A DNA stretch of 64,000 nucleotides. It comes from Tubulanus polymorphus. Taxonomy: Eukaryota; Nemertea; Palaeonemertea; Tubulaniformes; Tubulanidae. The translations under genes were made by a program, and so were the position numbers. Positions 1 to 64,000 of this stretch are shown here, in pieces (position 1 is the stretch's first letter; every line of letters starts with the position of its first letter). The notes beneath the pieces were generated by a model. The model was given only the letters and a program-made list of their open reading frames with translations. It was not told the DNA's origin and did not search any database. Location of the stretch: NCBI RefSeq assembly GCF_964204645.1, contig NC_134035.1, positions 9,362,501 to 9,426,500 on the forward strand, given 5' to 3'.

Positions 1-6476
<6,476 letters not shown>

Positions 6477-6812
6477 GTTGTCGCTATCATCCTCTTCCCT
6501 CAGAGATATCAGATCATCATCCGCCATATGAACGTTCCAGAGAGGCTGACTGACTATAGCTAAATGTGTAGATTTATTTAAAAACGACGAAATATTCCAT
6601 TTTTGATATGAAATACATACGTGTATTGTATGAAATGAATTATGTGTGAACCGTGCGTTCAAAATATATATATATATCTATATATATATCTATGTATACA
6701 AGTAATGATAATATATACATGTGAATTTGAAATATTAGTAGTTATTTTTGTCTGTTATTCTTCCCAGCATGTAACGAAATGACGTGTCTGCAGCATTTTC
6801 GCGATATATAAG

Positions 6813-6818
6813 AATAAA
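6813..6818 (+). terminator. KIAA0930: Likely poly(A) signal AATAAA of KIAA0930 homolog
   Basis: This is the first canonical AATAAA on the + strand after the stop at 6476, giving a 3' UTR of about 350 bases. The UTR includes a (TA)n run near 6665-6705. A second AATAAA near 7317 is a possible alternative end. Confidence 0.55.
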
Positions 6819-6835
6819 GTTAGATTTTTTGGCAG

Positions 6836-8049
6836 ATGATAAAAGTATCCTCGGGAAGTAAGGCGTGTTTGAAAATTAGATGATATTTGTTGAAAGACTT
6901 TCTAAAGGAATTGAGGATTTGAAGATGTGTATGTCCGCTTTGCGAGTCAAATCGTGCCCCCAAGAAACGGAGAAAATATACATGGTCTTGTGTTTTTGAA
7001 CTTGTCTATGCAGCCGACCCAACATCTGATTGGCTTTGGAGACTGACTTTAGGATGTGGGACTCCTCTAATGTAAATCCCAAGTCAATTTCGCTCGTAAC
7101 TTGTGTGATAGAATGCGGTATTCTATATACGATATATATAATAGTATAACAAGATGAAATCGTTTATTTGCCATTTGAAAATGCGAAATCAAGAGTTCAT
7201 CTCTGATAACAACATCTATGAACCCTCTGCTGCGCCACTGTCATTCACTTACCTGCGTTTTCAGAGTTACACAGTCGTTATGAACAAAAAATCGAGCCAC
7301 CCATTGGTTGGAAAATGAATAAATGTTAACAATAAGAAAAAACAATACACTCGAAATTGTGCCTTATTCACTCAAGCCACGTAATTTTCGTCGCAAATCC
7401 TCCCGTGAACTCCAGATTTGCGAAAATCTCCGTATTCATTGATTAACTGCATTTTACGGGGAAATGAAAAATATCGAATTGATACCTAAAAATTTTCAAA
7501 AGTTAAAATTCATTCTAGGTTGTTCTATGTACTTCTTAATGTTTATTTTAATTTCGGGGAGCTCTCTTTCACCCAACCTTGTAGTAATCATTTGACAAAT
7601 GATTACTCCAAGACCCAACTGACATTAAAAATGCCGTCCATTGGTTGGAACATGTATATGAATGACTACATAACTTTACATTGTGCCCCAACCTTGACAG
7701 ATGCGTGAGACCATTGTTCTAGTTAGAGACATTCGACCAGGGGCCGGTTTCACGGAATAACCTTAAGTTTTTACATGCAGATGAAACTTTGGACATGTTT
7801 AATCATAAAGGGTTCCTTAAACTCGTTTATTATTGGCCAACGGAATTTTCAATTTTTCTCGCCGCATTTCATAGTGTCGCCCATCTTGGAACTATAAGGT
7901 CCGAACTACAGCGTCCATGCTCAATCCCGTGGTCGACTATTTCCGGACTACAGTTTCCGACTAACTGACATTCGATTTCACAATGGACGATGTATAAACT
8001 AAATTATAGTTTGAACGTTCATATTTTCACTTAGTTCGCAAATAGTCGA
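6836..8049. other. Intergenic gap between two convergent genes
   Basis: No exon is recognisable. The stretch lies between the likely poly(A) signal of the + strand KIAA0930 homolog and the most distal possible - strand poly(A) signal of the TP53I11 homolog (TTTATT at 8050-8055). It contains one isolated AGGGGCCGGTTTCAC end of the MITE family at 7739 and a copy of a dispersed repeat at about 7855-7945 whose relative is at 40362-40425 in opposite orientation. Confidence 0.5.
7855..7945 (-). repeat. Dispersed repeat related to 40362-40425
   Basis: Read on the - strand this contains GTAGTTCGGACC, then AAGATGGGCG, then CACTATGAAATGCGGC. The + strand at 40362-40425 has TTTAGTTCGGGCC, AAAGATGGCCG and CACTATGAAATGCG in the same order. 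Flanks also share GGTCGACTA/TAGTCGACC, so the true unit is longer than marked. Confidence 0.55.
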
Positions 8050-10985
8050 TTTATTCCAGTTTGCCCCAGAGTTTTTAGCAGCGAATGAATAAAAATCGGT
8101 GATTATTTTAAATATAGAACTTTTATACAGGTGTATACACAATTACAATGAATTCGGATCACGCGTCTTATACGGTTAATAGTGGTACAATCATCATATA
8201 CAAAGAACGACCTCTTTTTCTCAAAAAAATGTAATCATCATCATCGTCATCACTCGAACAAGCAATACAATCAATAATAGCCATTATTCGTGATAAATAT
8301 GTATCAACTCTTTGAGAACCTAAATCGAAAAGCCCTCGAATAAGACATATATGTATAGCAAAAAAGCAAAGCTACGTAACTTGCCTCGCGTGACGAGAAA
8401 CGATGCAAGGAAAATATTCATGATTTGACAATTTAAGAAAGCGTGAGAAAAAGATAGACGTTATAACTATGGTTATACGTATTATTATGAAACAGTATAC
8501 TCTAGATACACGTACAATAATTGGTATAAAATCCTGTCACTTTAAATTCACTAATAACCCAATCGTCTGTGTGTATATTATGAACTATACGTAAAAAGGC
8601 AGTATCGGAGAAAATGAAGTGACGTTCGAAAAATAGCTGATACCGCATAGCAGTAAAATACCTGGGTTAATAATGCTCTCCAACTTTATCAACAGAGATT
8701 ATCCGATATATATATATTCGCGTTATCGTGTTATACACTAAAAATGGCAACATTCATCTGATCATATCAATGGATGCCGAATTTTAGAGCAGTAATAACC
8801 CGATATATCAAATGGAAATCTAAGGGATTATGAACTCAATCGTTGGCTTAGGTCATCGTATGATAATTCTTTCTTTTGCGTCTAAAAAGCGTATTAAAAT
8901 CTATGGCTTTTGTGGCATCACATAAGGGACATTTTGTCAGGAGACAAACTATGGACAGTTGCGGTTGTTGTTTGCAAGTAAGAGAAATGATTTGGTTTTT
9001 TCGTCAGTTTGTGTCGATCTGGTGCGCGACCAAGCGACCTTGACATTCACGTGTGCATGGCGGCCTCGTGCAGACAAACCAGCCCGTGACGCTTTGAATC
9101 CGAGACGGAAGATTTGATGAACCAAGAGTTTTTTTAGGGAAACACATAGAAAACTAACGATCACTTAAGCTAACAGGTCCGAATGATAAGAATCTCTACG
9201 AAGCGACGGACACCCGTTGAAAATTTCACCAGATTACATGACCCAATAATATTGCCTTCGACGACCGTATCAAATGACAACGACACTTTCAGTCAATGCT
9301 TTCCAAGAATCGATAAAAATGTATACGTAATGCCCTATCAAAATGACACCGAATCTAATTCATTTTCGTTTCCTTTTTAATCCAAAAATTATCTAGAAAA
9401 GCTACACATTTACTTATTTATAAATTTATAAACTAGAATATTTTCTTTTCTCGTTTGATTTTTGTTTATCGAAGGTTGATTCGTCAATCAGACCAATACG
9501 CCATCTCCACGCTGCAGAATACAGGCTAAATAATAATTCGCTTTGTATAATATAGATAGATACTTCTAGGGTAGTGAATACGTACACTCATTTGATAATA
9601 AAGATTTACAATTCATTTTTTTCGATAGATAAATGATATTGAATAATATTTTTTTTGTTTGATAATAAAACAGGCTGGAAAATCCATTCCGTCATTCATA
9701 ATATAGCTTTTGTTTCGCGCAGAAAACAACAAATACGCGCAATAAATTGCGTCCTAATGCGTTTTATGCGGAACATATGAACACCATTCTCATTTTCTTA
9801 GGATAAAATACAAAATATATAGGATATATTGATAAATTCATTTATACGTAACACACTGTTCATTCTACACTCGCTACGGTCCAGCTAGCAGCGCCTGTCT
9901 AGCCTGCGAAATACTAAGGTGTAGGGACTCAAAAACCTTTTTTAGAGTCCATGGGCGCAGCCAGTACGTTCGTTTATAACAGCTTGGAGTAGTTATCTTT
10001 AAGATAATTATTACTACACGATAACGGTTACTGTCCGAGCAGCGCTCTGTACGCTCTGTTTATCGTAAACAACGCCACCTCGTGGAGATCAGTCGCTTCA
10101 GTGACATCGGATACATAAAATGTTAACGATATGAAGTATAAATTCCTCCTCAGCGAAATAAGGAAACAAATCACTATCATGCGCGAGCTTCAGTTTTAGT
10201 CTATTAAAATATATATGATATATGTGTGTAGCGTGTTATACGAATATATAATATATATTGGTAATAATGATATCAACGTTGTTTCATATTTGGAAAACAG
10301 ATCAACAAGTGACGATGACGACGTGGCCCCTTTTAGTGTGAAATTGTTAAAGTTATATAAAATGTCGTTTTTTTCGATGAAAATGAACTCAATAATAGCG
10401 CGAATACAACTTTTTAGATTTAGTTTTCCTTTCTAATGGTTTGCGATAACAAAATATCAAGTTGTTCGTAACGAGATACGATATCCTTGTATGTAAAACT
10501 GGGATGAAATATCTAAATGGCGCGCGCCTTATAAATACGTATACACAAGCTTTACGTAGTTCCACATCGGATATGCGATATATTACATTCGATGTATGTT
10601 TTACACGAAGAAACAGAGTTATCATGGGATCACATTGATGAATATTGCCGACACGGTCAATTCGTCTTTTTACATCCGGGTTCCACTGAATGTGCAGACG
10701 ATGTCGAAGGTATCGCTCCATCCGCGGGTAGATGCACGCCGCCGCCGCCAGATGGCGACGGTGTCGTCGATGACGTAGAAGTTGTCGTTGTCGTAGTCGC
10801 TGTAGTTGCTGTTGATGTATTGTTTTCACTGGATGTCGTCCGTCGTAGTTTGATCGTTGGTGGCACCTTGTGTCCGACTATTGCCCAGCAAAAATAGTAA
10901 CTGAGCAGCGCGAATACAATTCGACACCCGAGCAACGATAGCTCGTCATTATCGACAGACCACGTGACCACAAAGTTGAACATCG
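8050..10985 (-). other. TP53I11: Probable 3' UTR / downstream region of TP53I11 homolog
   Basis: The last exon begins at 10988 and carries the stop immediately, so this is untranslated. Two possible - strand poly(A) signals are visible: ATTAAA at about 9377-9382 and AATAAA at 8050-8055, giving a 3' UTR of about 1.6 or 2.9 kb. About 10657-10870 is a GC-richer block of short triplet runs. No other exon was recognised. Confidence 0.4.
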
Positions 10986-10988
10986 TCA
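10986..10988 (-). CDS. TP53I11: TP53I11 stop codon at the start of the last exon
   Basis: The acceptor TTTTCTTTTTAG is followed directly by TGA. Exon 6 exits in phase 0, so the stop is the first codon of this exon and the protein ends RPKGQ, at the same place where the human protein ends RKPKKV. The rest of the exon is 3' UTR. Confidence 0.7.
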   Translation of the reverse strand, partial: 

Positions 10989-13900
10989 CTAAAAAGAAAA
11001 TTATAGAAAATAAAATAGTTGTTCAAATGTTAAATACATCATTAAGATATAAGAATGAATATACTACAAAAGAATTTTGTTAACTAGTTCCATTCTAACA
11101 CTTGGATTGTCATATTAATTCGTAATACGTCGCTATCTTATCTATCGGTGAGAAATTCTATATTTTCATCATATTCTATATCATTATTTTCATCATATAT
11201 TTTCATGTATCATCGGATTTTTCATACTTACGTACCTTAGAGATTGATGGTAAAAATATACACAGATTATCAAAAGAAACGAGTATCATGCTTATCGATA
11301 TAAGATTCAAAGTGTAGTATAATAAGGTGCCGTTAAAAAAAGATTTTTAATGGATGGAATATCAGACTGATTTCACGGAGGATCATTTCGCGTATTCACC
11401 AAGGCCATAGAGCAAAGCAGACTCTACACATATATACAAATATATGTCTATGCTAGGCGTGGCGTGGGCCCAGTTCCACGTGTAGCCAGTTTTTAAGGTT
11501 TTGTATTAGGGTTCTTGGAGTTGGCATGCAAATATACATAAAAATTCGAATTCCAGGGCCCGGTTTTATAGACTAGTATTAACCTTAACCCAGGGGGCTA
11601 AATTAATTAATTCATTTTCAATTGAGTTAGCCCCCGCGTCGAAGATGATTTATATCGGTTTTTAAAACCGGCCCGGGATTATCGTTCATTTCTAATTTAA
11701 GTCTAATTCGTAATGATGTGGAACTGGGCTCTGCGACGTCATCCCCAAAAGCAATATGGTGAAGCAAAGGTTATCACATAATCCATCTTGGGCCAGCAGG
11801 TATCATACGCGTAGCAGTTCAACTCGACATCTCTACATCACAAACCTCAAAAGCTTAAGTATTTTCTGCGATAATAGATATTATTTGTTCGCTTTTAAAG
11901 CAAGTGACAGGGATAAATAACGGAATCCCCAAGTAACGTATACAGTTAAAAGGTTGCTAATATTTGATATTTGGGAATTTCATTATTACTGCTTCCATTT
12001 GTAGACTACTGCAATTTGATAGTGATCGCGGAAATGGCGTAATTAGATCGCTTCCGATACAAATTGTGCGATATATGAACATGTGAGGTGGGATATTCGT
12101 TCTATCACTTCCACAGTGAGTTGGGTAGGGCCAGGCATTTTATGATTATTCGTGAAAGTGCTTCGTCGTGCGGTATCTATTCAATACAAAAAATGAAGAA
12201 AAATCACTAAAAGAAAAACTATAATCACTCGATAAAAACTAATGAAAAGCACTCGAAAAGCAACGAAATTGCGCAGCGAAGATGAAGAAAAGAAATGAAA
12301 ACTGTTTTGATTAAAGAGAGAGAGATACCTGTCCCTTCGGTCGGGCGTGTTCCTTTGTTGATAAGCTGAGGTAGAAGTGGAACCCCATAATCACACACCC
12401 GAGCGAACCCAGGAGTGTGAATATACAGGCTAGCGTGATACCATAGCGCACAAGGGATATAGAACATGCTGAAAATATACAGAGCAATATGGATCATTTT
12501 GATAACAGGTTGGATGACCGACACTGCGTCCTTCTGTCTGTCCGTTGTGCGCGAAAAAGCCGGCCATGTTGAGACGAACAATTTTCGATCGTTTTTGTTT
12601 CGAAAATATAAAAAAAACGGTCAAGATTATACCACGAAATTTAGCGTAACGTACAATGAGATGATGATCGAATAATATGAATTGGAAAATCTGAGATCTA
12701 TCAGTTAAAAAAGTAATATTTTTTGCATTCAGATTCACGAATTTTCTTATTTGCAAACTGTTTCTTTATTCTGTCACTAAAACTAAGAAGCTGATTTTCC
12801 AGAATAATAAGATGAACCACACGACAATACGTAAACTGAAAATTACGAAAGTTACCGATGAAAATAACGAACTCATTCATAACAGGAATTTCAAAGGAAA
12901 GTTTTGATGATTATTTTCTTCCACCCACCGCTTCATGCTTGAAATTGTAACGTAATGATATAACCAAACATTTCGGAGGAATCAAGTTTACAAATGTTAA
13001 GAAAAAAAACTAACTCAAATGTGCTCTATACAGAATAATGAAATACACTGAACAAAAAAGTTAGGTGGTAACACACAAATCTTTGTCGATCGATGCCATC
13101 TATTTAAATCATCATATCTCAACTATTATTCAAGGTAAACTATAATGATAAGAAACAACCGAAAGAAGAGAAGCTATGAGGATTTATTAAATGATATGGC
13201 AATAACTTCACGGCTTGAATGCACAATCGGCCATCGATAAAAGTAGTACTCGATGAATAAGTTGTTGAAACCATTAGACTGAAGAAAGATGGTGGCAACC
13301 GCCCGAAGTGTTTCTAGTATTTTCATAAACTGTTTGGGCATTACCTCATTTATTGGAGGATTTTACTATTATAGTACTCGATTTTCTAATGGCGTAAGAA
13401 TTGTGTTACTGAGTGGAAACTACTCGACCAATTCAATTGAAGATTTCTGTGGACGATAGTAAAAGACGTAGTTTCGATATTATAGTGTTAGTTTGTTAGA
13501 TTTGTTAGTTTTGTTGTACAATCGAAGTTGTATCTTTGACCATTGTCCACAGAAACACTATTTCTTCAGTATAAAAACAATCGTATACTCTTATCGACGA
13601 ACGACTGTTCATTCAAGCGTATAGTTTTCAACATAATTAGATATAACCTCGTAGCTAATTCCCTTCGTCCGGGTGCTTTTTACCGGTCCCATCCATCTTA
13701 GATATTAGTCGAGATATGATGGTGTAAAAAGATGATATCGTTCGACGAAATTTGTGTTTAACGAACTTTTTTGTTCAGTGAACATCTGACGACAGACTCA
13801 TCGCTCGGTTTGATAATTTCACTCGAAAGGATCGACTCCAATCTTCAATATAGCAAGATGAATATGTTAACATTAATCCGGCTTATGATAAACTCTTTCG

Positions 13901-16900
13901 AATGTCCTCTAAATTATATCTGCCACAATATTCATTATCTAGTCAATTCGTGCTTAAGTCTGTCACATCGTTAGAACAGCGTCCATGCAGTTTTTCATGT
14001 AATATTCTACATGATGAAATGTTCGTGAATATTTATTAAGCGTATTCTATCACGAAGCATATCAGGTGCTCGAAAGTTCGAATTATAGTCAACGATGTAA
14101 TTTTCTATAATGGTATTTCTGATTAATTTTTTCTCCACTAAACGATCCACCCATCGCCATATTGCGCGCTGTTCGTATAAGATTCCATTAGGAAACGTTA
14201 TTACGTTGTCGTTGTAGGTTTACAGTGTTATTTCCAAGCACGCGCAATCCAATAAACCATAAGATAAGGAGGTGATATACGGCGACATTTACGAGGAAAC
14301 AAACAAGTAACGATTATGATTAGGGCCGGACAGCGCGGTGGTGGTAAAAACGCAATATACATACAAAAAATAACAACCATATCGCAAGCGTATGACAAAT
14401 AAAGCGTCGGAGGATGGACAACGTCAAAAAAACGATAACGTCTAAACGAAACGAACCGAACCTACCTATGATTTGAATGACAAAGTAAACGATCGTGGAC
14501 ATGAGGGACCATCTGATGACGTCACGATCTACCGATTGACACGTGCTCCAGAACACGATTGATAAGCCTGTAAATGTTCATGAAAATGATGTTAGGAGAA
14601 ATTGAATACCGGGTTTCTGACTGGTCTTTTAGTTCGAGATGCCAGTATGACGAAGGCTACTTAGTTCAGAGTTTAAGCCTAACGCGCACGGGACTATCAA
14701 CGTTTTCGATGACACGAAACGTTTTTTTTTACACAAATCAAGCAGTGCTTGTTTCGTGAAAAAACGTTTTTCAAAATCAGCCCCGGTAGGTCTATAACTG
14801 CGCGGTAACGACTTTTTGATAAAGACAATAAAAACGATTATGGAAACAAAAAGCATTATTCATTTGCGATTTCTGATGTCATCCAGAAACCGAGGATGTT
14901 GAGAAAGAGAATATGATATTTCATAAAATCCTCGATTGATCCTTACTCAGTAATGCTGCTCCGTATAGTCTGATTGGTAATTGTGCATGTTTCCCGTCAT
15001 TTTCTTCGAATGATAAATCAAATAAATGCCCAGGAAATAATAGCGCCTGTAAAATATAAATAACAGCAATCTTCAAAAATCTGTTTCTATCAGGATATAT
15101 CGGTTACTGCACCCAATTACTATCACCATATTATCAGGTTCATAATCTCCATTCGAAAAAGCAAGAATTCTGGACTAGGATTAAGAAAAAAAATTCGTGA
15201 TTTAGTCAATGATGGAATATGATTTGTCCTCGGAGGCCGATACGTTCGAGTCTAAAATTCCGTTTTCAGTTTGGTGGTTATCATTTGGTGAAAAACCGAC
15301 GAAAAATGAAAATATACTAATAAATGCACTACGAGCTAGTAAACATGAACAGACGGCTTTAGAATACTTCTCGCAGACTTCTTCAATTTATAAATCTATA
15401 TCTCAATTCAATTAAGAAATATGCTTCTAACAATCGCCGACTATCGATTACCTCCGAGAATCTTTTTGAAGAGAGCGTACTACACTTTTTCAAACGGTGC
15501 GCGTTGCTTTTAAATCAATTTCATCGTATGGAAAATGATAAATTAACATCGGAACAAGTTTCATTCTGTTTCGTACGCTCAGTCATTAGAGTCAGTGCCA
15601 GGGGGTAACAACCGGCAGACACAATCACCGAGATGAAATGTACATTAGATTGAGGCTTACACGAGTAATAGGCGAGAGATACGAGCAGATTCTCTGGGAA
15701 ATCATGACGATTATATTCTGATACATTATTGTAAAAGTTATTGATATAGTGAAGGTTCCCCCGGCGTTACAACCGAGTAGGGAGGATAATATCTGAAGAT
15801 GAGACACATCTGGGAAGCTTTGTCAATGCTTATTGCTTTTATATTGAATGGCATTGTCGGATCTGGTGAACATGCTATCTTGGACGGTAGGGACGTAAAG
15901 TGCTTCACTATTTTTCCGAAACCCACAAAACACTTTTTCCATCCCCCATTGGGAGACAATCATTATGAAAAAAAAACTCAATCTATTTCATCATTTCATT
16001 CGAAGTAAATGGGTACCATTTCTTTAAGTTCTATTCATAATTCGCATAATCAAATTGTAGGTTAAACTGATATTACTACAGATTTCATAGGCAAGTGGCT
16101 GTCTGATATCAATAAAGCGAAAACCCCACAATAGGATGGGAAAACTAAGAGAGAATCTAACTTTTCGACATATATCTTGACCTATTTTCGAAATCTGATT
16201 TTGAAAAGAAAATATTTCGAAAATGGCCCATAGATTTGAAACGTCAGATTCTCTCCTAGTTTTTCCTATCTTATTGCGGGGTTTTCACTTTATTTCGACG
16301 TTTAGTTTGCAGAGATCTTCAACACTTACCCATAAAGCTGTAGTAGTGAACATTACCGATACGAGAACCTGCCATATACGCAAACCTCTCGGTAACTTCA
16401 CGTACAACTGTTCGCTGTGTCCGAGAATTTGACTGAGCTGAAATATTTGAAAGATAAAACACCATTGATGAGATACTTCGTTCGTGTTGTGACGATAATA
16501 TAACGAGAATCCCACAATCATGACGATAAATAATAAAGTCCAAAATGTTTCCTTGAGCTGTTAGTTTATTCGACGAACCGAAATGTCGAATAAACTACTA
16601 GCTCTAGGAATAATTTTCGGACTTTATTCTTTTTCGTCATTGATGTTGGATTCCTGAACAAAGAACACATGAAACATTACATCGTCTGTTGAAGAAACCT
16701 CATTACAAAATGTGCACTAACAATTTTCGATTTTCTCGCTGTGCTACGTTATTCCCATGAAACGATTTTACTAATATCTTGAAAACGAACGTTTATATCA
16801 TCAAGGTACAGAAATTCTTGGCAGAGACGTGGATGTCGGCGAAATCCATCAGACTCGTACCCATGCGATGTTTGTGAATGTAGGAAGTTTAGCGCAAGAA

Positions 16901-19900
16901 GCGGTGTATATCTACGCTTCGTAACTAAGTAACGTATTCCAATCAAAAGATGAGACCGATATTGAGTTTATGTGAATATAATATATTCACAGTGTTCATA
17001 TAAAAATACCATCTGGGACTAGACGGGTTTTGAACGTTTCTAGATTATATTATATAAGATAAAAGGTAAATTCCGCTTTTTGAAGACGGCGAAACCTTCC
17101 CGTCTCATAGACAAAAGAAAGACGCGTTGTTAGGATCGACTTTGTTATCTGTTATTGCCACCGGCCTCGGGGGTAAAGGTTTGTTTTTTGTTTTGTCGGT
17201 GGGGCGAGCATGTTGATGATAGCGACACAATCTCGCGCCGAAAGGAATGATGAACAAGTGACTCTATATAACCACGCTCTTCGTATAGTATAGATACGAT
17301 GTTATAGTCGTATGGTCTAAGGCGATGTTTCATAATCTGTGTCAGTTTTACATGATTATTCATAATTAAAACACGCAGAGACAGCAACGTGTCAACTAAA
17401 TCGTCATTTGCGTCAAAAATGTTGTTGTTACGGCGATGAATTTATGTGTGGCTGTGTGGTGACGCAAGTTGCATCGCGTGCCCGGAATTACTGGTTCACT
17501 GATGTATGCGCATGGCTGGCTGAGATCTTTGATTATTCACTAAGATCAAATCAACCGCGCAGAAATCAGTCTCAAAATGACGTCCGGTTTCATTTAGTCA
17601 ACCGAAATGACCGCACAGCGAGTCTCGTCAACACTCAAACCGTAAGGGCCGTAGAGTCTTTCTAAAACAGACTTTCTATTATTTATACATGCACGTACTA
17701 TATACAGGGGGATAATCTGAATACAATTATATATTTTCCCGCTGGCAAAAGTTCTATTCGTTTTCTTTTTGTTTCACGGGTCACTTCATCGAGGAAAGGC
17801 AAACCAATTTGCCATCGCACAAAAAGTCTGCTCGCATTATCGTCCACAAACGTGAAAGTGAAGCCATCGCATCACTTCAAAAAGCCGCGGACAAGTAAAG
17901 GTTATTTTGTGGTGGCGGTGGTCGGCGCGGATATGCTCTTACCTTTGATCTGTGCACGTCTCCATCATCAGTCTCGCCGACACCCAGTAATTTACGAGTT
18001 TTCAACCGACTGTGCAAATCACCGCTGCTGTGTTTTCTACAAAATACAAACGCGGAGAAATCCGTTATTCGAGCAAGCGTTAAAAACAGGCCTTTGTGCG
18101 TATCATTGATGTAGTGGAGTTCACCGTGGATCGCCAAAAACTACGCCACAACCGGCTTTCTGTCGTCTGATCCCCGAACCGACCAACAACAAACAGTCAC
18201 TGTTGCGTACATTGGAGAGTATCACCTCCATCGCGATTGATAAAAACACTGTATCCGTGTTGTGACGATAATGTAGATAGAATCCCACAGTAATAACGAA
18301 AAACAGTCTGATAATGTTACTGGAGCTAGTAGTTTGTTCAACGTTTCGACTATATCGTTGCCGCAGTATTCCTTAAGATGACTATTAGAATCATTCAAAT
18401 AGTCATCTTCGGGAATACTGAAGACAACAGTATTCCTGAAGATGACTATTAGAATGATTCTAATAGTCATCTTCGGGAATACTGAAGACAACAGTATTCC
18501 TGAAGATGACTATTAGAATGATTCTAATAGTCATCTTCGAGAATACTGAAGACAACAGTATTCCTGAAGATGACTATTAGAATGATTCTAATAGTCATCT
18601 TCGGGAATACTGAAGACAACAGTATTCCTGAAGATGACTATCATAGACGTTGAATACACTACTAGCTCCTGCAGGAACATTTCCGAACTGTTTTTCGTTA
18701 TCATATGTGGGATCATCTCTACATTATAGCCTCCAACCAGCCTGATTTATACAAGTTAGTTAGTTATTTAGTTTATTCATCGTAATTGAATGACACGATC
18801 AAGGACACATTCGGAGACCCTGGTTTAGGCCTACGGAAAAAATTCGTCGCTCGCGAATATCAATGAAAGGCGAGGACGATGATCTGTCGTCGGTTAAATC
18901 CAATTTCCTATGAATAACCAACGTGACCAGTGCCAGGGCACACGCGCCTGGCTCCATCAAACCATGGAAGGTCGAAATGCCCCCGATACGTAAACTACTT
19001 CCTCTGTTTGATCTACTTTCAGCTAGATGGAATCCTTGGTCGGACGGAAATCCCCATTTGTGGCAGGAGATCCCTTTACATCTAGGGTAACCGGAAAATT
19101 CGCAGACGTAATGTCTGGGAGCATCGAAACTCGCGCTAGCATCGGATGAGACTTCGCTAAAACCAGGCAGGTTTGGAAGTCTATATACGTTTCACGTCTT
19201 TTTGGTGTAGCTAACACCCACACGACCCGGGGCAACGACTGACCGCTTATGAGAAAATAAAAGTTTTTAATTGAGTTATCCGCAGTTCTATTACGTCTAG
19301 AGTACTTGCGCGACTTCATCGAAGTTCCCAATGCAACGTAGGCATAATTCAATTATGTGAATTGAGGAGCCATATGAATGACAAGAATGATTTTACCATT
19401 TTACCGGGTGCTGTCTCGAGAGCTGACGACATATTGGCAAATAAACACACGTGGTAACAACATAACAGAAACAGATTCCAACAGTGTTTTCGCATCCCCA
19501 ACAATAAATAAATGCTATTTCCGGTGAAGTCGTTGAGCAATCGTACCGCAAATTAGGGGCGGATCCAGGGGCAAATTAAGTTTACACGCATGCAAAATAA
19601 GGATCTGGAAAATTTCAGTGCATTTTCATACAATTTCTAGGCACTTGGGGAGACGTTAAAGAGAATATTGAGTTAAATCTAGCGCTGCGGACTGATGTGC
19701 CCTAAAAAAATATTGCCATTGTATTTTCATAAAGGGCACGGCAAAATTGCGACGGGGGTGCGTGCTCCTTGTGCTCCCGTCAGGACCCGCCCCTGAACAT
19801 TATTGTTCTAGCTGGTGTTGAGATTAATCTCTCGAAATGTTATAAATCGAAACGTTTGTCGCGTGTTTTAGTAGAAGTTCCACGTAATTTTTGTCCGTCT

Positions 19901-22900
19901 ACATGGCGCCTTATGCAAATGATGACGTCAAGACGCGCGTACGAATATAAGCGTTTGTTGAGGTTTGTTTATGAAACGAGACAAGAAAACAATATGTATT
20001 AACGACAGCGCGACAGAACATGAAGACGACGGCAATTGATGCTACGCCTACGCACTCCAAAATAAATTGAGAGCGTGCGCCGTCGCTGAAATAGTTTTAT
20101 ATCTCAACAGGAAGCCATTAATTGAAGAGAATACCTGTCTCAGGCGAGTAGAGGCGCCAAATAAACGGAACGTTATTGTACTGTCTCAGTTAAAGCCTTT
20201 GATAAGAGCTGATAATCCGATCTATTGATAGAACGGTTCCTTCATATTTTGATGGACATTTTAGCGTCATTTGGTCTATTTCCACAACTAAATAAGATTA
20301 AATGAAGGGGACACACAATTTGAATTGAATTATACGATAGAATTTCTGTCCGGGATGAAACCAAACTTTATCGAAACGAAATCACAACGTTTCGGCTGTT
20401 GACTAACAGCCATCATCAGTTGGAATGAATGTTAGTCAACAACTGAAACGTGGTTTCGTTTCAATAAATTCTATTATAACAACAGTGTACACGGATTAGA
20501 GTGTTTATTCGACTACTGAAGAAAAATGAAATAATTCTTTCCTTACTTATGTTGAAGAAATTAATGATATCTGTTTCTATAGCTGAGGTTTTTTTATCAA
20601 GAATCGCATGATAGAAAAAACATTATTCATATTGTATACGTATAAACGTGTGGCTTATTATGATATGATATATACGGTAGGGATCCCAACGCTGGTTACA
20701 GGTAGTCACAGGACGGTTAATTATTGCGCTTATGAATTCAGCTTGCGTCGTTTGTTTGTCGAAATGGCGTGGAAGCGATTGCCGCCGGCTCAATCTTTCA
20801 GAGACTCGGCACTTCCTGGCAGAATGTTAACAGTGGATTGGCATATACGTGGACAAATACAAAATTCATTAAATCCGCTAAACTTTCTCTCTCGCATTCT
20901 GTTTAACGCTTTCGACGGAGAATGTCAGATATGTGGAGCGTGCTTTAAACCATCGGCTGCTGGTTGGAACCTACGAGCAATCATCTCAAGATGATTGCTC
21001 GTATAGTTGGAACGAAGGCCAGGCTGACTAGGGTAGCGAGGAACAGAGGCAAGGGGCTAGCTTCCGGATACCTACCGGGTTACACAACGCCTTAGCCTGC
21101 AGGGGCCAGTCGCAAAATCAAAACCAAGACCAGTCTAAGACCGTCTTAGTTCTACGCCAATCTAACAACGACCAGTAAAGACCAGTAGACCAGTCTAAGG
21201 ACCACTTCTAGACTTATTTAAAGACTGTGCAACTGTACCCTAGACTTGAACCAGGTACGTAATATTCATTTCAAAACTTAAGATTGGGCTTCACCTCCCG
21301 AATCGCGAATTTGGAACCTTTTTACACTGAAGAGTACTTATGGTAAGGGGCAGGCGTTGTTGGCTGATTACGTTTGATTTGCAAAGGCTTCGTACGCCTC
21401 AGCTCAATGACGCGAACGATATGGCTTCTTGTGCGGTTGTTTTTATAATGGTACTAATAGGCGGGATGTGAAGGTTATTAGGAAACGCGTTCGCATACAC
21501 AGCGCTATTACCGATTGCATCTCGTTAGTCGTCATTAGAAGCGACGTCAATTAATTCTTTTTACCCGGTAGCCTTCCTTTTTGCCTCGTACGTTTATTCC
21601 AATATCGATATCAAACTGACGTTGAGATTAATGGATGCGGATTGTACAGAGGCTTGTCGACCGGGAATGCTCAGCTGTTGGGGATTCGCGCTATCATTGC
21701 ATGTAAAACTCTGTTGGTAGAGTTGAAGTTTGTCGATGCATTAGTGAGAATCCGGCTCAACAACCGACAACTCAACAGTCATCGTTTCGTTGTCTTTGAC
21801 TTGATCAATTTTCATTCTTCTAATGTTTTGTCATGCTTAGAGATGTCACCGATTCCGAGAATTCTAATCTATTTTTAGACTGGATTAAGATCATTGAACG
21901 GATGTTTCTATTAGTTAGGCCAATTAAACATGTGACCAGTGTCACCCATCACTTGGTACAATGATAAAACCAATCCTATACCCGTTTGCACAGCTAAGTG
22001 ATCTCATTTCTGAAGTTTTAACTTTAGCGTCGAATTGTATTCAAGAACTTTGTAACCACAGGTCCGATGGGCTATTGGCCCTGAAACATTGGTCTCATGA
22101 TAAGCACAGTCTTAATATGTTAGTGCATTTTGGATGCCTTTTATTGTGATTGTTGACTGCAAAAGTAAAGCTGAAAAGATGAGCATGAATCGATCTAAGT
22201 AAAATACCATCATTTCGAAGATACGATTTTCTAGAGAAAAGTGCAGTTCAGATAGGCCTGTGATAAGCTTCGAATTGAATGTAATAGGTCAAAGCGGTTA
22301 TCAGTTGTTGTTGCGGGTTTCTGTAATAGCCGACACCATTAGCCAGAGGGTAAGCTCTCGCCCTCTCGCCGTATACCAGGGGATATCTAGAATCGAATCG
22401 GTCGGGATGATTTCTGAGTGAAAAAAACATCCCTTCGGCCAAAATAATTCCAGCGTGTAATCGAGTGACCGTTGATCAACGCGAAATGTGATTGGATCCA
22501 TATCAATCGATAGAGACGAAAATTAGAAAAGCGACGTATAATGCAAAGAAGCTTGGAAGTCGCGCCGTCATAACAAATTCTCCATTTCATAATGATAATG
22601 AGATCTCAACTTTTGTTGAGCTCAACAACAATAAACACTTAACCCGGACCTTTCATCTTACTCTCCCTGGGGAGATTGTAGTTCCCGATGCACTCCAGCG
22701 ATACAATCTGTCCAGTAGCAAATGTGAATTGATGCCTTGCCTGGGCACTACAGAACAACCGGGGTTCGAACACGCCCACGCTCCACAAATTTCATAAATG
22801 ATTTGGAAATACTTCTCAAATACGCGAGTTACCCGAGGGTCGTCTTGTCCTTCGGAAATGCGGTGTTATAGCCGCGAGACGTATTTCAATGGTGTCTTTT

Positions 22901-25900
22901 CCGAGACTCAGATTCGGCTTGTCATCCATCGTACGCCTTGACGACTAAAAACATATCCATATACGCAACCCAATCGTATAATGATGTCGACAATCGACTT
23001 AAGCCCTAAATGGCTACTAATGGAACCCGCCACTGTTACTCTTACAATAATGAAATTGAAGCAATACTAGCAGAAAATAGAACTCTCTCTTCTATCGTTC
23101 TTTTGATAGTCGGAAGAATGCGAAAAATACGAGCTCGGTTTATGATTGATTAGGTCTAGAATCTTATCACGGAGTACGAGCGCCACGCAACAACAATTTC
23201 ACTTCAGTATTTTTTCGTTCATTATGCGTCACGTTATGAACGGGTTTAAATCGATATCTGAAGAACGGTCCGTTTAAAACTCATTCATCCTAACTGCCTG
23301 CAATCAACTGATATCAATCTCAGTGTAGAGTTAACAAATAAAAACCCACAGTTAGATCTGTGAAAACAGTTTATTTTCCTTACAGTTTCGAGGCTTTAAC
23401 TAACATCATCAGAAGAACAAAAACACAATAATGTAACACATAATAGTAACACATTATTGTGTTTTTTGTTCCGCTGACGATGAGGCTTAGTTAAGGCCTC
23501 GAAACTGTAAGGAAAATAAACTGTTTTTACTGATCTAACTGTGGGTTTTTATTTGTTTTCATTTATACTAAATTCACTTCATCTTAGAAATACGTATAGC
23601 CCGCAACATCGTTGATATCTATTCGGTAGCTACTGAAGTGCCCATGGATTCGTCGGTAATGAAAACAATTCGAAACAGGCTACAAATTAAATTAGCCCTT
23701 CGCATAGTTACTGGTTAGTATAACATTAACAATGAAAATTTATCAGTATGACGAATAAATGGATCCAGATATTTGGCTATATAAGCGGTATATTATGTAC
23801 GTTATAAAAATTCGCTAGAAGTTCAAAGATCTATCGGAACATTATAGTGAAACTAACCTGAACAGTAGTTTCCACACCTGATTCATGTGATCCATTTTAT
23901 AACGAGACTGTATCCCCAAAACAGATGGATGTTAGTTACAAAGTCGCTATCCTAGTGTAGAAATCATACTCTTAGTATAAACTGACGAATCCAGAAGCAA
24001 GAAAAACGAATTCGAATCGTCCTCTATCTCTGTAGATTAAGGCACAAGCACCGAATCTTTCGCCGGGAATTTACACAAAAAACCTCGGCGATTAAACGCG
24101 CAATGTCTTAGAGCAATGCGAACCGATCTAACGGAAGATGCAGCGAGTATTTCACGCAAGCGATAAGACGACGTGTATACAGGTAGCGTTGACGCAGCAA
24201 AAGCCGGAGAACGTGCTACATGAATATTTGATTATCACGCTCAACTTTCTGACCGATAGTTAAACCGAAGGACGCATCCTTGTTGGAAATAATGATCTGC
24301 TATTTACAGAGGATTACGATAATTGCCTGCCTTTAAGAATAAACACCTATCCCGTATATAATCAAGACTATCTTTATGTGCATCCATCGTTGGACGCTGT
24401 GCCAACGCTTACGTTAGTTGCATCGCCGAAGACACGAGGAATTATACAAATTTCCGAGTCTCGTCCAAAATTATTTATAAATTTTCGTTCTAGCTATTTG
24501 AAAGAATTTTACGTCTTTTTTTCCATATCAAAAGAAACAATGATTGCTTTGTACTTAAGAGATTATCAAGGGCCAATTTGACATTTCATTAGTAATATTA
24601 TCGCAGTAATACAGAGGGAACTTAAAATGATTTATCTATTTTTTTTCATGAAAAAATTTTGTATACAGAACAACAATAAGCACATTCAATTATATATGTA
24701 GATATATGAAACATGGTTTGTGAATACAATCAATGATAGGTTTTAGGAGTGCAATGAAATGTTCTTACAGTTGATCAGTCGACGGACACTAAAACCATTT
24801 TAGATTTCGTGAACAGTCGGAAGTAGATTTTGATAATCCTTGCGTAAATTTACTGGCTTTTTATCATCACCCCCTCAATGCGTGAACTCTTAAACATCGC
24901 TTTTTACTCGCTGACAACGGAATGCATTATCATCAATTTGATTAATTTTTATACTCGTCAACTGATAATTAATGTTATTGCCGTATATTCGGTCAGCTGC
25001 AGCTCGAGGAGCGACTTATGTAAATATTTCCCGTCTGTATATTTCATGACGGTATATCAATCATTCAGACGACATTTTCTCGTCGTTGTCGTCGATTCCG
25101 TTATTGTGCAAAACATCCAATCTGCCTTTAATCAAATCGGTCTGAACGTGCGGCAGTACCGCCTCAGTAGCACGCGTGATTTGTTCATTCACAAAAATCA
25201 AAACACGTCCCATATTATACTCTCGAATACATTGAGCATTGCGGCCACATGAAAATTTTCTTAAGAAGAATATCTACTTTGAAACTCGAAATTTCGTCTT
25301 TTCGAGTTGATATAGTTGAGGATTTCGAGATTAAAAGTCAAAATTTTGAGTTTCAAAGTCGAAATTTCGAAATGTGTTGATACTTGAACTCAGTTCCAAT
25401 TAGAATAAAAAACCCACATTAAATTAAAAAACCCACATCTATTGTATGTTGAATAAACTTTTTAGCCTTTCAATAATTGTGGGATTTCACATTCATTTTT
25501 TCATCACGGATATTGTGATCACACTGATTCAGTAACTGAAGTGTTTGAACGCGGTGGCTATATTTCCGCGTAAGGTGGAACCTTATAATTTCTTATCCTT
25601 TATCCGATAATGTGCTTCGTTTGTCGGAGAGGAAAACATCGCCAGCCGCGAAATGTTCTGTTACTTAGCTACACAGCTATACATACATACGCGGGAGCCC
25701 CCATCGACTGTGGTGTCACACATGCTTAGCTGATTCCGCGACGCTCTGCTCGTGGGAGATTAAAAGTTTCCCAGGAAGATCGCGACATCAGTCGGTCAAT
25801 AAATACATCTTACCCCCAGGTGAAATCAGTATCACCAAAAATTCATATAGTCTTTATGAATTTTTGGTATCACCTATAAGTTATAGTTATTCGTCTCACA

Positions 25901-28900
25901 CTTCAAGATACTTATTTGAAATGACGATATGAAATATCAATCCCCCGATCTATATTCCATCGAAGAGTTACAGATTAGTCGGTGGGTCGTTGCAGTGAAC
26001 CGCGTCGTAGTGAGTTGCAAGCTGTCGCAAGTCCGACCAACGCGCCCACCTTTAAGTAAGGCGTATGCCTTGCGACTGCCAACGACTCAGTGCGAATTGA
26101 TTCTCTCCAACCGCAACGACCCGTCGATACGCACCCTTGTAAAAAGCGACGCTTTAGTGCTCATTTCGTCGGGGGATATCAAAAACCTGTCGAATTATGT
26201 CAAGATTATCAAAAACTACTTAGGATTGTTCATTGACTGTAAAATACAAAATCGAAGCAAGTCAAACGAAATCTACCAATACTTATATTGCGATCTATAA
26301 AGGAATAGAAAAGTGACGCAATTTGCACGCGCTTTACTCTCCATTTCGTTGGTCAGTATTAGGCGAATATACGATTCAGAAAATAAGCAATCGTTAAGTC
26401 GTAATAGTCCGACTGAGAGTTATTCCATAACCATCAATTTCAAGAGTCGGTCTACTATGTAACTAGTCATTTCAACCAGCGCCCGCAGCTACATTCTATA
26501 ATCCCATCTCGCCAACGGCGTACTTAAATTGCAAAATGTGATCCGTTCCGAAACTGAGATTGTCGTTGAAATTACGACTAGCTCGCGGTTACAGCCAGCA
26601 AATTATAATCTTTCGTATTCGGCAGTGCGTGATTTTAATGTTGTATAGAATACCGCGTTGGCGTATGGTTTATTAGCGCCCGAATCATTTTGCGCGCACA
26701 AGCGACGTCGATACTTTTAATTCGGTTTCTTTCCGGGTATAATTTCACTTTTCCGACCTTGAAATATGACCTTGAAGAATGACACGTCATCGATGATCGG
26801 CGATCACCTTGGAGACGTGATAGGTCAAGGGGAGCTCAAATCAGAAACCCTAACTCTCTAGGCCCTAAATCTATCCTCCAGGGGCCAGTTGCACAGTCGT
26901 GACTTAAGTCTAAAAGTGGTCTTAAATCTCAAGACTGGTCTTAAGTTGTTAGATTGGTTATAGAACTAAGTTGGTCTTAGACTGGTCTTAAGTCTATAGT
27001 CATGGCTTAGACTAAAGTCCAGCCTAAGACCATCTTAGTTCTATAGCCAATCTAACAACTTAAGACCAGTCTTGAAATTTAAGACCATTTTTGGACTTAA
27101 GTCTCAACTGAGGAACCAGCCCCAGGATCCGGTTGCGCAATCGTGATTTAAGTCCAAAAGGGATCTTAAGTCATTGTTAGATTAGCTATCAAACTAAGAT
27201 GATCTTATACTGGTCTTAAAACGAAGCCCTTCTCCATAATTACTATCCTATAGGATATATAGCATGCTATAGCGTGAACAATTGAGTACATATAGTTGTG
27301 AGTGATTGTGAAAGGACTACTAAACCAATCTTTAAGCGCTCTTGAATAGGCCAAAACATGACTACGTATGAGAAGCTGAATAATTTACGTAATTAAAAGT
27401 CCCAGAAAAAAATTATGATGGGCGATTCGAATCAGTCAAAGGATTTTACGTTTCGCATATGAATGAACCAGTAAATCATAGGTTCGCGCCAGAGCAATGC
27501 ACTAATACATGGATCAAGGGACTTTTAAAATACATGGCGCGTACGTGACCTTTTTCAGATAAATATAGAGAGCATAAAATCGTCGAGACAATTTAGTGAC
27601 TTTCTACACGAGACGCGCGATAATGTACAACAGTTATATGACGGAAAGCGAGTAAAGATAAAATGAAAGTGTATATATTTCTAATGCGATATAAAATGCG
27701 ACGGACTGAGTATATATGACGAATCAATGCGACGCGGATATTGCCTTTCATTTGATAAAACGTCGAAATATTATCATCATCTCCAAGTGCGTACTCGATC
27801 CATTGAGATCATGTCTAGACATTTCGTCGATACGACCAATACAGCTTCTATGAATGATGCGACTCTTCGTGGCATTTGAGACCCGCGTCGCACCGAACCG
27901 ATTCGGTTAATTCGTATAGAAAGTGTATAATGGTTTTCAACTATTACCAAAAAGAAATCCAGAACAAATCGCTTTTACTTATGTGGTTATTTTCATGGCA
28001 TTTTCTGACATCCTGTTTGTCACGCGGGTTCGAACTAAACATGCTTATCAATGTATGAACTCTCTCTAATTTCTCCATTTTCCGGGTATCAGGAACATGA
28101 ATTTCTTTCCTATGAAGCGAATATGAATTTCCTCCTCGTGACTGAAGCCATGGAGTGTATCGTCAAGCGATATAGCTGCATTAAGTTGACGATATATGTT
28201 GACAATGTATAACTAAATACCGTGGCCTCTCCGCACATCTTCTAAGGCGCGATTATGAGATTAGTTAAGGGCCGATGATGATTTATTCCTGAAGGTCATT
28301 CAAAAAAACCTCAGCTGGACCTGCGCCCATCCTAATCGTATCTCTTATCGACTATGAAACAGCTGCGTCTAATACAACATTCATAAACCAAGTGACTAAA
28401 TCGACCTGATTCATGATAACGGAAAACTCTGGTCTCAAATAGCCCCAGGGCCTTCAAAATATAACCATTAAAAAAGACACCCGAACGTCGTATATGAGCT
28501 GGGCCAATGTCAATTTGCTTCCCCGCCGACCCTGTTAGTCGTATAAGACCTACTTTCTAGAACATTTAAAAATCTGTAGTAAAATCTAGACATAAGCTAC
28601 GTCGTTGGATAAAAAGAAATCGACGAGAATATAGAAAAATCTGTAAATATATTTTACTTAAAACTTCGTGATTACTTACGATGTGCGGTTTGCTCGCATT
28701 GTAGACATGTATGTTTTTTTAACTAGTATTTCCCTATATAATAGCTTGACAAACACTTGTCGTTATACATGAGAGGTATATCATGTACAAACCAGAATTG
28801 GTAAATTCGACGTACTCGATATCTGATAACAGCACGCACTTGTAACTTAACGATAAAAATATCAAACCACTCATGAACGAATACGCGATCATTTCAATCC

Positions 28901-31900
28901 GAGCAACACACGTGAATATTTTATCTGTAATTGTTTTTTTTTCACCGGCTGAAATCAACAAATGAAATCAAAACGTTTCTTCGTGCAAACTGGTTTCAAA
29001 ATATACTATTATATATATATTACACCACATGATGAAATAATAATGTAAAAATGGCAAGAATTATATTCTAAATCCTAAAATAAAGAGCCCGAGTTTAAGC
29101 CATATGATTTAAACAAACTAACCTGTCTAAACTAAAATCGTAGATCCTTCGCTCAGCCATAATTCCGGAAAACTGAACGATAACAACCGACTATTGGCTA
29201 CCAGACGATAGGTTTACAGTCTCTTATCATCCCCAGTAATCCACGCTAAACCCTTCAATATGTGATATTCCAGAAAAAACCTTAAGTAGGTGACCTAATT
29301 TTCACTGTTTTGGTATCTGGTGTTAGAGTACGTGATAGGATCCGCGCTTTTTAACCAAAATACACCGCATCATTCTAGAAAGACCCCTCAGGACTGTAGT
29401 GTTCCTTATGTGTTCCTAGTCTAGCTAGAGACTTGCAATGATGATGATGATGATCACGATCATGCTGAGGATGATGTTGGTGATGCTGAGGATGATACGT
29501 TGATGCATATAAAGGCCGGTAAATTATACCGTAAACTTCCCGGTGAAGATAAACTCATATCATTATCGCGCAACAGGCGGATGATAATCGGAAATCTGTT
29601 ATTACAGAGTATATAGACTAGCGATTAACACCTATTTACGTATCAATACAACATGAATTACGACCCGGGATAATGTCCGTTATGAGTATTGACATTGTTC
29701 GATATTGTCGACAAAAATGACGAGGATCAATGACTTTTATTTTGTATTTGAATATATCGATAATTGAATTGAATTGACCGGCAACCAGTCTAGCCCCGAT
29801 ATATTAATGACATAGTGCACATTCTCTCAAAAATGATCATCAAAATTTTTTCAAATATAAAATAAAGAGTAAAATGAAATATATCTTATTACAAAGTAAA
29901 CGCCAAAATTCATAATTGCAATGGTTATTTCGAAACGTCAATATTGATGACGTAATGCACATCGACTTACACAGAACCCCTTGAATGACGCATACTAGGT
30001 ATCAATGTATGTAAACATTATTGTAACGATTTTCACGGCGTCAAAAAGTTTCTGTAATTTGTGAATACTTTAATTTTTGAATCCCTTCAAAGGCTTCATT
30101 GGCTGCACTGAAATTGCTCTAATTACAAAGAAAAGTCTAACGAATTTTCAGAGAATTTTTCTTTGATTTTTACCTATCCTTATATGACAAGGTCTAAAGC
30201 GTATGGATATGTTTTCTTGTTACGGTTTGTTTCGGTGTCGTGAAAGCAGGTTTAAGTGCCTACATAATTATCACATCGATGGTCTTGCGACTCTCATGTT
30301 GCCCGGGAGCCAGTTGTACAGTCAAAGCTTAGATTTAAGACCAGTCTAAGACCATGTTAGTTCTTAGGCAATCTTACAACATGGGCTGATTCCATAGTCA
30401 TGACTAAGACTTAAGACTGGTCTAAGACTCTTTTAGTTATATAGTTAATCAGTCTTAAGACCAGTCTTAAGATTTAAGACCAATTTTGGACTTAAGTCTC
30501 GACTATGGAACCGGCCCCTGAAGACCAGTCTTAAGTATAGATATGTGTTAGCGGTTTGTTCCGGTGTCACGTCGCTCGTGGCGATTAAAAAATCTGATTG
30601 CCGATTTTTTTCCGATTCGTAATTTTCTCGAAATGCTCGCAGGGTTTTGTACCGCGTGGAATTAAACCTCAACGGGGAAAAAACTGCGCAGTCGGCAGGT
30701 TTATTTGATCCTTGAATTCATCAATACGCCGATCATATGTCATATATGCATCGCATCTCGTGAAGTGTAAAATCTATTTTACGCAACAGCTACAGAGAAA
30801 AGGGTTAACGGGGTTTTAGAATCAAATTATTAGAAAACATTCCTTAGCCGTAAAGGATCCCTTTTAAGAAGCCAGGACAACTTCACAGAATCTGGGTTCA
30901 TTTTTTCAAAAATGCTTACGTCGCTGATATCGCGACCTAACTTGTTACTACGAGCTATTAACCTATTTTTTCACAATTACTGTAGTAGCCAGCTCCATTC
31001 GGTTGTATTTTCATTGAAACCAAAAAGTATATCTGTTTACCTTATCGACGTGGTGTTTGTGAAGTCCATTTTTGCTTCCATTCCAAAAGGTGACGATCGA
31101 CTATAGTATACTGTAAGAGTTCCCTGACTGAATGAATGTTGAATGAAAGGTATGTACGAACTTGAAAATTGCATTTGGATCAATTAAGAAAATTGGGGCA
31201 CGCGTAATTTGATGTCACATACGTCTACATCAAAAGGTTTACAGCAAGCAGGTTGATTTATCTAAATGTTTGGCGAATGGCAAAAGCTGTCGCCGAATCA
31301 AACAAAAGAAAAAAAAATCATCACGTGTTGATTTTTAATCGTCGAATTATTAGCTCTCAGATCGATCGATGCGGATGTCTCGCCGATTAGCGGATGGAAT
31401 GCTGTAAAAACAGTTCGTAAAGACATCGGAACTGATGGCTTCAAGGGGTAAATCCACTTAGAGATCGTCAATCATCCGTTTCGCATCTGTTTTTAATCAA
31501 CATGCACAGACGAAGTGGTCGGGCAAATCATTTAATCGTCACCAACGTCTACTACAACTTCGTGAACGCAAACGAAACCTTAGTATTTTATGTCGTAATC
31601 GTTTTCATAATTTACGCTGAAATTATCTACGAGATCGACTAGATGTGGGTATAGCCCGATTCGAAGATTCGAAAATGTCTTCACTGTTAGGCGGTTTATA
31701 TACCATTATTATCAAATTACCATTGATTTTTGCCAATTCCAGAAAATTCATCGAAATATTCATTTCTGCACTCGACAAAACTAATGAAAAATTCCTACAC
31801 GGCTATATAAAAACGTAGTACGGAACGCCCTGATAGCACGCGTGCATACAACTCGGTGTTAAACGGAACGATTGCCTTCATTTCATAACTGAAGTTGATA

Positions 31901-31999
31901 ATTAAGGTTACGTTGTCAGTAAACCTGATCGTACGCGAGAGGTAATGACCAATTAGCCGAAATATATACAAATATTACTTACGCGTAAACCGGGTCCAT
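10986..31999 (-). CDS. TP53I11: TP53I11 (p53-inducible protein 11) homolog, complete
   Basis: Seven exon parts on the - strand (31999-31983, 18036-17943, 16437-16330, 15046-14947, 14567-14466, 12468-12329, stop at 10988-10986) join in phase (2,0,0,1,1,0) into about 187 residues; the human protein is 189. Diagnostic blocks in order are [51 protein letters not shown] and the charged tail KEHARPKGQ. Four hydrophobic segments (roughly residues 58-75, 98-115, 126-150, 155-175) suggest a multipass membrane protein. The vertebrate protein is a p53-induced membrane protein linked to apoptosis and reduced cell migration, with no known enzyme activity. The start has A at -3 and G at +4. The least certain part is the 17-base first exon, 13.9 kb away. 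The gene converges on KIAA0930. Confidence 0.88.
10989..12328 (-). other. TP53I11: TP53I11 intron 6
   Basis: No conserved exon was found. The intron holds a 125-bp foldback element at 11553-11677 with GGCCCGGTT-type ends. The remainder is AT-rich with no recognised feature. Confidence 0.6.
11553..11677. mobile_element. Foldback MITE with CAGGGCCCGGTTTTA ends
   Basis: CCAGGGCCCGGTTTTATA at the left is inverted as AAAACCGGCCCGGG at the right. The interior also pairs: GGGGGCTAAATTAATT against AATTGAGTTAGCCCCC. It is one member of the GGCCCGGTT-ended family also seen at 32481, 38968 and 60289. Confidence 0.7.
12329..12468 (-). CDS. TP53I11: TP53I11 exon 6 (phase 1/0), last membrane segments and tail
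   Basis: The acceptor is TATATTTTCAG and the donor is GTATCT on the - strand. In the frame set by exon 5 it reads [36 protein letters not shown] and the basic tail KEHARPKGQ. Two other frames are also open here and must not be mistaken for the product. If the intron is retained, translation adds only VSLSL before a stop. Confidence 0.88.
12469..14465 (-). other. TP53I11: TP53I11 intron 5
   Basis: About 2 kb with no recognised exon. It contains the inverted repeat at 13443-13557. The rest is AT-rich single-copy-looking sequence. Confidence 0.6.
13443..13557. repeat. Imperfect inverted repeat, ~40-bp arms
   Basis: GATTTCTGTGGACGATAGTA (from 13443) continues to GTTTCGATATTA. Its reverse complement appears with several mismatches as TACAATCGAAG ... 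CATTGTCCACAGAAA (13517-13556). No other copy was noticed. Confidence 0.5.
14466..14567 (-). CDS. TP53I11: TP53I11 exon 5 (phase 1/1)
   Basis: The acceptor is CATTTACAG and the donor is GTAGGT on the - strand. It encodes [20 protein letters not shown] and [14 protein letters not shown]. The VIRW followed by a hydrophobic segment matches the human VIIRWTLL region. Confidence 0.92.
14947..15046 (-). CDS. TP53I11: TP53I11 exon 4 (phase 0/1)
   Basis: The acceptor is TATTTTACAG and the donor is A|GTAAGG on the - strand. It encodes [11 protein letters not shown], an acidic stretch, then [11 protein letters not shown]. The human counterpart is ALAFPDQLYDA followed by TPIRLYGGALL. The exon is only 100 bases. 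Confidence 0.92.
15047..16329 (-). other. TP53I11: TP53I11 intron 3
   Basis: It contains the foldback element at 16111-16297 and, at 15661-15792, a hydrophobic open frame with plausible splice sites that the family alignment does not support (see rejected items). Nothing else was recognised. Confidence 0.55.
16111..16297. mobile_element. Foldback element, ~58-bp arms, family 'AAGTGGCTGTCT'
   Basis: AATAAAGCGAAAACCCCACA ... GAGAGAATCTAACTTTTC (16111-16168) is repeated inverted at 16238-16297 (GTCAGATTCTCTCCTAG ... GGGGTTTTCACTTTATT). An inner inverted pair ATTTTCGAAAT/ATTTCGAAAAT lies in the loop. A related element starts after the same AAGTGGCTGTCT word at 35636. Confidence 0.7.
16330..16437 (-). 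CDS. TP53I11: TP53I11 exon 3 (36 codons, phase 0/0), first membrane segment
   Basis: The acceptor is AATATTTCAG and the donor is GTAAGT on the - strand. It begins LSQILG, matching human ISQVLG, then [20 protein letters not shown], matching the human LGLRVWQ block and first hydrophobic segment. Confidence 0.92.
16438..17942 (-). other. TP53I11: TP53I11 intron 2
   Basis: It contains the foldback element at 16505-16653. The open frames at 17145-17387 and 17408-17665 have no family resemblance and no convincing splice context. No further feature was seen. Confidence 0.55.
16505..16653. mobile_element. Foldback element, family 'AGCTAGTAGTTTATTC'
   Basis: GAGAATCCCACAATCATGAC ... CCTTGAGCTGTTAGTTTATT is inverted as AATAAACTACTAGCTCTAGG ... 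GTCATTGATGTTGGATTCC. The outer word GTGTTGTGACGATAAT just upstream (about 16484) is shared with 18257. It has almost no spacer between arms and has lost the CTGANGA core. Confidence 0.7.
17943..18036 (-). CDS. TP53I11: TP53I11 exon 2 (phase 2/0)
   Basis: The acceptor is TATTTTGTAG and the donor is GTAAGA on the - strand. It encodes [20 protein letters not shown] and then [11 protein letters not shown], nearly identical to the human N-terminal motif that ends in VHRSK. Confidence 0.92.
18267..18729. mobile_element. Expanded foldback element, family 'AGCTAGTAGTTTATTC'
   Basis: The outer arms (ATAATGTAGATAGAATCCCA ... GAGCTAGTAGTTTGTTCAAC and the inverted GTTGAATACACTACTAGCTC ... GGGATCATCTCTACATTAT) are about 85 bp. 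Between them lies a tandem array of nested palindromes (18366-18650). The element lacks coding capacity. It is the longest member of a family that also occupies 5557-5730 and 16505-16653. Confidence 0.8.
18366..18650. repeat. 64-bp tandem array of nested palindromes, about four copies
   Basis: The CTTCGGGAATACTG boundary recurs at 18407, 18471, 18535 and 18599, exactly 64 bases apart. Each unit holds AGTATTCCTGAAGATGACTA-TTAGAAT and its inverted copy, plus a smaller palindrome GGAATACTGAAGACAACAGTATTCC across the junction. Copies are nearly identical, so the amplification is recent. Confidence 0.92.
19554..19795. mobile_element. MITE with TAGGGGCGGATCC ends
   Basis: TAGGGGCGGATCC at the left is inverted as GGACCCGCCCCTGA at the right, about 242 bp apart. 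The interior has no useful open frame. This end sequence suggests a non-autonomous DNA transposon. The superfamily was not determined because no target duplication could be fixed. Confidence 0.55.
20328..20480. mobile_element. Foldback element with hammerhead-like core
   Basis: ATTATACGATAGAATTT ... CGAAACGAAATCACAACGTTT is inverted as AAACGTGGTTTCGTTTCAAT ... ATTCTATTATAAC. On the - strand 20419-20390 reads CTGATGA, then a 7-bp perfect stem GGCTGTT-AGTC-AACAGCC, then GAAAC. This is the cleanest example of the CTGANGA-stem-GAAA core in the window. Confidence 0.7.
20972..21003. repeat. Perfect 15-bp-arm palindrome
   Basis: TACGAGCAATCATCT is followed by CA and then AGATGATTGCTCGTA. It is preceded by GGTTGGAACC and followed by AGTTGGAACG, so the hairpin may have arisen by a small inverted duplication. 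No terminator role is implied. Confidence 0.8.
21100..21241. mobile_element. MITE fragment, CAGGGGCCAGT family
   Basis: It starts CAGGGGCCAGTCGC, contains ACCAGTCTAAGACCGTCTTA and CCAATCTAACAAC, and ends near GACTGTGCAACTG. These words match the full-length palindromic copy at 26878-27126. The right end is degraded. Confidence 0.6.
23333..23557. mobile_element. 225-bp foldback element, ~105-bp arms, two opposed hammerhead-like cores
   Basis: AACAAATAAAAACCCACAGT ... CCTTACAGTTTCGAGGC is inverted as GCCTCGAAACTGTAAGG ... ACTGTGGGTTTTTATTTGTT. The right arm (+, 23474-23504) carries CTGACGA, stem GAGGC...GCCTC, GAAAC. The left arm (-, 23412-23386) carries CTGATGA ... GAAAC with a weaker stem. 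The ATAAAAACCCAC ends recur at 38851-39203. Confidence 0.8.
25834..25868. repeat. Small perfect hairpin, 14-bp arms
   Basis: ACCAAAAATTCATA is followed by a 7-base loop and then TATGAATTTTTGGT. GTATCACC precedes the left arm and GGTATCACC follows the right arm, so a short word is directly repeated around the hairpin. Confidence 0.8.
26878..27126. mobile_element. Full-length palindromic MITE, CCAGGGGCCAGTT ends
   Basis: About 249 bp of nearly continuous palindrome: GACTTAAGTCTAAAAGTGGT ... TTGTTAGATTGG-TATAGAAC on the left is inverted as GTTCTATAGCCAATCTAACA ... TTTTGGACTTAAGTC on the right, with matching CCAGGGGCC/GGAACCAGCCCCAGG ends. It is the best-preserved reference copy of the family (others at 21100, 27127, 30301, 32562, 38968). 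Confidence 0.85.
27127..27225. mobile_element. Half copy of the same MITE, directly adjacent
   Basis: GGATCCGGTTGCGCAATCGT, then GATTTAAGTCCAAAAGGGAT, TTGTTAGATTAGCTAT and GATCTTATACTGGTCTTA repeat the left arm of the preceding element. It is truncated near 27225. Confidence 0.65.
29438..29493. repeat. GAT/GCT-rich imperfect trinucleotide repeat
   Basis: A run of ATG/GAT triplets with GCTGAG interruptions (GATGATGATGATGATCACGA, then GCTGAGGATGATGTTGGTGA). There is no coding frame support. Confidence 0.7.
29746..30052 (+). repeat. Dispersed ~300-bp repeat, copy 1
   Basis: It begins ATTTGAATATATCGATAATT, contains GGCAACCAGTCTAGCCCCGA, GTGCACATTCTCTCAAA, CACATCGACTTACACAGAAC and ends near TTTTCACGGCGTC. 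The same order and orientation occurs at 41528-41819 with small indels. There are no terminal repeats or coding capacity. Confidence 0.8.
30301..30520. mobile_element. Palindromic MITE copy, CCGGGAGCCAGTTG / CCGGCCCCTG ends
   Basis: TTTAAGACCAGTCTAAGACC on the left is mirrored by GACTTAAGACTGGTCTAAGA and TTAAGACCAGTCTTAAG on the right, ending GACTATGGAACCGGCCCCTG. It is a degraded member of the 26878-27126 family. Confidence 0.65.
31983..31999 (-). CDS. TP53I11: TP53I11 start exon (MDPVY + 2 bases)
   Basis: On the - strand GACGATGG gives an ATG in strong context, followed by GACCCGGTTTACGC and then a GTAAGTAA donor. The exon exits in phase 2, exactly what the acceptor at 18036 needs, giving MDPVYA-KHSSGDL, comparable to the short human N-terminus that ends in KKHSQTDL. 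It was chosen by phase, donor strength and start context only. Another start exon elsewhere remains possible. Confidence 0.55.
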
Positions 32000-32140
32000 C
32001 GTCAAACGGTCGGCGAGAATACAAGCAGCGATTTGAAGCTGTAACCGGCTTCCTATATGCCGCTATATGTTAACAGGTGGATTATTTCCGTTTCGCGTTA
32101 TAGTACACGTACCGGGAAGGTAATCGAGAAAGCCACGCTG

Positions 32141-32150
32141 GTATATATAC
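32141..32150 (-). promoter_or_regulatory. TP53I11: Possible TATA box for TP53I11 start exon
   Basis: GTATATATAC on the - strand lies about 140 bases upstream of the proposed ATG at 31999, leaving room for a 100-110 base 5' UTR. The region is AT-rich, so chance occurrence is likely enough to keep this tentative. Confidence 0.25.
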
Positions 32151-32480
32151 ATATGATATATAAAGTTATCAATATCAATATATTATATGTTTGTAGATCC
32201 TGTTTATTATTATTATTATTCTTATTATTATAAGTAAAACTTTTATATTGATTCATAATATGATTAATTACACTGTGCAATACAATCTGATGGTGGAGTT
32301 GTTAATTTATTGATGTATCGTGATGATAATGAGTATTCTGTATTACGCTATCACCAGTTACAATTCAAATGTTATCTTGTTTTAGTTGCGCTACCTAAAT
32401 AACCTACTGTACGAAGCTCTAAGCGCGAGTTTTAACGGGAATTCTAGAAAATGCTATAGCTTGGTTTTCAGAACTCCCAC

Positions 32481-32564
32481 CAGGGCTTGGTTTTCGCGAA
32501 CGGGGGTTAATTAGCCATAAAACCCGCGTTATGGACTTAATCCCGTTAGTGAAACCCGGCCCTG
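32481..32564. mobile_element. 84-bp MITE, CAGGGCTTGGTTTTCGC / GTGAAACCCGGCCCTG ends
   Basis: The ends are inverted repeats, and inside them GGGGGTTAATTAG-type and GACTTAATCCC-type words pair. A further MITE arm fragment (GACTTAAGTTCAAAAGCAGT) starts at its right end and runs to about 32660. Confidence 0.65.
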
Positions 32565-32834
32565 GGCTGTAGAATTGTGACTTAAGTTCAAAAGCAGTCT
32601 CAAAACTGAAAACTGGTCATAATTTGTTTGTTCGACTATAGAACTAAGATCTAAAATCTTCGTCTTAATTCTAATACATATATATTATATATTCTGCGAT
32701 ATAAGCTTTGACACTGCTCCTGGGCAACACTGAGAGTCGCGATACCGTCGAGGATGTAGACATTAAACGTGCTTTCGCGACTGGCCTGTAACGGTATTTT
32801 CAATGTCAAAGGGATGTACACGTCGCTTTCTTCT

Positions 32835-33255
32835 TCCCTCTCCCTCTCCCTCTCCCTCTCCCTCTCCCTCTCCCTCTCCCTCTCCCTCTCCCTCTCCCTC
32901 TCCCTCTCCCTCTCCCTCTCCCTCTCCCTCTCCCTCTCCCTCTCCCTCTCCCTCTCCCTCTCCCTCTCCCTCTCCCTCTCCCTCTCCCTCTCCCTCTCCC
33001 TCTCCCTCTCCCTCTCCCTCTCCCTCTCCCTCTCCCTCTCCCTCTCCCTCTCCCTCTCCCTCTCCCTCTCCCTCTCCCTCTCCCTCTCCCTCTCCCTCTC
33101 CCTCTCCCTCTCCCTCTCCCTCTCCCTCTCCCTCTCCCTCTCCCTCTCCCTCTCCCTCTCCCTCTCCCTCTCCCTCTCCCTCTCCCTCTCCCTCTCCCTC
33201 TCCCTCTCCCTCTCCCTCTCCCTCTCCCTCTCCCTCTCCCTCTCCCTCTCCCTCT
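32835..33255. repeat. Pure (CTCCCT)n microsatellite, 421 bp, ~70 units
   Basis: Every 60-base row is ten exact TCTCCC hexamers with no interruption. The complementary strand is (AGAGGG)n: G3 runs separated by three-base loops, a canonical G-quadruplex pattern, and a strict polypurine-polypyrimidine mirror tract able to form triplex DNA. Long open frames across it (Arg-Glu, Pro-Ser, Ser-Leu, Arg-Gly repeats) are artefacts of the repeat. It ends in CTCTGTAGGTAG at a candidate splice acceptor. Confidence 0.98.
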
Positions 33256-33263
33256 GTAGGTAG

Positions 33264-33496
33264 AACAAGAGCGCCGCGGAGAAGTTGTTTGAGTACGCGC
33301 GGTCAATGATGAGAGTAAGAGATGAATCAGATGCTCTATATTGGACAGATATAATGGAACGATCGATCAGTTTTACTCAATTGATAGATAAACGCGATGG
33401 TTTAAAAACAAGCTCTGAAGCGCACGAGGAAGATGAACTACTATCTCACATATATGTGTATTTAAACTCGGTATACAGCTTTATTGAGACAGGGAG
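33264..33496 (+). CDS. Candidate internal exon of an unrecognised + strand gene
   Basis: I do not recognise this protein. The proposed exon follows a very long pyrimidine tract ending CTGTAGGTAG and is closed by a strong GGGAG|GTGAGT donor, exiting in phase 2. Its only open frame starts [16 protein letters not shown], continues through [15 protein letters not shown] and an acidic stretch, and ends [19 protein letters not shown]. It looks helical and charged, without membrane segments or signal peptide. An in-frame stop at 33261-33263 is removed by the AG used. The next candidate exon (33815) continues the phase, which is the main support. It lies head-to-head with the TP53I11 homolog. No upstream exon was found, and the stretch could still be a chance open frame. 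Confidence 0.45.
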
Positions 33497-33814
33497 GTGA
33501 GTTCGGATATTCGTTCTGTACTCGACTCGTTTCTAGCTTAGAAATCCAGTTGGAGATGAGATTACGTCGAACACGTATATGAAATCCCGCCGGGTTATCT
33601 CGGTGTACATCGAATAGGATGACTGTTTATTCAGACGATTAATTATATTGAAATTTCTAAACGGATGAATTGTCATTGGAATATCTATTACCGGGTTTTG
33701 AACAAACATTCCAACACGAAACAAAAGCATTCCACAAAACTAAGTTTACGTAGAGCTAGTATTTATTTGAATGTTGTTATTAGTTCCGTTTAGTGCGGTT
33801 TCCTCGAATTTCAG

Positions 33815-33904
33815 TTCGTCCCGAATAGAAAAAACTGTCGATATTTCTGTTTTCAAACTTAAGAAAGAGTTTGCCGCACTGGAAGTGAAAAAACCGCCAC
33901 TTAC
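33815..33904 (+). CDS. Candidate next exon of the same + strand gene
   Basis: The acceptor is CGAATTTCAG and the donor is AC|GTAAAG. Entered in phase 2 it reads SSSRIEKTVDISVFKLKKEF and AALEVKKPPL, charged and probably helical, without an internal stop. It exits in phase 2. No further exon to the right could be chained, and the product is not recognised. Confidence 0.4.
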
Positions 33905-33978
33905 GTAAAGATATTTTTCTTAGTGTATTTTAGTGATTAATGAAGCCGGGTGTTTGTTGTGCGGTTTGAAGCATGTAC

Positions 33979-33980
<2 letters not shown>

Positions 33981-34024
<44 letters not shown>
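33981..34024. repeat. (CT)n microsatellite
   Basis: A run of CT dinucleotides with two interruptions (CTCTCCCTCTCT..., CTTTCTCT). It is pyrimidine-rich on the same strand as the larger hexamer tract 730 bp upstream. Confidence 0.9.
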
Positions 34025-34451
34025 GGGAGATCTTGCTAATTTTCACCATCATTTTCGAGCAATGTATTCGCTAAATATCCGGGCCTGGTTTCCCTTGTGA
34101 AATTGAGCGTATAACACCGAAACAATAACCAAAATACCCGATCTATAGATAGATAGATAGAATGGGTATCCACTACACAGCTGGCTTACAGTAAAGCGAA
34201 GATAATTAGGCGTTTAAGTATCGTTCATTAACTACAATTAGCAGCTAGACATATCACATCACATCGAATTCAATCAAAATATGCTTATCATTCAATAGCA
34301 TAGAATAGCCGGAACAAAATGACCCATGATCATTGACGTGATATAGGATGTATGACCACCACATTGTTTTGGAAGGGACGGTTCGAGCTCCAGTCGCATT
34401 GTTCAGTTTTTGCAACGTAGATCACATGGACGACACGCGCTGACACGGAGA

Positions 34452-34800
34452 CGATTTGGCCCGGGCCAAATTGGCACGGATCAGGCTCGGGCCTAATTAG
34501 AGAGCGCGTTCACACGCAAACCATTCACTCGATACTAAACAATGCCCAAACAAAGCAAAGTGGGTGAATTCCAGTGCCAGTTGCAATTCAAACGCAATCA
34601 TTTGGCTGGTGCTAAAATTTGGCTCGGGCCTGGTTAGACGTTTTTGGTCGGGCCAAATTTGGCTCGGGCCAAACAGGCTCGGGCCCATTTGGTACCGGTG
34701 TGAACAGTTATTCCAGGCCAAATTTGGCCCGGGCCAAAAATGCTCGTGTGATCGTGGCTTTTGTTTTAGAATCCACGGGTTTGTTCAAGCTACCACGCGG
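34452..34800. mobile_element. Foldback element rich in TTTGGCCCGGGCCAAA
   Basis: GATTTGGCCCGGGCCAAATT at the left and AATTTGGCCCGGGCCAAAAA at the right, with further GGCTCGGGCC words inside and GTTCACACG / CGGTGTGAAC in inverted orientation. Direct repeats flank it: TGTTTTGGAAGG at about 34367 and 34813, and CAAGCTACCACGC at about 34787 and 34917. It has no coding role, although a long frame crosses it. Confidence 0.6.
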
Positions 34801-35635
34801 ATGCCAATGTTTTGGAAGGCGGATGAGTCGAACCCCACTCGCAGTGTTCCGTTTCTGGTAAGGGGATATGATGGTAGATCGGACTCTTCCTTTCAGAGTC
34901 CACTGGTGCAAACTCAAGCTACCACGCAGATACCAATGGTATTTTTAATCAAGAATTGCTTACTAAGTTTATCAGTAATCCGAAACCCAAAATGTTCGAT
35001 TCCCGGGAATAAGTGGATTTTTGAGAATGAGATGTTTGTTGCGAATTATCAATCGGCTCGGCGTAAAAAGTGCCAGGTGTAAATCGCGCATATACGGGAA
35101 GTGTATATGGGAAAATAGTGTTTATGAAAATAATATCCATTCGACACCTTTTTAGATAAAGTAGCGATAAAAACCGACACGCACAAAGTACTCACGTTTT
35201 ATCAACCGAACTGAAGTAGTTGTGATTCTTGCGGTAGTTGTAACTATCCATGTTAGTTTATGCCTGGCTTGTTACCTGTTTCCGATCGCGGGTACTATAG
35301 AACGTCGAGACTATGAATGCACGATTTCATTCCGCGTTGCGCTGAAGTTTACCATTCGTTCTCCGGGGAAACTTATATCTCGGACGTCTTTCATTCTCGG
35401 GACTTTATTTATATATATTTCGAATAGGTTGAGTCTCACAACATTCGAATCAACGTTTAGCTCGCTGTTCTGCTATAGATTTGTCGATCGAATTCTTAAA
35501 AGTAATGGCTAAACAATAATCGATGAACCTGTGGCTTGTAAGTTAATAGTATTCAAATGCTATTGACGTGAAGTTTTTATTAGCGCTTAGAAAGAAAATT
35601 GAATGTTTCGGACACGATAGCTGGTTTCTATAGAA

Positions 35636-35762
35636 AAGTGGCTGTCTAATTCAATTGAAGAAAATCCCAGATATAAGGAAAAAGTATTTGACGTTTTGAA
35701 AACGGCTCATCGAATTGAATCGAAACGTCAAAACTACGATAGTTTTTCTTCATATTCTGAGT
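35636..35762. mobile_element. Foldback element, family 'AAGTGGCTGTCT'
   Basis: AAGTGGCTGTCTAATTC precedes the arm AGATATAAGGAAAAAG-ATTTGACGTTTTG, which is inverted as GAAACGTCAAAACTACGATA-GTTTTTCTTCATATTC. It shares its leading word with the element upstream of 16111. Confidence 0.55.
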
Positions 35763-37702
35763 GAGGTCTTCTGCTAACGATAGCTCGTAGGAGTAGTTAG
35801 CGCAGATTCCTGTTTTTTTTTGTCTTAAAAAACGTCCATTATCGTACAATATCTCGTTTGGATTCGTACTATATACTCAGCGGTTTGAAACAACCTGCAT
35901 TTTGTTTGTTTTCTAAAGGTTTCGGGATTATTTATCGGCTGAAATCTACAGCGCAACGGTTTTATCGTCGTTTCTATACTCTTGTCTCGTTCGTTATAAA
36001 CCCGGCACATACGGATTATCATTCTTCTCGCAGTATCAACATTCCGAGCGAAATAAGAGAACGAGCAGATAACGCGTTGTCTACGAAAATGTTCACAGAT
36101 ACGTTTTACGTGCTTCGGAGTATTCACGCAAGATGAGCGTCGCTACAGGATGTCTAATTTTTTTCAAATATGAGATGTCTGAAGGCCAAATTACAAGACT
36201 CGAATAAATGTTATTTGGTCCCAAAATGCAAATCAGTTGAAATCACTCACTTTATGTCGGAGAGCTATTTTCTTCCCTATTCCCGACTGGAAATCGACGA
36301 TAACATGTCAACAGACGTATTAGAAAAATAAACCCGAAATATTTCAGTTCTTTTTTTTTAAATCAAGTAGATGTTGATTTAATTTTTCCGTTTACAGAAA
36401 TCCATTCTCAACTCGTGCAGTTTTCGGAAAAAGACTGGAAATCCGACGTATCCGAAGTCGGACTATTTTCTAAGTCGGAGGATATTTCTTGGTCCCAATA
36501 GATCCGACAAGCGCAAGGTTTAATGTATTTAAGGGTTTGTTGTACAGTGAAATTCGAATCAAAATTGATTCAATTGATGCTGGACACGATATATAAGCGA
36601 TTAACCATTCTTAGCTGATGGCTTCACTACAAATAAGTTAAGAACCCGGTTTCATAAAAAAGGCTATACCGCTAAATCTATTTAAGATTCACGATGCAGT
36701 CTTTGGGGGAGCTAGGTGCAGATATTTTCCTGTCTATTACGTCAACTATCCACTGGTTAACCTTACTGACTTTTGAACAACTGGCTCCTGAACGTTAGCG
36801 AAACGAGAACCGTACTGCATGATCAGTCGGATAGATGGCTCACTGATGCAGTCGATCACTCGCCGGAGAGACGATGATGGCTGTCGTACGGATAAAGACG
36901 CTCGACAACGTTAGTGTCTATTATAGAACCAGAAACACTCGCATCTCCCTCTTCGCGCGTTGTACTCATCAGTTAGGGCATATTCCGTCTACATGTTCAT
37001 GAACTTATAAACTAGACTTGAATAAATCTAGGCGGCAATTATTTTAAAACCGATCATCATTAAAACCGATTTTATGTGCAATATGGATGATTCATAGATA
37101 ATAATATGATAGCTACTTAACTCAACATGATATGCTTTGGTTGTGTTATTGCATCAAGAAGTAATCGGATTCTCCTTTAACAAACAGCTTCAGAAAACGT
37201 TAAAATAAACTAGCGACCAGACATCGATGTAAATAACTAAGAACTTGTAGTCGGGAAATGTTTATAGTTATCCAATATTGTAAAGGGCATTTAGCGCTTC
37301 CAAAACATATAGGAAAGGCGCTGTTGACAAAGTGCTTTGATGTACGCTCTTCAATGTACTCGGATAATCCAGTACGTCCTCTATATTTAGAGTTAATTTC
37401 CTGCAGATTGGTCGAGCCAGGATGTCATCACGGTCTTTATCCCGTTGAAGAGTCGAGTAATCGGGAAATTGTCTCGCGCCGTAAAATGCACATTAAATAA
37501 CACTTAAACCGCGGCGTGTTGTACTTCTAGGAGATGTTAATTGCGTGGATTCAATAGCTACAGTTAACCCCCGTCTCATCCCCGGTGGATTTACCGTTTA
37601 CGCGTACCGTCAACCCTATTTGGTCAGGTCAAAATGGTAACCGCCGTTAAGTCAACAGATATCGTTACCACTACGCCCGGGTAAGATTACATGGTATATT
37701 AA

Positions 37703-37733
37703 CCTGAAGACGACTATCAGGAAATAGTCGAAA
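37703..37733 (+). repeat. Solo hammerhead-like core of the foldback family
   Basis: CCTGAAGA, then stem GACTAT-CAGGAA-ATAGTC, then GAAATAAACT. It matches the core seen in the 18267-18729 element but has no inverted partner of the same quality. A short CTTCAG copy lies near 37780. Confidence 0.55.
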
Positions 37734-38850
37734 TAAACTAAACGCGAAAGGAACATTTTCGGATTCTCTTTTGTTGTCGTCTTCAGCGTATAGCATTTTC
37801 AATATTAGTTCTGTTTCTAAAACTGTCATCGCTTTTTCTTGAAAATAGCCGAATTGTCGCTAATACCTCGTATATAAGTTACAAAAACTAGTTGAAAGTC
37901 AAATCTTCATCCTTTACTTTTTGACACTCAAATGAGATCCTCAATTGCAAGCCCCATGCATCGGCACTAATCACCTCATCCGGGCCCAAGTGGGGGTGGA
38001 GGGGGGGGGGAGTACTGAATCGGCTTTTTCACAAAAGAATAAATCTTTAGATTCCACTTTTTTACAGTATTTATATAAACCCGACAGTGCAGCAGTAAAA
38101 CGAACGACATGGAGTCTGGTTTCATATTCTCACGAAGTTGTCTGTGCGGGTGAATAATTAATCTAGCGCTATCAACAAGTTGAAAACTGATATCTACTTC
38201 GGCGCAGGGAAGCTTTGCAACGACATATCATTTTAAACGGCTTTTATTTACGATTTATATCGATGAGGTTGGCGAGCGGGCACTTCATCTTATAAGCGCG
38301 CCTGAGAGCTCGCATCGATGTCAAATTTATCTCGAATTTCATCGCGCGAGACGCGCTGGTTTTAACTTATTGCGTTTCTCGCCGAATCTGACAAGTCCGG
38401 GTAAAAATATCACACAAGCGCCGGTGATATATGAATTTACTGTCAAATGACGGTTTGTGTGTTTTTCATACCGACTGTCACAACAGCCACGACTGTCATA
38501 TCGAATGGAGCGTCATCCACGCGCGACGATGGTAGAAATGGCGGAAATGTAGGTCCAGTATACTGACACCCAACTTAATAACACGCAACTTACAGACAAC
38601 AAACCAAAAATCGACATAAAGATTGACATAATACACCATCACGAATTTCTGAAGGGATTGTTTCACATAACGATTTAAAAGTTGGCAAAAATACGTTGGT
38701 TTTAGTAATAATGATATGCCTTTGAAATTTCTAATTTCAACTGGATTTCGTTAGAAAATCGCAGGGATAAGTTTCATAGATTTATAGAAGTTATCATCAC
38801 TCTATACGACTATAGTAGAATGACCATATACTGAATCGTGGGGAATAGAT

Positions 38851-39203
38851 GATGATATGATAAAAACCCACTGCGTACATGATTAAAAGTTTTGAAACCG
38901 TGAATTCATTCGATCAAAAATGAAAATCGACACGATGTTTCGAAATCTCACTAGAGATCATCGTCAGCAGGGGCCGGTTCCTCAGTTAAGATTTAAGTCC
39001 AAAAATATCCTTAAATTTTAAAGCTGGTCTTAAGTTGTTAGATTGGCTATAGAACTAAGATGGTCTTGAATTGGTATTAAGTCTAAGCCATGACTATGGA
39101 ACTGGGCCCAGGTGTATTTCTATTTTTGTTTGAATAAATTCTTTGTTTAAAAAAAACAAACTTTTACATCTATCTGTACATAGTGGGTTTTTATCATATC
39201 ATC
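38851..39203. mobile_element. Foldback element with ATAAAAACCCAC ends, interrupted by a MITE
   Basis: GATGATATGATAAAAACCCA is inverted as TGGGTTTTTATCATATCATC. On the - strand 38967-38938 reads CTGACGA, a stem of GATCTCTAGTGAGATTTC, then GAAACATCG. A 145-bp CAGGGGCCGG-type MITE (38968-39112) sits immediately next to this core and splits the element. Confidence 0.75.
38968..39112. mobile_element. MITE nested in the 38851-39203 element
   Basis: CAGGGGCCGGTTCCTCAGTT on the left and ACTATGGAACTGGGCCCAGG on the right, with TTGTTAGATTGGCTATAGAA and GACTATGG words shared with the 26878-27126 copy. The flanking bases CAG/CAGG could include the target duplication. Confidence 0.75.
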
Positions 39204-40361
39204 TATTTGCCTGAGGTTATTCTACTAAAGTCATAATATATATTACAATTATGATGACTTATTGAGGAAAGGTAATATGTATCCAGTCATTCTATGAAAC
39301 TTGTTTCTGCGATTTCTGAATGAAGACCAATAGATTGGAAATTTCAAATACATGGGCTAAATAGATCTGTGCCATTCAGAGCGGAATCGCTCGTTATCTA
39401 CGCTATATCGGTCTTCGTTTGCTTTATTTTTTACCACAGACACTCGGTTCACTGCTAAAGGGTTATACTGGAAAGGTTCCATTTGAAGTGAGCAAATCGT
39501 TTTTAATTGCGTGCTTCAGAGAGCTAACTTCCGACGAAACTTATTACGCACCCAGTTACCACTCGGCTGAAACCGCTTCGGATTTCGGTCTGTTTTTGTC
39601 GGTAATTTTTTTCAATAACAGAAAACCGAGGGTATATCGTGATTACGTACAGAACGCGAACGCTTCGTACAGAGCTAACTGCAGATCCTTCTGATCGTAC
39701 AAATAAATACGACCACATGCAATCGCGTGCAAAATATGTGAAGTAACCTGTACAGCAGAAAGGATGATATTTGAAACGTGCCCATTCTGATGCGGAGACG
39801 GCTAAAATGTCTGTGCTAGTATCATTGAAATTGAAATAAATTTTCATTGAAAGGGAAATTTTTGGACGTTATTGCTTAAGGAAGAAAAATGTAACAAGAT
39901 AATCGAGCTACACGGAAAGACTTAAACAGTTTAGGCCGTATCACCCCCACACCACATTTATCATTGCCACAAATCACAAGTACGCAAGTATCAAACTTGA
40001 AAGAGATGGCGTGTATCCCCGAAAGAGCGTCAGCCACTTGGGCACTTCTAGGTTAATCTCGCCTTGTATAAATCTGTTTTGTATAAGCGAACCTTCAAAG
40101 TGGATGACACCATACACATCCCATTGATTACTAAAGCCCGTGAAACACGGGGCGAATCAGGCAATCTCCGTTAGAAATTCGGCGATGATAATATCTATAG
40201 CATGTTTGATTCGTACGAATCGATTTGCTGACTAGAAAATTCATATCACGTCCCGTATGGCACACTATGCAAAATCCGGCGAAAATCGAACAACTCGAAC
40301 TTTGGTTATCAGATTTTTGTCTATAAGACTATATGGGATTGAGTGGGTCGAGCACGGGATT

Positions 40362-40425
40362 GAGCACGTCGCTTTAGTTCGGGCCTAGTTCAAAGATGGC
40401 CGCCACTATGAAATGCGTAACGACC
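40362..40425 (+). repeat. Dispersed repeat, relative of 7855-7945 in opposite orientation
   Basis: TTTAGTTCGGGCC, AAAGATGGCCG, CACTATGAAATGCG and, slightly downstream, CTAGTCGACC are shared with the reverse complement of the 7.9 kb copy. Confidence 0.55.
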
Positions 40426-41527
40426 GAAATAAGCGCGTTCTTTTGGTTCCGGCCACTAGTCGACCAGCTAGAAACTGAAGTTCGTCCAGTCTGTCACAGG
40501 CAATGCGCATCCCATTCACACCGACTCTTAAAGTGCCTGAATACAATAAACCAGTGTTAACCATTATCACATGCTGCATATTTACGATATCATTTCGGAT
40601 TTTTTTTTACGATCCGCGATTTTATTAATGATAACGATATATCGCTGACGAGACGAGCGATACGTGAACGGTGAGAGTGTGCTAATTAGTAGAACATCAA
40701 TCATCGTTTACGTCGTTACAACGGTTCTCGAGTAAATGAAGACGCGCCGCCGTTCGATCTAATACAGTTCCGTTCCAAAATAAACAGTTATCACTGCATC
40801 GTTAACGACTGTGTGTACATATCAATTCAGACGGGGATTTTTTTTCCTAAGCCCGATTTGTTTTTCGATCAACCCGGCGCAACGCGTTCGCGTTACTAAA
40901 CTGCCTCTGAATTCGTATAGATTTGATGAGGATAAATGCAACACGGCATCGCGGGATACTCTAGGAGATCATTCAGTCTTTAACTCAAGGATTTTCGAAC
41001 AGGGCTTTTCAAAGTGCTCTTCTGGTCATCCGCAAGAAATATCTTAAGAATTGGTCTGTTTTTTATGCATTTTAGGCAATGCTTAAGAATCCCATACTTT
41101 TAAGATATACCTTGTACTTTGAAATGTGGCAATGAAAATCCGAAAATTAATAATACGGTAGGAATTTTTCTATGGAGGGGAGTGCTGCAGCACCCAAACC
41201 ACCCCCCCTCCCGCTGCAGGATCCGCACCTGTGTACTGCTATAATACGCATGTACTATAGAATATCTGTTCCATGCTCGGAAGGAAAATGTTGACCCCAT
41301 ATAAAGCAAAACTATGTCTTCGTCGTTCCTTCAATTTTTCTTAATGATGATTTCTACATGCGGACCACGAAGCCTTATGCCTGGTCCGCAACACCCGAGT
41401 GACGGATGACGTCATAACCAAGAAACTTACTTGAAGGTTTATTGACGCCGTTTAGAAATAACGCATAATATCATCGATATGAATTATTTAATCAAGAATT
41501 GTAAAATATTCAGAATCGATAAAGTTA

Positions 41528-41819
41528 ATTTGAATTTATTGATAATTGAATTGAATTGACAGGCAACCAGTCTAGCCCCGATATATTGGAGACGTAGTGC
41601 ACATTCTCTCAAAGATGATTACTGAAATTTATCAAATATAAAATGAAGAGTTATGAAATATACCTTATGACAAATTAAACGCCAAAATTCACAATTGTAA
41701 TTGTTATTTTGAAACGCCAATATTGATGACGTAGTGCACATCGACTTACACAGAACCCCTTAAATAACGCGTAGTATATATCAATACCAATTCTAACGGT
41801 TTTTACGGCGTCGGAAAAC
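41528..41819 (+). repeat. Dispersed ~300-bp repeat, copy 2
   Basis: It begins ATTTGAATTTATTGATAATT and contains GGCAACCAGTCTAGCCCCGA, GTGCACATTCTCTCAAA, CACATCGACTTACACAGAAC. It ends near TTTTTACGGCGTC. It matches copy 1 at 29746-30052 in order and orientation. Confidence 0.8.
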
Positions 41820-44703
41820 TATTGGAATCGGGTATTTGGTAATAAAGTGAGTGAATAGATATAAATGAACGTCTGGGGTTGAGATGGACGAGACGAGATT
41901 ATTCTCTCTACTGCGCAGTCGAAATAAAACACTTGGTAATGTCTGAACGTGTTTATAGACAGCAACCATTGACGCATTGTAAACGGGAATCAATCACGTC
42001 ACTGGGGAATGGTTTCCAGAGCACTTTTATTGTATCGAATTAATTATAATTTGATAGTTGGCATGGTGATAGTTCGGCGATTTGTGTCTGGTGTGTATTA
42101 GAATCGATCAAACCGCACCTGTCTATAGTCTGGCTGACGATATCGAGTAGAGAGTATTTTATGTCGCCGCGCTGATGCAGAATAAAAAATAACAACAACA
42201 ACGTTAAGGAACGATCGACTTATTTTACACGGTGCGGATAAGCCATCTTCGCGTCGGGTTCGAAAATCAGACGAGTCTTCGGTGGGGCCAAGGAAGAAAA
42301 AAACATCGAGAACGGGTTATGGGGGATTCCGAAGGGAGTCCGGATTCCCCCTAAATTAGCGCGGGGTAAATGTCAGCCTAAAAAAAAACTCCGATTGACC
42401 CTTTCCCACGAAAAATCTATATGCGATAGCTCTCTCTTCATAGTATAGATGAATACCCCGCTAGATAATGATATTATAACAGTAACGAAAGCAAGCGTCC
42501 AAAGGATTCCTGTCTTCGGAGCTTGGTGGATCGGGCGTACGGAGGTGTGGCGGGTGCGAACCGGCAATCGACCGGCAATGGCGGTATTCGCGAACACCCG
42601 AGTATAAGCTGGCGTTACGTAAGTTCATTTGTAATGGAGAGTCCTTATTCGCGAAACGCTGAATTAATTTACGGATACGGTCCTAGACTGCAAGCAGTGA
42701 CACAAATCTAAAAATAGAATAGAAATGACATGATACGACGCGTTTCCCGAACTTCCAGTACTCCCGAGAGACTGTCGTCATTTATGGAGACATTGTCACC
42801 GTCGTGTTCATTCCGATGTATATTTATTCAAATCGCGTTCTACCGCGTTTTTTTTTCTATATGAATTTCGCGCTCTTACACCACGAATGCCTGAACTCGA
42901 TTGAATTGTAAATAAATTCTTTAAAGTGAAAGTTCGACATCGATACCGCGCGTGACTGAATTTTAGAATAAAGAAAAAAGATCCGATTTCTAGAAAACCT
43001 AAGCGAGCATCAACGCCGCAGATGCAGCTCTCCTATACGACAAATACTTCAGGTGAAATCGTCGGCGGCGAGTTCCACTTGTGCGCGTAATTCTAGTCCA
43101 CTTTACCGATACGAATTAATTCGGCGGTTGATTTTTACGCGGAAACCCGACAAACACGAACACTGAAGATATTTGGAGAATTACACGCACTCGGAGCGAC
43201 ATGACGAATGACGCATTGCGTAACTCTGAAGCTAATTAGTCATTAAACGAAAAATGTATTAATTCGTAAAACGTAATTTGTAAAACTTAATTCGTAATGT
43301 CGCTTCAGGGCTTGATACACTACTCAAAGCGTCATCGCCCTTCCGGTAAGCCTATACGCCGGTCTAAAATAAAACCTGTTGATGATGCGACGTGACGAAG
43401 AAATTCTAGAAGTCGACGAGACAAAAAATCACCGTCTGCTCATAGATATGCGGCGTATACATACATGATCGCGTATGGAGATAATGATGCGTATTGGATG
43501 AAGGGAGCGGGTAATCAGAGTTGGAGAGCGGAGAGAGACGGAGAGCGCTATCAAGCAGATATATGCGAATAACTCGACTATAAATGACTTTCCAAAACAA
43601 CTAGACAAGTAGAAGTAATACGTCCGTTTCATATCGATATATAGTGTTCGGTCTCATCACTCTATCCTCTACTATCATTCTCAATCTCTCCCTCCGCCCA
43701 CTTATCTACCTCTCCGTCAGGCTTTATTGGCAGGAGACCTTATCTATTTTTCTTAAATATTGGGATACACTTTGTACAGATTTCCTATAAATCCAATCAT
43801 GAAAAATGCTCGAGAATGCAACGTCATATTCTAGAGCAATGCCAGCTGTAGAATTTGACTCGTCTTACAACGGACATGATGATGATAATAGTGATAATAA
43901 TAATCATTATCATTTCCACAATAAATTACGACATGTCATAAAACGTTATACACAATGCAAAATATGAGATTTCTTAAGATAATGTGGTCCTGAAACTCCC
44001 CCTCCATCATTGCTTATTCAAAAAGCTTTTACTTTTCTGCTGCTTTTAAGTTTTTAAGAGAACGGCTAGGTAGAGAAGGTTCCGCCAAGTCGACCTTTGA
44101 AATTCCCCGACCTTCATCCCGAGCGCATTAAGATAACGTAACGCTTGCTTTTTTTCCCCACTTGAATTCACGTAATTTAAAAAGCACACATTACAAAAAA
44201 TGCAAAAGCAGTACTATACAGATAACACAAAGGGAAGGGATTATGATTACCATAGCAACGGCTCCACGTTGTATGACGACATTAGTCGCCGGAAGATTTT
44301 AGATCTTGGAGCCGTGCTGAGCTTTATACGCCGGCGCAAACATTTTGAAAGTGGTATATTATCATCATAACTTTAAATTCGTCTATGCAGTGGACTTCGA
44401 TGTTAGATCGCTTGGAGACATTATTCGTGGACTGAGACGACCGTTTGTACAGCTGTCGTATTCCCGCCACGTTATAAATCCGGCAAAATGCCGTTATATC
44501 ACACAGAATCGAGAGATCGGCTTGTTTTTAAATTAAATGCGCTATTGTCGCAATTTGTTCAAGAGCTTATTTCATGGCTGTCGGCAGTTCGAAGATTTCG
44601 ATTAAACATCGGTAATGATGCTTTTAACCCTTATTCCGTATAGAATATTTAGATTTTGAGAACGTTCTGTCTTATAGGAATTACTGAATGCTAACTATCC
44701 GCT

Positions 44704-44775
44704 GACTCCGTGGCGCAATGGTAGCGCGTCTGACTCCAGATCAGAAGGCTGCGTGTTCGAATCACGTCGGGGTCA
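44704..44775 (+). tRNA. trnW-CCA: tRNA-Trp (CCA), copy 1
   Basis: 72 nt folding as acceptor GACTCCG/CGGGGTC (one T-G pair), D arm GCGC-AATGGTA-GCGC, anticodon arm TCTGA-CTCCAGA-TCAGA with anticodon CCA, variable AGGCT and T arm GCGTG-TTCGAAT-CACGT, discriminator A. The A and B boxes are intact. A T4 run at 44793-44796 can terminate RNA polymerase III. It is identical in sequence to the copy at 46221. Confidence 0.96.
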
Positions 44776-45399
44776 AGGTAGTCGAAATTTGCTTTTGTTG
44801 TGAGAAAATTTTTGTTTTTTCGAAGCGTACTTTTAATCACCCCCATACAAATAAGTTCGAATCGCGTATAAACTTCCGTCCACTTAACTCAGGGAATCCA
44901 GCCAGCCAGGGAATCCAGGCTGAAGAGAGGGGTTCACCTGGAAAAGGCCACTGTCGTCTAGAACCGAAGGAGTGGTGCGCTCGCAACCAGTACTGTGGGG
45001 TTTTCCCCTTGAACATTAAGGCACATTTTTGCAATTATAGAGAATATTCATCACTGCTTAAAACGGTACTGTGGACTTTCATCATAAGTCAATGTCCGGG
45101 GGAATTTTTCAACCGTGACTTTCAAAAGGACGCTTGATTAGAATAGGGGGTTCGAACCCCGAACCCCCTCTGGGTCCGCCCACGAAAGATAGACGTTTAA
45201 TCAGAATCTTACCCATCCCGCAATGACTGGTTGACGACTGTATTTCTTCACGGTAAAGAATAAGTAATGGCATTTCCTTTATGAATTGAACCGGGCTTAT
45301 TCCGTGTACAAAACATCTAAGGGTCTATGCGTTGGGATAGTTATACAGAACAAAATTACGCTTCGAGCTTTTAAATTTAGTAACTAGCGATGAGCGGTT

Positions 45400-45440
45400 G
45401 ACTCCGGGCGCAATGGCGTGTTCGAATCACGTCGGGGTTA
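45400..45440 (+). pseudogene. tRNA-Trp pseudogene, internally deleted
   Basis: 41 nt remain of a 72-nt tRNA-Trp: GACTCCG-GGCGCAATGG joined directly to CGTGTTCGAATCACGTCGGG. The whole anticodon arm is lost. Both deletion ends carry GCG-type words, so slippage or recombination between short repeats is likely. One base is also missing next to the acceptor stem. It cannot give a tRNA. Confidence 0.93.
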
Positions 45441-46220
45441 TCGGTGCGTTTTTGTTTTTGCAAAAATATTTCTAAAAACGAAAACGAAATATTGCCACCG
45501 CGTTATCTCAAGCGAACTTTGTTGCCGAATGCCTCCAAATAAAGCATACGTTTTCCAATCGTGTGTTAATTGTCCGTCCATGTGCATTTCGAAGGTGCAT
45601 TTGGTATTTTTTTGCACATCCCGAAAGGAGCGGACGGTGACTGTATTTGTTTAATGGGAATCGCACTCGAGGGTCGTCGCGTCGCGCGTGGTTCCGTCAA
45701 AGCCGACGCCACGTTCGATAAACACCATCAACATGTTTATTTGACATATCGTCGATCAGTCATTTCATAATAATAGCCTATGAATAAAATGAATTAGGTA
45801 TAAGCAAAGAACGCGATCTGCGAAAAAATGATAACAATCATAATCAACGGAATATTGTTTGTCGTGATTTCGCTCCGAAAGAAATCGAATAGTTCATATT
45901 ATACACTTGAATATTCTGCGTTTCACTGAAAATGATTGCCTTAACTGTGTGAAAATCGAATAGCTCCGAAAATGATGAATCTGTTACTCGTGAGTATAGA
46001 GCTGCTGGTGCAGATTGCTTTCTCTAGGTTGTGCAAGAATCATCCCAGTTTCACGAAATTACCCTCAAGTGCTGGGCTTTCACAAATGTGGTTTCCAGCT
46101 TATTTTTTCCAACAAATGTGGTTTTCCAGCTTTTCTGAGTTTTTCATACATGGAGCAGGGAAACCCGGAAAAAGCTGAATGCTTTTACCAAATTGATTTA
46201 CTGTTCATTAACGTCCAGCC

Positions 46221-46292
46221 GACTCCGTGGCGCAATGGTAGCGCGTCTGACTCCAGATCAGAAGGCTGCGTGTTCGAATCACGTCGGGGTCA
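46221..46292 (+). tRNA. trnW-CCA: tRNA-Trp (CCA), copy 2
   Basis: 72 nt, identical to the copy at 44704 in every position including the CTCCAGA anticodon loop. It is followed by a T5 run at 46303-46307, a good RNA polymerase III terminator. Downstream sequence shares GTGCGTTTCGAAGGTGCGTT-like words with the region after 45440, so the array spread as a larger unit. Confidence 0.96.
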
Positions 46293-47788
46293 TTAGCGCC
46301 GATTTTTGCGATAAGTTTTCATACACATTGAAACTGAAAAATGTGCGTTTCGAAGGTGCGTTTTGTTTTTTGTTTTGGTGTATTTCGGAGGTGCATTTCG
46401 TGTACACAGCATAAACATCTGTCGAAGTCGTACTTGATAAAAGTAGGCGAAGTGCCCCAAAGACTTCGCAGCGAAAACCCGAAATACAGAACAGAAACGA
46501 TTCTCCGGCTTGTTTCGTGACTGTATGCGTCGCTCCGTAACGCGGAAGTCATTTTTTGTCTTCCAATTCCGATTAATTCCGGTCTCCTCGAATTTTTCTG
46601 TTTCTTTCATCGGTTTTGCTCATCGGCGAAGCGTAAGAAGCACCAACGCAACGCCGCTGTGCGTGGAGACGCATGCGATCATCAACGATAAGAAAGTACA
46701 CCGCGGCCTCCCATTCAACAGCGGAGACTGCGCTTCCATTCAATCGACTCTAGACAAGGAGGAAGTCACGTACCGGCGGAGGAAGGAACGGGTTCGCTTT
46801 GACAGGAAGTTCGGAGCCTCATCACGGCGCGTTGTTACGTTACGCGTAGTTTGTCGTTCGTCATGATTATAGGCTACAGAGACGATCTTCACTGGTCGTA
46901 AAACTATATCCTTCGTGACGTGGACAATGAACCGGGAAAGTGAATGTCTACCGAATTACTGAGATTGAACATTACTAATACGTATCGTCTGTGAACGAGT
47001 TCTTTTAGTCACGATTCAATTTCATATACGCCTTTGGGAATATTCAATTCTCATTGTTTCAAGCTTACGAACTCGTTCGCCGAAATTGAAATATGAGTTT
47101 CTCCTTATCTACGAGCCGAGCGAAGATCTGATCTGTAACACGAAATCCTTTTTTTTGCAGACATTTATTTTCAGGAGTTTTTTTCGAAGAACGCGTCAGC
47201 GATGTTTCGGCGCCGGGAGTTGAAAAATGGAGCTCCGGATCGGATGACGTATACCCAAGCGGACTCATTTACTACCCCGGTGCACTACGTATCGACTAAC
47301 ATTCAAGTTTTACTTCACGTAGGCGATTTTTCTTACGGATTCGATGAGAATTTGTCGTGTGTTTGTGTTTTCTATAATGTGTTTGTGTTTTCTATCTATC
47401 GAATGAGCGGAGCGCGTACAAGAGGGAGATAGAAAACGAGAAAGAGACGGAGGCTGCGAGCTAACGCCGCCATCGATCGGATTCAAGTCAGAATTACCAC
47501 AAATCTTCATTAACCTGACAAATCCCGATGCATCGAAAACAAACACATCCACCGAATCGCATTCGACGACGCCTACCGGAACTTGTTATTGCGTCTAACA
47601 ACAAAACAAATTCTGCCGTTTCCAATCAACATTCTGACCAAGTGCGCAAAGTAGTTATTTGCGTATGCGAATGGACGACGTCGTCGCTCACCGATTGTAA
47701 CCCCGATTTCAGAAGATTCTGTGACTAGATTTGATAAATCATTGCTGTCATATTTCGAGAGGAAGATTGCAGATTGATCTTCAATGAT

Positions 47789-47880
47789 CGCCAAGGTGAA
47801 GATTAAGGACGAGTCGCTATACGTACGTATAGTGATTATACGTATAGTGGTCATCTGCGATCCTTGATCTTTAAGGTTGG
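47789..47880. repeat. Imperfect foldback around CTATACGTACGTATAG
   Basis: CAAGGTGAAGATTAAGG on the left pairs with CCTTGATCTTTAAGGTT on the right. The centre holds the exact 16-bp palindrome CTATACGTACGTATAG and a second TTATACGTATAG. Confidence 0.65.
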
Positions 47881-48825
47881 GCGAGGTTGTTATCATTGTA
47901 AGGTGAAATATATGTGTTGTTTTTCTTCAAGGCGAAAATAAACTTTCATGCTTTTTATGTTTTTAGGCAGGGGCGACGGTGCAAATGCTTGGTTTAAAGG
48001 CCCAAACATCGAATGTTTTCAGACTGTAAGGTGATGCTGCCACCTATATATTTCATGCTTGTTTGGAGAAACACAATGGAGGATGCACTAGATAGTTTGT
48101 GACTAATTTCAGTCTTGAATATCACGAAACCCCGCATTGTAGATCTAAAACAACACTGCGGAGGTGACGTGGTGAGAAATGAATATTTTTCTTCGAGGAA
48201 TCGAAATAGAATTTACGCAGCCAGAGACTGAGGCAAAGACAGGTATGTGGTGTTATGGCCAGGCACGTCTACCTATTGAGATGGTTGTCTACAAAGAGAA
48301 AGAAAAGACAAAAGAGAAAGGGTCTGATTGGCTTGCGGATAGCCAATCAGAGCCCCCGTAACTTACAAGTTAGATGGCGCTACCGCGCGGTCATCAGTCT
48401 CTCGCCGCGCAAATACAATTCAAAAAATACAAATTCGTTCCCAGGAAAAACAATATATATTCATTTTCACCGTCTCACCTCCGGGGCTATGTAAGAGGAC
48501 GTCTAGACGGCAAAGCGAAGCTTTGTGTATGAAATCTATGAAGCCGTGTGTCATCCTGTCCATTCGAAGAATCTTAGAAACTCTTCCCGACTAAACTGAT
48601 TAAATTAAGGAATCTGGTGTTCATTTATCAACGGATTTATAGTTAACGAGACATGCACTCGTCGTATAGGGCGGAGTTCATAGCAGTAGCTTAAGAAACC
48701 TTAAAATACTATTTATGTACAATGATTATACCGCGAGGAATTATATAATGAATTGAGTTGATTACAGCCAGTGAGTCTAAAGATGTGGTTAATTTACTGG
48801 ACTATTGACGCACGCAAGTCGGTTC

Positions 48826-48953
48826 AAACCATACTCCTCCCTCTGCAGGGATTCGAACCTGATGGCTGGTGGCATCGCCACGGCACGAAACCCTGTCACA
48901 CTAGAACGGGTGCGCAGGTACATGCGCAGGTTTGCCGCAAGGAAACTTGCGGC
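48826..48953 (-). mobile_element. tRNA-derived SINE-like copy
   Basis: On the - strand it reads GCGGCAAACCTGCGCATGTA, CCGTTCTAGTGTGACAGGGT, then CATCAGGTTCGAATCCCTGC with an intact B box. The same order appears on the + strand at 51399-51510. No tail was fixed. Confidence 0.65.
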
Positions 48954-49087
48954 ACCAATCAGATTGCCCGTTGTATAATCGCTGAGGCAGATTTCACAGA
49001 TAAACTGTAAATGGAAAAACCAGAATAGAATAAAAAGGGATTTCCTCAGTAGGTCAGTGACGTACTATTTGGCATGATGCTATTGCA

Positions 49088-49258
49088 TCCACCACCAGTG
49101 CCGAGCCGAGTGACAGGTGGGTTCGAATCCTGCTGGCTGCTAACAGTGTGCGGGCAACACTTCAAAGGCCGCCCGTCGGTTAAATGAATAATTCAATACG
49201 ATCAAAAAACCAAGATCCAAGCGACGTAAAGCCGAAACAAAACAAAACAAAACAGACA
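49088..49258 (+). mobile_element. tRNA-derived SINE-like sequence with AAAAC-type tail
   Basis: GGTGGGTTCGAATCCTGCTG is a B-box word. The unit ends in an AAACAAAACAAAACAAAAC run near 49235-49253, a simple-repeat tail typical of retroposed SINEs. The A box is unclear. Confidence 0.5.
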
Positions 49259-49280
49259 ATTACGGTTGGCTAATAATGAC

Positions 49281-49380
49281 ATTAACTAAGTTGCAAACGT
49301 ATCTGCGCACTCGATCAAAGTGTGGCAGGGTCTCGAATCCCTACCGGGGAGGATGGTCGGAACTAACTACCAAACTGGTT
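49281..49380 (+). mobile_element. tRNA-derived SINE-like copy
   Basis: CTGCGCACTCGATCAAAGTG is followed by GGTCTCGAATCCCTACCGGG and GAGGATGGTC, parallel to 51399-51510 (CTGCCGGGGGAGGATGACTC). It is a diverged copy. Confidence 0.5.
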
Positions 49381-51398
49381 TATCCTCGCGGCTGTGGAAA
49401 CGACGAACGCGATTGACGAGACAAATTGAATTTGAATTTGACAACCGATGCGATTACTGGACACTAATTCGTATTCATGCTTTGGCGTGCGTTGAGAACT
49501 GCTAATTTCCGACTATTCTCAATCCGCTAACTATATCAGGCATTATCCGCTCTAAGGCCTTTCTGTTGTTTTTTATTCTGATAGGAATTTTGTCGTTTTC
49601 GTAGAGAATGATTTATCATTATTGCGCCGAATTATCTTCCGAATCACTGAATTGAGATCGTCGGGCCGTTTCGAGCCGTTTACCGAGAAACAGCAATAAA
49701 GCAACAACAAGTTGTGAATTAGACAATTTAAAACCGAGGAAACCGTAATGAAAACCACGATAAAATGTTAATCACATAATGAATAGTCCGTTCAGACATG
49801 GAGCAAAGACTTAAATTGAAATCCACTGTAAAAAAACTTTTGATAAAGAAATTTCGTTTTCAATCGTTTATATTTGTAATTTATCGGGTTTTGATTCATG
49901 AGTGTTATGTCAGAACTTTTGTTGTAGCAAGAACCGAAAATTCTAATAAATTCAAATTCAGACCTGGTTATTGAAATCGTAAATGAACTGTATACATAAT
50001 TGGAAGTGAACTATATTTGACTTCGGATTCGAAGATAACCAGCGCACGTGGAGTTGCGTGGTGCCTGAACCCGCGGCACGAAACCTGTCATAAATCGTGG
50101 ACAATATTAGCGGATTGGGGCTGAAATTAATATCGCGCTCGCCATCGAAGATCGACAAATATTTCCTTTGTAATTACACTTCTTGCATATGAAGCACTTT
50201 CGTTAATTAATTGAAACAGTATCGGTACCGATCCTGATGAGAGAGGTTCGAATGTATGAAGTGAGTTGGTGTTTCAGGATGTATACGTCAACACATGCAA
50301 ACAGTCGTCCTCAATCCGGGGGCTCTAGATTACACTACTCGCAAGCGGATATTAAGTGATTGCTCCTCCCGAGGAGGATTCCATTTCACTACGTCATAAA
50401 TCTGCTCATTTTTGGATTGGATTTTTACGTAGCTACACAGACAAAACGCAAGGTTTTCAGCAAGTTTCACATTCACGTGTTCACATTATTAGGATGTTCT
50501 CTGCCCACCATTCTTAATGTATGGAACCACTCCGAAGAACATACAGAAACCATGAACACAGAGCAACCCCCTATCAGGCACATCCCCTAGGCATTGAGGT
50601 TGCCCTTCTTATTCACGTACCCATTGATTTACGAAATTATATCTTCAGAAATTACGTTTATAATATAAAATTAATAATAAATATTTCAACAAATAGGTGA
50701 GAAATATTCAGTGCATCGTTCACTGCCCCACAAGATCCAACACGTCGGTCAACAGTTGGTTAATACGACCGGAACGGTAACAGGCATTTTCATGAACTAT
50801 GGGATCTAATCTACTGATTGCTGTATGTTGCCAAACATTAACAAAAAATGCCGTAATATCCCATTTTGGATCCTCTGCAGGCCAACTAGTTGTAGTTACT
50901 ATGGATTTAGTCCTTAATGACCTCATATTGTGAAATGCTCTATTGTATTTTCAATCTCTCTCTGCGAAGATCTAACGTTCTCGTATTAGTTATGTTTCGT
51001 TTATGCCATTTTCTTACAGCAATCTTCGTCTTTTTTTCATTCACGCCTGCGGTTGGAGCGAATACGTAATTTAGCGTGGCTTTATTATTGATGAAGGGAC
51101 GGGCAAGTTTTAGTGCCCTCGCTCACCCTACTGCCAAGAACAATTATTGTAAACACAAATCGCAGTCAGCCGCCGCCTCTCTCACGGCTAACACTGTGAG
51201 TGTCGTTTGTCTGATATCTCTTTCATGTTTGTTGTTCGGCGCAATGAATGGTCGCTCGTATGATATTATCTTCGATCAAAGACGGCGTTCGTAGTACCCT
51301 ATAAACCACTGAGATTGAATCTCGAGAAGGTCCTTTACGATCCACGATATAGCGTCGAATTTGCCATCAAAATCGAACTTGCCATTACCTTGGACTCG

Positions 51399-51510
51399 CG
51401 CGGCAAACCTGCGCATGTAGCTACGCACCCGGTCTAGTGTGGCGGGGCTGAGTCTAGCGATACCATCAGGTTCTAATCCCTGCCGGGGGAGGATGACTCC
51501 GGGCCTGCAC
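51399..51510 (+). mobile_element. tRNA-derived SINE-like copy
   Basis: CGGCAAACCTGCGCATGTAG, then CCGGTCTAGTGTGGCGGGG (A-box-like), then ATCAGGTTCTAATCCCTGCC. It is the inverse-oriented partner of 48826-48953. Confidence 0.65.
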
Positions 51511-52695
51511 ACGCGCGCTTTATGTGCCCGGCTTATGTACACCCCGAACAAACATTCAAAAAGCGAGGTAAACATCTTACAATTTCTTCTGAAGTTGCGA
51601 CCGGCCATAACGACCATGATAATAATATATTGATGTATTTTCGACGTAGAATAATAAAATAGCGTCCAATCAGACGTAATGAGGCGAGTATACACAACAC
51701 CACGAGTTCAATCAGTCATTCAATGATTTATTATCCAGCTATCTTAACCGCGATGATGGTAAATCATCATTTCGAGAACGCCTTTGAGTCGTATTATCGA
51801 GAGGTAGATTTACCCTGAGTCCCTCGAGTGCGGGAAATTGCACATGGCATTCGAAAGAAAGGCTCAACAACAGGAATTGTGAGTAGTTCGAATGATTGGA
51901 AAATTGCTCCTGCAATCATAGACGTGCCCGACCTACACCCAATTAGCTATACACCGTTACGAAAAATCTGTTCGTCTAAATATTGGAATTCTCACGTATG
52001 GTTTCTATGTATTCGTGGTGGTTTTATCGATGTGCGGTTGTCATTTCTTTTTTCAAGTAGCATATAAACTGACCCGCGAGCTCGATATAATTCCTCTGCG
52101 CGCTGGATGCTGGAATCCACCGCAGGCGGCGGTCGCTGCGACACGCGTAGCGGCGGACGTGGCCTGGCACTAATTACACGAATTACGAGCAAATAGATCG
52201 CGCAGGCGGTCGGTCGGTTTTGACCGAATCAAAATCCACGACAGGATCACGGGCATGTCTTACACACTAAGCTCTCCGACTGAGAAGATGCCGGGTAATT
52301 TCACGGCTTCGTGAACGGCAATTTGAATAATCGAATAATAACAGGGATTTCATGAACGCATAAGTAAATAGGAATCTTTTCGAGTCTGGAGCGCCGCGTC
52401 ACGTCGTTGCGTATACGTCGACGACTCTCAAAACGTGACGTCGATGTCGGCGGTGATTTTCGGTTATAAATAATGCAGGCGACGCAGAGACTATTTACTT
52501 TTCATTCTGCGGAGACGCGAAAAAGTGGTTATCTTTCAACGGGCGTCAAATAGCTTGTGTGTAAATAAATATTAATTGAGTTGTGAAAAGCGATAGTTCG
52601 CTTATAGCTGCATTTTCAGCGCTGTTGATTCCCAATAGCGCGTTAGCGCGGCCGTTTAGTCATTGGATTCGTAGCGAAATTCGGTTGAGTTGAGA

Positions 52696-52972
52696 CACAG
52701 GCACTTGAATATGGGCTTTGATAATGGATAAATATTTGATAATTTACCAGCGATACGTTAATCCTACTTTAATAGATCCGCCATGTTTTATAATAGATTT
52801 ACCCATGATGCAACGCGCGCCGGTCGTTTAGCTATACTAAACGACCGGCGCGCGTTGCATCATGTGTAAATTTATTATAAAACATGGCGGATCTATTAAA
52901 GTAGGATTAACGTATCGCTGGTAAATTATCAAATATTTATCCATTATCAAAGCCCATATTCAAGTGCCTGTG
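52696..52972. repeat. 277-bp near-perfect palindrome, 136-bp arms, 5-bp loop
   Basis: The left arm 52696-52831 starts CACAGGCACTTGAATATGGG and ends CGGTCGTTTAG. The right arm 52837-52972 is its reverse complement with two mismatches seen (GATTTACCC against GTGTAAATT). The loop is CTATA. The arms contain CAACGCGCGCCGG. They do not match the other foldback families here, and no flanking target duplication is obvious. Confidence 0.95.
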
Positions 52973-55900
52973 GTTGAGAGTAAGCCGTATAGTTTTTTTG
53001 CATCCAATTCGTTCCATACGATTCGACTCGGGTGCGATCGATACCGCCGCGCAGACGAGAATTCGATTCGATCGATATGATTTTCATATCTCGGATCATA
53101 ATCGACGCCTCGGCTCTGAAGTCTGGAGACTCGGCGGCGCGTATGGAACGCCATCCTAGCAAAAAAACACTACATCGCATTTTAACAACGCTCTGTTCGG
53201 TACACACGCGAGACGATGTGAAAATTGATTTTTAAGGCGAATGAAATTCAATTACTATACGCTACTGCTTTTCAAGTAGGACTCGGCGCTTAAAACGTAG
53301 CACGATTGTTTTCCGGATTCGTTGAACGTGACGCTGGTGGCGCTTAAACACGAACGCACTTAACTCCATCAGAAATTGCATTTAAAACGATAACGCGCGA
53401 TGATGGCTTAATCTTATTTCTCTTAATATTCTCCACTTCACGCTATTTGCCGCGTTCGAACTTCCGCCCCTCGTCTAAAAGACATTTCAATTCAAGTTTA
53501 ACTATCGGCGCGAAGGAATCAATGTCTATATCGTCACCAGCTCGCATTGTAACAGTAAATATGAAACTGAGTTTTATTGAAACGGTAATGATCAGCCAGT
53601 TTGATTAATAATCTCACTAGCGTTTCTATCTTCATCCAATCTTGAGATATGAACGAAATAAGGAAATAAGATTGGAAAAAGGCAAAAAATAAAAAATGTG
53701 TACCTGGAGGATTCCCAAAAACATGGCGCCTGGAAAATGTAAAAAGTGGTTATTTAGGGGGACACGCAGGGAACATAGACAGAGCATGCGGCTTCCGAGC
53801 TCTTCTCGTGACGTGCGCGTTTACGAAAAACGATAAACATGGTTTCGGGAAACAATGGTTACCAGGATCAAACATGCCGTGTTTCCGCGTTTCTCTGCGT
53901 CGTGGGCGGTTGACTTTACAGCTCGAAATCTTTAATCAGGAAATACGAAAAAAGAATGGAATATTTCGCCTTAAAACCGGTGTCAAATTCAGGTGAGATC
54001 GAATTTAATAGATTGCGCAAAATATAATCGCAGAAATTTCGCCATCATAAATCAAGCGTAAACTCGTCGATAGGAAGTGTCCGGGCTCGACTATTACACT
54101 GTCATTGCCGTTTAATGGCGGTAATCCATCAAATCGAATGCCGCAATAGAATACCGACTAACAGACAGAAAAGGGAGATAGGTGTTAATTTTAATCTGCG
54201 TCGAGGATCTTTTGAAGGCAACAGATGATAATCGATCATTCAGGAACCCGGGTGATCCCCGCCGTGCGCGACTAAACCGATTCCGTATCGCGGAAGTTTG
54301 ATGAATTCTGATCAGTACAGTGCGAGCACCGGTAGAGTTAAACCTCGTAGATGTAGCTGTCAGTCATAGAGAGAGGGTTACTCATTAAATCTATATTAGA
54401 TCTATCTGCTCATATCGTTTACGATGTAGAATACGGAGAGTCGTGTCGAGGGGCCGTGTTAACCTGTTATGAAATCAGTAAACGTCAGGGCAAATAGTAC
54501 TTTGCGGATTAACTAATTCATCGAACAATTCGATTAAAAGTACGAACTGACGCTAGTGCAAAGTTAAAGCTTCGTCATTGTTTTCCTCATACTATAATAC
54601 TAGTATCGAATGCTCGTGCGTAAAATAAGATTTATCTTTTTCCTGATGAAACTGTTAAAAACTAGCAACGAAAGCTCGTAATATTCAGATAAAATAGTTA
54701 ACCCGAAATTAGTTAACCTACCCAGTACTAACTGGCTCTACTTTTTGGCACAGCCTTTAGGCCTGAGAGGTGTCCTTTCAATTAGGCCTATGAAGGACCT
54801 GTGGATGTCAAAGCATCATTTATAGAAAATCTTAAACATATATTGATGAATGTATTATATCATTATATTACCATAACTGCCTTCATATTTACTGATGTGA
54901 AATAAGCAAATACCCATGTTGAAATCATTTTCACCATGGATTATCGACGGACAGCCATTAAAACCTATCGGGCCTGGACGTATCCATGAATAAAAATTGA
55001 CAAATTTCATTTTGATTTGATTGTCCAAAAATTTTGAATCACCTATTTCTAACATTTGTGTCGACTGCACATCATATTCACAATAAAGTATTCATTCCAT
55101 TTTTTCCATTCGCCCAGCGATTCTATAAGCGTGAGCATCGATTGCCATTAGATATATCCATCGAAATCTATCAGCCTTTTTATAAGCCGCGATGACGAAT
55201 AGCCATGCATGTTTTACGGCAGCTAAAAACAATTGCGTCGGAGCCGATTGCAGCTCGCGGTGAAATAACGCCGCTTATTTATTCAACATTTCTACGTTGA
55301 ACAAACATCGAATTTCGTACGCGTCGCTAAGAAGCAATCCTCCATTCGATATTGTCAATTTACACCGAGACATCGACGATAGAATTATGCATTTGCCGGA
55401 ACGGGCCTCGCATGCGTCTCATCTCGTTGTCGTCGAATGCTTGATTTTTTGCGCGACAAAAAATCCGGTTATACGTCGATTTCGAGAAAACCTTTGAAGT
55501 ACGTCGTCTTGGAAAATATTCCGCCTGATGCCCGATGTTCTTTGACTGGGATAAACAAAGGTAGAAGACGTCAACGGCTACTGTTTAGTTACCATGCTCG
55601 ACATGTCTTTACGATCTTATTTGTTGACGACGCGCTTGCACATGTCTCGTAGCAAAGTCTTCCAGATTCCCGGAATATCGGTTTTCCTTCGTGAGTGTCG
55701 GGTTTCTACTTAATAACGTTTTAAACACGACGCGCGTGTGTTAAAGTACCTCAAGTAATTAGAAAAAGTTCCGATTTTTATTTACATCGTTTAGATTAGT
55801 CTCGGAAGTAATTTCTAATATTCTTCGTATAGAGAGCAATTTCGCCGAAAGAACGTCGCTATTTCTTACGTAGAAACTAACGTTAAAAAGTTACGTAGTT

Positions 55901-57688
55901 TACGTAGGCGTTTTAATTAATGGCTGTCAGTTGCAGGTGGAAAGATTCCTTTAAGAGAGACGACGGCAATGATGATGAATCTGTATGCGCAACTTCCGAT
56001 GGATATAAGAGCTACGCAAAGAAACGAGACTGAACACGCTTCAGTCAGTGGAAGCCGTTGACCATTTGCGAAACGAATAAATCACCGAGTGTAATATTTC
56101 AGTCGGCCGAATCGTCTTAAGCGATTTACCGCGACGTCGACATCAGAAACAACCCTTTTATCGTAATAGATATTTGTATTTGTGCAACATTTTCACGCAC
56201 ATTCATCGCTCTTATCATCAAAGGTCCGCGGACATGTGTATACGGGGTTAAGTGATGTCGACAACGGCAAACACGTTCACTGATCCATGGCCGTCGTCAA
56301 TGGACACAACCGTCACAATATTGGCTTTATCGGAACGAACACTGCCCGGAGTTTATGAGGTTGGAGGTTCGATCCCACCAGCTGGCAGACTATTCGGACT
56401 CATCTCATTTCAGATAGACTAAATACAATGTCCACACCATTTTGTCCTCGGCAGCTATACGATCATGCGTCTATTTTTCTAATCCTGTGAGATCAATGCA
56501 CTTCTATATTTTCATGGTGGCTTAAAACTGACGAGTAAATACGCCTACGAATTCTCTCATAATAGAGCCATTTTCGACGTAATAGATGACTTTCGGACGA
56601 CATTACTTGACAGAAACAGATAAATTACACGATTTCGTCGTTGCGGCGCTTGAGTCTGTCTGGAGTGATTTTCCATATAAGAAATCGGAACATGGCGAAT
56701 TATTGATTACATTAAGTCTATATGATTGCAAATCGCCTTTCATTAATCTCCTTACATGTGTACAGAGGATTTTTGATTATAATCTCCCGTACGCCCGGTA
56801 ATAATGCTGTCCATTATCATAAAGGGATATAATAATTGGAATCGTCGAAATGAACTGAATTTGAACCTATTGTTAGATTCATCAAAACCGTCAATCGGGC
56901 GGTATTGGCCGTTAAGGTTGAAATGTAGAAGTAGCCAAGAGTGAATGTAAGCAGCACGCCTGGTGGATCCTCACTTGCTACAGTTAGCGTGGCCGATAGC
57001 GCATTGTGAAATTTGTCCCGATTTCAGTCGTTCGTAGATATTCAAATCGTTATCAACTTTTTATCCATTCAAAATTAGATGAATTCGACTGAAATGAATA
57101 ATTCCCAGTTGGTCGATTTCGAATTGATTATCTATTCCGCATCATATTCATTTCTACGTTTCAATTTTCATTTCCCTTTTCCCAAGAGATATCGAAATAT
57201 CTCATCCGATTTAAAATACCTCATCTGATTCAAAACAACACATAGCGTGACTCACTAAACAGCTAAAAAACGACGATTTTGGCTGAAGTTTTGCAGTCAG
57301 CCTTTTTATATTATCTCGTTCGATATCGAAGGCTAACTCAGTGACAGAGCGCTGTTAGAGGAACTACATAAACGAGGAATCAATTTAGAGATTGGAATAA
57401 GTGATTATAGCACAATAACTTTAATTGCATTGTATAATAGTATTATTCTCCGAGGCTTACAAGAACTACCATTAACAACGCTATTGGCATCCTTGTTATT
57501 TTTTCAAGTAGCTTCAACATACAAATTTGAACACATTTTGGTCAAAACCGGCCGTTTGAATACGAACTGCCGTTGTGGATATTCGTAAAATTTTTTTTGG
57601 AGAATCACGGCTTAATTGGAGTGTTTTAACTATATTAACTATACCCGGTATATCTATCTAAACGTTTAGACGAACGAGGTTCACTTAC
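52973..57688. other. 4.7 kb without a supportable gene
   Basis: Candidate splice-bounded frames at 53922-53992 and 55938-56059 could not be chained or recognised. A B-box word (GGAGGTTCGATCCCACCAGC) at 56363-56382 marks another SINE-like fragment. The open frame 56586-56801 is unsupported. Downstream exons of the - strand gene starting at 57772 may lie here, but I could not identify them. Confidence 0.4.
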
Positions 57689-57772
57689 GTACATTTTGTA
57701 CAGCTTTTCGTTACTTTCGTCGGTTTCTTTGCCGTTTAGATCCATCATAGAACTCAGAAAATCACAGGCCAT
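57689..57772 (-). CDS. Probable start exon of an unrecognised - strand gene
   Basis: I do not recognise the protein. On the - strand an ATG at 57772 (G at +4) opens MACDFLSSMMDLNGKETDES and NEKLYKMY, then a strong GTAAGTG donor, exiting in phase 0. The frame is also open upstream (RRRRLAGLFKAIFDRDQLE) back to a TAG, without another ATG, so the upstream part is either 5' UTR or a continuation from an earlier exon with an acceptor near 57859. There is no signal peptide or membrane segment. Sequence above 57.9 kb is GC-richer with a GTC triplet run, as near a promoter. The remaining exons should lie to the left. A chance open frame is not excluded. Confidence 0.4.
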
Positions 57773-60288
57773 CAAACATTCGAGTTGATCGCGATCGAAA
57801 ATAGCTTTGAATAATCCGGCGAGTCTCCTCCGGCGTAAACACACACGCGCGCTCGCTAACAGTGCGCCTCGATGACTGATGGACGGTTGTAGTAGCGCTG
57901 GGCGATGTCGTCGTCGTCGTCTAGCGAATTGCGTCTCAGTTGTTGTTATACTTCGTGTACCTATTTCTCAACACCGCGTATACGTGACGCGGCTTAAGTA
58001 AAATCTCCTAACTAACCAGTAATGCAACCGCGACCACCGTTGCGCATTTGATTTAGGCATTAGTTTAGTTCGAGTGCTTTACCGCGGGAATGTTGATAGA
58101 TCGCTTTGAGCGCAGCTAAAACCACGTATCAACTCGAGGAGAAACTTGAAGAACGTATAGATTCCTAGCAGACGGTAGAATGCACTTGAGTCGTGTTTTA
58201 TCGTAGAGTCAAGTGTTTAAAGCTGTGGATTACGTCCAATTAAATAGTTACAGGTTACGATTAGAAACGTATTGAATGCTATCTGAAAAAAAATGGCTAG
58301 TTTGACTTCAAAATCAATCCAGAACGCGCGCAGAGGTCATGTTTTCTGGTTTTACCGGTGGCTGCAATCGATCGCTCCTCTCCCACAACCTATCATCGTC
58401 ATCGTCATAATCATCATCATCAACATCGTCTTCATCAATAATAGAATCAATTGAATAAATTAATCAGCTAAGTGGCTTGATCCATTTGGGGATGGGATGC
58501 GAAATGAGGTGGACGAATAATCGTCGCTTTCTATTTCATCGACGCAGGAAAGAATTTTTCATATTCATCTGGCTAAAAATAGATTAATTTCTGAAACTTT
58601 CCGACGTGGAAGGAATTTCCACGTCTGGGTCTGGAATGATTTTCTACGGTAGCGCACGATATTAGCTCATTATTGAGCTATGATGCGATCGCTAAAATCT
58701 CATTAAACAAAATATTTGCGTTCGTTCGATGCCCGGATGCCATTTGTCCGCAAATACGGATGTAATCGCGCTGTCGCGTGGAGTGCCGAGTCGATCAGGG
58801 ATAGATATGATATCATTGCACCGATGTTGTTATGACGAGCCGTATATTAATACTATTGGGTGCATCCCGCTAATGGTCGTCGAGTCAGACACACCGCGGA
58901 CATACAGACAACAGGACTCAACTGGGGTAGATGATTAATTGTATATTAATAGATTTTATCGCGGAAACCGCGTTCAAATGACATTAATACAAAAGTAACA
59001 CGAGCGCGCGATTTGCGGAAAGGCGACAACCGGAAGTTCGCCTGCGTTCACGTGTGACAAGGATTTGTTAAAAAACAAAACAAAACTGGAAGTACAATGA
59101 AAGCGGCCATATCACGTGACTGATCTTTTATTTCCGATCGCGTGCGCGCAAAGTTTTTCAGTTTTACAAAAAAGGACCGAGCGTCACTTAACACGTTCTA
59201 GCTCAAGTTCATTTGACAGAATGCGTAATGCGTGGGCCAGGTTTCACCGAGAAACTTAGTGTCCGAAGTACCACAGTTGGTTACACTAGGATCGTAGTGA
59301 CGGAGATCTCTGTGGAGGCAACCACTGCCGGGACTGGGTGAAGCCAGACAAAGCTTAAAGGCCGCTGTCGAAAGCGCCTCGAGGTCTTGTTGCGTCATGT
59401 GCTTTTATCACGTGACCATCTATCAATGTGAGATTTATGAAAGTTCGAGATTTACCCAAAATTAGAAATAAACGATTATCTTTTTTGGTAAAAGTCTCAA
59501 ACATGGGCCGTCTAACAGACTATAATATAAGGTCACGTGTAAGATCTCTGTAATAATACTAAGCGGCCCTGAGCGAATTTTGATTGTCAGGAGTACATAA
59601 CTCTAAATAGCTGACGAGACATTCCACGCGATTCTTAGGCGACGCAAGAATTCGTTTTATTATCGGCAGCGTCGATTCCTTCGAGCGACGATGCTTAAAA
59701 TTCTAAATTAGCTCGAGATTATTTTAGTCAATTTGCGACCCGCGTGTAATGGGAAATTATTTCAATCACAATACGCCTTCCGCCGAACACGAAACGGCGA
59801 ACTCTCGCCGCCAGGTAAGACGATAAATCGATTTCGAAATAATTCAGAACGTCTCTTTCTCTGCGTCTCTGTCTGTGTCCTCAGCATCCGCGGGGTCCCA
59901 TTACGGGACACTTTTATCGTCTGTAATACTTCGAAAAACCATTTACATCTGTAAACCCCGGAAATATCAGGGTCCAGAGTATTTACGGTCTATTTTGTGT
60001 CTCTATGCACCCACCAGGTCTCTCCGCTCTACGAGTCAGTTTCAAAGCGTTTAACGGGTTATCTAAATTTATAGCATTGTTTTGTGGGACCTTCTGCCCT
60101 TAAAAGTATAAGACGAAGTCCGTCAGTTCAGTTTTCAGAAGAATTTTAAAAACTTACTTTTTAGGAAAATTTAAAACTGCAATTCTGCAATTGATCTTAG
60201 TCACCTTTGAGAGGGGGGAGGCGGTGTAGCGATTTAGTACGACTTTTCGCAAGCTCATGCCATGCACGTCTATATGATAATACACCTG

Positions 60289-60403
60289 TTGGGTCCAGTT
60301 CCACAGTTCTGAGTTAAGATTTAACTCTGAGTTAACTCATCGGAAATGAACTAACTTTAACTCAGAGTTAACACTAACTCACAACTGTGGAACTGGGCCC
60401 TGG
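60289..60403. mobile_element. 115-bp foldback MITE, GGGTCCAGTTCCACAG ends
   Basis: TTGGGTCCAGTTCCACAGTT is inverted as AACTGTGGAACTGGGCCCTG. Inside, GAGTTAAGATTTAACTCTGA and AACTCAGAGTTAACACTAAC pair, so almost the whole unit folds. It belongs to the same end-type family as 11553 and 38968. Confidence 0.8.
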
Positions 60404-61067
60404 TAGATGCGGATAGATGGATGCGGCGTGTATCGGCAAAATCCCAATCTCGCGTTCGATAAGTGTCGAATTCAGACACAGTACAAGCGATAATCTGGTT
60501 GTTACTCCCCGCCGCCGCCACCGCCGCCGAACGAACGTACGAACGAACAGCGTGCAAAACTTTATCTCTCTCTCTCTTCTGTCGTTTAAGGATTCCGCTG
60601 TTTCCTCCTACCGATCGTTGCCGTGGCAACGACCGATGATGAAACAGGTGGGTTATCGAATGATTTTGTGAGTCTCAATTTATTTCTCGCAGATATCGAG
60701 GAGACGAGATGAAGCGCCTATAATTTCATCGTGATTATCTACGTCGAATCGTATAGTCGCCACGGGTGGCCTAAAAAAACTCGAGTCGAGTTTATGCCCC
60801 GGCGCTACTCACGCGGGCCGCCGAGGGTTTGCTGCTAATTTCGTGGTCGAGCGAAGCTGCCATTTCCATTGATTAATCGCGCTATAATTCATTCAATTAT
60901 TTTGATTAACTTGTCGTTATTGCCTGGCGCGGTTTTTCTTGCCGGGTGGAGTTTCGCAGGCTGTGGAGTCAGCAGCCGTGCGGCAACGCATCGTCGTTAC
61001 TAGAACTACTGCTCACTGTGTTCTATATCTGATCTCGAACTAGGAATGACTGTCCTTCTTATTTTTT

Positions 61068-61093
61068 GATTGATTGATTGATTGATTGATTGA
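61068..61093. repeat. (TGAT)n microsatellite
   Basis: About six and a half exact TGAT units, followed by TTTGAATGGACTGGCTG. Confidence 0.9.
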
Positions 61094-61470
61094 ATTTGAA
61101 TGGACTGGCTGCTAATTCGGTGTCCCTTACACACCCATTTCACCTGCCGGGACTGAAACAAGGGATTTGCTCGATTTTGAAACCGGAATGTGTGATCGGC
61201 GGTCGAATTTACGGAGTTTTTGTGTAAATCGAATTACATAGTTGGAAATTTCGATGGCATCAGGGCAAAACTATTTCGTTAATTTCTGTCCGAATCACGT
61301 GAAGTTCTCGCAATTCTTACATTAATTACAGCTATGAAATTAGTTCGATCGCCATCACGGCACCATCAAGTCAAGGGAGGTACTTTAAGCGCACATCACG
61401 AAAGGACATTAAATATCTAAACTACAAGGATGTCTGTATATAGGGCTACGGCCTTCTTTGCTTTCAAATA

Positions 61471-61516
61471 ATGATATGATATATGATATGATATGCGATG
61501 ATATGATATGATATAT
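61471..61516. repeat. (ATGAT)n imperfect microsatellite
   Basis: Repeated ATGATATGATATATGATATG words with a GCG interruption, ending ATATATAG. Confidence 0.85.
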
Positions 61517-64000
61517 AGAAATAAAAACTTCATGTTCGCATTAGTACGATGGATGATTATCTCTTCTTCCTGTAGTCGCAATAACAATTTTCCCTATTTT
61601 CTTTTTTTACAAAAACGCAGCGCGCAGTCCATTGCTTCTTCCATTACTCCCAGTGTTGGTCGATATAATACGTATATTGCTAAAGGCTTCGATCGATACT
61701 AAACAGATGGAACCATTATGACATAGTAAGATACTTTGATGAAACCAATATCCACATCTAAAATCTAAAAGGTTCATCCACCGCACGTAAAGCTTTACCC
61801 AGCAGCTAGAAAATATGTTGAAGACGCGAAGTAGATGTCATTGAGACCTTAGCTACTATATCAACTGGACCATAAGCCTTCTATCACTGAAGCCTTTGGC
61901 CCGTGCCGAGGGGTTTCGGGGGTAGCGAACGGACCCCCTAAAATGTGCCCATAAAAGTCGGCGTAAAAAATTCGGGTCAAGATTTTTCGAAATTTGGAAA
62001 CAATTTTTTCGAAAATGAAAACTTGTCCATTCTAAGATGATCTTTTGAGGTACTCAAATAGTCATATTCAAGATCTGCCCTTTTTGATAGGAAAGTGAAA
62101 AAGGACTCTTTTTCTTGAAATCGAACTGAGCAGAAATCGAGAGCAGCTTATGAACGTCCATCACGTATCCCCCTAATCACTAATTATTATCATTACTCTA
62201 TCATGTATTGGCATCAGATTTGTGTTACATGTACAATATATACGATGTATTTCAAACGCTGTGCTTTGTACAAAGTTACTGTGAAATGGAATGAATGAAG
62301 AATTAACGAACTCGATTGCCAGACGACGGACTGATCTATTCTCTAGGATGATGTAAAATAAGGCTTTAATCCTCAATGTTATGCAATGATTTTGATGAAA
62401 TATTATATTTTAATGCCCTCGCATAATCAAGTATAGAAGATTTATCATCTTGGTGGATTTTCCGATATACTAGAATACCGGATGTTTGTCTGCATTTTAG
62501 AAAAAAACAGAAACATTCTGGAATTCTGAGCTTTCTGTCAAGTGTCACTTCTGGACATGTATGGAAAAGTTGGATAATAACGTGGCATTTCTGGCACGCA
62601 AAAAATGATGGAGATTGAGTGTCATATGTTTTTTAAATTTGGCCTGAATCAGCCACCATAGATATTAGCGATTAACACGGTATCAATGATATATCTTGTC
62701 CGAACTAAGAGCATATTCGTAATCGCAGGCAATTATTGTAATGAAGCCATTAACTGATAGGTTATTTAAGCAGAACTGACTGGAGGAAGGGTTGATTGAT
62801 TCTAAGCGTTTGAACTCGATTGATCGATTAGAAACTTTTAACTTTACGAAGACCTCCTACCTTCCGTTGTTGTTGCGCTGGTAATACGAACTGGTCATAT
62901 CGAATATTTGAAACTCCTAGTCTAGGGCTTGATAATCCTAGTAATTTTTTTTTTTAGAAAAAAATCTTAATCCCGTTGTTGTTAGTATATTGTGTTCATC
63001 CTGCTATAGTGCACGAAGCTTCGTTTCCGCGTTTGACTCATCTTCAACTCAGGCATCTTAAAGATGATACCGTTTAAATATAACTTACACACGGCTTACT
63101 ATGCGTCGGATGCGTTCAAATAGCGAGGGATTAGAATCGGCAATAGAATAACAAAGTTTTATGAAACTGCGAGGTGACGATTCGTTTGTTCAAGTTGTTT
63201 GATGATGATGTTTTGAAGAAGAGAGACACGAAAACAATAACCGTTGATAAATTCGAGTAAGCGCCGCATCAACACACGATATAAGCGTGACGATAATGAA
63301 AAACGACGATATCGATGAGAAAGATACCGTCATTAAGCCGATTATTTAATAAGAAATTATAATTCTCATTTGAATATTCATGTTTAGCCATCAACGTCAC
63401 CGCATAGAAACGACCGACCAACTCGGCGCGAAGCGTGCAGAAAGAAACGGCTGTATGACAACACCCGTATTACGACCCGAAGCCCAATCAATATTGATGT
63501 TGTTTCTGATGCAATGAACGTAAAAATAACAACTGATATTTCAGCAGCGATAACTCTTACCGCTTCAGTGAATGAATATTTTCAATTAAAAAACTGACTC
63601 GTCACATTTTATCATAAACTTATCAGAGCGGCGTTGGTTTTATCATCACGAATGCTCTCATTCGCGAATTTGCAAGTTAAACTCGATAGAAACTTTTCGT
63701 AGTTCGGAAAACATTCTTTTATCTTCGCGATTCAGCGATCGCGTATGTCAAGACGTCGTGCGTCGAGTAGGATAAGCCGGTGACGAGTTTATTATATTAA
63801 AAATCAAACGCCGCGTCTGAAGTCTGTCTAGATGTCAACTCCAGGCGCGCGCGGGCGCCAGCCACGCGTGATCTCAAATTCGCCGAGACATGAAAATAGA
63901 ACATACGGGCGTGGAACGTTTTCAGACGCGTCGATTATAATCGATCGAATTCGTGCTGATTCTGTCGAACGCTTTTCGGGATTCAACGAACCAATCGTTT

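Follow-up and report, generated by a model that had tools for sequence, protein, structure and literature searches.

The foldbacks in the 64,000-nt stretch of Tubulanus polymorphus DNA analysed here (the window) are, with a probability of roughly 0.92, relics of Penelope-like retroelements (PLEs) with a minimal type-I hammerhead motif. The motif has the layout of a minimal type-I hammerhead: stem I, CUGANGA, an extra base, stem II, GAAA, a tetranucleotide, NUH and again stem I. In many cases two copies meet head-to-head at a point no more than ~30 nt upstream of the motif. Cervera and De la Pena are said to have described minimal type I hammerhead motifs in PLEs in 2014.

The original prediction named five CTGANGA...GAAA loci with a pairing stem between the two parts, and all five lie where it placed them. 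The pairing stem was found at four of them, including the perfect 7-bp stem at 20.4 kb, but stem II is broken in the minus-strand motif at 23.4 kb, whose fold was no better than that of shuffled sequences (z +1.4). The window contains five motif sites whose stem has 5 bp or more; 100 first-order Markov sequences had 0.51 each on average, and none had more than 4. One of these five sites, at 54.6 kb, is doubtful. A stricter definition with an exact core gave three window sites against 0.1, with a maximum of 2 in 60 second-order sequences.

A covariance model trained on nine copies, each from outside the window, matched the loci at 20.4, 5.6, 18.4, 37.7, 18.6 and 23.5 kb with the E-values listed in Table 1. 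The eroded forms that had been suspected at 5.6 and 18.4–18.6 kb are real and were found by this model. The match at 38.9 kb comprised the core and stem II only. The matches at 13.3 kb and at 23.4 kb on the minus strand are weak, because the tool itself describes its E-values as rough, and the 16.5 kb copy had no match to the model in the scan of the window. Two copies in the window, at 13.27 and 16.57 kb, came in addition to the five loci cited. Run on 230 kb from elsewhere in the genome, the model found 18 places at E<=1, including two training copies.

The Rfam hammerhead models gave no match in the window at E up to 10, and none in 10 loci with intact copies at gathering and loose thresholds. 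This null result counts against a hammerhead, but it is little informative because helix III is missing. Hammerhead models from Rfam thus matched nothing that was scanned, whereas the model built from the element's own copies did. The Rfam matches below the cut-off were mainly miRNA-like hairpins.

Table 1. Elements with hammerhead-like motifs, their motifs and one inserted repeat in the window (E, covariance-model E-value).
Feature	Position	Strand	Evidence or structure
PLE pseudo-LTR foldback, family B	20367..20517	-	model match, E 1.7e-12
Hammerhead motif, family B	20419-20390	-	CTGATGA-T-GGCTGTT..AACAGCC-GAAA-CGTT; 7-bp stem
Head-to-head pair, family C	23333..23557	both	two motifs with a palindromic spacer between them
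Motif, family C	23474-23504	+	CTGACGA, T, 7 contiguous pairs, GAAA; E 7.3e-4
Motif, family C	23412-23386	-	core present, stem II broken; E 0.017
Pseudo-LTR foldback, family D	38851..39203	-	relatives L170-L172; E 7.7e-4
Motif, family D	38967-38938	-	6-bp stem (one G-U), two unpaired bases ahead of GAAA
Later insertion inside the 38.9 kb element, 138-bp repeat	38968..39105	.	directly 5' of the core
Single pLTR fragment, family A	37703..37768	+	pLTR match covers 37703-37733; E 2.7e-4
Motif, family A	37704-37733	+	6-bp stem; bases after GAAA (NUH, stem I 3' strand) deleted
Foldback, family A	5562..5764	-	single eroded motif 5651-5622 (-); z -9.0; E 1.2e-10
Foldback, family A	16464..16653	+	core GACGA..GAAATGTC at 16572-16587; z -8.8
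Foldback, family A	18230..18727	.	array of palindromic 64-bp units at centre, motif 3' halves at both ends; model matches 18330-18422 (-), E 3.9e-9, and 18618-18661 (+), E 3.6e-4
Family F copy, eroded motif	13255..13371	+	E 0.013, weak

In the 20.4 kb foldback, the opposite-strand copy begins within loop II and the stem I bases are lost; the element is 96% identical over 50 nt to an intact family B copy (L137) and has a match to the pseudo-LTR (pLTR) tail at 20482-20517 (89%). The family C arms at 23.5 kb end in AAAAACCCAC / GTGGGTTTTT, and the foot of stem I has a mismatch there. At 38.9 kb, the 5' strand of stem I is parted from the core by the later insert, a GGGGCCGGTTCC..GGAACTGGGCCC repeat with other copies at 26.9 and 30.4 kb and 81–87% identity to the two halves of 26877-27127. 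The core is damaged at 5.6 kb, stem II is almost lost at 16.5 kb, and the unit of the 18 kb array is CAGTATTCCTGAAGATGACTATTAGAAT plus its complement. The stretch past 37733 in the 37.7 kb fragment was assigned by eye. The 13.3 kb copy is flanked by the 11-bp direct repeat TAGTACTCGAT (13244-13254, 13372-13382), and no other of the nine window elements tested had a TSD >7 bp. The window copies are relics and their hammerheads most likely dead, so that activity in the window is unlikely.

Genome-wide searches covered the 267.8-Mb assembly, in which the window is C11:9362501-9426500, with both strands counted. The exact pattern CTGANGATG-N8-26-CGAAACGTY occurred 3,476 times (1,743 + 1,733), and the reversed-pattern control gave 0 matches. 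Four types of stem II were abundant among the 100 matches listed of the 3,476. The intact copies outside the window contained the conserved core CUGANGA / GAAA / NUH plus one extra base after A9. This base, between A9 and stem II, was present in every copy found, mostly as T and also as A or C, in scans that permitted zero or one base there. It is a departure from the canonical core and as such speaks against a PLE hammerhead.

Stem I was established from copies outside the window; a window-only scan of three intact-core copies found no adjacent stem I. In intact relatives, it flanks the core directly as UUAUUC/GAAUAA in family A (5.6, 16.5, 18 and 37.7 kb) and is CCAC/GUGG in family B (20.4 kb). 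Family D (38.9 kb) has ACAC/GUGU, seen in the relatives L170–L172, family F (13.3 kb) UAGA/UCUA, and family E, which is absent from the window, CGC/GCG. For family C (23.5 kb), the computed fold has UUCC/GGAA as stem I. Contiguous stem I pairing was only 0–2 bp in 4 of 18 distinct copies. NUH in intact relatives was GUU, GUC or AUU.

No hairpin was found as helix III: a loop-less self-complementary tetranucleotide leads from GAA to the H of the cleavage triplet. It is ACGU in families A, B, D, E and H, AUAU in F and perhaps AGCU in the single L129 family, where the register is less sure. The suggestion that an AUCG-UGU-CGAU stem at 38.9 kb was the missing part of the hammerhead did not hold, since what that motif lacked is stem I, ACAC/GUGU in this family, and the loop-less helix III. 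The AG of loop II was kept in 31 of 33 distinct sequences (UAG 24, CAG 7); by family, six have UAG and one has CAG.

The stems were examined for covariation. The test set for stem II consisted of all 33 distinct 34-mers among 42 distinct sequences from the 100 listed of the 3,476 matches. The proportion of paired cells was 91.9%, compared with 68.2% after shuffling, and the covariation was 0.733, compared with 0.296; 0 of 500 shuffles were as high in either measure. Five of the six pairs changed on both sides, and the sixth is fixed by the search pattern. Two of the five stem II measures were not above the shuffles, namely the pairs changed on both sides (5 vs 4.8) and the further pair types (10 vs 11.4). 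Stem I pairing reached 3.56 of 5, compared with 2.56 when shuffled (0/2000; 18 distinct copies). In nine of these 18 copies, 97.8% of the cells of both stems were paired, and in 9 of 10 pairs both partners varied; the nine were picked for visible stems I and II, so that this set leans towards structure, and the L129 copy was excluded also for its length. The results support a core of hammerhead type that has an NUH site and in which stems I and II covary, and the compensatory changes that the original prediction had looked to as a check are present in both stems.

Conservation of the motif by peptide coding, rather than by RNA structure, can be imagined, as most cores contain ATG. The sequence CTGANGATG puts this ATG at A9, and the ORF of the lizard element PAc begins at stem II according to PMC11167929. 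However, the ATG opens MTIRI-stop in family A, and reading by hand gave MANSL-stop, a peptide of 11 letters in family B and MISRVRSKRR in family D, none of them shared. The first ATG of the long family A frame in L169 follows the core start by 140 nt, whereas that of PAc lies within stem II. In addition, stem II changes on both sides. With no shared peptide and with these double changes, the conserved-peptide reading was rejected; it is contradicted for families A and E, and its probability is close to nil.

Relatives of families A and E elsewhere in the genome showed what kind of element carries the motif. They have a single ORF with RT and a C-terminal GIY-YIG, and RVT_1 and GIY-YIG were both present in each of the two ORFs examined for these families (L158, L168). 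The genome search for GIY-YIG scored 150 of 306 candidates, at least 17 of which lay in open frames of 817–841 aa; several of the frames stand in tandem ~2.86 kb apart or in opposed pairs. The motif was present in 15 of 20 fetched GIY-YIG loci, in 14 of those 3' of the domain on the same strand, and a clear motif was missing in 5; among the 20, L162 and L163 overlap, and the doubtful L150 was counted as motif-less. L169, the sole tandem junction read, has the motif between two ORFs, at the start of the pLTR, 319 nt past the stop of one ORF and 140 nt ahead of the first ATG of the next long frame. The pLTR is the sequence after the motif, with TTCGGAC, TGTGGGATTCTC and then an ACAC..GTGT hairpin. 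Copies of this pLTR form the window arms at 5.6, 16.5 and 18 kb.

The link to PLE ORFs differs between the families. It is firm for family A (5.6/16.5/18/37.7 kb), and only families A and E connect directly to a complete PLE ORF. For the families at 13.3 and 20.4 kb it is partial. Family F (13.3 kb) lies beside GIY-YIG matches above the cut-off in L160 and L167, with an RVT_1 fragment of 18.3 bits in L160, below the cut-off of 29.6. A family B (20.4 kb) motif lies 1.3 kb 5' of a GIY-YIG match above the cut-off in L166, and no RT was found in L166. Families C (23.5 kb) and D (38.9 kb) may belong to PLEs, judging from their layout, their head-to-head form and, in D only, a TSD; no PLE ORF was tied to either. 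In the window itself, Pfam gave no match of any kind above a cut-off, and hence no RT or GIY-YIG, in 10 ORFs and two of the six frames of 16.0–31.0 kb. The proposed Penelope-like origin, and with it the expected RT near intact copies, was thus borne out by families A and E, which stand beside RVT_1/GIY-YIG ORFs both in tandem and head-to-head; it was borne out in part by B and F, with GIY-YIG and at most the sub-cut-off RT fragment of L160, and not by an ORF in C and D.

Part of this picture could come from foldback DNA transposons (MITEs) with a central hairpin that happens to look like a hammerhead. The arms resemble terminal inverted repeats (TIRs), an apparent hAT-like MITE with an 8-bp TSD lies in the window at 5323–5497, the miRNA-like hairpins predominate among the sub-cut-off Rfam matches, and the 23.5 and 38.9 kb families are the ones without a tied PLE ORF. 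However, the unpaired core (CUGANGA, GAAA, UH) is constant across families while both stems covary, identical units flank RT/GIY-YIG ORFs in two families, and arm ends differ by 33 and 40 nt, unlike TIRs. A chance or MITE origin was rejected, and we consider a MITE origin extremely unlikely.

The arrangement of the copies supports foldbacks made of two PLE pLTRs whose 5' ends meet a short way upstream of the motif. Among the 100 listed motifs, 20 pairs lay within 5 kb of each other, 16 of them head-to-head, 1 tail-to-tail and 3 on the same strand. The head-to-head junction pattern with a spacer of 1–30 nt had 390 matches in the genome, compared with 1 in the control. The last four stem I bases of a family were present on at least one side in 41 of the 50 junctions listed of the 390, and judging from their sequence the spacers look like remnants of a few bases upstream of the core. 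The pLTRs occur in the genome in both tandem and inverted orientation. Two ORF-less foldbacks have direct repeats at their ends: L170 is 294 bp long with 14-bp repeats and an arm difference of 33 nt, and L172 is 225 bp long with 12-bp repeats and an arm difference of 40 nt. The original prediction had suggested that the foldbacks may be inverted terminal pieces of such elements; they are inverted, but they are better described as two pLTRs joined in this way.

A snap-back, in which stem I lets the cDNA end self-prime the second strand and the motif would serve for this priming, would be compatible with the PLE explanation. The inverted arm does meet the core at stem I at 5.6, 16.5 and 38.9 kb. 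The strict snap-back junction, searched genome-wide for family A only, is nevertheless rare beside the 390 short-spacer junctions: of the 108 matches at up to three mismatches, none was exact and 3 had a single mismatch. These family A counts largely refute snap-back as the general route to foldbacks, and we regard it as unlikely.

The PLE hammerheads without helix III are called the 'minimal' form in the accessible parts of PMC6155905 and PMC7229834. As far as those parts go, these and the present motifs have in common CUGANGA, stem II, GAAA, NUH and stem I without helix III, the location in the pLTR and thousands of copies per genome. The present motifs differ in the additional base that follows A9 in all copies found, in the AG of loop II and in a self-complementary tetranucleotide that occurs in at least two versions. 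PAc (Poseidon, Anolis carolinensis) may share the extra base, judging from the position of its ATG. PMC11167929 describes for PAc a hammerhead at the pLTR/ORF border and an RT start that is internal and lies within an AC-rich stem loop. PAc is like the elements here in its ORF with RT and GIY-YIG, its tandem copies, this border hammerhead and the AC-rich stem loop near the RT start; protein-assisted cleavage was shown for PAc only.

Similar structures have been described in the PLEs of Adineta vaga (PMC3846280, available in part). These EN-containing Penelope elements have direct and inverted pLTRs of which one is shorter by tens of bp (an adjacent inverted pLTR by 37 bp), junction palindromes and TSDs of 8–10 bp. 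In contrast, some copies here consist of only two head-to-head pLTRs, two of them with a TSD of 12–14 bp; the word hammerhead is absent from that paper. Inverted pLTRs, PLE hammerheads and the great numbers in which these occur are already published. No description of ORF-less head-to-head hammerhead foldbacks was recognised in the accessible portions of the literature on PLE hammerheads with inverted, head-to-head, palindromic or non-autonomous structures.

Another possible source, not derived from PLEs, is a retrozyme-like element that is non-autonomous and has a canonical type-I hammerhead. Animal retrozymes likewise have a type I hammerhead and are ORF-less (PMC7229834, in its accessible part), and short ORF-less copies with a TSD occur in this genome (L170, L172). 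We find such an origin very unlikely, considering that helix III is absent as in PLEs, that the motif flanks PLE ORFs, and that the copies are mostly head-to-head pairs and not head-to-tail tandem repeats of 150–450 bp.

For the PLE relics, the following course of events can be proposed. Transcription may start just upstream of the motif, and reverse transcription would begin internally, near the 3' end of the pLTR. The reverse transcriptase would often leave after a short distance. Two 5' ends would then join into a short ORF-less head-to-head foldback that decays, and the window loci would be foldbacks of this kind. Putative cleavage, if any, would follow NUH and would probably take place in a dimer or be assisted by a protein; it might serve to separate tandem units or to trim the 5' leader.

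The helix III tetranucleotide could pair between two RNAs. Its sequence differs from family to family (ACGU, AUAU, perhaps AGCU) but is self-complementary each time, a property of no use to a single RNA, and the AG of loop II is kept; for these two reasons, action between two RNAs can be suggested. We tentatively speculate that the ORF-less head-to-head foldbacks form a non-autonomous class of their own, which would be trans-mobilised by the PLE protein and whose hammerheads would act only between two RNAs, but this is doubtful.

The results provide a dense set of PLE hammerheads from one genome (3,476 exact matches). The role of the ribozyme in PLEs becomes testable with it through junctions, 5' ends and compensatory changes. 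They also carry two warnings: the Rfam hammerhead models missed every copy scanned, and foldbacks of this kind may pass for MITEs or for precursors of miRNAs.

Ten IMG/VR contigs (L106, L097, L092, L087, L081, L070, L093, L103, L108 and L017) were judged by eye to carry hammerhead-like RNAs in which all three stems (I, II and III) are present; they were recognised among 16 listed of 120 stretches, and the set includes two pairs of near-identical sequences. One example has the layout CCCGU-CUGAUGA-U-GGCUGG..CCAGCC-GAAA-..-ACGGG. By eye, all ten carry the extra U after A9 of the Tubulanus motif, which is a condition of selection, since the stretches were picked by a pattern requiring T after A9. 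The Rfam scan of 13 IMG/VR contigs (L017 left out) showed no hammerhead at the gathering threshold. Another hammerhead-like family (GCTTCTA..TAGAAGC, GAAAGCTC) was found at L129, a genomic locus outside the window, as two copies close together in the same orientation, and its helix III register is uncertain.

The almost perfect foldback near 5 kb has CACAGGGGCTC ends, is flanked on either side by the 8-bp direct repeat GCTTCATT, and by its appearance is a hAT-type MITE. In the foldback near 16 kb, GAAACGTC and GAAAAGTT precede inverted arms of AGATTCTCTC; this foldback lacks CTGANGA and is perhaps an additional eroded relative. A second inverted-repeat family has GGGGCCGGTTCC-like ends, and one copy splits the 38.9 kb element, a pseudo-LTR foldback. 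The arms of the palindrome (136 bp, 99% complementary) are separated by 5 nt, and each of the two tRNA genes lies in a copy of a 75-bp repeat (98.7% identity between the copies).

Coordinates of the features (window positions, except L129)
Feature	Position
5 kb foldback	5323-5497
16 kb foldback	16111-16294
64-bp array	18364-18641
Second inverted-repeat family	21126-21244
Second inverted-repeat family	26877-27127
Second inverted-repeat family	30390-30523
Second inverted-repeat family	38968-39105
tRNA gene	44704-44775
tRNA gene	46221-46292
Palindrome	52696-52972
L129 copy	L129:160-214
L129 copy	L129:397-435

The 64-bp array comprises four to five units, every one palindromic and built from the 5′ half of the motif. 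It is apparently a small satellite that originated within a foldback of a Penelope-like element (PLE).
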